A DNA stretch of 50,243 nucleotides from Pirellulales bacterium. Its GTDB lineage: Bacteria > Planctomycetota > Planctomycetia > Pirellulales > JADZDJ01. Positions 1 through 50,243 of the stretch are shown one piece after another. The notes below the pieces were generated by a model. It saw only the letters and a list, made by a program, of their open reading frames with translations. It was not told the origin of the DNA and searched no databases. Made by a program: the position numbers and the translations under genes. Location: NCBI GenBank assembly GCA_020851115.1, contig JADZDJ010000203.1:1-50243 (forward strand). Direction: 5' to 3'. How positions within the stretch are numbered: position 1 is the stretch's first letter; each line of letters opens with the position of its first letter.

Positions 1-118
1 AAACAGTTGGCCCTGGAACTCCTTGGCCTTGGTATCCACGGAAAAACATGGGTTTCCGGCCTGTTGGTAATCTTCTATGAGCCCGGCAATGATTTGAAAC
101 TGGGCGTCGCGGTCGGGA
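1..118 (-). pseudogene. ISAzo13-type transposase remnant (cut by window edge)
   Basis: Reading the minus strand from about 118 down to the window edge gives a continuous peptide containing SPDRDAQFQIIAGLIEDY and then FSVDTKAKEFQGQLF. The spaced PDRDAQF and SVDTKAKE blocks are, from memory of the family, typical of the catalytic core of ISAzo13-type DDE transposases common in planctomycetes. Upstream the frame runs into a poly-alanine stretch encoded by a hairpin and then meets a stop near 268, so the roughly 180 residues expected before this core are missing. The remainder lies left of the window. I read it as a truncated, probably dead insertion-sequence remnant; an intact downstream half beyond the window cannot be excluded. 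Confidence 0.7.
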
Positions 119-130
119 GACTGGCCTGCC

Positions 131-174
131 GCCGCGGCCGCGCGAGACCTGGGAAGGGTCTCGCGGGCCGCTGC
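131..174. repeat. Long GC-rich inverted repeat
   Basis: Positions 141-149 (CGCGAGACC) are the exact reverse complement of 157-165, with a 7-base loop. After a one-base bulge the pairing continues between 135-139 and 166-170, and largely to 131/174. It sits at the upstream boundary of the ISAzo13-type remnant, and could be a terminator-like hairpin, a REP-type element or part of the insertion junction. There is no T-run on either side, so a classical intrinsic terminator is unlikely. Confidence 0.5.
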
Positions 175-383
175 ACAAGAATTCCATCTCTTATTGCAGC
201 TCAAAAACTGTCCAAAGATTGGGGTCCACCTCACTTCTAAATCGTCCCATTTTGAACAAGCGATTCACCTTGGACGACGGTCGGGGGCGTTTGATCGGCT
301 CATGGGCGGCATGTATAGTGCATAGATCATCGACCGTCGAAATGGTCCTACCGTTTAAGTTCCACCAGCCAACCTTGAGACTC

Positions 384-2642
384 ATGACCAACAAGCATTG
401 TTTGATGCGCGCATCCGTTGCTTCGCTTGTGCTCGTCACGGCGTTATCGACCAATTTGGATGCGGAAGTGCCGAACGATTCGTCGAAGCACCCAACCGCC
501 GATGCGCGCTCGATTCCTCTCCGCACGCTGGACAGCGAGTTTCCGTTTACCCCGGTCGACAACCTCGACGCTTGGAAAGCCCGCGCCGACGCAGTGCGGC
601 GACAAGTACTGCTTGCTGCGGGGCTTTGGCCGCTGCCAACCAAGACGCCATTGAACGCCATGGTCCATGGGCGCGTCGAACGCGACGACTACACGGTCGA
701 GAAAGTGCTGTTGGAGTCGGTGCCGGGGCATTTTGTGACGGGGAACCTCTACCGGCCGAAAAGCACTCCTCAAGACGGAAAGAAACTGCCGGCGGTACTT
801 TGCCCGCACGGCCATTGGGACGATGGCCGCTTCAGCGATCTCGGCGTAGCGCACGCCCGACACGACTTGTCGATCGGCGCTGAGCGATGGGAAAACGCCG
901 CTCGCTATCACATGCAGGCCCGCTGCGTTCAATTGGCGCGGATGGGTTGCGTGGTGTTTCACTATGATATGCTCGGCTATGCCGATTCCTTGCAAATCGC
1001 CGATCATCGACCGTCGTTCCCATATCGGCAGCCACAAGTCGAGATCGGCCAAGATCAATTCTTCAGCGCCGATGCCGATGCCCGGCTGCAAACGCTGTTC
1101 GGCTTGCAGACTTGGAATTCCGTTCGATCGCTAGATTTTGTCTTGTCCCTGCCCGAAGTCGATTCGCAGCGCGTCGCCGTCACCGGTGCCAGTGGCGGCG
1201 GGACGCAATCGATGATGCTGTCGGCGATCGACGACCGAATTGCCGCATCCTTCCCATGCGTGATGGTTTCCACTTCGATGCAAGGGGGCTGCACCTGCGA
1301 GAACGCCCCTTACCTGCGCATTGGCATGGGTAATGTCGAAATCGCCGCCCTGACGGCGCCGCGTCCGTTGGGGCTAACCGCCGCCAACGACTGGACCAGG
1401 GAACTGCGCACCAAGGGGTATCCCGACCTCAAGCGGCTCTACGAACTGTACGGCCATCCCGAGCGGCTGACGGCGACCTTCAACATCCACTTTGAGCACA
1501 ACTACAATCACGTTTCGCGCTGCACCATGTATGGCTTTTTGAATCGGCACTTTGGTCTAGGCATGGAGGAGCCGGTGCTGGAGGGAGATTTCGTTCCGCT
1601 TTCCAGGGACGAGATGTCGGTATGGACCGCGGAACATCCCAAGCCCACGGGAGATCGAGTTGGCCCGCAGCACGAAAAGGCGATCCGCCGCTGGATGACC
1701 GATCAGATGGAAGCCGAGCTGGCAAAGATCATTGCGCCAGGGCACATCGACCTCGTTTCGCTGCGCAAAATCGTGGGCGGCGCTTGGGAAACGATGATCG
1801 GCCGCGAGCTTCCAGAGGCCAAGGATCTCGATTTCAAGTTGACGGACAAGCAAGACCGAGGCGCTTACCTTGAAATGTCTGGACTGGTTCTCAATCGGCC
1901 GGCTCACGAAGAACTATCGGCTCGATTTTTCTATCCGCACGATTGGAATGGCGAGGTGGTTCTGTGGGTGACGCCACAAGGCAAGGATGGCCTGTGCGAC
2001 GCCGCAGGCAAACCGATCGCTGCCATTCAATCCTTGCTCGATGCGAAGTGCTCGATCGTCGCCGCCGATCTCTGCGGCCAGGGTAAGTTTACGGCCGACG
2101 GCCAATCGCTGAATGAAAATCCCATGGTGGACGTGTATGGCGGCAAGGAAGCTTGGCAGCACTATTCTGCTTATACCTATGGCTACAATCCGCCGCTGTT
2201 GATCCGGCGCGTGCGAGACTTGATGACACTTGTGGCCTTCGTCCGGCAGCACGAACGCCGGCCAACGAGCGTTTCGGTGGTCGGACTGGCAGGGACAGGA
2301 GCGTGGGTAGCCGCGGCACGCGCACGGCTCGGCGGAGCCATCGATCGAGCGGTCATCGATACGGACGGCTTTCGCTTTCAAGACATTCAAGCACAGAATC
2401 ACGCTGATTTCGTGCCTGGATCGGTCAAGTATGGCGACCTGCCGATGCTCGTGGCGTTGTCTGCTCCGTATGCGCTGTGCATTGCAGGGGAAAGCAAGGC
2501 GACGACCGATTTGCTATCCGCTGTTTTTGAGGCCGCCGGAGCGCGCGAAAACCTAACCATTGCGGAGCCGGCGTCGGCAAAGGCTTTCGTCGATTGGTTG
2601 ATCGCACCATTGCCCGCGGCTCAGAGAGATCGTCGGCAATAA
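384..2642 (+). CDS. Secreted alpha/beta hydrolase (acetylxylan-esterase-like)
   Basis: A 752-residue exported hydrolase. The start at 384 (or 405) gives an N-terminal signal peptide with a hydrophobic core ASVASLVLVTAL ending near LDA; the frame stays open to 219 but that extension does not resemble a signal peptide. The nucleophile elbow GASGGG puts the probable catalytic serine at residue 270, followed by an HNYNH segment (His372/His376) that could supply the catalytic histidine. The first about 430 residues carry the hydrolase core; the C-terminal third has a second, partly hydrolase-like region without an obvious GxSxG. Such proteins in planctomycetes are annotated as acetylxylan esterases or generic hydrolases, so an ester of a plant or algal polysaccharide is plausible, but the substrate is not shown by the sequence. 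It faces the convergent rsfS gene, 27 bases away. Confidence 0.85.
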   Translation: MTNKHCLMRASVASLVLVTALSTNLDAEVPNDSSKHPTADARSIPLRTLDSEFPFTPVDNLDAWKARADAVRRQVLLAAGLWPLPTKTPLNAMVHGRVERDDYTVEKVLLESVPGHFVTGNLYRPKSTPQDGKKLPAVLCPHGHWDDGRFSDLGVAHARHDLSIGAERWENAARYHMQARCVQLARMGCVVFHYDMLGYADSLQIADHRPSFPYRQPQVEIGQDQFFSADADARLQTLFGLQTWNSVRSLDFVLSLPEVDSQRVAVTGASGGGTQSMMLSAIDDRIAASFPCVMVSTSMQGGCTCENAPYLRIGMGNVEIAALTAPRPLGLTAANDWTRELRTKGYPDLKRLYELYGHPERLTATFNIHFEHNYNHVSRCTMYGFLNRHFGLGMEEPVLEGDFVPLSRDEMSVWTAEHPKPTGDRVGPQHEKAIRRWMTDQMEAELAKIIAPGHIDLVSLRKIVGGAWETMIGRELPEAKDLDFKLTDKQDRGAYLEMSGLVLNRPAHEELSARFFYPHDWNGEVVLWVTPQGKDGLCDAAGKPIAAIQSLLDAKCSIVAADLCGQGKFTADGQSLNENPMVDVYGGKEAWQHYSAYTYGYNPPLLIRRVRDLMTLVAFVRQHERRPTSVSVVGLAGTGAWVAAARARLGGAIDRAVIDTDGFRFQDIQAQNHADFVPGSVKYGDLPMLVALSAPYALCIAGESKATTDLLSAVFEAAGARENLTIAEPASAKAFVDWLIAPLPAAQRDRRQ

Positions 2643-2669
2643 GGCGCATCGCTGGATCGCTGGTCGCCA

Positions 2670-3080
2670 TTACGACGCGATTTTTGGTCCTGCCGCCTGC
2701 CAATCCACCTTGGTCGCCCCGCTCCAAAGCTGATCGAGCGCGTAATAATCGCGGGCCGATTCGTCGAAGAGATGCACCACGATATCGCCATAGTCGAGCA
2801 GAATCCAATTACCCACGGCATAACCTTCCTGGCCAAGCCGCCGGTCGTTGAACTTTTCGACCAGCTCGCGGTCGATTTCCTCGGCCATCGCATGCATTTG
2901 CCGGCGGCTGGTCCCGGTGGCGACGACAAAGTAATCGAAGACCGGCGTTAACTGGCGCAGATCGAGCAGCAAGATGTCTTTGCCGCGATTGTCGTGTGCG
3001 GTCTGTGCTGCAAGCACCGCCCGCTCGAGGCCGCGATTCGCCTTCGGATCGTATCCCGTCTTGGGTACTGTGGCCGTCAA
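2670..3080 (-). CDS. rsfS: Ribosome silencing factor RsfS
   Basis: A 136-residue protein of the Iojap/DUF143 family. RsfS binds ribosomal protein uL14 on the large subunit and blocks subunit joining during starvation. Family signatures seen are DILLLDLRQL, the FDYFVVATGTSRRQ block and GNWILLDYGDIVVHLF, followed by ARDYYALDQLW; length and order are normal. The C-terminus TKVDWQAAGPKIAS is slightly extended. The frame opens with a TTG at 3080, and I see no in-frame ATG upstream, so TTG is the likely start. It stands alone, convergent with the secreted hydrolase. Confidence 0.95.
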   Translation of the reverse strand: MTATVPKTGYDPKANRGLERAVLAAQTAHDNRGKDILLLDLRQLTPVFDYFVVATGTSRRQMHAMAEEIDRELVEKFNDRRLGQEGYAVGNWILLDYGDIVVHLFDESARDYYALDQLWSGATKVDWQAAGPKIAS

Positions 3081-3358
3081 GATTTTTGCTAATGCGGTAA
3101 ATGAATTCAGAAAACGGCCTCGTCGGCGCCAGGATTCCTATTTTAGATGCCTCGCCGCGGCAATCTAGTGGCGCGAGCCAGGTTTGAAGCTAAAATGTTC
3201 GGTTCCAGGCGCCGGGTTCCCAGCCGCAACTTCTCCGGTCAAAATTGGCAGCGTCGTGGGAATTCGACGTTCGCGGATCGGCCGAAAACCACCAACTCAT
3301 AGAGCCTCCAGCCGCTGTCTTCAATCCATTCCCACAACCCAACGGAGAGGCAAGACCA

Positions 3359-3901
3359 ATGTCTAACTGGATCGAACCGGGGCAAAAAGCTCCCGATTTT
3401 ACCCTGCCCGCGGACGACGGCACAAAAGTGAAGCTCTCCGCCCAGCGCGCCAGCCCCGTCGTCCTCTATTTCTATCCAAAGGACGACACGCCCGGATGCA
3501 CCAAGGAAGCGTGCGCCTTTCGCGATCGGGGCAAGCAACTGAAAAAGCTCGGAGCCAAACTCTTCGGCGTCAGCCCAGACTCGGTCGATAGCCACAAGAA
3601 GTTTCGCAACAAGTTCCAGCTCAATTTCCCGCTACTGGCCGACGAGGGGCATAAAGTCGGCGAAAGATACGGCGCCTGGCGCGAAAAAAACATGTACGGC
3701 AAGAAGTCGATGGGCATCCAACGCAGCACATATCTGATCGACGCCGAAGGCAAAGTCGCCCGCCTGTGGAAAACCGTCAAAGTGGACGGACACGATGAGC
3801 AAGTGCTGGCCGCGCTGAAGGAATTAATCAATTCACACCATGCTGCGGCGCCATCGGCGCCGTCTGTTCCTCGCTCGTCACGCCCGGCGGCAGTTCCATG
3901 A
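3359..3901 (+). CDS. bcp: Thiol peroxidase Bcp (peroxiredoxin)
   Basis: A 180-residue atypical 2-Cys peroxiredoxin of the Bcp/PrxQ class that reduces hydrogen peroxide and organic hydroperoxides in the cytoplasm using thioredoxin. The motif [13 protein letters not shown] gives peroxidatic Cys47 and resolving Cys52, five residues apart as in Bcp. The start at 3359 is supported by GGAGAGG at 3344-3350; the open frame extends further upstream but without family similarity. The last about 25 residues (rich in Ala, Pro, Ser) are not part of the fold, and the gene overlaps the convergent DUF1080 gene by 74 bases, so the tail was probably gained by loss of an earlier stop. Confidence 0.95.
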
Positions 3902-4568
3902 TTTGGAGCTTGCGAAAATGAATCTCCGCTCCTTCCGATTCTAAGCACAAATAACCCTTCTTGATCGACGCTTGACTGACGCCGTTCACAAATTTTCCGT
4001 TGACGGCGAGCTTCACCACGCCATCGACAGCAACCACGTCGTAGGTGTTCCACTGGCCTTTGCCCTTGCAGCGATTCTCGATCGACTTACTGCGTTTACC
4101 TCGTGGGTTGTCCGGTCTGGTCGTCAAGCCATCGACGCCGAAGAGTTCGCCATGCACGAAGGCGATCGGAGCGGGACTGCCATTCTGGTCGCGATGCTGG
4201 TTGACCCAATCGAGTTCGAGCATTTGAATTTCCAGCCCCCGGGGCAATCGCTGCCCTTCAGGAACGGTGCCATCAGCCCAGGCAAAGACACCCGAATTGC
4301 CGCCGGCTTCCATGTGCCGCCATTCAATATGCAGCAGAAAATTCTCGTATTGCTTTTCGGTCCGCATGACGCCGATGGGCGTACCATTGCAGACGATCAT
4401 GCCGTCGCGCACCGTGAAGGTGTCGGGATCGACGTTCACATTCACCCAGCCGGTGAGATCTTTGCCGTTGAACAGTTCAATGAATTTTGGCGCCTCGTCG
4501 GCAGACGCTAACACAATAACGTTGAGACAGGCAGCGGCAATCGCAAATCGCAGCGCGAAGTGGTTCAT
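3828..4568 (-). CDS. Secreted DUF1080 protein (3-keto-disaccharide hydrolase domain)
   Basis: A 246-residue exported protein with one DUF1080 domain, the laminin-G-like beta-sandwich family strongly expanded in planctomycetes and annotated as 3-keto-disaccharide hydrolase. Seen are a signal peptide ([23 protein letters not shown]), the opening [13 protein letters not shown], the central NFLLHIEWR and GGNSGVF, and the closing [22 protein letters not shown]. The ATG at 4568 is chosen because it places the signal peptide at the N-terminus; an upstream extension to 4598 is possible. A role in sugar or glycan breakdown outside the cytoplasm is the usual inference. Its 3' end overlaps bcp by 74 bases. 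Confidence 0.93.
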
Positions 4569-4927
4569 GATGGTGCTCGGTTTTCGTGTGGTCGGCATGA
4601 CTGGGGTCGGAACATAGGAGGATGGCAGATCGAGCCGATGGTTGCTGTTGACACGATTTTAGACGCTCCATTTTGCGGCTGCCAGAGCGGCGAAACCGGC
4701 CATTGAGGCGATCTTCGGCTTATCGCTTCGCCGGGCTTGGTCGCATCAGAATGTTCCTTTACGAATTTTGCCTCTCTGTCCTTCACGCGAAACTGACGGC
4801 GATTAGATTTTCGCCAGCCAGTCGCTTCGGGAAGCTTTGCGAGGAGTGAGATCTTTTCGCAAACGGTGGATGCGGCCGCACGGCTTCGCAGTCGCAGGAA
4901 GTGCCGCACATAAATGCTCTTGCAATG
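4569..4927. other. Gene-free stretch with a short interspersed repeat
   Basis: About 360 bases between the DUF1080 gene and hisE. I see no convincing gene. On the minus strand 4721-4745 reads TGCGACCAAGCCCGGCGAAG and continues CGATA; nearly the same string (one base deleted, plus 5' differences) occurs on the plus strand at about 28129-28152, also between genes, suggesting a dispersed intergenic repeat. Confidence 0.4.
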
Positions 4928-5272
4928 TTAGCTCTTCGAGCGCGCCGCCTTCTCATCGAGGCCGCTGATGCCAAAGCGATTGGCCAATTCGGCTTCAACC
5001 TCGGCTAGCTTCACGTCGCAATGGCCGAGCATCACAAACAGGTGATAGATCAAATCGCCGGTCTCGCGAATGAGATGTTGCCGGCCCTCGTCACCAGTCT
5101 CGCCAGCCGCTTCGACGACTTCGGCCGCTTCCTCGACAATTTTCTCCCCAATCTTTGCCACGCCGCCGGAAAACAGCGTCGTCGTGTATGACTTCGCCGG
5201 CAGATTCGCCTTGCGGTCTTCGATGACGGCCATGAGCTGGGCGAGGATGGACTGTTGCAACGAATTCACCAT
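4928..5272 (-). CDS. hisE: Phosphoribosyl-ATP pyrophosphatase HisE
   Basis: A 114-residue all-alpha NTP pyrophosphohydrolase of the MazG/HisE superfamily, catalysing the second step of histidine biosynthesis (phosphoribosyl-ATP to phosphoribosyl-AMP). Seen are the KSYTTTLFSGG segment, the metal-binding helix KIGEEKIVEEA-type block (here IGEKIVEEAAEVVEA) and the second acidic helix ETGDLIYHLFVMLGHCDV. Length is normal for a stand-alone HisE, with no fused HisI domain. The start ATG is at 5272; a GTG immediately follows. No other his gene is in the window, so it is an isolated pathway member. It lies downstream of the DUF2130 gene on the same strand with 136 bases between. Confidence 0.95.
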   Translation of the reverse strand: MVNSLQQSILAQLMAVIEDRKANLPAKSYTTTLFSGGVAKIGEKIVEEAAEVVEAAGETGDEGRQHLIRETGDLIYHLFVMLGHCDVKLAEVEAELANRFGISGLDEKAARSKS

Positions 5273-5300
5273 TGAAGTTCTATTGGAACAAAGCCGTCAC

Positions 5301-5350
5301 GCGAAGGCGAAAAGGCGCAAAGTAGAGGCAAACATGATCGTATTTGCCTC
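5301..5350. repeat. Intergenic hairpin between DUF2130 gene and hisE
   Basis: Positions 5325-5332 (GAGGCAAA) and 5343-5350 (TTTGCCTC) form a perfect 8-bp stem with a 10-base loop, next to GCGAAGGCGAAAAGGCGCAA at 5301-5320, whose GCGAAG is complemented again near 5371-5377. It could end the DUF2130 transcript or be a REP-type element. No proper T-run follows. Confidence 0.45.
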
Positions 5351-5408
5351 GAATTTCTCGGCGACTTCGCGGCCTTTTTGTGAATGCATTCATCACGTTC
5401 TCGATTCC

Positions 5409-6695
5409 TCAGCGCGTACTGATGTCACTTGCATTTACAAGATCGTCGTCCGGCGAAGGCAATGCAGTCAACTCCAGACTTTCGATGGTTTGCAAACTTC
5501 CACCGATAATGCCTTGAAGGTCGCCATACATGCTGGACGTATGACCGAGTGCTTGCTCGATTTGCTTTTCGCGTTTCGCCCAGTGCTTCGTAATCGCGCG
5601 TTTTTCGACTTCCAGATCGGTCTTCATGGTGACGAATGCCTCGACGATGCCCGCGACGCGATTACGAAAGCCGGTGCTCGACAAATAGTTGTAGAGTACG
5701 GCCATTTTGTCTTGCTGGCCGTCAATCGCACGGCGGACTTTGGCGGCATCAAGTACGCCGCAGCGAAGAGCGAGGGCGAGACCGATGCTGCATGCACGGT
5801 TGGTGACCCAAACTTCGTCGATGAACGCGAAAGTGGTCACGCCTTTGGGAAGTTCGTCACTGACCAAAATCGCGACCTGCGCCTTGGCCGCTCGCTGGTC
5901 GCCGCGGAGTTTCGGCAGCCAGCCGTCACTCCAATTCTTCGTGCGCTTCGACTCCCAGAGAATAATACCGCATTCACCACCGACAGTATCGCGAACCAGA
6001 TGAACGACATCGCCGCCGTGAACTCCTTTAGGAACCGGGCGAATCTCGTCGACGGGAAATTGCGTCCGTAGCAGTGACTCCAAATCCAGTTCCAATACCT
6101 CGCCTTGGAGTTGCTGTGAACCTTGCTCGGCCTTTCGTTTGAGGTTTTCAATTTCTCGGGCCAAATCAGTAATTCGCTTGTCTTTCTCTGCATCTTTGAG
6201 GCGATGCTGCTCGTCGGCTTCACGCTGAACCGCGGTTCGGATGTTTTCTCGCTCTTTGTCGATTCGCCGTGCGGTTTCAAGTTCAAGGTTCTTCTTTTGT
6301 TCTTCCAATTCGCGACGCTGCTGTCGTAATTCCAATTCGGCCTGTTGGGCCTGCACAAGCTTGCTGCGCGTATCGGTCAGTTGAGCGTGGGCATCCTGCA
6401 ATTCCAGGGCGAGCGATTCCTTCGCTTTGACGAGCGCATCGGCTTCGAGCTTTTGCTTGGCCGACTTTAGTCGCTCGGCGACCTGTTCGGCCACGTTTTC
6501 TTCCAATGCTGCGCGTTCGGCTGCAATCTTTTCTTGCTGCGATTTGACCACGGCTTCGCGCTGGGCAATTTCAGCCTCGCGTGCGCGCTGCTCGTTTTCA
6601 AATTCCCCTCGAAGCTGAGCGCGCAATTGCGCCGACATCACTTCCGTGACTTCGATCCGTTCGTTGCATTTTGGGCAGGTAATGGTATCGGCCAT
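5409..6695 (-). CDS. DUF2130 coiled-coil protein
   Basis: A 428-residue cytoplasmic protein with three parts. The N-terminus has a single CPKC pair (residues about 8-11), half of a zinc ribbon. Residues about 20-210 form a long charged coiled coil rich in Glu, Gln, Ala and Arg. The C-terminal half (from about residue 215, with RTQFPVDEIRPVPKGVHGGD and ILWESKRTKNWSDGWL) is the DUF2130 domain. That block, with an acidic residue followed by ESKRTKNW, resembles a restriction-endonuclease-like core (D...ExK), which is my inference. The molecular function of DUF2130 proteins is not established. ATG at 6695. There is no restriction or phage gene nearby. Confidence 0.9.
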   Translation of the reverse strand: MADTITCPKCNERIEVTEVMSAQLRAQLRGEFENEQRAREAEIAQREAVVKSQQEKIAAERAALEENVAEQVAERLKSAKQKLEADALVKAKESLALELQDAHAQLTDTRSKLVQAQQAELELRQQRRELEEQKKNLELETARRIDKERENIRTAVQREADEQHRLKDAEKDKRITDLAREIENLKRKAEQGSQQLQGEVLELDLESLLRTQFPVDEIRPVPKGVHGGDVVHLVRDTVGGECGIILWESKRTKNWSDGWLPKLRGDQRAAKAQVAILVSDELPKGVTTFAFIDEVWVTNRACSIGLALALRCGVLDAAKVRRAIDGQQDKMAVLYNYLSSTGFRNRVAGIVEAFVTMKTDLEVEKRAITKHWAKREKQIEQALGHTSSMYGDLQGIIGGSLQTIESLELTALPSPDDDLVNASDISTR

Positions 6696-6783
6696 GCGCT
6701 ACGAAATGTGCCTGGTGGACTGGAGACGGTTGGGCAGAGGTGGATACCCGGCCACACGCCAAGGCATCAGCCTACCAGACACC

Positions 6784-9700
6784 CTATTTTTCCGCATCCC
6801 AATCCGTCAATTGCGACTGAATTTCCTCCCAGCTTAGCCGAACCCACGGTTGTTCGGCTGCGGCGTCGGGAATGACGTCCCAGGTTGTTTCCCGGTTACA
6901 CACACGATCGACTTCTTGGGCCACCAGTTCCAGCCAATCGGGAAGATCGAGCCCGGCGCCGCAAGGTTCGTGGGCCAACTCGCTGGCTTCTTGCTCGAGC
7001 AGCGGAAACGTTGTGGTAGGCGATCCTTGGCGAGCTTCTTCCGCCGCCGGCGCGACTAACGATCGGATCCGGTCGATGGTCAACGGCCGGATAAAGCGCT
7101 CCGACAGCCGATCGGCGATGGTCGGCAACCGCATTGCATACTCCGTTTGCAAATCAGCCAGCCGTTTGATCTGTTGCTCGGCCACGTCGCTGGTTCGCTC
7201 GGCCATTGCGTGGCGCCATTGCTCGGCCGCCCCATGACAGCCGCGGCGAACGAGCACTTCGTGGGCCATCATCACGGGGCGGAGATTCCAATGGATGCGT
7301 TCATAGCCGACCTTGACCCGGAGGAAATCGAGCAGCGCGTAAAGCATCTCGCCGCGATCCGATTGCGTCGTCGTGGCGTTATAGTCGCGATACTCGGTGT
7401 AGTTCTCGACGACGGCTTCAATCACCAGCGACAAATGTTTCTTGGCCTCCGCCCGCGGCAGTCGCTCGTCCAACTCGGCAAACAGGCGAAGGTGGTCGGC
7501 CGCTTCACCATCCTCGGCCAGTTGCTCCAGCCAGTTCTCGACTCCCTGATGTAAGATGCCGCGCAGGTTGCCGAGATGGAAAAAATCCTGCGTGAACAGG
7601 TCCGAGCCATAGCTACGAATAAACGCGACCAACGCTTGCCAGGTCTTGCTATTGTCGACTCGTTCCAGCACCGACAACCGCAACGTGCGGCTGTGCGACA
7701 GCCATTCGCCGAGCAGCGATTCGGTGGCCATTTGCAAGCCATCAATCAATTGCAGATCGTCGGCTGCGGCACGCTCGACCTGTGCTTTTGCGCTGCGTCG
7801 CTTCTTGGATTTTGCGGCGGTCGATGGTGGCCGAACTTCATGGCGCGCTGCCGACGATTCCACCAGACTTTCGACGATTGCTTTGTATCCGACTTCGAAC
7901 AATCGATCGAATTCGGTCACTGCTCCTGCGCCGAGTGGATGATCTTTCTCCATCTCGCGGGCCACGCGCAGTAGTTGACACGTTTCGCGCAACATCCCCA
8001 ACCGTGGCAATCGTTGCAAGAGTTCGCGAAACATCTGCTGCAGGCCGCGCACCGACGCAATTTTGCGAGCATCCCCGCCGCGCGTGATCGGTACATAGAG
8101 CAGCGGCTGTTCAGCAATTTCCGACAAGAACGCCGGCCACAGCCTGCCAACTTCAGGGGCATCGCCCCGCAGCGCCGCCGACCACAGCACAATCGTCTGT
8201 GGTCCAACGGCGCAGCTCGATTCACTCTCGCGCACCTCTGCCGTCGCACTCAGATCAACCGCCGCCAGCGCCATTTCAGCATCGCGATTAGCGACAATCG
8301 TGGCCACTACTTTTTCGAGCAGCGATTCACGAATCATTCTCCGCCGATCAAGCTCCACGAGGGCTTCGTAGCTTGCCGAAGTCGGCGCGATCGGATACTT
8401 CTGGATTGCGGCGGCCAATTCCACCAGCGCGTTGCGATTTTCAACCGCTCTTTCGCGCCAGGTCCGCGGCACTTCAACGCGTACCGATTTTCGATTTCCT
8501 GCTTGTGCCGTGGCGGCGGCCATCTTCCAAAGCGCCGCCAGCATCGCCAAGAACGCCAACCGGCTCGACAATCGACGTTGTTCGCGCTCGAGCTCGTCAT
8601 CGCTCGAATGGTCGCCGGCAGCGGGCACTTCTAGCATATCAGCATCGGTGCCGTCGGATGTGCTATCCCGATAGACCACATCTTCGTATGCTGCGCTAAA
8701 TAACTCGTCGGCCCCTTGTCCTTCCTCCGGATCGACATCACTTTCCGTCGGCGGCTTGGATTGGCGAGAACCATCGCTTACCGAGGCAAAGTCATCGGGG
8801 CGCCAATTGGGAACGTCCCAATAATCTTCCGCATTGGCCTCCAGGTAGTCGAAGAATTTCTGAATCAGCAAAGAGTCGTTGACCGTCGTCGCTGATCGAT
8901 CGGCCCGACCGAGAGCCAACTGCATCCACCGCACCGCGAGCGCGTAAAAGCTTCGCCGTCCTTCATCGAGGCTCACCTCGGCGGCCTGGCTCAACCAATG
9001 CATCAGCAGCGCCATGGCTGCGTGCAAATCTTCCTTGTCCAGCAGCACTTCGATCACTCGGCCGTACGCCTGAGGTGAATCAAACTCGTCGGCGAAGGGC
9101 TGCCAAAAAGCAACCTTTCCCGCCGCTGCGCCTCCCTGGTGCCAAGCCGCTAGCGCTTCAGCAACTCGCCGACCTGACGTGTGCGCCTCGTCTCCGGAAA
9201 TCGAACGAATGCCTTCGACCGACGTAGTGGCGAATTGATCCCACCAGTCGGCGCGCTGACGAAACGCCGGCGGCAATTTGTCGAGCAGCTCAGCATCGTC
9301 GGCCGTCGCCGCTTCGTGCCAAAGTCTCGAATAGAGGGCAAAAGCCTGCGCGACCAAGTCGAGCAATTCGTCGACGCGCGGATCGGGAATGCTGTTTTCC
9401 ATTGCCGGGAACAAACTGAATTGCCCGGAGAAGCCCAGAATGTTCCACGGATCGACCACTGCGCCGCATTGGATGGCCCGCGAGAGCAAATCGTCGACTT
9501 GCGGCAACATGGCAAACGCCTCGGTCAACCGCCCAGCGTCCGCCAAGCGGTGTCCGGATGTGAGTAAGCACTGCATCTGGCACACCATCCGCGCCGAGGC
9601 GGCCGGCACAATGTCGGCTTGCCGCGCGGCCGCCTCCGAATACCCCAGTCGCGCGAAGAGAATCGCCAACTCGACGTGCTGCAACTGCAACGCCCGCAGT

Positions 9701-10803
9701 CGCGCCAGCTCCGCGTTCAAATGCTGCCGTGCGCCCGCGAACGGCTGGTGTTGCGTTTCGCATTCCGATTGCAAGTGTTGACGAACTTCCGCCGGCGCGC
9801 GCGCCAAGAGCCGCCGATAAAACTCGTCGCGATAGGTTGCGATGTGCGGCATCAACTTCGCAAGTGTCACCGACGAGTCGAACGAGTCTGGCCCTGCGCC
9901 GCTCGTTCCGGCGGCCATCAAAATAGTACCTGCCAACACGGCACCCGCTTCAAACATCAATTGTTCGCGCGGCACGCTTCGCGAGGTCTCCATTCGTGCC
10001 AGAACCGCGTCGAGCGTACATTGTTGCAGCACAAACCGCCGGTATTGCCCCCGGTTGTCGATCAGGTGCGGATCCCATTGCCCAAAGTGATAATTCGGCC
10101 GTCGGTTGACAGGGTGATTGAAATCGTAGGCTCGCGGATCGAACGACAGTTCGTCAAGTAAGTCCGGGTCAAAACAAGCGGCCTCCAGCAATTCTCGATC
10201 GGTGCTGCGCAAGATGCGAAGCACGGTGTCGATCAGGTCGTGGTAGCGGCCTACCGCCACGCCGACGTTTGCGATATACAGCGGCACGGGGCGAACGCGT
10301 TCGTGCGAATACGGCTCGTGCTTTCGCGTTTCTAGCACCGGCACGGGACGATGGCCGATGAAATCATTGAGCCGCCGCAGCACGCGATCGACGATTCGCC
10401 GCGATTCTTCCCAGGGTGCGCCCTCGGCCAGCACAGCCTCCATCACGTGTCCCACGAATAGCGGCCGCCAAAGCTCCGCCCCGGTTTGATGGAAGAGCAA
10501 ATCGCGATGATGTTGAGCGTAGGCCGGCAATACCTCCTCGAATGCCAGTCGCAGTACGCCGCGGGCTTGTTCGGCATCCTTAAATGCAGCCGCCTTGCCC
10601 GCCAGTTCATCGAGCTTCGCCCTCAAGAGTTGATGAGCGACCTGCCACGATTGCTGCGGAGGAATCCCAGCCGCTTCAATCGCCCCCCACAGTTCATTCA
10701 GCCCTTTGAGAAAAGTTGCATCGCTGGCGCCGGACGAAAAATTCAGGTAGCCCAGCAGTTCTTGCAAAGGCAACCGTTCAGCGATTCCAGCGGGTAACGA
10801 CAT
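6784..10803 (-). CDS. Very large protein of unknown function (1,339 residues)
   Basis: I do not recognise this protein. It has no signal peptide and no clear membrane segment, so it is probably cytoplasmic, and it appears predominantly alpha-helical (long Leu/Ala/Arg/Glu-rich stretches). The N-terminal 250 residues are rich in aromatic and His residues, with segments such as YDFNHPVNRRPNYHFGQWDP that look conserved rather than filler. Around residues 675-735 there is an acidic, low-complexity linker (DVDPEEGQG, TSDGTDADMLE, DDELEREQ), and near residue 1000 a basic run KSKKRRS, so at least three domains are likely. ATG at 10803 is chosen because the protein becomes protein-like from MSLPAGIAERL; an upstream TTG at 10854 is possible. 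No Shine-Dalgarno site is evident. Codon use matches neighbours. It stands alone. Confidence 0.85.
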   Translation of the reverse strand: MSLPAGIAERLPLQELLGYLNFSSGASDATFLKGLNELWGAIEAAGIPPQQSWQVAHQLLRAKLDELAGKAAAFKDAEQARGVLRLAFEEVLPAYAQHHRDLLFHQTGAELWRPLFVGHVMEAVLAEGAPWEESRRIVDRVLRRLNDFIGHRPVPVLETRKHEPYSHERVRPVPLYIANVGVAVGRYHDLIDTVLRILRSTDRELLEAACFDPDLLDELSFDPRAYDFNHPVNRRPNYHFGQWDPHLIDNRGQYRRFVLQQCTLDAVLARMETSRSVPREQLMFEAGAVLAGTILMAAGTSGAGPDSFDSSVTLAKLMPHIATYRDEFYRRLLARAPAEVRQHLQSECETQHQPFAGARQHLNAELARLRALQLQHVELAILFARLGYSEAAARQADIVPAASARMVCQMQCLLTSGHRLADAGRLTEAFAMLPQVDDLLSRAIQCGAVVDPWNILGFSGQFSLFPAMENSIPDPRVDELLDLVAQAFALYSRLWHEAATADDAELLDKLPPAFRQRADWWDQFATTSVEGIRSISGDEAHTSGRRVAEALAAWHQGGAAAGKVAFWQPFADEFDSPQAYGRVIEVLLDKEDLHAAMALLMHWLSQAAEVSLDEGRRSFYALAVRWMQLALGRADRSATTVNDSLLIQKFFDYLEANAEDYWDVPNWRPDDFASVSDGSRQSKPPTESDVDPEEGQGADELFSAAYEDVVYRDSTSDGTDADMLEVPAAGDHSSDDELEREQRRLSSRLAFLAMLAALWKMAAATAQAGNRKSVRVEVPRTWRERAVENRNALVELAAAIQKYPIAPTSASYEALVELDRRRMIRESLLEKVVATIVANRDAEMALAAVDLSATAEVRESESSCAVGPQTIVLWSAALRGDAPEVGRLWPAFLSEIAEQPLLYVPITRGGDARKIASVRGLQQMFRELLQRLPRLGMLRETCQLLRVAREMEKDHPLGAGAVTEFDRLFEVGYKAIVESLVESSAARHEVRPPSTAAKSKKRRSAKAQVERAAADDLQLIDGLQMATESLLGEWLSHSRTLRLSVLERVDNSKTWQALVAFIRSYGSDLFTQDFFHLGNLRGILHQGVENWLEQLAEDGEAADHLRLFAELDERLPRAEAKKHLSLVIEAVVENYTEYRDYNATTTQSDRGEMLYALLDFLRVKVGYERIHWNLRPVMMAHEVLVRRGCHGAAEQWRHAMAERTSDVAEQQIKRLADLQTEYAMRLPTIADRLSERFIRPLTIDRIRSLVAPAAEEARQGSPTTTFPLLEQEASELAHEPCGAGLDLPDWLELVAQEVDRVCNRETTWDVIPDAAAEQPWVRLSWEEIQSQLTDWDAEK

Positions 10804-11349
10804 TGACGATGCGGCACGGGAATCAGGGGGCAAATCGTTAGGGTTGTGGAACAATCGCGCCAGCTACTTTCAGGAGCCGACGCCATCGGGCTAGCCATCG
10901 GCGTTGGTAGCCGACGGTACCTCCTGCTTCAAGACAAATTTGAAAATCTTCACAACCTGCGCGAAGTTGGCGAGCCGACGAGCGTTGAACGGCCAACCCA
11001 CCAGCCTCAAGCACGACGACCGCACGCACAACTCCACAAACGCCAGCTTAGAAAGTGAGCCTCGATTGGTCTAGCGGCCCACCGACCGCAATCGCAGCAT
11101 TTTGCCGCGACAATTGGCGCGACGACAAGGTCGCCATCAAGCGTTCCATCGGCCAGCAGCGGTCGCACTGCAAGCCGAGGAATTCACTCGTTGTTCGCCC
11201 CCCTATACCGCGTCGTCTACGCATCGGAACGCGGCGATTGGAAATGACACCTGGCGTGCGGTGGTGTTCCCTTGGCGAAGACTCGCGCAGATCGACCCTG
11301 CCCAAGCTTTTCTTGGTCCTGGCAGAAATCAACGTCGTTGCCCAATTTC
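10804..11349. other. Gene-free stretch of about 550 bases
   Basis: Open frames occur on both strands, but none resembles a known protein and none has a ribosome binding site. It holds the upstream region of the 1,339-residue protein gene and the downstream region of the glycosidase gene. I see no repeat or hairpin strong enough to name. Confidence 0.4.
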
Positions 11350-13575
11350 CTAATTTGCGGCATCAACGATCAGTTCGTCGCCGCGCACAAGGGTTGGCTG
11401 ACCAACCGCGGCACGAACGTGCTTAGCCCCCTCGCGCACCTCATACTCCGCTCCATCGACGGCGATATCCAGCACATGACCGCGTAGCCGCAGACCCTTA
11501 AGACTGATCTGGCGCGCGAAGGCAGGCGGGTGCGGATCGATGCGGATGTCTCCATTGAACTCCGCCTGGACACCAAACATCCCAAAGATGATGCACTGTG
11601 CCACCGCAGCGCTGTCGATCGTGGATTGCAATGGCGTATCGTGGCGATAGTCGATTTCGTTGGCAGCGAACGAATCGCCCCAATATGGCATCCGCTCGCC
11701 CCACCACAAAATGCGCTTCAAGATGTTTGCGGCTACGTCGGGATGGCCCGCTTTATAGAGGCGTTCGGCAATCTGGGCCGGGAAGGCCGTGAAGCAGCCT
11801 CCGCCTCCGTTGTCATAGTCAACTGGATCGTAGGCCAGATCGGTCTTCGCCATGCTTTCCAATCCGAACTCGGCCATGAACTCCTGCGGATTGTTGAGGT
11901 GCACGAGTAGTCGAGCTTCCTGTTCGGCATCTAGAACTTTGCTGGCGAAGAGCTTGAAAACCTGCACCGTATAGCGGAGATCCTTCTCTCCTTTTTCATT
12001 TCGGAAGTCGAACCAGCCGGCGCGTTCGTTCCAGAGTTGCTGCTTCAGCACTTTTTTCAATTCTTCCGCCCGTTGACGAAGGCGCGGATCGGGTTTGCCT
12101 GCTAGCTCCGTCAACTCGGCGGCCCGCTGGTAGGTATCGTAGCGGCGCCCATTCAAGTCGGGCATCACATGGTTGTAAGGAATGCCGCGACGCAATTCGA
12201 GATGGCTATTCGATGGGCCATAATCGATCAGGTTTACGGGCTTTTCGGGGTCATCGCCAAACATGGCATTGTTGACCGCGTGCGCCAGAATCGTGTTGTC
12301 ATCGACAATGTCGGACAAGAACGCCGTGTCGCCCGTGTTCTTGACATAAAAATAAATCAGGCCAACGATCTTCTCCTGATTGACAGGATACCAAGGGCCG
12401 AATGTCTTCCCCGTCACCGGCTCGAACGCGAAGTGCTTCGTGATGTCGATGGCAAGAAAATGCTTGATATGACTGCGGGCCGCGGCGGGATCGAACATTG
12501 GAAAGATTTCCCAAATTTCTCCGAAGTCCCAGAGATAGTTGCCGACGCACCCGCCATTAATGCTGCCCGTGCTGTAGTAGGGATGCAGCAAGAACTCGGA
12601 AACATCCCACCGATTCATCACGAACTGAACCAGCGATCGATAATAAAATCGCTCCAGGGCAGCATTGCTCGATTCGAACCGGGGAAGCTGGTTGAAGAAG
12701 TCTTCGATCCGCTTGGCGTATGCCAGTTGCGCATCCGCCACCGTCTTTTTTAGGTCAGCCGTTATCTTTTCACACTCTGCTTGCGCTTCCGCCGCAGGTC
12801 CAATGGCAAACGCAACATACCGCGTAGCGCTGCCCGATGGCGGCAAGGATACGGTCCATTGGCCGCAGGGCGATGCAGCCTGCCATTGCACATCGCGACT
12901 GGCGCGCAGGACAATCGTCAGGCCGCCTTGCTCCAAGCGAAGCGATCCGTCGCCAAATTTTCGCGTCGTGGCGGTCTTGCTCTTGGGTCTGGCAAACGAC
13001 CATCCTAAGCCGCCGTTTTCATCCACCGGTTCGGCGATATCCAGCGTGACACCCTCGGTGGCGATGGCCGCTGGAATGAACGGCGTTGTTGCTGAAGCGC
13101 CTTGAGCCAGCGTGACGCCCTCGATGGTGATTGCCGCAGCAGCGGTACGAGGCTCGACGCCGGTGTTGGTAAGGGTGAATTCCAGCAGTCCAGCGCGAGT
13201 ACCGGGGATGAGCATCGTTGAACTCTTGACATCGATTCCGCCGACTGATCCCGACCGCTCGACCTTGAATGGATGCCACTGGTAACTCTTCGTTGCAACA
13301 GGCTTGCCCGAAACGGTGATTTCCATATTGAAATTGGAACTCAGGTACGGCGGCGCCCAAAGACCATTGATCCTCAATACGTTGCGATAGGGAATGCCAG
13401 CAGCAATCTTGCCATTGACAATACCAAAATGCTCTTCCTGAACGATGTTCTGCGACCCGTCCAGCGCAAACGGATCAAAGGGTTGATCCTTCTGCTGGGC
13501 GGTCGCCTGCTGCTGAACTGCCAGAGCAATGACGAACGCGATCGCAGACAAACAAGACGCAATTGAGCGGACCAT
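11350..13575 (-). CDS. Secreted (alpha/alpha)6-barrel glycoside hydrolase
   Basis: A 741-residue exported protein. A signal peptide with core SCLSAIAFVIALAV ends near ATA/QQ. Residues about 30-280 form a beta-rich N-terminal domain, residues about 290-660 an (alpha/alpha)6 toroid typical of trehalase, GH63 and mannosylglycerate-hydrolase-like (MGH1) enzymes, and the rest a C-terminal beta-domain. Aromatic and acidic barrel motifs include NYLWDFGEIWEIFPMF, IDYGPSNSHLE, YDNGGGG and MPYWGDSFAANEIDYRHDTP. These could hold the general acid and base, but I cannot name the exact residues or the substrate. ATG at 13575 has GGAGAA upstream. Likely periplasmic breakdown of an oligosaccharide. Confidence 0.85.
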   Translation of the reverse strand: MVRSIASCLSAIAFVIALAVQQQATAQQKDQPFDPFALDGSQNIVQEEHFGIVNGKIAAGIPYRNVLRINGLWAPPYLSSNFNMEITVSGKPVATKSYQWHPFKVERSGSVGGIDVKSSTMLIPGTRAGLLEFTLTNTGVEPRTAAAAITIEGVTLAQGASATTPFIPAAIATEGVTLDIAEPVDENGGLGWSFARPKSKTATTRKFGDGSLRLEQGGLTIVLRASRDVQWQAASPCGQWTVSLPPSGSATRYVAFAIGPAAEAQAECEKITADLKKTVADAQLAYAKRIEDFFNQLPRFESSNAALERFYYRSLVQFVMNRWDVSEFLLHPYYSTGSINGGCVGNYLWDFGEIWEIFPMFDPAAARSHIKHFLAIDITKHFAFEPVTGKTFGPWYPVNQEKIVGLIYFYVKNTGDTAFLSDIVDDNTILAHAVNNAMFGDDPEKPVNLIDYGPSNSHLELRRGIPYNHVMPDLNGRRYDTYQRAAELTELAGKPDPRLRQRAEELKKVLKQQLWNERAGWFDFRNEKGEKDLRYTVQVFKLFASKVLDAEQEARLLVHLNNPQEFMAEFGLESMAKTDLAYDPVDYDNGGGGCFTAFPAQIAERLYKAGHPDVAANILKRILWWGERMPYWGDSFAANEIDYRHDTPLQSTIDSAAVAQCIIFGMFGVQAEFNGDIRIDPHPPAFARQISLKGLRLRGHVLDIAVDGAEYEVREGAKHVRAAVGQPTLVRGDELIVDAAN

Positions 13576-13656
13576 CTATCTTCTCCATCGACTGGTAGGG
13601 TAGATCACAAGAGTGACGCGAGGAAACGGCTCCAAACCTCGTGCGGCACGGCTTGT

Positions 13657-13688
13657 CCGGTTCAGATTGTAGCCGGTTCAGATTGTAG
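13657..13688. repeat. 16-bp perfect tandem duplication
   Basis: CCGGTTCAGATTGTAG occurs twice head to tail (13657-13672 and 13673-13688) upstream of the secreted glycosidase gene. It may be a replication-slippage product or a doubled regulatory site; nothing else supports either view. Confidence 0.6.
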
Positions 13689-13822
13689 CACGAATTCACA
13701 GACAACGCGAATTCGACGCGCGCCGGTAGTACCGAGGGGGTGAAAATCGAGTTGCGCTAAGTGAACAATAGTGACGATGAATGACAGCTACCTCTTGATT
13801 GGACGGACAGGACTCGGATGGA

Positions 13823-14530
13823 CTACGATTGACTGCTTTTGGACACTTTCTTGAAGACGACAAAATAGTTCTCGTGCAGCAACTTGGTGTCTTCCAAAAC
13901 CTTCTCGAAGCCAGCCTCCTCAATCTCCGCCTCAAAGACTTCTTGCCCGGCGCGAACGTGGTGCATGACCCAGTCGCTACTCTTGCCGGGAATCCGGCGA
14001 AAGTCGATGAGGATCAACCGGCCGCCGGGTTTCATGGCGCGGTGGATCGAGGCCAGCGTTTTGGCGGGGGTCTCGAAATGGTGGTAGGTGTCGCAGATAA
14101 ATGCCACATCCACGGAGTCGGCCGGCAGTTGCGTCGAGTCCTGGGTCGCTAGAACTGGATCGACGTTGCGCAAGCCGGCCTCGCGGGCGGTGGAAGCGAT
14201 GTGGTCGAGGAACTTCGGGGCAATGTCGACGGCAATGACTCGTCCTTTGTCGCCGACCGCAGCGGCAAAGAGCCGCGTGAACAGGCCGGTCCCGGCACCA
14301 ATGTCGGCCACTGCTTCGCCCGGCTTGATCTGGCACGCCGCCACAATTGCCGTTCGTCGCGCAAATAGCTCTCGGCTTTCCACTTCAAACTTTTTCTTGA
14401 ATTCGTCGATATCCGGATTCCTAAACGAATCGTTGATGCCGGGTTGGACACTGACTTTTTGGCCGTAGGCCAGGGCAACCGCCGCCCAGACAATGCCAAG
14501 GCCGACGAATCGTGGTAGGCGATGGTTCAT
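13823..14530 (-). CDS. Exported class I SAM methyltransferase-like protein
   Basis: A 235-residue protein with a Rossmann-type methyltransferase domain. Motif I is VADIGAGTGLFTRLF, followed by an acidic residue at the end of beta-2 (VIAVDIAPKFLDH) and VDVAFICDTYHHFETP / LKPGGRLILIDF-like motifs (here MKPGGRLILIDFRR), the UbiE-like layout. The start at 14530 is decided by GGAGG at 14541-14545. This start gives MNHRLPRFVGLGIVWAAVAL, a signal-peptide-like N-terminus ending near ALAYG. That is odd because S-adenosylmethionine is made in the cytoplasm; the segment may instead be an uncleaved membrane anchor. Substrate unknown. Confidence 0.88.
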   Translation of the reverse strand: MNHRLPRFVGLGIVWAAVALAYGQKVSVQPGINDSFRNPDIDEFKKKFEVESRELFARRTAIVAACQIKPGEAVADIGAGTGLFTRLFAAAVGDKGRVIAVDIAPKFLDHIASTAREAGLRNVDPVLATQDSTQLPADSVDVAFICDTYHHFETPAKTLASIHRAMKPGGRLILIDFRRIPGKSSDWVMHHVRAGQEVFEAEIEEAGFEKVLEDTKLLHENYFVVFKKVSKSSQS

Positions 14531-14617
14531 TGAGATAATCCTCCAATCAGAGCAAAGATCGCGGCGGGCCACGCCTACAACAACGATTTCGCCCATGATG
14601 CCACTATTGTCCGGCTA

Positions 14618-14812
14618 TCAGTCGAATAGTGTCAACTGGTTTGCAGCAGTGGGTTCTAAATTCGATCGAATTTCCGCACAAAGGGTCTGATTGATCGGGG
14701 GACAAACAAGCTGCGACTGAGAATGTGCATACTCTCGGACAGACTTCGATCGATGCCCAGCTCCTTCTTCACGATCGCCACACGTGCGTTTTCTCCGCTT
14801 CTTTCGTATTTT
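14618..14812 (-). pseudogene. IS4-type transposase C-terminal remnant
   Basis: On the minus strand one frame reads VAIVKKELGIDRSLSESMHI followed by LSRSLF, and a second frame just downstream reads NLEPTAANQLTLFD then stop at 14618. From memory, a KELG(I/L)xRSLSEILQILSVSLFEKTP block and a closing NQLTLFD are the C-terminus of IS4-family (DDE) transposases common in planctomycetes. The two halves are in different frames with missing residues between, so this is a frameshifted, dead fragment of about 65 codons between the methyltransferase and porin genes. No terminal inverted repeat was seen. Confidence 0.75.
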
Positions 14813-14905
14813 CCGTGAGTATGTGGTGAACTCGGCAAAAAATTGCGGCCGAACACGATGGCCATGAGGAACTCCATCGAGTTCGGCATTAAGACTTGGC
14901 GGCAA

Positions 14906-16516
14906 TTAGAAGTTCACTTGAGATTGCACGTAAACGAAGTCGGCGTCGCCGGTAAATGGCGGAGGAGTGGGATTGGTGCGATACCAATCGCCTGTGAAGA
15001 AGTGTGAATAGCCGATGAGCCAGCTCATTCGATCCGTCATCGCCCAAGTGGTCTGCAAGTCGAGTTCTTGGCCGAGATACGGACTGCCGCCCGGCGTGGT
15101 GACGAACGGCAGTTCGTTGATCTTGTAGGGGACATCGTTCGGATTCTGCAGAAAAAACAGATGCCACCACGCCAGGAATTTCCACTTTGCGCTCGGCTGC
15201 ATTTCATACAGGATATTAAAATCTTGAATGTTTGTGCGGGCAAAGAAATCCATGAAGCCCAAGAACTTATGTCCTAGCGGAAACAGGTGGTTAAATCCGT
15301 TGCCGATGATATCGCTGCCGGATGCCCAGTCGTAGTACACCCAGACCACCGGTTTCCAGCATGGGCACCGCTCCAGCTTGCGACCGCCACCGAGTGTAAA
15401 GAATCCCGCCGAATGGCTCCCATCGCCGAATTCGCCGAACTGATAACCGCCTTCGATTTCCCACAGCCACGGACCCTTGTTTTGATAAATGCGGCCGCCG
15501 GCGGTTTGGAATTTAAAGCTGCTGGCGGCAGCGTACGGCGCGTCATAATCGTGATAGCCGAGCCAGTATATATCGTAGGAGTGATCCTGGATTGCTTTGT
15601 AGGTGGCCCAAATGCCGTAAAACTCTTGCGTGCCGTCGGGCGAGTCTAATCCTTCCGGATCGTTCATCAACGGCCGCAGCCAAAAACCATCGAGATTCCA
15701 ATCCTCGCCGCGGAAATAAATCTTGGCGCCATCGAAAGTCCGGCGAGTGTTGGCCCAGTCTAGCGGTGAAATCAATCGCTGCGAACCGTACAGCATTTCC
15801 TGTCGGCCCACGCGCCCCCACCACGGACTGCCGCCGACATCGAGCAACTTCAGGTCGGCAAACAAGTTGAGGATTTCGCTGGGATTTACTTCGTTCGAGC
15901 GAGGCGGCAAGTCTTCGAAGTCGCTCGTCGCATCCAGGTATTCGCCGTAAACGCGTAGCCAGTCTTCATGCACCCAGTTGGCATATAAACGAAGTCGTTT
16001 CAACAAAAACTGATCGGATTGCCCCGTCAATCCTAAGCCGCGCATATTGATTTCGTCATGGTACCGCAGGCGATATTGGCCGCCGAGATCCACCGTGTCG
16101 TCGCAGCAAGCAGGATGCAATTGTTTGAAGCGCTCACCCAGATGCCAATCGTTGTAACATGGATCGTCGAGATACTTGAACGAATTGTCGTAGAATGGAT
16201 CCTTGTAGGCCGAGGCCGCGGCCTTTTTGAGTTCGGCCATTTTTTGGGGAGTGCATTTGGCATCGCCCGAAGTAGCGCCTCCCTCGGCGACCGGACTTGG
16301 CTCTGGTTCCGCGGGCTGCGTATTGCTTTCGAGTACGTCATCGCCTGGCGCCTCGACATGGTTCTCTGTCGCCGGCTGCGTTAAACTGGCGGCACTCGTT
16401 GTGAATAAACCAGACTTAGCAGCCGAATGTTCAGCCGCATGGCCGATGGAGCGTTGTCCACCCAGAGCTGCCGCGAAGCACAGCCAAGCGAATACGGGTT
16501 GAAAAGACCTGCACAT
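14906..16516 (-). CDS. Outer-membrane porin, alginate-export family
   Basis: A 536-residue exported protein. After a signal peptide (core PVFAWLCFAAALGG) and a low-complexity stretch of about 100 residues, there is a beta-barrel domain: GQYRLRYHDEINMRG, FLLKRLRLYANWVHEDWLRVYGEY with alternating hydrophobic strands, GRQEMLYGSQRLISPLDWANTRRTFDGAKI, and a C-terminal strand ending in Phe (FVYVQSQVNF), as in outer-membrane barrels. The RQE, Y-G-Q-R and RTFDG motifs are characteristic of the Alginate_exp/AlgE-like family. The frame stays open to a GTG at 16606; I prefer the ATG at 16516 because it starts the signal peptide, but this is uncertain. A general sugar or anion channel in the outer membrane is the likely role. 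Confidence 0.85.
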   Translation of the reverse strand: MCRSFQPVFAWLCFAAALGGQRSIGHAAEHSAAKSGLFTTSAASLTQPATENHVEAPGDDVLESNTQPAEPEPSPVAEGGATSGDAKCTPQKMAELKKAAASAYKDPFYDNSFKYLDDPCYNDWHLGERFKQLHPACCDDTVDLGGQYRLRYHDEINMRGLGLTGQSDQFLLKRLRLYANWVHEDWLRVYGEYLDATSDFEDLPPRSNEVNPSEILNLFADLKLLDVGGSPWWGRVGRQEMLYGSQRLISPLDWANTRRTFDGAKIYFRGEDWNLDGFWLRPLMNDPEGLDSPDGTQEFYGIWATYKAIQDHSYDIYWLGYHDYDAPYAAASSFKFQTAGGRIYQNKGPWLWEIEGGYQFGEFGDGSHSAGFFTLGGGRKLERCPCWKPVVWVYYDWASGSDIIGNGFNHLFPLGHKFLGFMDFFARTNIQDFNILYEMQPSAKWKFLAWWHLFFLQNPNDVPYKINELPFVTTPGGSPYLGQELDLQTTWAMTDRMSWLIGYSHFFTGDWYRTNPTPPPFTGDADFVYVQSQVNF

Positions 16517-16784
16517 ACTTGAAGTGCAACAGGCTATGGGTAGCGCAAATGAGAAGATCGAGTTGCACGGATATTGGTATCGACTAAGCTTCCTTATCCA
16601 CTGCACCCCCTCGCCATTGTTTATCTACCGAAAGTGCTAGCAACCCCTCGGCCCGATCGTCTGCGCTAATTGAACTAACAAATCGCGAAGGGTGCATGTC
16701 GGCTTTTAAAGAATCAGCAGGATCGGACTGGGACCGTAGGCAATTTAGGGTGATGAGTGAGGGGGGGTACCGAGCGGTGATGAA

Positions 16785-17090
16785 GGTAGTGGATGGGGCA
16801 GTCGTCGTCGCAAAGGGCAGCCGAGCGAACTTGCAAGATAGCCCCAGGCGCCGTTGGGATCGTTCAAAACATCTCGGTTCCCTTCACGCGATCATTTATT
16901 TCCTTGACCCATGATTCCATCCAGGTGGTCGTCACCGGCAGCCTTTGCTGACGGCGCAGAGGATAGCTCAATCGCGAACGATTGTTCTCCAAATATCCCA
17001 GCGTAGCGGCCACGATCTGGCGCGGGTCGCCGGTCGGAATCCCCGACCTTTTTGACCCACTGACCAGCCGCATGAGCAAACAGCGAAAAG
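16785..17090 (-). pseudogene. Planctomycete-type transposase C-terminal remnant
   Basis: The minus strand encodes ATLGYLENNRSRLSYPLRRQ, then RLPVTTTWMESWVKEINDRV and KGTEMF, followed by a stop. From memory this matches the C-terminal part of a planctomycete transposase in which the text continues FWNDPxGAEAILQxRAAALSEDD. Here the expected Trp codon has lost one base, and after the frameshift GAILQVRSAALCDDD is readable in another frame at about 16800-16845. No N-terminal part is recognisable upstream. I do not assign an IS family. It lies directly upstream of tRNA-Lys. Confidence 0.7.
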
Positions 17091-17251
17091 TCTCGCTGCG
17101 ATTTGGCCGGTTTACTGCCGATGCGTTTTTAGATACCCTTTGGCATAGCACGTTCGTTGGTTCGGGCTTATTGGGTGTAGTAGCGGGTGTAGTACAAAAA
17201 TGACACGTTGCCTCAATAAAACGCACATCAGCCAAAAATTCCCGAGAAAAT

Positions 17252-17324
<73 letters not shown>

Positions 17325-17338
17325 TAGACTTGCGACGA

Positions 17339-17385
17339 CGGCGTGGAGGTTACCTACCAGAAGCCTACCACGCCGTTGTTGTTTA
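17339..17385 (+). terminator. Possible intrinsic terminator after tRNA-Lys
   Basis: CGGCGTGG (17339-17346) pairs with CCACGCCG (17368-17375) around a 21-base loop, followed by TTGTTGTTT. Stem and T-rich tail fit a terminator 15 bases past the tRNA, though the loop is long and the tail interrupted. Confidence 0.45.
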
Positions 17386-17600
17386 ATCGCTGACCTCCGC
17401 GGCTTGCTCTCGGGCCTACTTCAGCACGTCCGGAACAGGCATATCCAACACGGCCCCTTCGACCTAGCTGGCAAGATTCACGTAGCCCAAAGTCGTCTGG
17501 TAGCTATTGTGCCGCATTAGCTTCTGCAAGGCCTCCGGTTTCAAATGCACCGTGAACCATGGTCGCATGTTACCGACAAACGCGGCCAAGCTTTTTCCAC
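17383..17600 (-). pseudogene. Tyrosine recombinase (integrase) C-terminal remnant
   Basis: On the minus strand one frame reads LKPEALQKLMRHNSYQTTLG, YVNLAS, stop, VEGAVLDMPVPDVLK, stop, AREQAAEVS. LQKLMRHxSYQTTxGYxNLA is the end of a phage-type tyrosine recombinase, containing the second-half HxxR-region and the catalytic Tyr region. Two in-frame TAG codons (17464-17466 and 17416-17418) interrupt it; each could come from CAG (Gln) by one substitution. Upstream the text decays beyond recognition. Sitting about 60 bases from tRNA-Lys, it is probably the relic of an integrative element that used this tRNA. Confidence 0.72.
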
Positions 17601-17729
17601 CACGATGGCGCGTGGCGAAGCAAGTTCCTGTCAAGCGGCGGCCCTTTCATCTCCACGGGACTTACGCTTGAAAAATGCTTCAAAAAATCTCCGCCGGCAG
17701 AATTTTTCCAAAATGCCGGGAATGTAGGG

Positions 17730-17888
17730 CTAGCTTCTTGCTGCCAAGACTGCCAGAAAAATTAGCCAAATGGTCATTGCGGCAACGGCTAGTACGAGAA
17801 TGGTTTTTTGGCGACGGGTAGGTGCGGGGCGAAGCGGGGCGAGTGGTGCTGCAGGTTGCTTTGCCTTGGGTTGACGCTGTTTGGGCAT
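17730..17888 (-). CDS. Small basic membrane protein (52 residues)
   Basis: A short gene starting at ATG 17888 and ending at TAG 17730. The product begins MPKQRQPKAKQPAAPLAPLR, a basic Pro/Ala-rich cytoplasmic stretch with TRRQK at its end, followed by one membrane segment (TILVLAVAAMTIWLIFLAVLAA) and a two-residue tail RS. An AAAGGA stands about 13 bases upstream, a little far for a ribosome binding site. The positive-inside layout, a single clean transmembrane helix and intact frame argue for a real gene. Function unknown. It may be transcribed with the Minf_1886 gene upstream on the same strand, 322 bases away. Confidence 0.68.
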   Translation of the reverse strand: MPKQRQPKAKQPAAPLAPLRPAPTRRQKTILVLAVAAMTIWLIFLAVLAARS

Positions 17889-18210
17889 GGAATGGCGATT
17901 CCTTTGTTGGTGGCCTCGCTATGGATTTGGCAGCCAATTACCACTGGCTGTGGTAGGTGTCTCTCGACCGTGCCACTTGTCTGCCTCCAGTGGGGTCGAG
18001 AGACTCGCGCACAACTGCCGGGCCGGGTGGGAAGGGACGACGCCCCAATCGCACACCGACGGGCGCGGCTTCGATTCGGCATGGGATTCGATGCGGTTCT
18101 GCAGTGAACAAGCTCTGCAAGACTTCGGCGCACATTGGCGCTGTTTTCCGCTCGGCGCAGCGCTGTCAGGATCGTCGTCGCGATGGCGTGGCAGCTACGA
18201 ACAGCGCTCG

Positions 18211-18681
18211 TCATTCGGTGGAGACGGTCGGCAGCTTAATTTTGAAGCCGCGGACGAATGCTTCGTCGAAGTCGAAGACCTCGTCGAAGTCGTCGATGCA
18301 GTCATGTTTTGTTTTTTTCATTTGGCCGGCTTCGATCAGGTTGAATACGATGCTGCCAAAGTCGCCGGTTGTTTTCACGCCCCAACTGTTGAGGACGGAT
18401 TTGGCCATCAAGCCGTATTGATCGAGAGCGAATTGGCGAATGGCTTCGCAAAGCTGCTGGCCGGTGAGGTGGCGTTCGACCTTTTTCTTGTTTTTTGCCG
18501 GCGGCGATTCCGTTTGTTCGTTGTCGCGCGGGCGCTCTTGCCCCAGGCCGAGGACTTTGTGCGCGTATTCGAGCGATTCGAACACGAAAAAATAGGCGTC
18601 CATCTTGAATCGCGTGTCACGCTTCAAGAGTTTTGCCAACGGGTGAGAAGGATCGAGTTGGGGCATCGCGGCGGATTTCAT
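18211..18681 (-). CDS. Minf_1886 family protein (TIGR04138)
   Basis: A 156-residue protein of the family found almost only in planctomycetes and verrucomicrobia, with no established function. Seen are an N-terminal helix ending in RDTRFKMDAYFFVFESLEYAHKVLG (the DxRYxxDAYxFVxxxLxY signature), a Lys/Pro-rich linker (ESPPAKNKKKVE), then HLTGQQLCEAIRQFALDQYG and SVLNSWGVKTTGDFGSIVFNLIEAGQMKKT, which are conserved. The acidic tail DDFDEVFDFDEAFVRGFKI ends in a basic-hydrophobic strand. Cytoplasmic. The ATG at 18681 is preferred; a second ATG at 18666 is possible. The next gene upstream is the RicT-like gene, 84 bases away on the same strand. Confidence 0.9.
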   Translation of the reverse strand: MKSAAMPQLDPSHPLAKLLKRDTRFKMDAYFFVFESLEYAHKVLGLGQERPRDNEQTESPPAKNKKKVERHLTGQQLCEAIRQFALDQYGLMAKSVLNSWGVKTTGDFGSIVFNLIEAGQMKKTKHDCIDDFDEVFDFDEAFVRGFKIKLPTVSTE

Positions 18682-18765
18682 CAATGGTCTGATCAGGAAT
18701 AGGCGATCTCGTCAACGCTCCGCTCAGTTTTCAAGGTGTTCGGCACGACACTGCGGCCCATTCGA

Positions 18766-19614
18766 TCATTCGCGCCCTCCACTTCCTAACTCCTGCTCGC
18801 CAGCGCCGCGTTTTAACACGGTCAGCACCTGGGCCGCGGGAATCAGTAGACGGCGGTGGTCTTCGGTTTCGACGAGGAGCTGCTGTGCCAGGATTTCGTG
18901 GGCCAGGACGCGATTTCGGCCGCGATCGGTGAGGACTTCAGAACCGATCGGCGGCAGTTCGGTTTGCAGCGCCTCGTAGGTGTCATATTCGTACCGTAAA
19001 CAACATTTTAATCGGCCGCAACGGCCCGAGATTTTTGTGGGGTCGAGCGTGGCCTTTTGTAGCTTGGCCATTTTCATCGAAACCGGCGGCATTTCCGCAA
19101 GATGCGTGTTGCAGCAGACTGGTTTGCCGCAGTCGCCATAGTCGGCCAGCAGCTTGGCTTCGTCGCGGACTCCGATTTGGCGCATTTCGATGCGGGTTTG
19201 GAATTCGCTGGCCAATTGTTTGACTAATTCGCGAAAATCGACGCGGTTTTCGGCCAGGTAATAGACGACGACCCTCTCGCCACCAAAAACGTGTTCGAGA
19301 TCGATCAGTTCCATTTCCAGGCCAGAAGTCGCGACCAATTCGCGGCACTTGAGAAACTCATCGCGCTGTTGGGCCAGCAGCCGGTTCTGCTCGTTGAAGT
19401 CGGCGTGCGTCATGGTTCGCAGGATTTGACCCTGGACGGGGTTTTTCAGATCCTTGGTCGATTCCGGCGTAGCTTCGCAAAGGACCATGCCGCATTCGAG
19501 GCCACGGTCGGTTCGAGCAATGACTTCGGCCCCCCGCGCAAAGACATCGCTGCCGCGTGGCGACATCATGCCGAGAAGTCGCATTGCACCATAGCGGACG
19601 ACGTATTGAGGCAT
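18766..19614 (-). CDS. RicT/YaaT-like PSP1-domain protein
   Basis: A 282-residue cytoplasmic protein with the PSP1 C-terminal domain (RicT/YaaT). In Bacillus RicT joins RicA and RicF in an Fe-S-containing complex that affects RNA processing with RNase Y. Seen are MPQYVVRYGAMRLLG, RGLECGMVL, then VVVYYLAENRVDFRELVKQL and the Cys-rich core DCGKPVCC...SGRCGRLKCCLRYEYDTY, with the expected Cys set for metal or Fe-S binding. The family normally ends after the tYeev region; here there are about 70 further residues. ATG at 19614 lies seven bases from one arm of a 22-bp inverted repeat and has no visible Shine-Dalgarno site. RicA and RicF partners are not in the window. Confidence 0.92.
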   Translation of the reverse strand: MPQYVVRYGAMRLLGMMSPRGSDVFARGAEVIARTDRGLECGMVLCEATPESTKDLKNPVQGQILRTMTHADFNEQNRLLAQQRDEFLKCRELVATSGLEMELIDLEHVFGGERVVVYYLAENRVDFRELVKQLASEFQTRIEMRQIGVRDEAKLLADYGDCGKPVCCNTHLAEMPPVSMKMAKLQKATLDPTKISGRCGRLKCCLRYEYDTYEALQTELPPIGSEVLTDRGRNRVLAHEILAQQLLVETEDHRRLLIPAAQVLTVLKRGAGEQELGSGGRE

Positions 19615-19620
19615 GAGGGG

Positions 19621-19792
19621 TGGGTTCAGGGTTCAAGGTTCAGAGTATAAGGTTCAGCGTGCTGTCATGTTGAGTTCGTGCGTCGATAGGGGGATTTTGG
19701 GCGATTGTAAACATCCAGTTCAAGGGGGATAAAATCGCGAGTGATGCCGTGCCGCCTGAAATGTGTCGTCTGAACCTCGAACCCTGAACCCT
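19621..19792. repeat. 22-bp inverted repeat pair bracketing a 172-bp intergenic segment
   Basis: The left arm 19621-19642 (TGGGTTCAGGGTTCAAGGTT then CA) matches the reverse complement of the right arm 19771-19792 at 20 of 22 positions. The core is a tandem GGGTTCA-type heptamer. The segment fills the space between the RicT-like start codon (19614) and the stop codon of the acylase gene, whose TAG lies inside the right arm (19791-19793). It encodes nothing recognisable. It could fold into a long hairpin in the acylase-ricT transcript or be a small non-autonomous element. Confidence 0.65.
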
Positions 19793-22028
19793 ATTGCCCT
19801 GGATGATAGCACTGCCGCGCGCTGGCCAGCACTTCGTCCCAGTGGAACACCTCGGGTTTGAATTTGCCGGCAGCCATGAGTTCGGCTTGATCGAAGTAAT
19901 GAGGAGAATCGGGATCGGCGCTAGCGCCGAAGTTTACCAGCGTGCCGCCACGGAAGCGGTCGCCAAATTCGTAAGCGGCAAGATAGGTAGCGCCGACGAG
20001 GGCATAATGCTTCTTTTGCGTTTCAACAAACGGGACATTCAGCACTGGACTGTAATACTGGGTGAAAATGATTCCCATCGGGCCGTGGCCGCCGACGCAA
20101 GGCAAGCTTGGCTCTGCATCGCTGAACGGAAGCGGGAAGAGGTTGATCATCCGCGGATGGCGTTGCACTCGATGCGCATCGCCCCAGCGAACTTGCCAAT
20201 CTCCAAACTTCTGCGACAGCGAATCGGCCGCGGCAACGAGGGCCTCAATCTGGGCGACCGGTTTATCGACGAATTCGGGCAACAGTTGCTCGCCGGGATA
20301 TTCAGCGCCGTAGAGCCGTTCGTACCAGGCGGTGCAAAGCGTAGCCGCGGTGCTGTCGGACGTGATTTTGCCGTCCCATCGCTCTAATCGATCGACCAGC
20401 GGGAGTGCGCGGCCGGCCAACTGTGGATTGCAGATGTTCACGGTCTCCATCGCCGCCATAAACTTCGGCATTTCATGGATCGCCCAATAGAGCGTCGTGT
20501 CGAAGGCCGTTTGTTCGAGCAATTCCAGCGTCCAGTCATCGCGTGCTTGTAGCAGTTCACGCGAGCGTTTGGCGCGGAGTTTGTCGTCGTCGGCGTCTTC
20601 AAACATGTAATCGGGAAATCGCCGACGGTCGGGGTTGTCGAGATGCGTCGTGGTAAATGGCGACGAGTTGCAGTTTTGTAAATAGCCAGCCTGGGGATTC
20701 AGCAACTGCGGCAATTCATCGAACGAATGAAAACCACTCCAGGCGGTGCGCGGATTGCTGCCGTCGACGGGGTTTGTCCAATCGAAGCTTGGATCGCGCC
20801 GCGGAATGGATCCGCCGTAAAGATAAAAGACGCTGCCTTCGCGATCGGCACACAGCACGTTCATGAATGGAATTTGCAACATCGACATCGCGCGCCGGAA
20901 TTCCGCGACATTCCGAGCTTTTGCCATGCGCAGGGTTTGACGCAAGGGGCGCAACTCGAACAAATCCGCTACGCGGGCGGCCAAATAGTGCGCATCGTCC
21001 TCTTGGGCGACCACTGGGCCGTAATGAGTTTTTCGGAACGCGTACCGCTTGGGTACAACGCCTTGCGATCCAAGCACGCCGATCGTTTCGGTCCACTGGG
21101 TTGCGTCGCGCGTGGCATTGTCGTAGCGATACCTGAGCGGCCGCAGGCGGTCGTCGAACGTTAACCGCCAAAGATCAGCGATGTCAGGCTCATTGGTGGT
21201 GAGCGCCCAACCGAGGCTGTCATTGTGTCCGAGGCTCGGCAATGGGTTCCCGAAAAACATCGCCCCGGCGACGTTCAAGCCTTCGCCGCTGCGCAGATGA
21301 GCCTCGTAAAGCTGAGTAAAGCCAAACTGCGGCAGATGCGGATTGACGAGCAAAAGAGCTTTGCCGTCGCGAGTTTTCTGCGGGGCGATGGCCCAGGCGT
21401 TCGAGCCGCTGGCGGCCCAAATGCGGGGATTCACCCGCGGCAGAAAGTTGCGATCGAGCCGCGTGTAGCGAAAGCACATTTCCAACGTCAGATGGCGGCT
21501 GAATGCCAAGAGGTGCCACGGCTCGAACCTCTGGATGAGCCGCGGCTTGACTTGAGGATGTTTCGCCAGATAGTAGTTCAAGCCACTGATAAAGGCTTCG
21601 GTCAATCGCCGATCGGCCGGATCGCAGTGGGCGAAATCTTCTCGCGACCGGGGCACGATTTCAAAGGCCCGATTGAGAAAATCGGAATTCATTCCCGTCG
21701 GGCCATGCACTTCGCTATATCGCCCGAGCGAGAGGATGTAATTGTCTTCGACTTGCCAAAAGTTGTCTTCAGCCTGAGCGTAGGCCAAACCGAACAACGT
21801 GGCGGCGTCCGTCGCGCCATCGATGTGCGGCGTGCCGTAGGAGTCGCGGAGAATCGTGACGCTTTCTGCCAATTGCTCCGCGGATGCCAATTGATGCTCG
21901 CGACTTGTTCCCAGGTCGATTGCCTTGGAAGACGAGGCCTGGACCGCTGGCGGCTCCGCGGCCAGACTTGTCAATGGAAACATGACAACCATCCAAACCA
22001 AGGCGATTTTTGCCGCAACGCACTTCAT
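19791..22028 (-). CDS. Penicillin acylase family protein (Ntn hydrolase)
   Basis: A 745-residue exported precursor of the N-terminal-nucleophile hydrolases that include penicillin acylase and acyl-homoserine-lactone acylases. A signal peptide (MKCVAAKIALVWMVVMFPLT..AAE) is followed by an alpha chain with VTILRDSYGTPHI and FGLAYAQAEDNFWQVE. The autocleavage site GSNAWA puts the nucleophile Ser209 at the start of the beta chain, and LLVNPHLP, SLGHNDSLGWALTTNEPD follow, the normal order. Linear amides such as acyl-homoserine lactones or peptides are typical substrates; which one is not determinable. The ATG at 22028 is chosen for the signal peptide; the frame extends to 22121. It is separated from the next minus-strand gene by the inverted repeat. 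Confidence 0.93.
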   Translation of the reverse strand: MKCVAAKIALVWMVVMFPLTSLAAEPPAVQASSSKAIDLGTSREHQLASAEQLAESVTILRDSYGTPHIDGATDAATLFGLAYAQAEDNFWQVEDNYILSLGRYSEVHGPTGMNSDFLNRAFEIVPRSREDFAHCDPADRRLTEAFISGLNYYLAKHPQVKPRLIQRFEPWHLLAFSRHLTLEMCFRYTRLDRNFLPRVNPRIWAASGSNAWAIAPQKTRDGKALLLVNPHLPQFGFTQLYEAHLRSGEGLNVAGAMFFGNPLPSLGHNDSLGWALTTNEPDIADLWRLTFDDRLRPLRYRYDNATRDATQWTETIGVLGSQGVVPKRYAFRKTHYGPVVAQEDDAHYLAARVADLFELRPLRQTLRMAKARNVAEFRRAMSMLQIPFMNVLCADREGSVFYLYGGSIPRRDPSFDWTNPVDGSNPRTAWSGFHSFDELPQLLNPQAGYLQNCNSSPFTTTHLDNPDRRRFPDYMFEDADDDKLRAKRSRELLQARDDWTLELLEQTAFDTTLYWAIHEMPKFMAAMETVNICNPQLAGRALPLVDRLERWDGKITSDSTAATLCTAWYERLYGAEYPGEQLLPEFVDKPVAQIEALVAAADSLSQKFGDWQVRWGDAHRVQRHPRMINLFPLPFSDAEPSLPCVGGHGPMGIIFTQYYSPVLNVPFVETQKKHYALVGATYLAAYEFGDRFRGGTLVNFGASADPDSPHYFDQAELMAAGKFKPEVFHWDEVLASARQCYHPGQ

Positions 22029-22687
22029 CGAGAAGCGATGCCGGGAATACGGCTGGCGAAGGGAGATTAATGCGAAATCTCGCCGCAGAATCGCCACCGC
22101 CGATGATGTTGTCGAATACAATGGGACTGCGCTGCTATTTTAGCGAGTCGATCTGAACATCTACAACGCGAACCAAACGATCTGATTCGCTGACATTGTA
22201 GAGTGTGTGCATGGGATTCAACCAATGTTGGAAAATTCGGCCGACGACGGATGCAATCGAGGGGGCGATTTGCGAAGTATCTTGTCGATTCTGTCAGCCC
22301 CCGTTCTCGCGGATCGGCGATCGAGCGAATGAAGCCATCGATCGGCCAGTTGGTTTTTCATCGCTTTCCCAAACAACCATCAAGATGTCCATTCGCTCCA
22401 TCGTCCGATCGAGCCGACCTGGAACTTCCTGCGCCGTCCACCAGGGCATATTTGAGTTCATATGTTTCTCGGCAGCCTAAATTCTGACCTCGGCAAATGG
22501 AGAAATGCCTCTCGTCTGAGGATGGAATCTCAGGCATCGACGAATACGATAGGCTCGTCGGCGTACTGGAGGGCTTTGGTTTGTCCGCTTGTCAATCAAG
22601 CTTTGGACCATTGCGGTGCAGATTCGTAAAGGTAGCCTAGTGCCATTATAGTATATCGGCTTCACTTATCCAATCCAAAGGCTCACC
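22029..22687. other. Divergent intergenic region, no gene seen
   Basis: About 660 bases between the divergent acylase and pseudo-sulfatase genes. Several short open frames exist, none protein-like. Both promoters should lie here; a TATAGT at 22647-22652 could be a -10 element for the plus-strand gene but has no good -35 partner at 17 bases. Confidence 0.4.
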
Positions 22688-23968
22688 GTGCTTCAACCGA
22701 ACATCATCTGCTTGGCCATCGATCGGCTGCATATTGGTTATCTGGGAGCATATGGAAGCACATGGGTCAGCACTCCGGCTTTGGATCGATTGGCGAGTGA
22801 ATCGCTGGTACTCGATCGGATGATGATCGATTCACCGCAATTGCAGAGTCTCTATCGTTCGTTGTGGCTGGGGTGTCATGCGATGGTTCCAGAAGCGCGA
22901 ATTGCTGGGACCGAGCCGATGCCTGCGCGCTTGGCAAACGCTGGTTGGAAGACAACACTTTTCACCGACGACCCCACGCTAGCGGCCCATCCGCTGGCCG
23001 ATGCGTTCGACCAACGGTTTATTGCGGAGCGGTATGACAGGCTACAAAATGACGTTCGTTCTGTGGCCGAAGATCTTTCGGATACCGACGCCGCGGCATT
23101 TTTTGCCCAGGCGATAGATTGGCTGGAAAAGTCGCCGCGAACGCCGTTTTTGTTGTGGGCACATACCGGCACGCTAGGGAAAATTTGGGATGCCCCACTG
23201 AACTTTCGTGCTCAATATCACGACGAAGACGATCCTGCGGCTGAAGATTGGTCGTCCGTGCCGAATCGTGTGTTTTCCGAGAAAGCCGATCCCGACGAAT
23301 TGCTTGGCTTGCGCCACGCCTACGCCGGACAGGTTTCGCTAATCGACGAACTGGTTGGTTCGCTGATCGAAGTAATCGATCGATCGCCGGCTGCGCCGAA
23401 CACGATGTTGGTCGTTGTTTCGACGCGCGGGTTTCCTCTGGGCGAACATGGACGTATCGGATTGTGCGATGAGGCGTTGTATGCTGAATTGACGCATGTT
23501 CCGTGTTTTGTTCGATTGCCGCAGGGCGCGGGGGCAAGTCTGCGATCTCAGTCGCTCGTTCAGCCGGCCGACCTCTGTGCAACCTTGTTGGACATCGCCT
23601 GCGGTTCATCGTCCAGGCAATCGCCAATTGCCAGCGCCAACGGCCGATCGATTCTGCCGCTGGCCTGCGGCGATTCGGCAGGAATCTTGGATCGGGCGTT
23701 CGCCATATCACCAGATCATGGCTGTCGCGTGGAAACGCCTGCTTGGGCGATGCGATTGTCGCCTGCAACCAAACGGTCATTTCAACCACAAGTCGAATTG
23801 TTCGTCAAACCTGATGATTGGTGTGAAGTCAATGAAGTTTCCGGACTGTGCCCGGAAATCGTCGATCAGTTGCAAAGCGTGCTAGCGGAATTTAGGCAGG
23901 GCTGTGAAACTGGCGAAGCCGCTGCTTGGCTGCCGCTAGGGCAGCAGCTTATTTTTGGCTTCGAATAG
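22688..23968 (+). CDS. Sulfatase-fold protein lacking the catalytic motif
   Basis: A 426-residue alkaline-phosphatase-superfamily protein related to sulfatases: NIICLAIDRLHIGYLGAYG at the N-terminus, then TPALDRLASES, and later PLGEHGRIGLCDEALYAELTHVP. Active sulfatases need CxPxR (or SxPxR), where Cys or Ser is oxidised to formylglycine. Here the equivalent region reads DSPQLQSLYRSLWLG, without the Cys/Ser-x-Pro-x-Arg. The first metal-binding Asp pair is DR rather than DD, and the later D(N/H)G metal motif is STRG. I therefore read it as a catalytically dead or repurposed member. It has no signal peptide. The start is GTG at 22688, with AAAGG about 10 bases upstream. Next downstream is the giant secreted protein. 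Confidence 0.88.
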   Translation: MLQPNIICLAIDRLHIGYLGAYGSTWVSTPALDRLASESLVLDRMMIDSPQLQSLYRSLWLGCHAMVPEARIAGTEPMPARLANAGWKTTLFTDDPTLAAHPLADAFDQRFIAERYDRLQNDVRSVAEDLSDTDAAAFFAQAIDWLEKSPRTPFLLWAHTGTLGKIWDAPLNFRAQYHDEDDPAAEDWSSVPNRVFSEKADPDELLGLRHAYAGQVSLIDELVGSLIEVIDRSPAAPNTMLVVVSTRGFPLGEHGRIGLCDEALYAELTHVPCFVRLPQGAGASLRSQSLVQPADLCATLLDIACGSSSRQSPIASANGRSILPLACGDSAGILDRAFAISPDHGCRVETPAWAMRLSPATKRSFQPQVELFVKPDDWCEVNEVSGLCPEIVDQLQSVLAEFRQGCETGEAAAWLPLGQQLIFGFE

Positions 23969-24111
23969 CGCAAGTCGGTAGTTCATTTGTACTTGGGCGA
24001 AAGAATCCGGTCTGGGGCCGATTGCGTCTTGGCGCTATAATTTCCCCATTCCTTGCCAGCCATTCGTGCGGCGGCAACTCAAGGACGAGATCATCAGCGG
24101 TTGGGTCATCC

Positions 24112-27100
24112 ATGCGCGGACAAGGAAGTCCGAATGCGCTTCGCCATCTCGCGCGCTCAATTGCCCGCGACGGCCAGAGTGCTTGGCGCTGGCGTTGCGG
24201 GCCGATCGCCGTGCGACGCACGCTGTTCGCATTGCTGATCGCGATTTTGAGCGCTAAGTCGGCTCAGGCTGAACCGACCGTGCAACTCCGTATCTCGTGG
24301 GGCGGTGGGGTAAAAACGCAGTGGCGCGGCTCCATCACCACCGACCACGGCAAGCTCAGTTTGGTGCGGTTGCTCGGCGAAGAGTCGGATGCTCCAGGTG
24401 CCGTTTGGGAGGAGCACGGTCGGATCGAGATTCGCCAACCGTCGCCCCAGTCGTACGACGCCATCGACATCGACGTAGCCGCGCCATCCGAGGCTACGCT
24501 GCGCATCGAACTGGCCGATTCCTCGTCGTCGGAGGAGGCGCCAATCCCCCAGGAAATCCCGTTGCACAGCGTGCTGAATAAGCCGACGGTACGAGATCTC
24601 GACAAGGCCAATAATCGAATTCGCGTGGCGCGCATTTCTTCAGATCCGCTCCATGTAAATCTCTCGCGCGACCATTTGGTGTTCTCGCCAGGCGAGAAAC
24701 TCCAATTCGAGGTCGAGCCGCGGTTTTTGCCGATTGCCGCCGGAACACCGGTGCAATTGCGAACAAAGCTGATCTCAATCGCCAATGGACAGGAATCGAA
24801 CGAGCAAGAGCAGTCTGGAAAGGCGACGGCCGACAGCGCAGATCCGGCGACGAGCGTGTGGGAATTTATTCTGCCGGATGCTGAAGGGGTTTACGAAATC
24901 TTGATCGAAGCTCTCGTGCAAACCAATTGGGGGTTTCCCAAACGGCTCAAGGCAATTGCCGAGCGTCGGATACAGCTCGTCGTGATCGACGACCACGCGC
25001 CGCAGAAGGCATCCGACGTCCCTGTCGTTTGGACGCGCCTCATGGAACTCGATCCGGCAAACCCCGCATGGTACGAACGTTTTCGTTCGTGGTCGCTGTC
25101 GAATCGAATCGGCCCGCTGGGCAGCGGCGGGATGCAATCGTGGCAGCATCCTACGCTTGGCTCGATGACCCGCTTGAAGGAGCATCGTGACGACCAGGAA
25201 CCACCTTGGGAAGCCTATCCGCTCACCATCAGCCATCCTGGCACTCCGCATGTCTTAGAAGTCGAATATCCCAGCGACATTCCGCAAACCCTGGCAGTCA
25301 GCGTCGTCGAGCCGAACGCCGCAGGAATGGTGATGTCGATTGGCATCGATTCCGGAGTGTTCGTCGTTGACGAGCCGATGGCCGCGACTGCCGCGGAAAT
25401 GCTGCGACATCACGTGATCTTCTGGCCGCGCACGGCATCGCCGCTGGTGGTGCTGGCAAATCGTGGAATCGGATCGCCGGCGGTATACGGGAAAATTCGT
25501 GTCGTAGCAGGGCCAAGCAAACTGCCGCCGCTGTTCCCCGTTGCCGAGCCATCCGAGCGGCTGCTGGCCGGCTACATGGGCCGGCCGCTGATCGCGGAAA
25601 ATTTTGGCGCGCCCGAGGCGCTCGCCGCGTCCATTGGGCGCAGTTTGAAGGACTGGCGAACCTTCTATTTGAGTGCGACACGCTTGGCGGAATTTCTGCA
25701 ACACGTGGGCTACAACGGTCAGATGCTGACAGTCATGTCCGACGGTAGCGCGATCTATCCTAGCCGGCTCTTGCAAGCCACGCCGCGTTACGACAATGGC
25801 GAGCTATTCGACTCGGGGCAAGACCCGGTGCGGAAGGATGTGCTCGAAATGACGCTCCGTATTTTCGATCGGGAAGGCATCAAGCTGATCCCTTCGCTGC
25901 GGTTCGATGCTCCTCTTCCCGAGTTGGAATCGCGCCTGCGAAGGGGCGGAGCCGATGCCGAAGGCATCCGCTTGATTGGAGCCGACGGCCACGAACATGG
26001 CGACGCGAGCCGACCACTGGCGACTCATCTTCCGCTTTACAATCCGCTGAATCCGCACGTTCAGCAAGCGATGATTGCCGTGGTCCACGAACTGACGGAG
26101 CGATATGGCAAGCATCCTTCATTCGCAGGCGTGGCGATCGAGCTATCGGCCGACTGCTGCACGCAGTTGCCCGGCGAGGCATGGGGGTTCGACAACGACA
26201 CTCTCAAACGCTTCGAGCAGGCGACCAAGATCAAGGTGCTCGGTGCCGGCGCGACTCGGTTTACCGATCGCGCGCAATTGCTGGCACCGCTGCCTCGCTC
26301 TCGCTTCGTCGCCGGCCCCGAGCACGAACAGTGGCTCAAGTGGCGCGCCGATGGATTAGCCGAATTCTATCGGAGAATGCAGGCCGAGCTGACGGCGTCG
26401 CGGCCAGACACGGTGTTGTATCTTGCCGCCACGAATTTGTTCGACAGTCGCGAAGCGCAGCAGTGGCTTCGGCCCTCACTGCCGCCAAAGGCTCGGGCCG
26501 ATGAGGTGCTGTTGACCTTTGGATTGAAGCCCGAATTGCTGCAGCACGATCGGGGGCTGGTCTTTCTCAAGCCCGAGCGCATTTTGCCTCCTGGACCCAT
26601 CGCGGACCAAGCGGTGCAGGTCGCAGTAAATCGGGCTCCTGAACTCGACGCCGCGTTCAACCGCCTGCCGGCAACTGGGACGTTGCTATTGAACGATTCC
26701 TGGATGCGAGACGATGCGCAACCTTTGAAATTGCCCTCCTTCGATCAGAAGAGTCCGTTCGGCAGGGATAAGACGAACCTGATGCTGTACTCGCATCTCT
26801 TGCCCTCGGCGCGCCGCAATCGCGAGCGGTTTATTCATGCGCTGGCCACACTCGATGCCGAGGCGATTTTCGACGGCGGCTGGCTGCTGCCCGTGGGGCA
26901 AGAAGATTCGCTGGTCGATCTGATCGCAACTTATCGTCGTTTGCCGGTGGGCAATTTCCAGGTCCACACCGACGCCACCCTGCCGGTGACAATCCGTAGC
27001 GCCGTGGTGGGAAATAGCGCGTATTCCTACCTGGTAAACGACAGCAGGTGGCCAATGACGGTGGATTTGTCGACTGTCTTGCCACCGGGTTGCCGCGTCG

Positions 27101-28044
27101 ATGAACTGAGTGGCCAGCGTCGCTTGCCGGCTCTGAATGCCGACCATTGGCAGATTCAGCTCGAGCCGTTCGATTTTGTGGCTCTGCGATTCTCGTCGCC
27201 AGATACAAAAATCACACAAGCGCGATTGCTGCCGAATCCAGAGCTGTTAGCATTCTTGAGCAGCAAGCATCAAGATTTTAAGCAGCGGCTCAACACGCTG
27301 GATCGGCCGCCGGCGCTGCCGGCATTTACCAACGCCAATTTCGAGACGTCGGCACAGGGGGGGCGGATTTCGGGATGGTCGCTGCTCAAGGGGACTACGG
27401 GCACGATTTCGCTCGTACCGGAAGGCGAATCCACGCAAAAAACCAATGGCAAACAGGCACTGCTGTTTCACTCTGGCGGCCCGCGGGCTTCGCTTCGCAG
27501 CGATTGGTTTGAGATGCCTCCCTCACGGCGGCTGACCGTGAAATTGTGGATGAAACTTCCCGACCCCGACAAGCCGCCAGTGCTGCAATTGGTTCTGGAA
27601 GGTGAACAGCATTACCGCATGCCGGGCCCAGTCTCGTTTTCCTCGTCGAATATTGCGCCAGGAGATTGGAATTGGTTCATCTTTCCGGTCAAAGATTTGC
27701 CGAACGAGGGTTCGGAAAAAGTTCGATTTGGTCTCGATATGAGCGGACCAGGCGACGTGTTGGTGGATGACATCTTAGCCTTTGGCCTCACGTATGATCG
27801 CGATGAACGGATCCAGTTGAATATGATCTCCACAGTGACCGACGGCTATTTGGGCGAGCGTAAAGTTGGCGAGTGCATGCGCGAACTGAACGATTATTGG
27901 CCCCGGTTCGTGTTGTCTTGCGTGCCGTCCCAAGGGCTCGAGCAATTTCCCAACCAACCGATCGCTCCGCAGGCCGACAGAGAAGAGGAAAGGCCGGCGC
28001 GGGCGGCTGGCCCGCTGCAGAAGCTGTTCAAGGGCCGATATTGA
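24112..28044 (+). CDS. Giant secreted glycosidase-like protein (1,310 residues)
   Basis: An exported protein. A basic start MRGQGSPNALRHLARSIARD leads to a hydrophobic segment RTLFALLIAILSAKSAQA, a signal peptide with a long n-region. Residues about 60-500 are beta-rich with SWGGGVKTQW and other strand motifs. Around residues 500-900 there is a TIM-barrel-like region (LQHVGYNGQMLTVMSDGSAIYP, REGIKLIPSLRFDAPLPEL, HPSFAGVAIELSADC), similar in outline to glycoside hydrolase families acting at the outer surface. The end has a jelly-roll (NANFETSAQGGRISGWSLLKG, DMSGPGDVLVDDILAF) resembling carbohydrate-binding modules. I cannot give a substrate or certain catalytic pair. The frame is open to 23926; 24112 is preferred for the signal peptide. 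It starts 143 bases after the pseudo-sulfatase gene and may be co-transcribed. Confidence 0.82.
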   Translation: MRGQGSPNALRHLARSIARDGQSAWRWRCGPIAVRRTLFALLIAILSAKSAQAEPTVQLRISWGGGVKTQWRGSITTDHGKLSLVRLLGEESDAPGAVWEEHGRIEIRQPSPQSYDAIDIDVAAPSEATLRIELADSSSSEEAPIPQEIPLHSVLNKPTVRDLDKANNRIRVARISSDPLHVNLSRDHLVFSPGEKLQFEVEPRFLPIAAGTPVQLRTKLISIANGQESNEQEQSGKATADSADPATSVWEFILPDAEGVYEILIEALVQTNWGFPKRLKAIAERRIQLVVIDDHAPQKASDVPVVWTRLMELDPANPAWYERFRSWSLSNRIGPLGSGGMQSWQHPTLGSMTRLKEHRDDQEPPWEAYPLTISHPGTPHVLEVEYPSDIPQTLAVSVVEPNAAGMVMSIGIDSGVFVVDEPMAATAAEMLRHHVIFWPRTASPLVVLANRGIGSPAVYGKIRVVAGPSKLPPLFPVAEPSERLLAGYMGRPLIAENFGAPEALAASIGRSLKDWRTFYLSATRLAEFLQHVGYNGQMLTVMSDGSAIYPSRLLQATPRYDNGELFDSGQDPVRKDVLEMTLRIFDREGIKLIPSLRFDAPLPELESRLRRGGADAEGIRLIGADGHEHGDASRPLATHLPLYNPLNPHVQQAMIAVVHELTERYGKHPSFAGVAIELSADCCTQLPGEAWGFDNDTLKRFEQATKIKVLGAGATRFTDRAQLLAPLPRSRFVAGPEHEQWLKWRADGLAEFYRRMQAELTASRPDTVLYLAATNLFDSREAQQWLRPSLPPKARADEVLLTFGLKPELLQHDRGLVFLKPERILPPGPIADQAVQVAVNRAPELDAAFNRLPATGTLLLNDSWMRDDAQPLKLPSFDQKSPFGRDKTNLMLYSHLLPSARRNRERFIHALATLDAEAIFDGGWLLPVGQEDSLVDLIATYRRLPVGNFQVHTDATLPVTIRSAVVGNSAYSYLVNDSRWPMTVDLSTVLPPGCRVDELSGQRRLPALNADHWQIQLEPFDFVALRFSSPDTKITQARLLPNPELLAFLSSKHQDFKQRLNTLDRPPALPAFTNANFETSAQGGRISGWSLLKGTTGTISLVPEGESTQKTNGKQALLFHSGGPRASLRSDWFEMPPSRRLTVKLWMKLPDPDKPPVLQLVLEGEQHYRMPGPVSFSSSNIAPGDWNWFIFPVKDLPNEGSEKVRFGLDMSGPGDVLVDDILAFGLTYDRDERIQLNMISTVTDGYLGERKVGECMRELNDYWPRFVLSCVPSQGLEQFPNQPIAPQADREEERPARAAGPLQKLFKGRY

Positions 28045-28556
28045 GCCAGAAATCGAAAAACAGCGATGGACGCTGCTGAGTTTTCGCCGACTCATCAGGG
28101 AAACTGTTACCTGTCGCCAAGGCTATGTGTCGCCCAAGCCGGCGAAGCGATGCGCACTGCGGCTGCGAATTCAGGTCGTCCCGATTGTTTCAGCATCTCC
28201 GGCCAAGAGGGTTGATGCGATTGGTCGGGTGACGCGATTCGGCTGCCGCGTTGTAATTCTTGCCCGCTAGCATGGGCGATAAGTAGGCAGCAGAGATTCG
28301 CTACGACCCCGGCAAACTCTGCCCAAACTGCCTGGCTCGATCGGATACAAAGGACTTTTGGGCTTGCTACGAGCTAGCATATTTCAGTAGGAACTGGGCT
28401 CGCCAACCGATTGCCAGGTGCGGTATAAGAGTTGCATCCAACCTCAATCGCCATCGCGACCGACAAGCGACTGCGGAAAAAATGCTAGCGCAGGTCGGCG
28501 ACTCGATTCCGCCTTGCCGACGATTTCAGTTCAGCTAACCAATGGAGTGGATTCTC
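28045..28556. other. Gene-free stretch with second copy of the interspersed repeat
   Basis: About 510 bases. I see no gene. Around 28129-28152 the plus strand carries a near-copy of the repeat found at 4721-4745 (minus). No strong promoter could be matched, and no terminator with a T-run follows the giant protein gene. Confidence 0.4.
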
Positions 28557-29447
28557 ATGCAGACGTTTACCATGCGCGCGTGTTGGAGCGCGTCCTGTAT
28601 TGGCGGCGCGGTCTGGCTGACGTCGCTTGGCTCGCCGGTCGTGGCGCAAACAGCGATCGCCGATGCGCAGATTTCCCAAAGTCAAACCGTCCAGCAATTC
28701 GTTCAACAGCCCCAGGTTTCCCAACCGCCAGCGGCGCAACATCCATTGCAGCCGGCCGTCGATTTGGCGGTCAATTCGCTGAAATTGCAAGATGCGAACA
28801 TTAGAGATTATTCGGCCACGGTTCGCAAAGTCGAACGCATCGACGGCAAAGTCGGCGAACCGGAATATGCGTTGATTAAAGTTCGGAATCGGCCGTTTAG
28901 CGTCTACATGCAGTTCATCGGGCCGGAGAATCTGAAAGGTCAGGAATGCCTGTATGTCGAAGGCCAAAATGACGGCAAGATGTTCGCACACGCCCCGCCC
29001 GGAACGCTCCGCTACAAGTTCGGCACCGTTTCGCTGGCGCCCAACAGCGTGATGGCCATGAAAGGACAACGGTATCCGATCACCGAACTTGGGATCTACA
29101 ACCTCACAAAGCGGTTGGCCGAGCAAGGCACAAAGGACATGCAATATGGCGAGTGCGATGTGAAGTTTTACAAGGACTACAAGGTTGCCGGACGACCATG
29201 TCTGATGATCCAAGTCGAGCATCCCGTGCCACGGCGAAATTTCATTTTCCACATGGCGAAAATCTACGTCGATGACGAATGGCAAATCCCCATTCGCTAC
29301 GAAGCCTACGACTGGCCGTTGCAACAAGGCGGCGAGCCGCAACTGCTCGAAGAATACACCTACATGAACATCAAATTGAACGAAGGTTACACGGACGCCG
29401 ACTTCGATGTTCATAACAGGCAATACCAGTTCAATCTGAAGCGGTAG
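28557..29447 (+). CDS. DUF1571 secreted protein, copy 1
   Basis: A 296-residue exported protein with a DUF1571 domain, a family nearly confined to planctomycetes. A signal peptide (core SCIGGAVWLTSLGSPVVAQ) is followed by a Gln/Ser/Pro-rich linker and then the domain: IRDYSATVRKVERIDGKVGE, VRNRPFSVYMQFIGPENLKG, LYVEGQNDGKMFAHAPP, RYPITELGIYNLTKRL, and the C-terminal EEYTYMNIKLNEGYTDADFD. Family members resemble outer-membrane lipoprotein-sorting (LolA-like) folds, but a function in lipoprotein transport is inference. The ATG at 28557 has GGAGTGG at 28544-28550. The paralog follows 281 bases downstream. Confidence 0.9.
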   Translation: MQTFTMRACWSASCIGGAVWLTSLGSPVVAQTAIADAQISQSQTVQQFVQQPQVSQPPAAQHPLQPAVDLAVNSLKLQDANIRDYSATVRKVERIDGKVGEPEYALIKVRNRPFSVYMQFIGPENLKGQECLYVEGQNDGKMFAHAPPGTLRYKFGTVSLAPNSVMAMKGQRYPITELGIYNLTKRLAEQGTKDMQYGECDVKFYKDYKVAGRPCLMIQVEHPVPRRNFIFHMAKIYVDDEWQIPIRYEAYDWPLQQGGEPQLLEEYTYMNIKLNEGYTDADFDVHNRQYQFNLKR

Positions 29448-29728
29448 AGGTTGGCGTGCCAGCGCGATGACCGCGATGGCAACAAACACTTCAACAGCGG
29501 CCTCGCTCCCGGAAATCGGGCGAGGCCGCAACTGTTTGCGGCGACATCGAGCGACCATTGCGACCACTCAGACAGCAACCGATCGGAAGTGTATCTTCAG
29601 GTGGCCGCGATGGATCTGGCGAACCTGCATCGACCGAGTGGAAACGCCCGTCAACACAACTGCCGTAGGGTCTTGTATAAAGAGTCGGTAGGGCGAACAA
29701 TCGTGGCATCGCAAACACTGGATGCCCG

Positions 29729-30652
29729 ATGCACTCAACCCACCCAAATCAACCACCACTAGCTCGATCACGGGGCAGCCGCGGCAAGCAGTACCGGTGT
29801 TGGGTGGTGCTTGCCGCGGCCGTGGTTGCCGTGCTTGCCGCGGGTGTTCTACTTCGATCCGCCAACCACCGCGTACCGAAAGCCATGATTCCGGCTACCG
29901 GTCCGCCCGGCGCGCCCACGGCGGATCGCGGCGCTGGTCCTTCCGCGGCCCACCCGCTGGTTGGGGTATTGGAATTCGCGCGGCGAGTTCAGGCGAACAT
30001 CCAAGAACAGATTCGCGATTATACGGCGGTTGTGTTAAAGCAGGAGCGAATTCTCGGCAAGCTGGGGCCGCTGGAAGTTTGCTTCGTCAAAATTCGTGAA
30101 CGGCCCTTCAGCGCGTATATGAAATTCTTGGCGCCACAGGGCCTCAAGGGGCAGGAAGCGCTGTACGTTGCCGGCGCGAACGATGGAAAAATGTTCGCGC
30201 ACGCCGGCAGCGGAATTCGCGCTTTGGTCGGCACCGTGCAAATACCACCTACCGGGCCGATCGCCATGCTCGGCCAGCGGTATCCAATGACCGAGTTGGG
30301 AATTGCCAACTTGACGCGCCGTCTGATCGAAGTCGGCGATCACGACAAACAGTATGGCGAGTGTTATGTGTGGATGGACGAGGACGCCAAAGTCGGCAAT
30401 CGACCCTGCACTTCGATTACCGTGATGCATCCGTTCAAGCGACCGGCGTTCATTTATTACATCGCGCGGATTTTTGTGGACCGCGAATGGATGGTTCCGA
30501 TCCACTACGAAGCGTATGAGTGGCCCGACACGCCCGGCGGCCCACCCGTGCTACTGGAGCGCTACACCTATACCCATCTGAAGCTGAACCCCGGCCTCAC
30601 GGATGTCGATTTTGATCCGCACAATCCGCAGTATAATTTTCGACTGAAATGA
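29729..30652 (+). CDS. DUF1571 secreted protein, copy 2
   Basis: A 307-residue paralog of the upstream protein. The N-terminus has basic residues then a hydrophobic helix WVVLAAAVVAVLAAGVLL, which may be a signal peptide or anchor. The domain repeats the same order: IRDYTAVVLKQERILGKLG, IRERPFSAYMKFLAPQGLKG, LYVAGANDGKMFAHAGSG, RYPMTELGIANLTRRL, CYVWMDEDAKVGNRPC, ERYTYTHLKLNPGLTDVDFD, and it ends in QYNFRLK where copy 1 ends QYQFNLKR. Conservation is strong in the domain and absent in the N-terminal linkers. No clear Shine-Dalgarno site precedes 29729. Its stop overlaps the start of the next gene by four bases (ATGA). Confidence 0.9.
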   Translation: MHSTHPNQPPLARSRGSRGKQYRCWVVLAAAVVAVLAAGVLLRSANHRVPKAMIPATGPPGAPTADRGAGPSAAHPLVGVLEFARRVQANIQEQIRDYTAVVLKQERILGKLGPLEVCFVKIRERPFSAYMKFLAPQGLKGQEALYVAGANDGKMFAHAGSGIRALVGTVQIPPTGPIAMLGQRYPMTELGIANLTRRLIEVGDHDKQYGECYVWMDEDAKVGNRPCTSITVMHPFKRPAFIYYIARIFVDREWMVPIHYEAYEWPDTPGGPPVLLERYTYTHLKLNPGLTDVDFDPHNPQYNFRLK

Positions 30653-31527
30653 ACGCGACCAGCGAAAATGCAACGGCGGCGGGAAACGTCGCTCGACGGC
30701 CATGGCTGCGACGGTTGCGTCGAATCGTTGTCGTGCTGCTGGCCACGTACCTTGCGATTGTCGTGTTGCTTATGATTTTCGAAGAATCGCTGATCTTCTT
30801 TCCGTCCAAATATCCAGAAGGCGAGTGGAATCCGCCCGGCTTGAATGTTGAAGATGCCTGGTTGACCGCGGCCGATGGGACGAAATTGCACGGCTGGTAT
30901 GTGCCCTGCGATCGGCCGCGGGCCGTCGTCTTGTTTGCGCACGGCAATGCGGGAAACATCAGCCATCGCGCCGAACTGTTGCGGTCACTCGCCCAAATGG
31001 ATGTTACCGTATTGGCATTTGACTATCGCGGCTATGGGCGGAGCACGGGCACGCCAAATGAGAAAGGCGTGCTCGCCGATGCCCGAGCGGCGCGAAACTG
31101 GTTGGCCGAGCGGGCTGGCGTTTCCGAGCGGGAGATTGTCTTGATGGGCGAATCACTTGGCGGGGGCGTTGTCGTGGCACTGGCGGCAGAAGCACCAGCG
31201 CGGGGGCTGATTCTCGAAAACACATTTTCGAGCATTCCCGATGTGGCCGCGTTCCATTATCCTGGCCTGCCGGTACAGATGCTGATGCGCACACGTCTCG
31301 ATTCAGCCGCCGCGATCCAGCGCTATCACGATCCGTTGCTGCAATTTCACGGCGACCGCGACTCGATTGTGCCATTTGCTTTGGGAAGAAAATTGTTCGA
31401 TGCGGCCAACGAGCCGAAGAAGTTTGTTGCGGTTGCCGGCGGCGACCATAATGATCCGCGCGGCGCAGAGTTCTATCAGGAGTTGGACCGATTTTTGGAA
31501 GAGCTGCCTGGTGCAACGAAGGATTAA
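30649..31527 (+). CDS. Membrane-anchored alpha/beta hydrolase (Bem46-like)
   Basis: A 292-residue hydrolase. The N-terminal basic segment RRPWLRRLRRI and one hydrophobic helix VVVLLATYLAIVVLLMIF suggest anchoring in the inner membrane with the catalytic part outside. The catalytic triad is visible: Ser169 in GESLGG, Asp238 in HGDRDSIVP, His267 in GGDHND. The oxyanion block is LFAHGNAGNIS, followed by DYRGYGRSTG, the layout of the Bem46/abhydrolase family. Substrate unknown. The ATGA overlap with the DUF1571 gene implies translational coupling, so the hydrolase may work with that protein. Confidence 0.9.
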   Translation: MNATSENATAAGNVARRPWLRRLRRIVVVLLATYLAIVVLLMIFEESLIFFPSKYPEGEWNPPGLNVEDAWLTAADGTKLHGWYVPCDRPRAVVLFAHGNAGNISHRAELLRSLAQMDVTVLAFDYRGYGRSTGTPNEKGVLADARAARNWLAERAGVSEREIVLMGESLGGGVVVALAAEAPARGLILENTFSSIPDVAAFHYPGLPVQMLMRTRLDSAAAIQRYHDPLLQFHGDRDSIVPFALGRKLFDAANEPKKFVAVAGGDHNDPRGAEFYQELDRFLEELPGATKD

Positions 31528-32921
31528 TATCGCCCTGAACCGCTGGGGGCGGATTGGGTTGGTTGTCGCGTCATACTGTCGTGTTGCGGCTTCTCAATGG
31601 GCAAGATCAATTCTGTTCCCGGTCGCAAATAGTCGAAATCGTCGCCGAGAACATCGCGATTGAGTTCGTAAATCTCCGCCCACCGTGCGGATTTTCCCAA
31701 TTCGAATTTTGCGATGTCGTACAGCGTGTCTCCTTCGACGACCTGATAGACTCGGCCGTTGCCGCGAATTTTCGTGCTCGCCATCATGAGACGCTGCTCG
31801 GTGCTGGCGACGTCTTTTCGCGGTCGCGGACAAAGATCGGGAAAATGGCGTCGCAGCACGTTTTCATCAGGTACCGATAGTTCTTGGCCGATGACCAAGT
31901 CGTCTGCCTGGCGATGCCGCTTACGGTTGTGTTCGTAAAGTGCCTTGAAAAATGCGCCTGTGCCGTAGGCTTTTTCGCTGATCGTCCAGAAAGTGTCGTT
32001 TGGCTGCACACGGTAGGTTTCGCCGTCGCGCTCCAGCGTTGGCGGCGAGCCGGCCAGAGCAGTCGTGACGCCGACCGTCGCTGGCGGCGGATTGGAGCGA
32101 TTGGAGAGCGATGCCACGTTGTTCGAATGGCTGCCCCCGTACGATAGCGGCGAAACCGATGAAGGACTCGATTGTGACGAAGGGTGGACGCCATACGATT
32201 TCGGGGAATATGGTTGAGCGGACATTTCAGGCGTAGGCGATGTGTCGCGATCGCCGGCGCTAGGCGGGCTTGGCGGACCAGCCGAGCGATGATCGCTCAG
32301 CGGATCGCTGGCGGCGACCGATCGAACGGCAGTATCGTCTGGAGAACGAACTAAATATCTGCCGACTGGCGGCGGATCCGCCGGCGTCTGTGGTGACATT
32401 GTTGCGGTTGATTGGCGTTGGAACGGGTCGGCCGGCTGAGTTGTCGCGGCAATGGAATTCGACTGCGATGGCTGCGCTTCGGAATCGCCAGCATAACCCG
32501 ATCGGTACAGCAAGCGACTGTCCGATTCGGCGGTCGCTCCTTGTTGCAAATCTGGAATTGGCGTCGGCGCGGCCAACAGGCCGGGCTGAGCGCTTGTGTC
32601 GGGCTTGCTGGCATTCGGATCGTTCGTTGGCGGCAATGCCGCCGTGTATCGATCCGGCGTTGAGGTCACTGTGGAGTCGCTGTCGTTTCGCTTGGACCAA
32701 AGGCTTTGCGGCGGTGTCGGATCGGCTTGCGGGGTGACTACCGTGGGGCGAATTGCCTGCGCTACCGGTTTGGTGGGCGTCGAGCTCGAGTTTTCAGCCG
32801 CCGTCGAACTGCGTCTTAGCGGCAGCTTCGAGGGACTTGTCAGCCGTTTGGCAAGCAACGCACAAAAGACAACCAGCAGAACACCGATGACCGCGATGCC
32901 GAGCTTCATTTCTCGTGCCAT
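31524..32921 (-). CDS. Membrane protein with two LysM domains
   Basis: A 465-residue protein. It starts MAREMKLGIAVIGVLLVVFC, a single membrane helix with basic flank (KRL), then about 270 residues of Pro/Ser/Thr/Gln-rich low-complexity linker. Two LysM domains end the protein: residues about 301-351 (YRVQPNDTFWTISEKAYGTG) and about 390-441 (YQVVEGDTLYDIAKFELGKS). LysM binds N-acetylglucosamine-type glycans, so it probably bridges the inner membrane and the peptidoglycan. The ATG at 32921 has a strong GGAGGAGG site. It lies 212 bases downstream of rsmH on the same strand. It overlaps the end of the convergent hydrolase by four bases. Confidence 0.93.
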   Translation of the reverse strand: MAREMKLGIAVIGVLLVVFCALLAKRLTSPSKLPLRRSSTAAENSSSTPTKPVAQAIRPTVVTPQADPTPPQSLWSKRNDSDSTVTSTPDRYTAALPPTNDPNASKPDTSAQPGLLAAPTPIPDLQQGATAESDSRLLYRSGYAGDSEAQPSQSNSIAATTQPADPFQRQSTATMSPQTPADPPPVGRYLVRSPDDTAVRSVAASDPLSDHRSAGPPSPPSAGDRDTSPTPEMSAQPYSPKSYGVHPSSQSSPSSVSPLSYGGSHSNNVASLSNRSNPPPATVGVTTALAGSPPTLERDGETYRVQPNDTFWTISEKAYGTGAFFKALYEHNRKRHRQADDLVIGQELSVPDENVLRRHFPDLCPRPRKDVASTEQRLMMASTKIRGNGRVYQVVEGDTLYDIAKFELGKSARWAEIYELNRDVLGDDFDYLRPGTELILPIEKPQHDSMTRQPTQSAPSGSGRY

Positions 32922-33133
32922 AAAAAGGCCTCCTCCATGAGGCGGGTAAACTTTGCCACAGAGCCGCGAAAACACAGCAATGCAACGAACGACAAGTTGC
33001 AAGGGAACGGTTCGAACTAGGAGCAGCGATCATCATCCATGAATGAGTGGTTGTTCGATCACCGTCTTTGCGGCCTCCGTTGTCTCTGTCAATTTTACGA
33101 CCCGATGTCCGCGCTGCGGAGGAAATGTCCGAA

Positions 33134-34012
33134 TCAATTCCGTTCCGCGATTCGCAGCTTGGCGCTGCGGCTGCGCGGATTGCGGGCAATTTCCGCTTCC
33201 TGCGGCACGATCGGTTTTTTGGTGACAAGCTCTAGTCGATCGTCGCCGCGAAATGCTTCCTTGACACGGCGATCTTCGAGTGAGTGAAAACTGATAATTG
33301 CTAGCCGGCCGCCGCGATTCAAACAATCGGGTAATCGGCGCAGGGCAATCTCCAGGGTTTTTAGTTCGTCGTTGACGGCGATTCGCAGTGCTTGAAAAGT
33401 TCGGGTCGCGGGATCGATGCGTTGCTTGTGGGCAATCGCAGGAACCGACCTCCGCACGATATCGGCCAGTTCTTTCGCGGTTTCGATCGGTTGTTGATGC
33501 CGCTGCTCGACAATGTTTCGAGCGATGCGGCGGCTAAATCGTTCTTCTCCGTAATGAAAAATTAGGTCGGCCAAATGTTCGGCACTCAATCGATTCACCA
33601 GTCGCGTCGCTGGCTCACCCACGAGCGGATTGAATCGCAAGTCGAGCGAGCCGTCGGCATCGAAGCTAAAACCTCGGCTTGCGTCAGCGAGTTGATCGCT
33701 CGACAAGCCCAAATCCAACACAATGCCGTTGACGTTCGCGATTTTGAATTCTGATAAAATCTCCGGTAGATCACAAAAGCTTGCAACGATGGGCCGAATG
33801 GGCAATCTGGCCAAATTTTGCTCGGCTGCCGCAACTGCTGCTGGATCGCGGTCGAGCGCAATCACCTCGCCGTCCGGCTGAATCCGCTCGGCAATGGCTC
33901 GTGCATGACCTCCGCCGCCCAGGGTTCCATCGGCGAAGACTCCGCCGGGCTGTGGATTCAGCCCTTCGAGCACTTCGCGAAGTAAGACAGGCACGTGACG
34001 AGGAGCCGGCAT
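33134..34012 (-). CDS. rsmH: 16S rRNA (cytosine-1402-N4)-methyltransferase RsmH
   Basis: A 292-residue MraW/RsmH protein that methylates N4 of C1402 in the ribosomal P site. Seen are HVPVLLREVLEGL, the SAM motif DGTLGGGGHA, ALDRDP, GIVLDLGLSSDQL, GFSFDADGSLDLRF, DLIFHYGEERFSRRIA, TFQALRIAVNDEL and SFHSLEDRRVKEAF, all typical, with C-terminal RNPRSRSAKLRIAER. The start at 34012 (MPAPRHVP) fits the family; GGAG is eight bases upstream. In most bacteria rsmH opens the division/cell-wall cluster; here it is followed only by the LysM gene, as planctomycetes lack the standard cluster. Confidence 0.96.
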   Translation of the reverse strand: MPAPRHVPVLLREVLEGLNPQPGGVFADGTLGGGGHARAIAERIQPDGEVIALDRDPAAVAAAEQNLARLPIRPIVASFCDLPEILSEFKIANVNGIVLDLGLSSDQLADASRGFSFDADGSLDLRFNPLVGEPATRLVNRLSAEHLADLIFHYGEERFSRRIARNIVEQRHQQPIETAKELADIVRRSVPAIAHKQRIDPATRTFQALRIAVNDELKTLEIALRRLPDCLNRGGRLAIISFHSLEDRRVKEAFRGDDRLELVTKKPIVPQEAEIARNPRSRSAKLRIAERN

Positions 34013-34311
34013 GTTTTTGTCCCTGGGGCACTGAATCGATGAGGGAAGCCTTGCCAATCCACGCATTTTAGCGCAAATCTGGCGAAGACGTAGCCCTGCT
34101 GGTTCAATGGTTCCAGGCCCGACAGCTCGTCAGCCACGAATGTGGCAACCGCGGATGCGTAGGACAAGTCGGCCGCGCAAACGCGGGGGGAATATATACT
34201 CGATTTGACAAATTGCCACAAGTGGAGTTTGATTGGTGCGCAGGCAAGCGAATTGTGTCGCACCTGTTGCTTCTTCATCGCGGCGGTTCGGAGGGCGCGA
34301 TAAGTCGCGCG

Positions 34312-34342
34312 AAAAAAAGGCTCTGGCGAATGGCCAGAGCCT
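34312..34342 (-). terminator. Strong intrinsic terminator of the TYYAP-repeat gene
   Basis: On the minus strand a 10-bp perfect stem (34333-34342 with 34318-34327, AGGCTCTGGC) and a 5-base loop are followed by seven T residues (34312-34318). It lies 49 bases after the stop codon of the repeat protein gene. Confidence 0.9.
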
Positions 34343-34390
34343 CAGAGCGACAGCGTGCAATATTTCGCACGCCGACATGGTCGGTAAGAA

Positions 34391-34822
34391 TCAGTAACGA
34401 CGGAACAGGTTGCGAATCGGCTGGCCGGGCACGCGGCCAGGAAGATACACATATCCTGGAGCATAGTTGCTGGTGTACGTGTACGGCGAATACACCGTTG
34501 TGGCTGGGGCGTAATAGGTGGTATAGGGCGCGTAGAAGGTGGTTGTGGGTGCAGCATAGTAAGTGGTTGTTGGCGCGTAGAAAGTCGTCACCGGCTCAAC
34601 CACCGTCGGTGCATAGTAGGTGGTCACCGGTGCATAGTACGAGGTCGCTGTCATTGTCGTGGGCATCGGCGAGCCAGTGACCACCGAAGCGGAAGTCGCC
34701 GGCGCATAGTAAGTGGTCGTGACCGGCGCTGCTGCCATTACCGACTGGCCGCAACAAGCAATCGCCGAAGTCCCCAGCGCCAGAATCCCTAAAGCCAATC
34801 CAACTGTTGCCAAGCGTTTCAT
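34391..34822 (-). CDS. Secreted TYYAP-repeat protein
   Basis: A 143-residue exported protein. A signal peptide MKRLATVGLALGILALGTSA leads to a mature part made of irregular repeats of (T)YYAP or FYAP: about ten Tyr-rich copies (TTYYAPATS, SYYAPVTTYYAP, TFYAPTTTYYAAP, TTFYAPYTTYYAP) rich in Thr, Tyr, Ala, Pro and Val, followed by a short non-repeat tail (YLPGRVPGQPIRNLFRRY). A Cys pair (ACC) follows the signal peptide. Tyr/Pro-rich repeats suggest a surface or wall structural protein, adhesive or aggregating; this is inference. The start is supported by GGGAGG upstream of 34822, and the gene ends at a strong terminator, so it is a well-expressed single-gene transcript. Confidence 0.82.
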   Translation of the reverse strand: MKRLATVGLALGILALGTSAIACCGQSVMAAAPVTTTYYAPATSASVVTGSPMPTTMTATSYYAPVTTYYAPTVVEPVTTFYAPTTTYYAAPTTTFYAPYTTYYAPATTVYSPYTYTSNYAPGYVYLPGRVPGQPIRNLFRRY

Positions 34823-35868
34823 AATACACCTCCCGATGTGCGAACGTGCGAAAATTCGAGTTCGAGTGAAAATAGATTCAAGAAGAGCTGCGGTAGCTCT
34901 CACTACCGATCAAGTATGTCACTCGTTCCATTTGGAAGCAAGCAACTCCAGCGAATAAGAAAGCAATTCTAGTGCCGGTTGATAGCACAGTTGTGCGGGC
35001 TGCGTCCACCTGTGCTAGCAAACTTGATGAATTGCAGACTGGGGTAAGTTATGCAGCCTGCTGAAGATATAGGGACTGTGTCGATATTAACGACGAGGAG
35101 GGTTGGCAACCGCTAGAGAGAAATTTTGTGGATAGTTCGGGGTAGCCGCTCTAAAAAGGTAAACCCGAAACGCGAGCGAGGAAAGCAGCAGAGACAAAGT
35201 CACCATTTATCATTCATGGATGTGGTGCTGTCGTGCGGACCCTCGCTGGCGTTTCGCGTTTGATGGGTGGCAAGCGGTTTTAGCGGCCGAGACCAAAACG
35301 GCGATTGAAACGGATCGCTCGGTGCCGGGCGTACCACTGTCGTTTGGCGGAGTTTGTTGAAAATCGGCGATTTCGTTTCCCGTCTGGCATGGCATTACCC
35401 TTCCTTTTCTATTGATGAAGAGCGTGAAGCCGGGCGGGATGTTACAGCGAAGCGTTCGAGAGAGGATGGGTGATTTCCCCGCATCGTCGCTTTTCCAGGC
35501 CGTCAGGGACCGGAATGGCCGTGAAAAGCAACGGCTTTTGGCTGACGCCTCTGCGAACACTTTGCCGCATTTCGACGAGCGCGAACGGGCAATCTGGCCT
35601 GTAAAACGCCGGAAGAGGTTGTTGGGGCGGACCTGGCGATGGATGGACCTTGCACGGCATTTCCCGACGTATTGCCCGAGTTCCTCAGCCGGGCCCGACG
35701 AGAAACGGCAGGATCGGACCAACTTCCTGGCGGGAGCGGTTTGGAAATACGTCAGCTTTTCGCTGGCCAACGAATCGGAGGATGAATTCTTGCCCTGAAC
35801 TTGTCCGCTTCGAGGTCCGAATTCGTCGGGCGCGCCACGACGGCCCGTCGAATCGCCCAAAAACACTC
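34823..35868. other. Long gene-poor region
   Basis: About one kilobase between the repeat protein gene and the recA control region. Open frames of 128 codons (35412-35798, plus) and 218 codons (35210-35866, minus) overlap each other and neither resembles a known protein or has a ribosome binding site. At about 35230-35250 the text GGACCCTCGCTGGCG resembles sequence repeated in many planctomycete genomes. No RNA gene was recognisable; the length is unusual for this window. Confidence 0.4.
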
Positions 35869-35885
35869 AGTGTACACTAGTGTAC
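35869..35885. promoter_or_regulatory. Palindrome upstream of recA (possible LexA-type operator)
   Basis: Positions 35872-35885 are a perfect 14-bp palindrome, GTACACT/AGTGTAC. A second overlapping palindrome AGTGTACACT covers 35869-35878, giving two direct copies of AGTGTAC. It lies about 40 bases upstream of the recA -35 box. RecA is usually under LexA, but this sequence matches none of the LexA boxes I know exactly, so the role is inference. Confidence 0.5.
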
Positions 35886-35925
35886 GTCGCCGATAGACAG
35901 GGTAAGGAAAAGGCGAAAAAGGCGA

Positions 35926-35954
35926 TTGATTTATCCGCCGCGACCCCGTATACT
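35926..35954 (+). promoter_or_regulatory. Sigma70-like promoter of recA
   Basis: A TTGATT -35 box at 35926-35931 and a TATACT -10 box at 35949-35954 are separated by exactly 17 bases. Transcription would start near 35961, about 94 bases before the recA start codon. Confidence 0.65.
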
Positions 35955-36054
35955 GTCCAGGCGTTCAAAATCTTCAACCCACCGGGCCGCGGCTGCGCAG
36001 GCGGCGGCCGGCTTGAAAGTGGGGGGCTTCTGCGACATAAAGGAATCTTCGCAA

Positions 36055-37170
36055 ATGGTGACCGCCGTTAAATCGACCAATCATCGCATTATGGCCAAGA
36101 AAGACGCCGCTCCCAAGAGCGACTCGAAACCGGCAGACAAGGCGAAGGGCAAAGACCCGATTGCCGAGCATCCACAGTTGAAGACCGCCATCGCCCAAAT
36201 CGAAAAGGAATTTGGCGAAGGCTCGATCATGCCGCTCGGCTCGACCGAGGCCGCGAGCCATCAAATTCAAGGCATTCCGACCGGCAGCTTGTCGCTCGAT
36301 TTGGCGCTGGGCGGGCAAGGCGTTCCCAAAGGGCGAATCATCGAGATTTTCGGCCCCGAATCGAGCGGCAAGACGACGTTGGCGCTCCACGTCGTCGCCC
36401 GCGCTCAGAAGGCCGACGGCATCGCGGCATTTATCGACGCCGAACATGCGCTCGATCCGGGGTGGGCCAAGAAACTGGGCGTCAACTTGGAAACGCTGCT
36501 GGTGAGCCAACCCAGCAGCGGCGAAGAAGCGATGCACATCACCGAAATGCTGATCAAGAGCAACGCGGTTGATGTGATCGTGGTCGATTCGGTGGCCGCG
36601 CTAGTTCCGCAAAAGGAACTCGACGGCGAAATCGGCGATTCGCACGTCGGTCTTCAAGCCAGGCTAATGAGCCAGACGATGCGCAAGCTCACCGGAGCGA
36701 TTTCCAAGAGCAAGACGTGCGTCATCTTCATCAACCAAATCCGGGAAAAAATTGGCGTCATGTTCGGCAGTCCCGAAACCACGCCTGGTGGCCGGGCACT
36801 GAAGTTTTACTCGTCGTGCCGCATCGACGTTCGGCGCATCGGCCAACTCAAGGACGGCGAAGATGTGATTGGCCAGCGGGTGCGGGCGAAAGTGGTGAAG
36901 AACAAAGTCGCGCCGCCATTCCGCGTGGCCGAGTTCGATATGCTGCACCAAAGCGGCATTAGCTACGAAGGGGACGTACTTGATTTGGCACTGAACCAAA
37001 AACTGATCCAGCGCTCTGGCGCGTGGTTCAAATATGGTGAAGTTCATCTGGGGCAAGGCCGCGAAAAGGTGCGGCAATATCTGATCGAAAACCCACAATT
37101 GGTCGAAGAATTGCGAGAGAAACTGCTTGCCGCCGGTTTCACTGGCAGCGCGGCGGCCGCCGAGGAATAG
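36055..37170 (+). CDS. recA: Recombinase RecA
   Basis: A 371-residue RecA with the family core intact: Walker [10 protein letters not shown], the DAEHALDP block, Walker [14 protein letters not shown]1/L2 loops with [14 protein letters not shown] and [21 protein letters not shown], and the C-terminal domain. RecA forms filaments on single-stranded DNA for repair and SOS induction. The start at 36055 ([12 protein letters not shown]) is chosen because AAAGGA lies ten bases upstream; 36091 ([10 protein letters not shown]) is the alternative closer to the family's usual N-terminus. The end SAAAAEE is acidic-light compared with Escherichia coli RecA. Downstream lies a palindrome-rich possible terminator. 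Confidence 0.98.
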
Positions 37171-37179
37171 CCATGCTTT

Positions 37180-37219
37180 CGTGGCCACGCTCCATGGTGG
37201 CGCGTGGCCACGTTATTTA
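37180..37219 (+). terminator. Possible terminator after recA
   Basis: Two copies of the self-complementary CGTGGCCACG (37180-37189 and 37203-37212) can pair across a 13-base loop, followed by TTATTTA. It lies nine bases after the recA stop. The tail is only partly T-rich. Confidence 0.5.
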
Positions 37220-37242
37220 CATGGCGGCACGGGCCGCGACGC

Positions 37243-37725
37243 CTACTTCGTCTTCACCGGCACCTTCTTCGCCACGGCTCCTGGCGATTTTTGCAGCGTG
37301 ATGGTTAGAACGCCGTTGTCGTAGTCGGCGCTGACCTGCTGCGGATCGATCCCGGCTGGCAATTCGACCGTGCGGCTGAAGCTGCCATAGCGGCTTTCGC
37401 GGTGGAAATAATCCTTTTCCTTGCGCTCGCTGGTTTCCTTTTTCTCTCCGGAAATCGTCAGGCGGTCGCCGGTCACGGTAATGTCGAGATCTTTCGGATC
37501 GACGCCGGGAAGCTCGGCTCGAACGATCACCGTTCGGTCGTTCTCCGCCACATCGAGCGTCGGTGCCCAGCGACCCAGCGAGCTAAACGATTCGCCGATC
37601 GAGCCGAGCGGTTCGCGGAAAAAAGTATCGAACAGCCGGTTCATTTCGGTGCGGAACTCCGTCATCGACGACAAACCGCCGTCGGGTGATCGATCCGTTT
37701 TGTTTTTCCAAGGAATGAGAGCCAT
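37243..37725 (-). CDS. Small heat shock protein Hsp20, copy C
   Basis: A 160-residue alpha-crystallin-type holdase that binds unfolding proteins. Its N-terminus (TEFRTEMNRLFDTFFREPL) precedes the alpha-crystallin domain, with APTLDVAENDRTVIVRAELPGVDPKDLDITVTGDRLTISGEK, the FSRTVELPAGIDPQQVSADYDNGVLTITLQK strand pair and a C-terminal KKVPVKTK in place of the usual IxI. A GGAGG site lies before the ATG at 37725. It is the last and most divergent member of three tandem genes. Confidence 0.95.
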   Translation of the reverse strand: MALIPWKNKTDRSPDGGLSSMTEFRTEMNRLFDTFFREPLGSIGESFSSLGRWAPTLDVAENDRTVIVRAELPGVDPKDLDITVTGDRLTISGEKKETSERKEKDYFHRESRYGSFSRTVELPAGIDPQQVSADYDNGVLTITLQKSPGAVAKKVPVKTK

Positions 37726-37877
37726 GAGTTACCTCCGTTGAAATGACGAACGACCAAATTCGAATGACGAAAGAACGACCAACGACGAAAGCGCCAATTG
37801 TCAGAAAGCGATTCACACGTTGCAAGCTGGCTGCTGGCACATCATTCGTCATCGGCCATTCGAACTGCGACTTTTAC
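37726..37877. repeat. TGACGAA-rich intergenic sequence between hsp20 genes
   Basis: Repeats of ATGACGAA/AACGACGAA-like words fill 37740-37790, and ATTCGAATGAC near 37755 is partly complementary to GTCAT...CATTCGAA at 37845-37865, so the spacer could form a weak hairpin. It resembles intergenic filler of many planctomycete genomes. Confidence 0.35.
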
Positions 37878-38267
37878 TTACTCGGCGTTCACTTTGATCT
37901 TCCGCGGCTTGACCGCTTCTACTTTGGGCAAGTGCAACTTCAACACGCCATCGTGATACTCGGCGGAAATGCGAGTTGAATCGATGTGCTCGCTCACGCG
38001 GAACGTGCGATAGAAATCTCCGACGCCGTATTCCTGCCGTAGGTAACCCACATCGCCCGATTGGCGCTGCGGCACGCGAGCGTGGATCGTCAGCGAGCCG
38101 TCTTCAAATTGAACGTCGATCTCGTCGCTCTTTGCGCCGGCGACGTCGGCTAGCACCACGAGTTCATCGGCCAACTCGAAAATATCAACGCTCGGCCGAT
38201 AGTAGGGACCGCCGCGGGTATGCTCGACGGCAGTGCTGGGTTCTGCAACGGGTGTTTCGATGGACAT
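37878..38267 (-). CDS. Small heat shock protein Hsp20, copy B
   Basis: A 129-residue alpha-crystallin-type chaperone with a short N-terminus. The domain shows RPSVDIFELADELVVLADVAGAKSDEIDVQFEDGSLTIHARV and VSEHIDSTRISAEYHDGVLKLHLPK, and it ends VKPRKIKVNAE with an IxV motif at the C-terminus. That ending is nearly identical to copy A, suggesting recent duplication of the two. AGGAGA stands before the ATG at 38267. Middle gene of the three-gene run. Confidence 0.95.
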   Translation of the reverse strand: MSIETPVAEPSTAVEHTRGGPYYRPSVDIFELADELVVLADVAGAKSDEIDVQFEDGSLTIHARVPQRQSGDVGYLRQEYGVGDFYRTFRVSEHIDSTRISAEYHDGVLKLHLPKVEAVKPRKIKVNAE

Positions 38268-38366
38268 ACGATCAATCTCCTGTATAAAATTATTGCCTCT
38301 CTGGTCGTGTGATCGGAACAGGCGACTATCATTTCCGACTCACTTTTTCCATGAGTTCCGCGCAGG

Positions 38367-38813
38367 TTACTGCGCATTCACCTTAATTTTTCGCGGCTTG
38401 ACCGCTTCCGTTTTCGGTAAAGTCAACGTCAGCACGCCATCGTGGAGCGCCGCTTCCACGCGCTCGGCATTGACCTCGCCGGGCAGCTTGATCGAGCGCG
38501 AAAACGAACCGGCGCCACGTTCGCGACGATGATACGTCAATTCGGGACGATCTTCGGTCGCGCGCTCGCCTTTAAGCGTCAACTCGTCGCCGATCACCGT
38601 GATTTCCAGATTCGCGGACTTCAGACCGGGAACCTCGGCCTCGACGAAAAAGCTTTCGCCATCCTCCCACATGTTGATCGCCGGAAAACTGCGGCCGGTG
38701 ACCATCCGCGTCGCCGCGGCAACGCCTGGAGTATTAAACGCACCGGTTACCAAGCGATCGAACTCATCGCGAAATTGATGAACCGGGTTAAATCGAACGC
38801 CTCGCATAACCAT
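38367..38813 (-). CDS. Small heat shock protein Hsp20, copy A
   Basis: A 148-residue alpha-crystallin-type chaperone. N-terminal FNPVHQFRDEFDRLVTGAF, then FPAINMWEDGESFFVEAEVPGLKSANLEITVIGDELTLKGER and SFSRSIKLPGEVNAERVEAALHDGVLTLTLPK, ending VKPRKIKVNAQ. Start ATG at 38813 is supported by GAGGAGG; 38807 is a second in-frame ATG. First gene of the hsp20 run. No CIRCE element was found upstream, so regulation by HrcA is unlikely. Confidence 0.95.
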   Translation of the reverse strand: MVMRGVRFNPVHQFRDEFDRLVTGAFNTPGVAAATRMVTGRSFPAINMWEDGESFFVEAEVPGLKSANLEITVIGDELTLKGERATEDRPELTYHRRERGAGSFSRSIKLPGEVNAERVEAALHDGVLTLTLPKTEAVKPRKIKVNAQ

Positions 38814-39285
38814 GGTGAACCTCCTCAAAGTAGGGTGAAAAGTTGATTCGTGCTTCCAAATCCCGAACCGCGCCTGCCAGGATGGTTCGGGCGGGTCGAA
38901 CCGCTTGCTGATGGACGCGACACCGACTCAGTTAGCCGCATCGCTGCGTACCGAACGCCGGATCAATTGCGGCTACTTCGGTGGAATGCAATGGCCGTGC
39001 CAATCGTTGAGAGACAGCGTTAATCTAATCGCAGCCAGAGGTTATGCCGCGTAATCGTGTGGCCGCAGCAAGTGCAAACTGCCAGCATGGCAGATTGAGG
39101 TCAAAGAACAGCGTTTTTTTCGGCATTTTTCGGAATCTGTCCGAAAAGCGCCCGTCAGAGGCGACTTACCCAGCCGGAGACGACGTTGCTGCTGCCAACA
39201 CAGGTCCGAAGAAAGCCATTGCGGGCAGGAGCAGGCGAAACCTCTGATCTTAGTTAGTAGTGCATAACAACTTACGGCAATGCCG
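38814..39285. other. Divergent intergenic region with a palindrome
   Basis: About 470 bases between the hsp20 run and the fatty-acid cassette promoter. The palindrome TTTTCGGA-ATCTG-TCCGAAAA lies at 39127-39147. I see no gene; the stretch should hold the hsp20 promoter (not identified). Confidence 0.45.
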
Positions 39286-39314
39286 TTGTGAAGCTGTCGC
39301 CCGCCCCTTATACT
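39286..39314 (+). promoter_or_regulatory. Sigma70-like promoter of the FabZ-ACP-FabZ-FabF cassette
   Basis: TTGTGA at 39286-39291 and TATACT at 39309-39314 are separated by 17 bases, close to consensus. Transcription would begin near 39321, about 57 bases before the first gene. Confidence 0.68.
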
Positions 39315-39377
39315 TTGGGGTTTGTATTCGGCTCCAATTTTGTAAATAAACCGTGACGCCTCGGTGTCGTCGGCAAT

Positions 39378-39914
39378 ATGCGTTTTAAGCTGCTCGACCG
39401 GATTGTAGACCTCAAGCCCGGCACAAGTATCACTGCTGTCAAGGGTTTGGCGTTGGCCGAAGATTATCTGGCCGATCATTTTCCGCAGTTTCCCGTCATG
39501 CCGGGTGTATTTATGCTGGAGGCCATGACGCAGGCTGGGGCGTGGCTGGTCCGTGCGACTGATGACTTCCGACAGAGCATGGTGGTGTTGCGCGAAGCAC
39601 GAAATGTGAAGTATGCGGATTTCGTCAAGCCAGGCCAGACCCTTACGGCAACTGCCGAAATCGTCGGCCACAGCGACCACGAAACCAAACTGAAAGTTCT
39701 CGGCGCGGTCGATGGCCGAACCAATGTCAGCGCACGGCTGGTTCTCGCACATTACAACCTGGCCGATCGGAATCCTGTATATGCCAGTACCGACGCACAT
39801 GTCGTGCGGCAGATGCGGGTGCAATTTGACGTCCTCTTTCGGCCCGAACAAGCGCTGCCGAATCCGCCAACCAACGGCAATATTTCATCAGCACATGCCG
39901 CGGCGCCGACCTAA
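39378..39914 (+). CDS. FabZ-like 3-hydroxyacyl-ACP dehydratase, first
   Basis: A 178-residue single-hotdog dehydratase of the FabZ type, which removes water from 3-hydroxyacyl-ACP to give trans-2-enoyl-ACP. The catalytic pair is present: His34 in DHFPQFPVMPG and Glu48 in FMLEAMTQAGAW. LREARNVKYADFVKPGQTLTATAEI completes the fold. The C-terminus has about 45 extra residues (rich in Arg, Pro, Asn) beyond the usual 145. ATG at 39378, no obvious Shine-Dalgarno site. It opens a four-gene cassette under the promoter at 39286-39314. Confidence 0.92.
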   Translation: MRFKLLDRIVDLKPGTSITAVKGLALAEDYLADHFPQFPVMPGVFMLEAMTQAGAWLVRATDDFRQSMVVLREARNVKYADFVKPGQTLTATAEIVGHSDHETKLKVLGAVDGRTNVSARLVLAHYNLADRNPVYASTDAHVVRQMRVQFDVLFRPEQALPNPPTNGNISSAHAAAPT

Positions 39915-39999
39915 CAATCGATCGTAGATGTCACGAATCAGCGCCTGTCCGTCGCGCAAAAATCAGAGATTTCAACTGCCTGTTTTTCGGAGGTAACCG

Positions 40000-40386
40000 A
40001 TGCCTGCTCAGCAAGAAGAAGTGTACGAAAAAGTTCGCACCTGTTTGGTCGACGCGCTTGGCGTGGACGACGACGAAGTGACGCCCGAAGCCACCATGGT
40101 TGGCGATTTAGGCGCCGAGTCGATTGATTTTCTCGACATCGTGTTTCGTCTCGAGAAGACCTTCAATATCAAGATTCCTCGCGGCGAATTGTTCCCGGAA
40201 GATATTTTGAACAATGCCGAATATGTGCACGATGGCAAGCTCACCGCCGAGGGCGTCGAGCAGTTGAAAAAGCGGATGCCATTCGCCGATTTAACGAAGT
40301 TCGAATCAAACCCGCAAGTCACGCAGTTTGGCAACTTGCTGACCGTACAAGACTTGGTGAACTACGTGCAAAGCAAGCTGCCATAG
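40000..40386 (+). CDS. Acyl carrier protein with an insertion
   Basis: A 128-residue acyl carrier protein; ordinary bacterial ACPs have about 78 residues. The prosthetic-group site is Ser41 in DLGAESIDFLDIVFRLE, the helix II start. Before it is the usual EDDEV-type acidic loop. Between the middle and last helices there is an extra stretch of about 45 residues (DGKLTAEGVEQLKKRMPFAD, then LTKFESNPQVTQFGNL), after which TVQDLVNYVQSKLP resumes the fold. A strong GGAGG site precedes the ATG at 40000. It holds the growing acyl chain for the adjacent dehydratases and ketosynthase. Confidence 0.93.
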   Translation: MPAQQEEVYEKVRTCLVDALGVDDDEVTPEATMVGDLGAESIDFLDIVFRLEKTFNIKIPRGELFPEDILNNAEYVHDGKLTAEGVEQLKKRMPFADLTKFESNPQVTQFGNLLTVQDLVNYVQSKLP

Positions 40387-40511
40387 CCGAAAAATTGTGA
40401 ATCAGGGAACGGCGTATGATTCGGGAGTAGCTCACCCGCGACATCTCCGTTTCGACGCCCGCTTCCTGAATGCATTTCCCCTTCCGCGTTCCGCCTTTCT
40501 CCTTGGTCTTC

Positions 40512-41057
40512 ATGCGCTGGTTCTGGATCGATCGCTTCACCGAATTTCACAGCGGCCGCAGTGCAACGGCCCTTAAAGCCGTTGCGCTATCGGAAGATCA
40601 CCTGCACGATCATTTTCCCGGCGCATCGGTCATGCCGAACTCGTTAATTTTAGAGGGCATGGCCCAAACCGGCGGATTGCTGGCCTGCGAGTACGACGGA
40701 TTTACAAAACAAGTGGTGCTGGCGAAAGTGGGGAAGGCGGCATTTCACTTTGAAGCTTGGCCGGGCGATGTGCTGACGTATCGCGCGGAGTTGCTCGACA
40801 TTAACGACAACGGTGCGACCGTCCGCGTTACCAGCCATCTCGACGGCAAACTGCAAGGTGAAGCCGAAATTTTGTTCGCTCATTTGGCAGATCAGCCGGA
40901 GAAGATCGAACTATTTGAGCCATACGATTTATACTCGTGGCTGCGGCTGTTGAAGCTCTACGAGGTTGGCCGCGACGCGGAGGGGAACCCCATGAAGGTT
41001 CATCCACGAATGGCGGAGAGCGATTTGCGCGAACGACAACTGGCCGCATCGACATGA
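40512..41057 (+). CDS. FabZ-like hotdog dehydratase, second
   Basis: A 181-residue paralog of the first FabZ-like protein. MRWFWIDRFTEF opens the fold, with His34 in DHFPGASVMPN and Glu48 in LILEGMAQTGG. The usual PG after the His motif is PN here. LAKVGKAAFHFEAWPGDVLTYRAEL follows, and the C-terminal tail (YDLYSWLRLLKLYEVGRDAE) differs from the first protein. Its residue set suggests it still can dehydrate, but the PN change may shift substrate length or function. ATG at 40512 fits the family start; the frame extends upstream. No clear ribosome binding site. Confidence 0.88.
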   Translation: MRWFWIDRFTEFHSGRSATALKAVALSEDHLHDHFPGASVMPNSLILEGMAQTGGLLACEYDGFTKQVVLAKVGKAAFHFEAWPGDVLTYRAELLDINDNGATVRVTSHLDGKLQGEAEILFAHLADQPEKIELFEPYDLYSWLRLLKLYEVGRDAEGNPMKVHPRMAESDLRERQLAAST

Positions 41058-41239
41058 TCGTCTATTGACAAGGCAGCCGAACAACCGCGGATGACGCGGA
41101 TATGGGCGGATCGAAGTCAACGAATTGATGGTGTTGCTTTGCCAATTGTTTTTTGTCCTTGTTCGCGTAATCCGCGACAAATTACGCGCACGGCGGGGTT
41201 CGCTTTGCCGCAGTCCGTTGCAACTTGTTTGAATCGAAC

Positions 41240-42526
41240 ATGATGAAACGAAGAGTCGTTATTACTGGTCTGGGTTGTGTCACGCCGCTGGGACATTCAC
41301 CGGACGAAATGTGGAAGGCGCTGCTGCGCGGCGAATCGGGCGTCGGGTACACGACCCATTTTGACGCCAGCAATTTTCCCACGAAGATTTCGGCCGAAGT
41401 TCGCAACTGGGATATTGCCGATGCGGGAGAAGACCCCGAGCGCTGGAAGTATCGCGGCCGTCACACTCGCTTTGCCGCGGGTGCTGCGATGCAAGCGATG
41501 AAGCATTCCGGCCTGGAAGATGGCCGCTTCGATCCAACGCGGTTTGGCGTGTATCTGGGCAGCGGCGAAGGTCAACAAGACTTCGACGCATTCACCCGAA
41601 TGATGGCCTGCGCCTTGCAGGGCGAACACTTGGACGTGGCGGCCTTCACCCGCGCAGGGCTTGAATCGCTCCATCCGATGTCGGAATTGGAGCAAGAGCC
41701 TCATATGCCAGCGGCCCATTTGGCGTCGATGTTTAACGCCCAAGGCCCCAACGCCAATTGCCTGACTGCCTGTGCCGCCAGCAGCCAGGCCATCGGCGAA
41801 GCCTGCGAATTCATCCGTCGCGGCGACGCCGAAGTGATGCTTTCCGGCGGCACGCACAGCATGATTCATCCCTTTGGCGTCACGGGCTTCAACCTGCTGA
41901 CGGCGCTATCGACGCGAAACGACGCTCCGACCAAAGCGTCTCGCCCATTCGACAATGACCGCGATGGTTTCGTTCTGGGCGAAGGCGCGGCAATGCTGGT
42001 TTTGGAAGAACTCGAACATGCCAGAGCGAGAGGCGCTCAAATCTACGGTGAAGTGCTCGGCTACGGCTCGACGGCCGACGCCTATCGCATTACAGACACA
42101 CATCCGGAGGGCCGCGGTGCGTCCGCCTGTTTACGAATGGCTTTTGCCGACTGTGGCTTGTCCCCCGCCGACGTTCACTACATCAATGCACACGGCACGA
42201 GCACCGATGTGAACGACAAGGTTGAAACGCTGGCGATCAAGACCGTCTTCGGCGACCAAGCCTACAAGACCCCGGTTTCTAGCACCAAGAGCATGCTCGG
42301 CCATTTGATTGCCGCCGCCGGTGCAACGGAACTCATCATTTGCTTGCTCGCGATTCGTGACGGCGTGCTGCCGCCGACGATCAACTACGAAACGCCGGAT
42401 CCGAATTGCGACCTCGATTACATTCCCAATGTTGCTCGAGAAGCTTCTTGCGATGTCGCATTGAGCAACAGCTTCGGCTTCGGCGGGCAAAATATTTCGC
42501 TCATCGTCGGACGATTTTGCAGGTAG
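41240..42526 (+). CDS. FabF-type 3-oxoacyl-ACP synthase
   Basis: A 428-residue ketosynthase that condenses acyl-ACP with malonyl-ACP. It has the thiolase fold and the Cys-His-His triad: Cys178 in CLTACAASSQA, His318 in INAHGTSTDVND and His355 in KSMLGHLIAAAG, plus NSFGFGGQN near the C-terminus. RRVVITGLGCVTPLG opens it. The closest relatives by look are FabF proteins and the ketosynthases of polyketide-like systems. It has an insertion around residues 70-150 (ERWKYRGRHTRFAAG, FTRMMACALQG). ATG at 41240 or 41243; no ribosome binding site is obvious. It is the last gene of the cassette. Confidence 0.92.
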   Translation: MMKRRVVITGLGCVTPLGHSPDEMWKALLRGESGVGYTTHFDASNFPTKISAEVRNWDIADAGEDPERWKYRGRHTRFAAGAAMQAMKHSGLEDGRFDPTRFGVYLGSGEGQQDFDAFTRMMACALQGEHLDVAAFTRAGLESLHPMSELEQEPHMPAAHLASMFNAQGPNANCLTACAASSQAIGEACEFIRRGDAEVMLSGGTHSMIHPFGVTGFNLLTALSTRNDAPTKASRPFDNDRDGFVLGEGAAMLVLEELEHARARGAQIYGEVLGYGSTADAYRITDTHPEGRGASACLRMAFADCGLSPADVHYINAHGTSTDVNDKVETLAIKTVFGDQAYKTPVSSTKSMLGHLIAAAGATELIICLLAIRDGVLPPTINYETPDPNCDLDYIPNVAREASCDVALSNSFGFGGQNISLIVGRFCR

Positions 42527-42714
42527 TCGAAGCTCGTTCGAAGCAGTCGCATTATCGAGTTGCACCCGTCAAGAAGTGGAAAAGGCAGTAGCACGCTTCC
42601 GAACGGCCGCGGCTCGGATTTGAAAACTTTCCATTTGAGGTCGTGCCGCGTATTACTCCGGGGAGACCTCGCCCAAGAACATCGAGTCGGCATCGGTTTC
42701 CGGCCATCATCTCG

Positions 42715-43004
42715 GATACTTCCAGGAAAATCTTGCGACTTCACGCGTTAGATTTAGCGAAACGGCCATCGGTTTCGCCGCCAGCATCGACGGCATGAAA
42801 TGGCACAAGTCGCCTACCAATCCAGTGCTCACATCCGAGCCTAGCCGGCCATGGGAATCGCACTACATCACCAGCGAATCGGTCGTCCGACTCCAAGACG
42901 GCAGCTTTCGCATCTATTATGCCAGCCGCAAGGTCCCGCTGTTCAAGAATTTGTATTTCGCTCACATCTCGGCGCACTGGAAGCGTCCGGCCATAGAAAA
43001 ATAG
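42715..43004 (+). pseudogene. Five-bladed-propeller glycosidase fragment
   Basis: A truncated reading frame with RFSETAIGFAASIDGMKWHK, SPTNPVLTSEPSRPWESHYI and TSESVVRLQDGSFRIYYASR, then a stop at 43002-43004. The (I/L)GFAxSxDGxxWxKHPxNPVL and SVxRLxDGxFRIxYASR blocks are repeat units of beta-propeller glycosidases (GH43/GH130-like). Only about one-and-a-half blades remain, and neither a start with a ribosome binding site nor the rest of the propeller is present. I read it as a remnant of a lost gene. Codon usage matches neighbours. Confidence 0.6.
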
Positions 43005-43370
43005 TAGCGGCCAAAGTGGCGACTGAATTGGCGCCCAGGAGGGCAGAGAACCAGACCGACGATCATTGCGAAGCGTAGCGTCGATCGTCGATCATTTGCT
43101 CTGTCCGCGGCTCTGTTTTCAGGGCCGCCGCCGCACCCATTCGGAAGCGGTGGAGGCGATGCCCGCTTCCCAACCGGCGCGTCGAGTTGGTATCTTAACG
43201 CAGACAGGCGGAAGGCGGTCTGCGGCGACGCGTTGACCCATCGGAACCGCACCAGTCAGGGAGTGAATGCGATGGCATTGTGTCTTCTGGTGGTTGCGGG
43301 TTGGAGATGTACCACCGTCGGCCGCGCTGGTCACAACGTTGTTCCACGAACGAAAACAGGAGTTTCAGCT
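43005..43370. other. Gene-free stretch before cytochrome c peroxidase
   Basis: About 365 bases between the glycosidase fragment and the peroxidase gene. The open frame upstream of the peroxidase start (43233) does not look like protein. GCGTCGATCGTCGATC near 43078 is locally self-complementary. I see nothing else. Confidence 0.35.
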
Positions 43371-44753
43371 ATGAAACGCTTCGCTATTTGTTCCGCGACT
43401 CTGCCGGTTGTCGCGTTCATGCTGGTTACAGGCTGCAGCGATCAGAAGCCGAAGCCGGCTTCGAATGCAGCGACGGACGTCAAAGCTACGACCGACGAAA
43501 CAGCGGCGGCGGACAAGAATACGTTGAACAGCGATAAATCCACAGCCGGCGAGCGCTCGGCTCCGGGGGCGTCCGGCGACATCGCCGCCAAGACCGACCC
43601 GTCTGTAAAGGTCGTCCTGGGCGCCGACGAACTCCTGGCTGGAATTCCCGGTTCGCCGGAGTTGACCGTCGAAGAAATCCAGGCTTGGCTCGACAATCCG
43701 GCCAATCACGAGACGCTCGACTACGAGTTGCCGTTGGGTATGTCGGCTGGCAAAGGACAGGAAAAGGGCCTGGTCGAAAACCCTCTGACTCGCGCCAAAA
43801 TCGAGCTGGGTCGAGAGCTATATTTCGATCCACGGCTCAGCGCCGACGGCAAGATTAGCTGCGCCAGTTGTCACGCGCCAGACCACGGTTTTGCCCGTGA
43901 GACGCAATTTGGCGTCGGCGTCGGAGGTCAACAAGGAAACCGCAATTCTCCCGTCGCATACAACCGTTTGCTCAGTGATTTGCAATTCTGGGATGGTCGC
44001 GCAGCGTCGCTCGAAGAGCAAGCCAAAGGCCCGATTGCCAATCCCATTGAAATGGCCAACACCCACGAGGCCTGCGTCGCCACGATCAAGAGCATTCCTG
44101 GCTACGAACTACAGTTTCAGAAGATCTTTGCCTCGGGGGGGCATCCAGGAGAAGTGACGATCGACAATGTCGCCAAGGCCATTGCCAGCTTTGAACGCGC
44201 GCTAGTAACCGGGCCGTCACCGTTCGATTACTACGATGCCTTCAAAAAATACAAGGATCTCGATCCCGACGAGATGGACGCGGCAACCAAAGCGAAGTAC
44301 GACACAATCAAAGCCGGCATGGAAGCGCATCCGATGTCGGAGAACGCTATCCGCGGGATGCAACTTTTCTTCGGCAAAGCCAACTGCTCACTGTGCCACG
44401 TCGGACCTAACCTGACCGACGAAAAATATCACAACCTCGGCGTCGGCATGGATCGAGACAAGCCTGACCTCGGCCGCTACGAGGTCACCAAAGACGAAAA
44501 GGATTGGGGCGCATTCAAAACTCCAACGATCCGCAACGTCGAGTTTTCTGCCCCCTATATGCACGACGGCAGTCAAAAAACGCTCGAAGAAGTCGTCGAG
44601 TGGTACAACAAAGGAGGCCACCCGAACAAGAACCTCGACGAAAAAATCAAGCCCTTGAATCTGACCGACCAAGAGCAGGCAGACCTCATCGCATTTATGA
44701 AAGCGTGCAGCGGATCGCTACCCAAGGTGAACGAATCGCGAAAGCCGAAGTAA
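43371..44753 (+). CDS. Dihaem cytochrome c peroxidase lipoprotein
   Basis: A 460-residue member of the bacterial dihaem peroxidase/MauG family. A lipoprotein signal peptide (core PVVAFMLVTGC) places the lipid on Cys22. A Thr/Ala/Asp-rich linker follows. The first haem motif is CASCH (Cys164-His168) and the second CSLCH (Cys339-His343), with DPRLSADGKISCASCHAP, FWDGRAASLEEQA and MHDGSQKTLEEVVEWYNKGG typical of the family. It would reduce hydrogen peroxide with electrons from a periplasmic cytochrome. AGGAG precedes the ATG at 43371. It is convergent with the CNNM gene. Confidence 0.94.
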   Translation: MKRFAICSATLPVVAFMLVTGCSDQKPKPASNAATDVKATTDETAAADKNTLNSDKSTAGERSAPGASGDIAAKTDPSVKVVLGADELLAGIPGSPELTVEEIQAWLDNPANHETLDYELPLGMSAGKGQEKGLVENPLTRAKIELGRELYFDPRLSADGKISCASCHAPDHGFARETQFGVGVGGQQGNRNSPVAYNRLLSDLQFWDGRAASLEEQAKGPIANPIEMANTHEACVATIKSIPGYELQFQKIFASGGHPGEVTIDNVAKAIASFERALVTGPSPFDYYDAFKKYKDLDPDEMDAATKAKYDTIKAGMEAHPMSENAIRGMQLFFGKANCSLCHVGPNLTDEKYHNLGVGMDRDKPDLGRYEVTKDEKDWGAFKTPTIRNVEFSAPYMHDGSQKTLEEVVEWYNKGGHPNKNLDEKIKPLNLTDQEQADLIAFMKACSGSLPKVNESRKPK

Positions 44754-44826
44754 CCGCACAGCCGAGTCGTATTGCCCGCAGCAATCTGCTGCGCAGCCGG
44801 CCATCTGGCATGCGCATGAAACGAAC

Positions 44827-46167
44827 CTAATGGGCATCCGCCGATTCTGATTGCGGTCGGCTGACGAGCACGCGGTCGATCCGCTGGCCGTCCATATCGA
44901 CGACTTCCAATCGCAAGCCGTTCCACTCGGTCGTGTCGGCGATCTTCGGAATACGGCCCAGCTCGTGCAGGATCAAGCCCGAAATGGTGCTATAGGCTCT
45001 TGGTTCTTCGCCGTTGGTGTGCCGCAAATCGAGCCGGCGAATGAGATCGGCCACGGTGAAGCCGCCATCCACGAGCCAGGAGTTTTCGTCGCGTTCGACG
45101 AACAGGTGCTCGTGATCGTGCCGGTGTCCTTCGCGGATTTCGCCGACGAGTTCTTCGATCACGTCCTCCAGCGTGACCATGCCTTCGGTCCCGCCGTATT
45201 CGTCGAGTACGATGGCGAGCTGATTGTTTTGCTCCTGGAACAATTCCAGCAGTCGATCGAGCGGCATCGATTCGGGCACGATCAGCGCTGGCTTGAGCAG
45301 CTTGCGCAGCTCGACGTTCCAACCCAAGTAGACCTGTCGAAACAAATCCTTCACGTGAACGTATCCGAGGACATGGTCGAGGTCGTCTTCATACACCGGC
45401 AGGCGCGAAAAGCCGGCCATGGCGGCAGCGCCAATGACTTCTTCCTGCGGTGTATTGACGTCGAGGGCGTCGAGATCGATTCGCGGCCGCATCACGTCGC
45501 GCACTTTGCGTTCGCCGAGCCGCAGCGCTTCCAAAGCCACTCGCTGCTCGACCGATTCCAGTACGCCCTCTTGTGTGCCGGCTTCGATCAAGTGCTCGAT
45601 ATCATCCACGGAAACACTCGGTTCGCGTGTGTTCTTGACGCGCAGTAGAAACAATACGGAGTCGCTTGCGACTCCCAACACCCAGACGAACGGCCTGGCG
45701 GCGATCGACAGCCGGCTCAGCGCCGGCGCAACATAGCGGGCCAGCAATTCCGCTTGTTTTAGCGCCAACCGCTTGGGAACCAGTTCGCCCAGCAGCAGGG
45801 AGACGAAGGTGATCCCCACGACGGTCACTCCAAAGGCGATGGTTTTTGCGTGATTGGCAATAAGTCCGACGGGAACGCGGGCGATGATTTCCGCGATGGG
45901 TCCAATCAGTTGGTCGCCACCGAAAACGGCCGCAAACGTGGCCACCAGCGTGATGCCGACCTGAACCGTCGAGAGATAGCGATGCGGATCCTTGGCCAGT
46001 TCGACCGCCAACGCCGCCAGACGATCTCCTTCCTCGGCCAATTGTTCGAGGCGACCACGGCGCGAGGCGATCATGGCAATTTCCGCTGCCGCGAAAAAGC
46101 CATTCGCCAAAATCAGCAGCAGAATGACGATCAGTGTGACCAGGATCAAGCGAAGGCTCCTGGGCAA
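44827..46167 (-). CDS. CNNM/CorC-type transporter (DUF21 and CBS domains)
   Basis: A 446-residue integral membrane protein. Residues 1-190 carry the DUF21 (CNNM) transmembrane domain with hydrophobic helices (LILVTLIVILLLILANGFFA, then further ones near 75, 110 and 160), followed by a CBS pair with VMRPRIDLDALDVNTPQEEV, AIVLDEYGGTEGMVTLEDVIEELVGEI, and a C-terminal CorC_HlyC domain with DENSWLVDGGFTVADLIRRL. The family includes Mg/Co exporters and haemolysin-like proteins; the ion is not identified. It starts at TTG 46167; I see no better in-frame ATG. Confidence 0.92.
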   Translation of the reverse strand: MPRSLRLILVTLIVILLLILANGFFAAAEIAMIASRRGRLEQLAEEGDRLAALAVELAKDPHRYLSTVQVGITLVATFAAVFGGDQLIGPIAEIIARVPVGLIANHAKTIAFGVTVVGITFVSLLLGELVPKRLALKQAELLARYVAPALSRLSIAARPFVWVLGVASDSVLFLLRVKNTREPSVSVDDIEHLIEAGTQEGVLESVEQRVALEALRLGERKVRDVMRPRIDLDALDVNTPQEEVIGAAAMAGFSRLPVYEDDLDHVLGYVHVKDLFRQVYLGWNVELRKLLKPALIVPESMPLDRLLELFQEQNNQLAIVLDEYGGTEGMVTLEDVIEELVGEIREGHRHDHEHLFVERDENSWLVDGGFTVADLIRRLDLRHTNGEEPRAYSTISGLILHELGRIPKIADTTEWNGLRLEVVDMDGQRIDRVLVSRPQSESADAH

Positions 46168-46317
46168 AATGCACGGAAACGTCGGAAGGCGGCAGAAGGA
46201 AAACAGAATAACGGCATAAACTTCGCCATTGCTTTGAATGTCCGGACCAGTAATCCACCAGCGAACCCAGATTCTGCTTTCCGAATCCCAACTTGTGACT
46301 TTTGACCTCGGATTTCT
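46168..46317. other. Short intergenic segment of repetitive type
   Basis: It carries GCGGAAGGC/GGCGGAAAG-type words and TTCGGAAAGCAGAATC-like text seen around many planctomycete genes. No gene is visible. Confidence 0.3.
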
Positions 46318-47478
46318 TTACTCCCGCCTTCCACTTTCCGCCTTCGTTAAAGCCATATTATCGCGATGAATCACTTCATCATACGGGCGATGACCGAGTG
46401 TCGCGGCAATTTCGTCAGTTTTGCGGCCTTTGATTCGCAGAATGTCGGTGGCCGCGTAGTTCGACAGCCCACGGGCAAATTCGTGGCCGGCCTGGTCGCA
46501 GATTGAAACTACATCTCCTTTGCGAAACGCCCCTTGAGCATCGACCACGCCGATCGCCAGTAGGCTTTTGCCTTGATTTTCGAGCGCCGACCGTGCCCCA
46601 TGATCAACGATCAGTATGCCGCGCGGTTGAACTGTGAAACCGATCCAGCGCTTCCACGCCGCCACCGTTTGGCCTTGAGCCAGGAAGAGCGTGCCGACCA
46701 TCTCGCCTGCGAGGATCCGGGCCAAATTACCGGGGCGTTTGCCGCTGGCAATGATTACGTTTTCACCGGCCGATGTCGTTAGGCGGGCGGCTTCGAGCTT
46801 GCTGGCCATGCCCCCTTTGCTCAGGCCGGTAGATTGGTCGCGCACCAGCGCAATGATCGAGTCGTCGAGCTTCGCCACGGTTGGAATCAGTTTTGAGTCA
46901 GGCCCTGCGGGATCACCGTCGAACAGCCCTTCGACATCGGAAAGCAGCACGAGCAGCGGGGCGCGAATCAAGTTGGTGACGATCGCCGCCAGCCGATCGT
47001 TGTCGCCGAAGGTGGTTTGCAGCTCTTCGGTGCTGACCGTGTCGTTTTCGTTGATGATCGGTACCGTCCCATATTCAAGCAGCGTCAAAATCGTGTTGCG
47101 GATGTTCAGGTAGCGGGCGCGATGATCGAGATCGTCGGCCGTCAGCAGAATCTGAGCCGCATGTCGCCCGTGCGCGCGAAAACAACGGTCGTACGCTTCG
47201 ACCAGTGCCGTCTGTCCAACGGCCGCCACGGCCTGCAGGCGCGCCAGGTCGGTCGGTCGATGCTTTAAGCCCAATCGCCCCATGCCAGCACCAACCGCGC
47301 CGGAACTGACCAGACAGACTTTTCGGCCTGCTTGCATCAATTGATGCAATTCTTCGGCCAGCGTGGCCACGCGATCTTGATTGAGCAAGCCATCGGCTGT
47401 CGTGAGGACGCGCGTGCCGACCTTGACAATCCAGATATTCGCCGCGGCGGCAATTTCCTGACGCAATAGGTCGGACAT
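46318..47478 (-). CDS. proB: Glutamate 5-kinase ProB with PUA domain
   Basis: A 386-residue enzyme that phosphorylates glutamate in the first step of proline biosynthesis. The amino-acid-kinase domain shows IVKVGTRVLT, VCLVSSGAVGAGM, GTVPIINENDTVST and DVEGLFDGDP. The PUA domain follows from about residue 285 (RGILIVDHGARSAL, SLLAIGVVDAQGAFRKGD). The last about ten residues (TKAESGRRE) are likely non-conserved and run into the repetitive intergenic sequence. ATG at 47478. It is divergent from purF across a 245-base gap. ProA is not in the window. Confidence 0.97.
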   Translation of the reverse strand: MSDLLRQEIAAAANIWIVKVGTRVLTTADGLLNQDRVATLAEELHQLMQAGRKVCLVSSGAVGAGMGRLGLKHRPTDLARLQAVAAVGQTALVEAYDRCFRAHGRHAAQILLTADDLDHRARYLNIRNTILTLLEYGTVPIINENDTVSTEELQTTFGDNDRLAAIVTNLIRAPLLVLLSDVEGLFDGDPAGPDSKLIPTVAKLDDSIIALVRDQSTGLSKGGMASKLEAARLTTSAGENVIIASGKRPGNLARILAGEMVGTLFLAQGQTVAAWKRWIGFTVQPRGILIVDHGARSALENQGKSLLAIGVVDAQGAFRKGDVVSICDQAGHEFARGLSNYAATDILRIKGRKTDEIAATLGHRPYDEVIHRDNMALTKAESGRRE

Positions 47479-47723
47479 GGTAGAATGGCGACGAATGGAC
47501 GTATTTCAGCGGCCGAGCTAGATTGTACCAGAATGTGTAGAATAACGTCGCTGGCGCGAGACACAAAGCCTAGTGGCGTAGGTGGATGCGTCGAATTTGG
47601 CCGCAGCGCGTTGAGGAAACGCGGGTTGGTTCGTAGAATCAACAAGGTCGGCGGTTCCGCGCGATGAAGCCCGCGAACTGGCGATCGGATGGATGCCATT
47701 TTCTCCCTCGATATCCGCCCTTC

Positions 47724-49322
47724 ATGAGCGATTTGCACCACGAATGCGGCTTGGCGGCGATTTATCACCTACCAGCCGGCGAGGCAAGTCCGCTGTGCCC
47801 CGGCCAAGGACCGGACGAGGTTTCGCGGCTGATGCCACGGATGCTGCTCGATATCCAGAACCGCGGGCAGCTTTCGGCGGGAATGACTTCGTACAACGGC
47901 GACCGACTGCAACTGCTCGAGACACACAAAGACGTCGGCAATGTCAGCGAAGTTTTTCGGATGAGCCACCGCGGTAAATACGAGAGCTTGATGTCGCAAT
48001 ACGCTGGCCGGGCCGCGATCGGCCACGTACGATACGCCACTTGCGGCGCTGAAGATCGCAGTTACGCGCAGCCTTTCGAGCGTCAGCATTTGCAAAAGCA
48101 CAAGTGGTTTAGCTTTGGTTACAACGGCCAGTTGGCGAATTTCCGTGAATTGCAGCAGAAATTGCTCGCCGACGGCAACAATCACCTAGCTCGCGAAAAC
48201 GACACCGAGATCATCTTGCACGAAATCAGCCGCGAGCTTTCTGGCGAAGGAGAGCGCCCCGACCTCGTGGAGGTCTTCCGCAGCATCGCCGGCAAATTCG
48301 ACGGGGCTTACAACCTAGTATTTCTGAATGCGCTGGGTGAAATGGTCGTGCTCCGCGACCCACTGGGAATTCGGCCTCTGTGTTATGCGAAGGAAGGCTC
48401 GCTGTTCGCCGCGGCCAGCGAAAGCGTGGCGCTGCTGAATTTAGGTTTCGACGCGGAGAATATCAAATCGCTGCTGCCCGGACAGATGGTACTGATCGCT
48501 CCGGATCGTTACGAACTCCATACGTTTGCCCGCGCATCGCGCAGGGCACATTGTTTCTTCGAGTGGATTTACTTCGCCAACGTCGCCAGCACGATGGACG
48601 AACAAAGCGTTTACCTCACGCGCAAGCGTTTGGGCGAAGAACTCGCACGGCTCGAAACCGTTCCCATCGACGACGTTACGGTCGTCGTCCCCGTGCCCGA
48701 TACGAGCAAGGCTGCGGCCGATGCGATGGCCTTTAAGCTCCGCGTGCCGGCCGTCGAAGGACTGATTCGCAACCGCTACACGGGACGCACGTTTATCGAA
48801 GGGACGGGCAGCCGGCGTCAAAAGGCGGAGACAAAGTACACGCCGCTCCGCGAAGTGCTGGAAGGCAAGCGCGTGTTGCTGGTGGAGGATTCGATCGTCC
48901 GCTCGACGACCATGAAAGTGCTGATTCATCGCATCAGACAACTGGGAGGCGCGAAGGAGATTCACGTCCGAGTCGCTTGCCCGCCGATCATTGCCCCTTG
49001 TTTTTATGGCATTGACATGTCGACGATCAACGAGCTGTTCGCGCCGCAATTCCTACCCGACGGGAAATTGACCGAAGCGGCGCAAGTTGAAATGGCCAGA
49101 GCGCTGGGTGCCGATTCGCTGCGTTATTTACCCGTCGAGGCGATTGCCCGCTCGGTCGGTTTCGATTCCGATCAACTTTGTCAAGCTTGCATTACCGGCG
49201 AATATCCCACCACCTATGGGCAAAAGCTCTACCAAATCGCACTTGCGCATCACGACGACTGTGGCGGCGGTCGGACCTACGAAGAAATGACGGCGCTGGA
49301 AGCGTCGGCGGCCAGTAAATAG
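47724..49322 (+). CDS. purF: Amidophosphoribosyltransferase PurF
   Basis: A 532-residue enzyme that starts purine synthesis by moving the glutamine amide to PRPP. The N-terminal Ntn-glutaminase begins [16 protein letters not shown]; cleavage before Cys8 would make the catalytic N-terminal Cys, so a seven-residue propeptide is expected. Conserved glutaminase blocks [21 protein letters not shown] and [29 protein letters not shown] follow. The C-terminal phosphoribosyltransferase has [18 protein letters not shown] with the PRPP loop. Late Cys residues occur in [11 protein letters not shown], as in Fe-S or metal-containing members. The frame extends to 47664 upstream; 47724 fits the family. Confidence 0.97.
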
Positions 49323-49334
49323 CGCTGACAGGAG

Positions 49335-50243
49335 TCACTTTGCCGCCGGATCGACGCCACGCAGCCAATCGACGATCAGCTCGATTTCTCGGCGGCTGAG
49401 CAAATTCTTGCTGCTTCCCTCGGCTTCGGGACAGAACGCGGGCATGCGGTCGTTGTTCTCGCCGTAAAACCGTGGAGCGGCCGGGTCGCAAATCATGCCG
49501 ATCATCCAATCGCGCGAGGCATAGTGCGTGAGGTCGGGATAACCGGTGTCATTTTCGGCCAGCGACGGGTCGCCGGGGTTGGCGTCGAGATTGATCCGGT
49601 GGCACGAGGCGCATCGATCGTCGGCAGCGAGGAGCTTCAATCCTGCTTCGATCGTGGCTGTGTCCTTCTCATCGATCTCTTTCTGCGACGGCAATTGAGC
49701 CTGGGCCGATAGCGCTGCGACGACTTGCTCGATTTCTTTTTTGGGCCACTTGAAAACCTCATCCTGGACGAAATCAATCATTTCAAACGACTCGCCCTTT
49801 GCCTTGGCTTCCAGGTAACGATTGGTCAAACCGAAATATAGCGGCCCGGCAATTCGCTTGGAATCGAGTAGGCCGGCAATCCACTCGCGGCTGCCAAAGC
49901 CATAGAGATTCGCCGCCGATGCTTTTGCCAGTTGCTCTTGGGCGGCCGGGGTCGCGGCTTCTTCAGGCTTAAAATAACTGTGACAGCTCGCACAATTCGC
50001 GGCGAACAGCCGACGAGCTTGCGTTTGCGGATCGCGACGCAAGAGGGCCAGTGCACCATCAGGTGGAATGCCGCCGTTGTGTTCAATCAATTCGCCAATG
50101 CGCTCGGCGTCGTAAGTCGCGTCTTTCACCGCTGTCAAATAATTGACACTCTTCCGGAAGGCTTCGTAATTGCGCCGTTGAGATTGGTAATCGGAAATTT
50201 GAGTTTCGTCACCCTTGAAGTGCGCGCGAATCTTTTCTGGCTC
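49335..50243 (-). CDS. Dihaem c-type cytochrome, C-terminal part (cut by window edge)
   Basis: The reading frame on the minus strand stays open from the stop at 49335 to the end of the window, so the gene begins to the right of it; the visible part is about 302 residues. It has two haem-binding motifs, CASCHS and CASCHR, each in a cytochrome c fold, separated by about 110 residues, with a possible axial Met in DRMPAFCP. The upstream text (EPEKIRAHFKGDETQISDYQ) is hydrophilic. Proteins of this kind in planctomycetes are the C-terminal cytochrome part of a cytochrome bc-like protein or a stand-alone cytochrome; I cannot say which. Likely periplasmic electron transfer. Confidence 0.85.
   Translation of the reverse strand, partial: EPEKIRAHFKGDETQISDYQSQRRNYEAFRKSVNYLTAVKDATYDAERIGELIEHNGGIPPDGALALLRRDPQTQARRLFAANCASCHSYFKPEEAATPAAQEQLAKASAANLYGFGSREWIAGLLDSKRIAGPLYFGLTNRYLEAKAKGESFEMIDFVQDEVFKWPKKEIEQVVAALSAQAQLPSQKEIDEKDTATIEAGLKLLAADDRCASCHRINLDANPGDPSLAENDTGYPDLTHYASRDWMIGMICDPAAPRFYGENNDRMPAFCPEAEGSSKNLLSRREIELIVDWLRGVDPAAK

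Follow-up and report, generated by a model that had tools for sequence, protein, structure and literature searches.

A predicted cytosolic family of sulfatase-fold pseudoenzymes in Planctomycetota and its linkage with a gene for a predicted secreted PgaB/Cwp19-like barrel protein

Introduction

What does a sulfatase-fold protein do once the residues that make a sulfatase work are gone? The question is raised by a gene within a 50,243-nt stretch of Pirellulales DNA that was analysed as a whole (the window). A first-pass annotation had read this gene as an undamaged sulfatase relative with lost catalytic and metal motifs and a retained role, possibly exerted together with a giant neighbour. In the following, we refer to the gene and its product as the pseudosulfatase and to the downstream gene as its partner.

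Sulfatase repertoires of planctomycetes are large, e.g., two genomes of one survey have 122 and 129 putative sulfatases in which the active site is present (PMC4807772). Counts based on PF00884 only would wrongly take in the pseudosulfatase gene. The SulfAtlas authors list nine Lentisphaerae/Planctomycetes sequences as possibly inactive after loss of the catalytic charged residue, and they warn that PF00884 mislabels Thr-type proteins (PMC5066984). Within the open-access literature searched (most subscription journals lie outside it), we found no description of the pseudosulfatase family and, by title and start of the abstract, no paper on a bacterial pseudosulfatase.

Results

The gene and its fold

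Two genes of the window are central to the analysis:
22688..23968, + strand: pseudosulfatase gene, GTG start; product of 426 aa without a signal peptide (from the open reading frame, PF00884 and an AlphaFold model)
24112..28044, + strand: partner gene (the 'giant'), 1310 aa, 143 bp past the pseudosulfatase stop; product predicted to be exported, with a PgaB/Cwp19-like barrel

The pseudosulfatase frame runs unbroken from the GTG at 22688 to the TAG ending at 23968, as the first-pass annotation had stated. The sulfatase ancestry of its product is evident, i.e., the protein has the PF00884 sulfatase fold of the formylglycine (FGly) sulfatases (S1), with the domain covering residues 4-306 (profile positions 1-300 of 301, E 5.4e-20). 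The earlier annotation had also called the fold intact and proposed to build a model. The AlphaFold model bears this out (pLDDT 93.0, pTM 0.93); Z scores against S1 sulfatases reach up to 36.4, the value obtained with VIA-align for the S1_25 sulfatase 6hr5 (rmsd 3.0, 343 aligned residues). The likeness to S1 enzymes (S1_25, 6hr5; S1_7, 6hhm) spans the whole fold including the C-terminal subdomain, and D12 as well as the G-x-Y-G, TP-x-x-D-x-LA and LGEH segments are retained.

In contrast to these enzymes, the pseudosulfatase lacks a signal peptide, which had been noted before and which we conclude from an in-frame stop 13 codons ahead of the GTG together with the start lying only a few residues ahead of the first beta strand of the model. 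Choline-sulfatase and other NCBIfam equivalogs were rejected as assignments (25-67 bits vs. cut-offs of 433-900), and Rfam gave no match up to E 5 within 22100-24400.

Family members and distribution

A search of 57 genomes of the order Pirellulales gave matches in all 57, since true sulfatases match too. Orthologs were split from true sulfatases by alignment and motifs, which left a clear pseudosulfatase ortholog in 51 genomes (53 sequences). Together with a divergent ortholog in G052, 52/57 genomes of the order carry one. For G027, G028, G039, G048 and G051 (estimated completeness 82-97%), no ortholog was among the scored candidates; the first three also had candidates that the search left unscored. 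The gene is single-copy in all but two of the genomes carrying it. The two copies each in G006 (L062/L053) and G032 (L043/L044) may reflect paralogy or mixed assemblies.

A further set of loci was found in GTDB by the peptide pattern L[YF]xKPDDx[WFC][ED], of which the best 80 of 288 were used. Their names are Pirellulales, Pirellulaceae, Planctomycetaceae, Thermoguttaceae and similar, next to a few vague or odd titles, e.g., one 'Candidatus Nealsonbacteria' bin. One alignment holds 79 of the 80 (L121, with a truncated frame, was omitted). Pooling the 53-sequence set with the GTDB loci gave 117 distinct sequences of the order. L054 (153.7 bits) was dropped from the family because its motifs, CTASR and SDHG, are those of a true sulfatase. 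The frames at L036:6436-9336 and L076:8877-11174 span 967 and 766 aa from stop to stop, far more than the family domain, and may be either fusions or just open upstream.

In a phylum sample of 294 genomes, four of the five same-order genomes scored 323-536 bits and the fifth (G052) 143, and no genome beyond the same-order ones exceeded 187 bits. In a second family of the same class (that of G291), 45/150 genomes match at 1e-33 or better, where some of the weaker 15 matches may be true sulfatases. The loci taken from this family are the 30 best of the 45 matches plus six added ones, which are partly the same genes. They provide 31 distinct sequences above 150 bits (excluding L169, L171 and L172), which have lost the motifs too.

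Catalytic and metal motifs

To place the motifs, a profile from 80 family members was aligned to solved sulfatases. The respective positions in the window are:
22721..22726, + strand: D12-R13, the former Asp pair of the metal site (alignment to solved sulfatases, family counts)
22841..22855, + strand: L52-Q-S-L-Y56, the ungapped counterpart of C-x-P-x-R (profile alignment, family counts)
22967..22969, + strand: D94, at the column of the GKWH-type Lys (D in 116/117; placement uncertain by one residue)
23423..23431, + strand: T246-R247-G248, the former D-N/H-G metal motif (profile alignment; R247 in 109/117)

In this profile alignment, TPICAASR of 6hr5 falls without a gap onto S-P-Q-L-Q-S-L-Y of the pseudosulfatase, so that L52 takes the position of the catalytic Cys and Y56 that of the Arg. 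Thus, CxPxR is replaced in place, as had been claimed. Position 52 is L in the window protein and in 85/117 order members, and T in 4/117. We also searched for a displaced motif, which the earlier annotation had named as the result that would speak against its reading. At the aligned positions 36-75, [CS]xPxR occurs in 0/117 distinct order members and 0/31 members of the second family, by which a displaced CxPxR is ruled out for the family. The looser [CST]x[PA]xR is seen there in 3/117 and 0/31, and C.P.R anywhere in the protein in 0/117 and 1/31, respectively.

The metal site shows the same picture, with DD and D[HN]G each found in 0/117 order members and 0/31 second-family members. The first Asp pair reads DR, as described before, with the correction that only its second Asp is lost (R13; R in 82/117, G in 22/117); the first one, D12, is kept in 113/117. 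The DHG-type motif is replaced by T246-R247-G248, in line with the earlier claim. The Lys column of the GKWH-type motif, K in three comparator sulfatases (MAFFT alignment), holds D94 in 52/53 and 116/117 sequences, a placement that is uncertain by one residue in the profile alignment to solved sulfatases; position 95 is D or E in 103/117.

That is, neither [C/S]-x-P-x-R, nor DD plus D-(N/H)-G, nor the GKWH-type Lys/His of FGly sulfatases is present. Compared with S1 enzymes, the protein is without the formylglycine Cys, the second Asp and the D-N/H-G ligands. As there is neither Cys nor Ser at the site and most metal ligands are gone, a formylglycine mechanism is impossible for the protein, which, judged by its motifs, cannot be an FGly sulfatase.

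The separation from true sulfatases is also reflected in a tree of 49 proteins, where all 38 pseudosulfatases lie on one side of a 100/100 branch. The opposite side holds 8 sulfatase comparators (C-x-[PA]-x-R in 7/8, D[HN]G in 8/8) and 3 further relatives (T-x-P-x-R in 2/3, D-H-G in 3/3). The 15 proteins of the second family form one starred group. The inner order of the Pirellulales is mostly unresolved in this tree, 9 rows have uneven composition, and the join of L049 with L172 may be due to long-branch attraction. Thr-type PF00884 relatives from other Planctomycetota were found at L169:269-1708 and L171:7582-9021. They resemble the family in a DPHEPWD(P/A)P segment (cf. WDAP below) and in scoring 165-169 bits with its profile, but T-x-P-x-R and D-H-G are both intact in them, and the tree groups them with the sulfatases and apart from the pseudosulfatases. 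Taken by its sequences, the pseudosulfatase family is an old planctomycete family of predicted cytosolic sulfatase-fold pseudoenzymes.

Conserved residues and selection

Family counts reveal residues of the family's own that are nearly invariant, two groups of which are compact in sequence:
23156..23209, + strand: signature W157-x-H159-(7)-W167-D168-A-P170-(3)-R174 (family counts)
23807..23818, + strand: K374-P-D-D377 motif of the C-terminal subdomain (counts in 53 sequences chosen independently of the motif)

Among the 117 order sequences, the signature is conserved with W157 in 115, H159 in 115, W167 in 116, D168 in 116, P170 in 116 and R174 in 108. Further conserved positions are Q215 (112), D220 (117), R247 (109), H254 (114), W353 (116), K374 (113), P375 (116) and D377 (116). 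The KPDD counts are inflated for the 80 GTDB loci, whose search pattern contained the motif; in the 53 sequences not selected by it, K374 is found in 50, P375 in 53, D376 in 50 and D377 in 53. Likewise, four or five of the 14 invariant columns among 80 sequences lie within the motif used to find those loci. The earlier annotation had proposed to measure conservation at the former active site. With D94 and R247 among the conserved positions, homologs show near-invariant residues of their own there.

Second-family members keep W157 and P170 in 31/31. At position 159 they have R in 13, H in 8 and K in 6 of 31, and the D168 position is L in 20/31. Many sequences of this subfamily (L165-L168, L170, L173, L210-L239) show an LLWLKSRGVPxPWLPP-like segment instead of WxHxxxLxxxWDAP.

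Simple counting gives a dN/dS of 0.08-0.29 for 22/22 pseudosulfatase pairs of 68-96% identity. Some sequences occur in more than one pair, two pairs belong to the second family, and several pairs have a dS above 1. The ratios indicate that selection on the family is purifying. The unbroken frame and this selection rule out a pseudogene or frame damage. With its motifs lost, purifying selection and near-invariant residues of its own, the pseudosulfatase is a retained pseudoenzyme, and the claimed retention of the gene is confirmed by its presence in 52/57 genomes.

Linkage with the partner gene

We surveyed window ORFs of at least 80 aa between 5 and 42 kb for recurrence near the pseudosulfatase in other loci, which mostly cover about 8 kb on each side. 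Antisense shadows aside, only the downstream ORF, i.e., the partner, recurs. Two tandem DUF1571 proteins follow in the window (28542-29447 and 29729-30652; PF07608, 2e-73 and 2e-70); the pair was not found conserved beside the pseudosulfatase within the about 8 kb on each side of the relatives' loci.

When 'directly downstream' is defined as a partner-profile match on the same strand with a gap of -300 to 600 bp, the partner is directly downstream in 25/53 relatives' loci and in 37/80 GTDB loci (best 80 of 288), two sets that overlap. Among the remaining relatives' loci, it is elsewhere nearby in 2, the contig ends in 5 and it is absent nearby in 21; the respective GTDB numbers are 4, 5 and 34.

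Co-occurrence within the order is barely informative because the partner is present in 53/57 genomes. Among the 150 second-family genomes, a strong partner match (at least 300 bits) was found in 18, of which 11 belong to one genus and are not independent. A pseudosulfatase-profile match is present in 15 of these 18 (partial in one, G364) and in 30 of the 132 genomes without a strong partner match. Put differently, 30/45 genomes with a pseudosulfatase-profile match are without a strong partner match.

The bit scores of both proteins to the window covary over 42 genomes (Spearman 0.60; 0.49 with p 0.0009 when partial on two control genes), noting that scores taken against a single reference depend in part on phylogeny. 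Covariation is absent where the two genes did not score as linked (21 genomes; Spearman 0.20, p 0.38), and in the 21 linked genomes the partial covariation is not significant (0.31, p 0.18). Given these limits of covariation and co-occurrence, the link between pseudosulfatase and partner rests mainly on conserved gene order.

The partner protein

Two parts of the partner were delimited:
24112..24270, + strand: n-region and hydrophobic segment ending in AKSAQA, signal-peptide-like (hydropathy and sequence only)
25555..26928, + strand: glycosidase-like TIM barrel, model residues 424-881 (PF02638 and structure comparison)

The partner starts at the ATG at 24112. PF02638 (GHL10) matches its middle (3e-8, 33.6 bits vs. 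a cut-off of 27.9), and its model has a pLDDT of 84.5. When compared with known structures, the barrel is closest to Cwp19 (Z 22.3, rmsd 4.1, 327 aligned), a GHL10 protein, and to the C-terminal domain of PgaB (Z 21.4, rmsd 3.4, 336 aligned), a GH153 domain. It thereby shows the GHL10/PgaB-like barrel of PgaB/GHL10 glycosidases. The likeness is confined to this TIM barrel (Z 21-22 over 327-336 residues) at a sequence identity of just 10-12%, whereas the partner as a whole exceeds 1,300 aa and has large N- and C-terminal beta domains.

The barrel assignment follows the realigned list and not Foldseek's own ranking of the partner model, in which GH2 and GH101 enzymes come first with TM-scores of 0.15-0.16 and Cwp19 is at rank 47. 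With beta-amylases and beta-galactosidases next for the barrel (Z 16-19) and GH2/GH101 enzymes at the head of the Foldseek ranking, more than one substrate is conceivable. Taken together, the predictions describe a secreted partner that carries a PgaB/Cwp19-like barrel. A paper on GHL10 in planctomycetes was not found in the open-access literature searched, which has most subscription journals outside.

A CsrA-type hairpin at the partner start

A short element overlaps the first codons of the partner:
24117..24132, + strand: CsrA-type hairpin C-GGAC-AAGGAA-GTCC-G, just past the partner start codon (fold and conservation)

We examined 51 distinct partner genes of at least 1000 bits. Near their start, the amino-acid motif G-[QH]-G-x-P is found in 44/51, and 43 of these 44 have the exact DNA GGACANGGANGTCC there (exception L099), 39 of the 44 right behind the ATG. 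ATG-NTC-GGA-CAN-GGA-NGT-CCG is matched in full by 31/44. Among the other 7 partner genes, L068 has the exact DNA without the G-[QH]-G-x-P motif. The wobble bases of GGA, GGA and NGT are the same in 43/44 each, although the regular expression fixed amino acids only; the third base of CAN is free (A16, C14, G9, T5). A peptide docking motif MxGQGxP at the partner N-terminus is therefore rejected, as the third bases of its codons are conserved no less than the residues they encode and the free codon position coincides with the free base of a CsrA site. A DNA palindrome for a transcription factor is disfavoured as well, given a conserved A-N-GGA loop that is asymmetric and always on the coding strand.

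The pattern reads ACA-N-GGA-N-GU, and AC/GU closes its loop of six bases. According to PMC7652899, the CsrA site derived by SELEX is ACA...GGA...GU with the GGA in a six-base hairpin loop, and the partner mRNA start agrees with this consensus. Folding gives a hexaloop for the window hairpin and for 6 of the 8 further ones, and a four-base loop for the other two. The exact pattern has a single match in the window's 5.2-Mb genome, at the partner gene. Over the 57 genomes there are 91 matches; 39/53 partner genes have one on the same strand between 600 bp upstream and 60 bp inside the matched start (22/25 linked and 17/28 not-linked genes), and 14 partner genes have none. A general regulon of the exact hairpin is not supported, with 52 matches away from the partner vs. 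51 for a reversed control pattern.

CsrA (PF02599) is present in 57/57 genomes. There are seven PF02599 matches in the window's genome (G000) and 14 in its relative G015. The same hairpin is not enriched at the pseudosulfatase start (3/113 regions vs. 1.65 (sd 1.2) from shuffles), so regulation of the partner can be separate from that of the pseudosulfatase. From these patterns, translation of the partner appears to be under separate CsrA control. No paper on planctomycete CsrA was seen by title among the matches listed from the open-access literature. For E. coli, PMC7652899 describes repression of the pgaABCD operon by CsrA at the mRNA leader.

Discussion

The residues that are newly conserved, some of them at former active-site positions, argue for continued use of a ligand pocket or interface. 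The pseudosulfatase is cytosolic for want of a signal peptide and the partner is exported (both predicted), which favours a regulatory or binding role in a pathway of polymer making or export. The first-pass idea of a role shared with the giant neighbour holds insofar as conserved gene order links both genes; a direct joint binding of glycans at the surface is unlikely, since the predicted compartments differ. Our proposal, to which we grant an even chance, is that the pseudosulfatase, predicted to be cytosolic, serves the exopolysaccharide or envelope pathway of its neighbour by non-catalytic binding or regulation. The old pocket would no longer hold metal. Instead of the metal, Arg247, often together with Arg13, would supply positive charge at the former site; an Arg in place of the metal-binding Asn/His, with a second Arg by the kept Asp, plausibly keeps that charge metal-free. 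Asp94, His159, Trp157, Trp167 and Asp168 may form a new pocket or interface, by which the protein might bind, but not cut, a small anionic ligand, a glycan precursor or another protein of the cytosol. Such binding would tune the exopolysaccharide/envelope pathway including the giant neighbour, whose translation would be regulated separately by CsrA.

The same conserved residues could also be read as a repurposed enzyme with new metal-independent chemistry (lyase, isomerase or transferase) and D94, H159 and D168 as acid/base. They are chemically capable and near-invariant (counts above, including R247), some of them sit at former active-site positions, and the alkaline phosphatase superfamily is described as catalytically promiscuous (PMC12421950). 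But the second family mostly swaps H159 and D168 and keeps W157 and P170 throughout, which suits binding or an interface better than fixed catalysis, such that we consider new chemistry unlikely. A dedicated cytosolic chaperone or scaffold that binds the partner pre-protein before export would fit the conserved same-strand order of pseudosulfatase and partner as well as the very large, predicted exported product; it is made improbable by the two thirds of matching second-family genomes that are without a strong partner match.

Help for other sulfatases, i.e., a cytosolic decoy or chaperone in formylglycine maturation or export, is suggested by the sulfatase fold and by the many other sulfatase-profile candidates in relatives' genomes. 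Yet maturation enzymes read the CxPxR peptide of sulfatases, which is gone here, the linked gene is glycosidase-like and neither a sulfatase nor a maturation enzyme, and the draft genome of the window retains the pseudosulfatase although its other PF00884 matches are just two strong genes and two that are weak and partial. We thus judge such a helper quite improbable. Least of all do we expect a structural fossil without important function, which would persist because it is linked to the partner or decays slowly: the loss of nearly all canonical motifs is what one would see, but the low dN/dS in all 22 pairs, the intact frames, the invariant columns (also those outside the search motif) and the retention of the gene where no partner is nearby speak against it.

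Returning to the proposed binding or regulatory role, a bolder and rather doubtful version would make the family a planctomycete-wide cytosolic former sulfatase with arginines for metal, acting as a ligand sensor or metal-free enzyme that gates an exopolysaccharide machine with a secreted PgaB-like glycosidase, itself controlled at the mRNA by a dedicated CsrA hairpin. If true, surface polymers would be under a Csr-linked circuit in bacteria other than the classical Csr models. The partner hairpin is in any case a candidate Csr target in Planctomycetota. Being near-universal in the order, mostly single-copy and tied to one secreted partner with a CsrA-type hairpin, the pseudosulfatase marks a core, uncharacterised function that probably concerns envelope or exopolysaccharide.

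By analogy, the nearest working model is a regulatory sulfatase-fold protein such as YejM/PbgA. This envelope-synthesis regulator is argued to be without properly placed catalytic residues (PMC7773988). Its inactivity is disputed, as another group describes an intact Thr302/metal site and Mg-dependent phosphatase activity (PMC7576196). YejM is membrane-anchored, periplasmic and LPS-sensing, whereas the pseudosulfatase is predicted to be soluble and cytosolic, without an N-terminal transmembrane anchor and periplasmic domain, and has lost nucleophile and metal motifs; the Thr nucleophile of the LtaS/EptA type is replaced by L at position 52. Common to both is the sulfatase fold, and the pseudosulfatase model aligns with the YejM/PbgA periplasmic domain (6xlp) at Z 31.8 and rmsd 3.2 over 322 residues.
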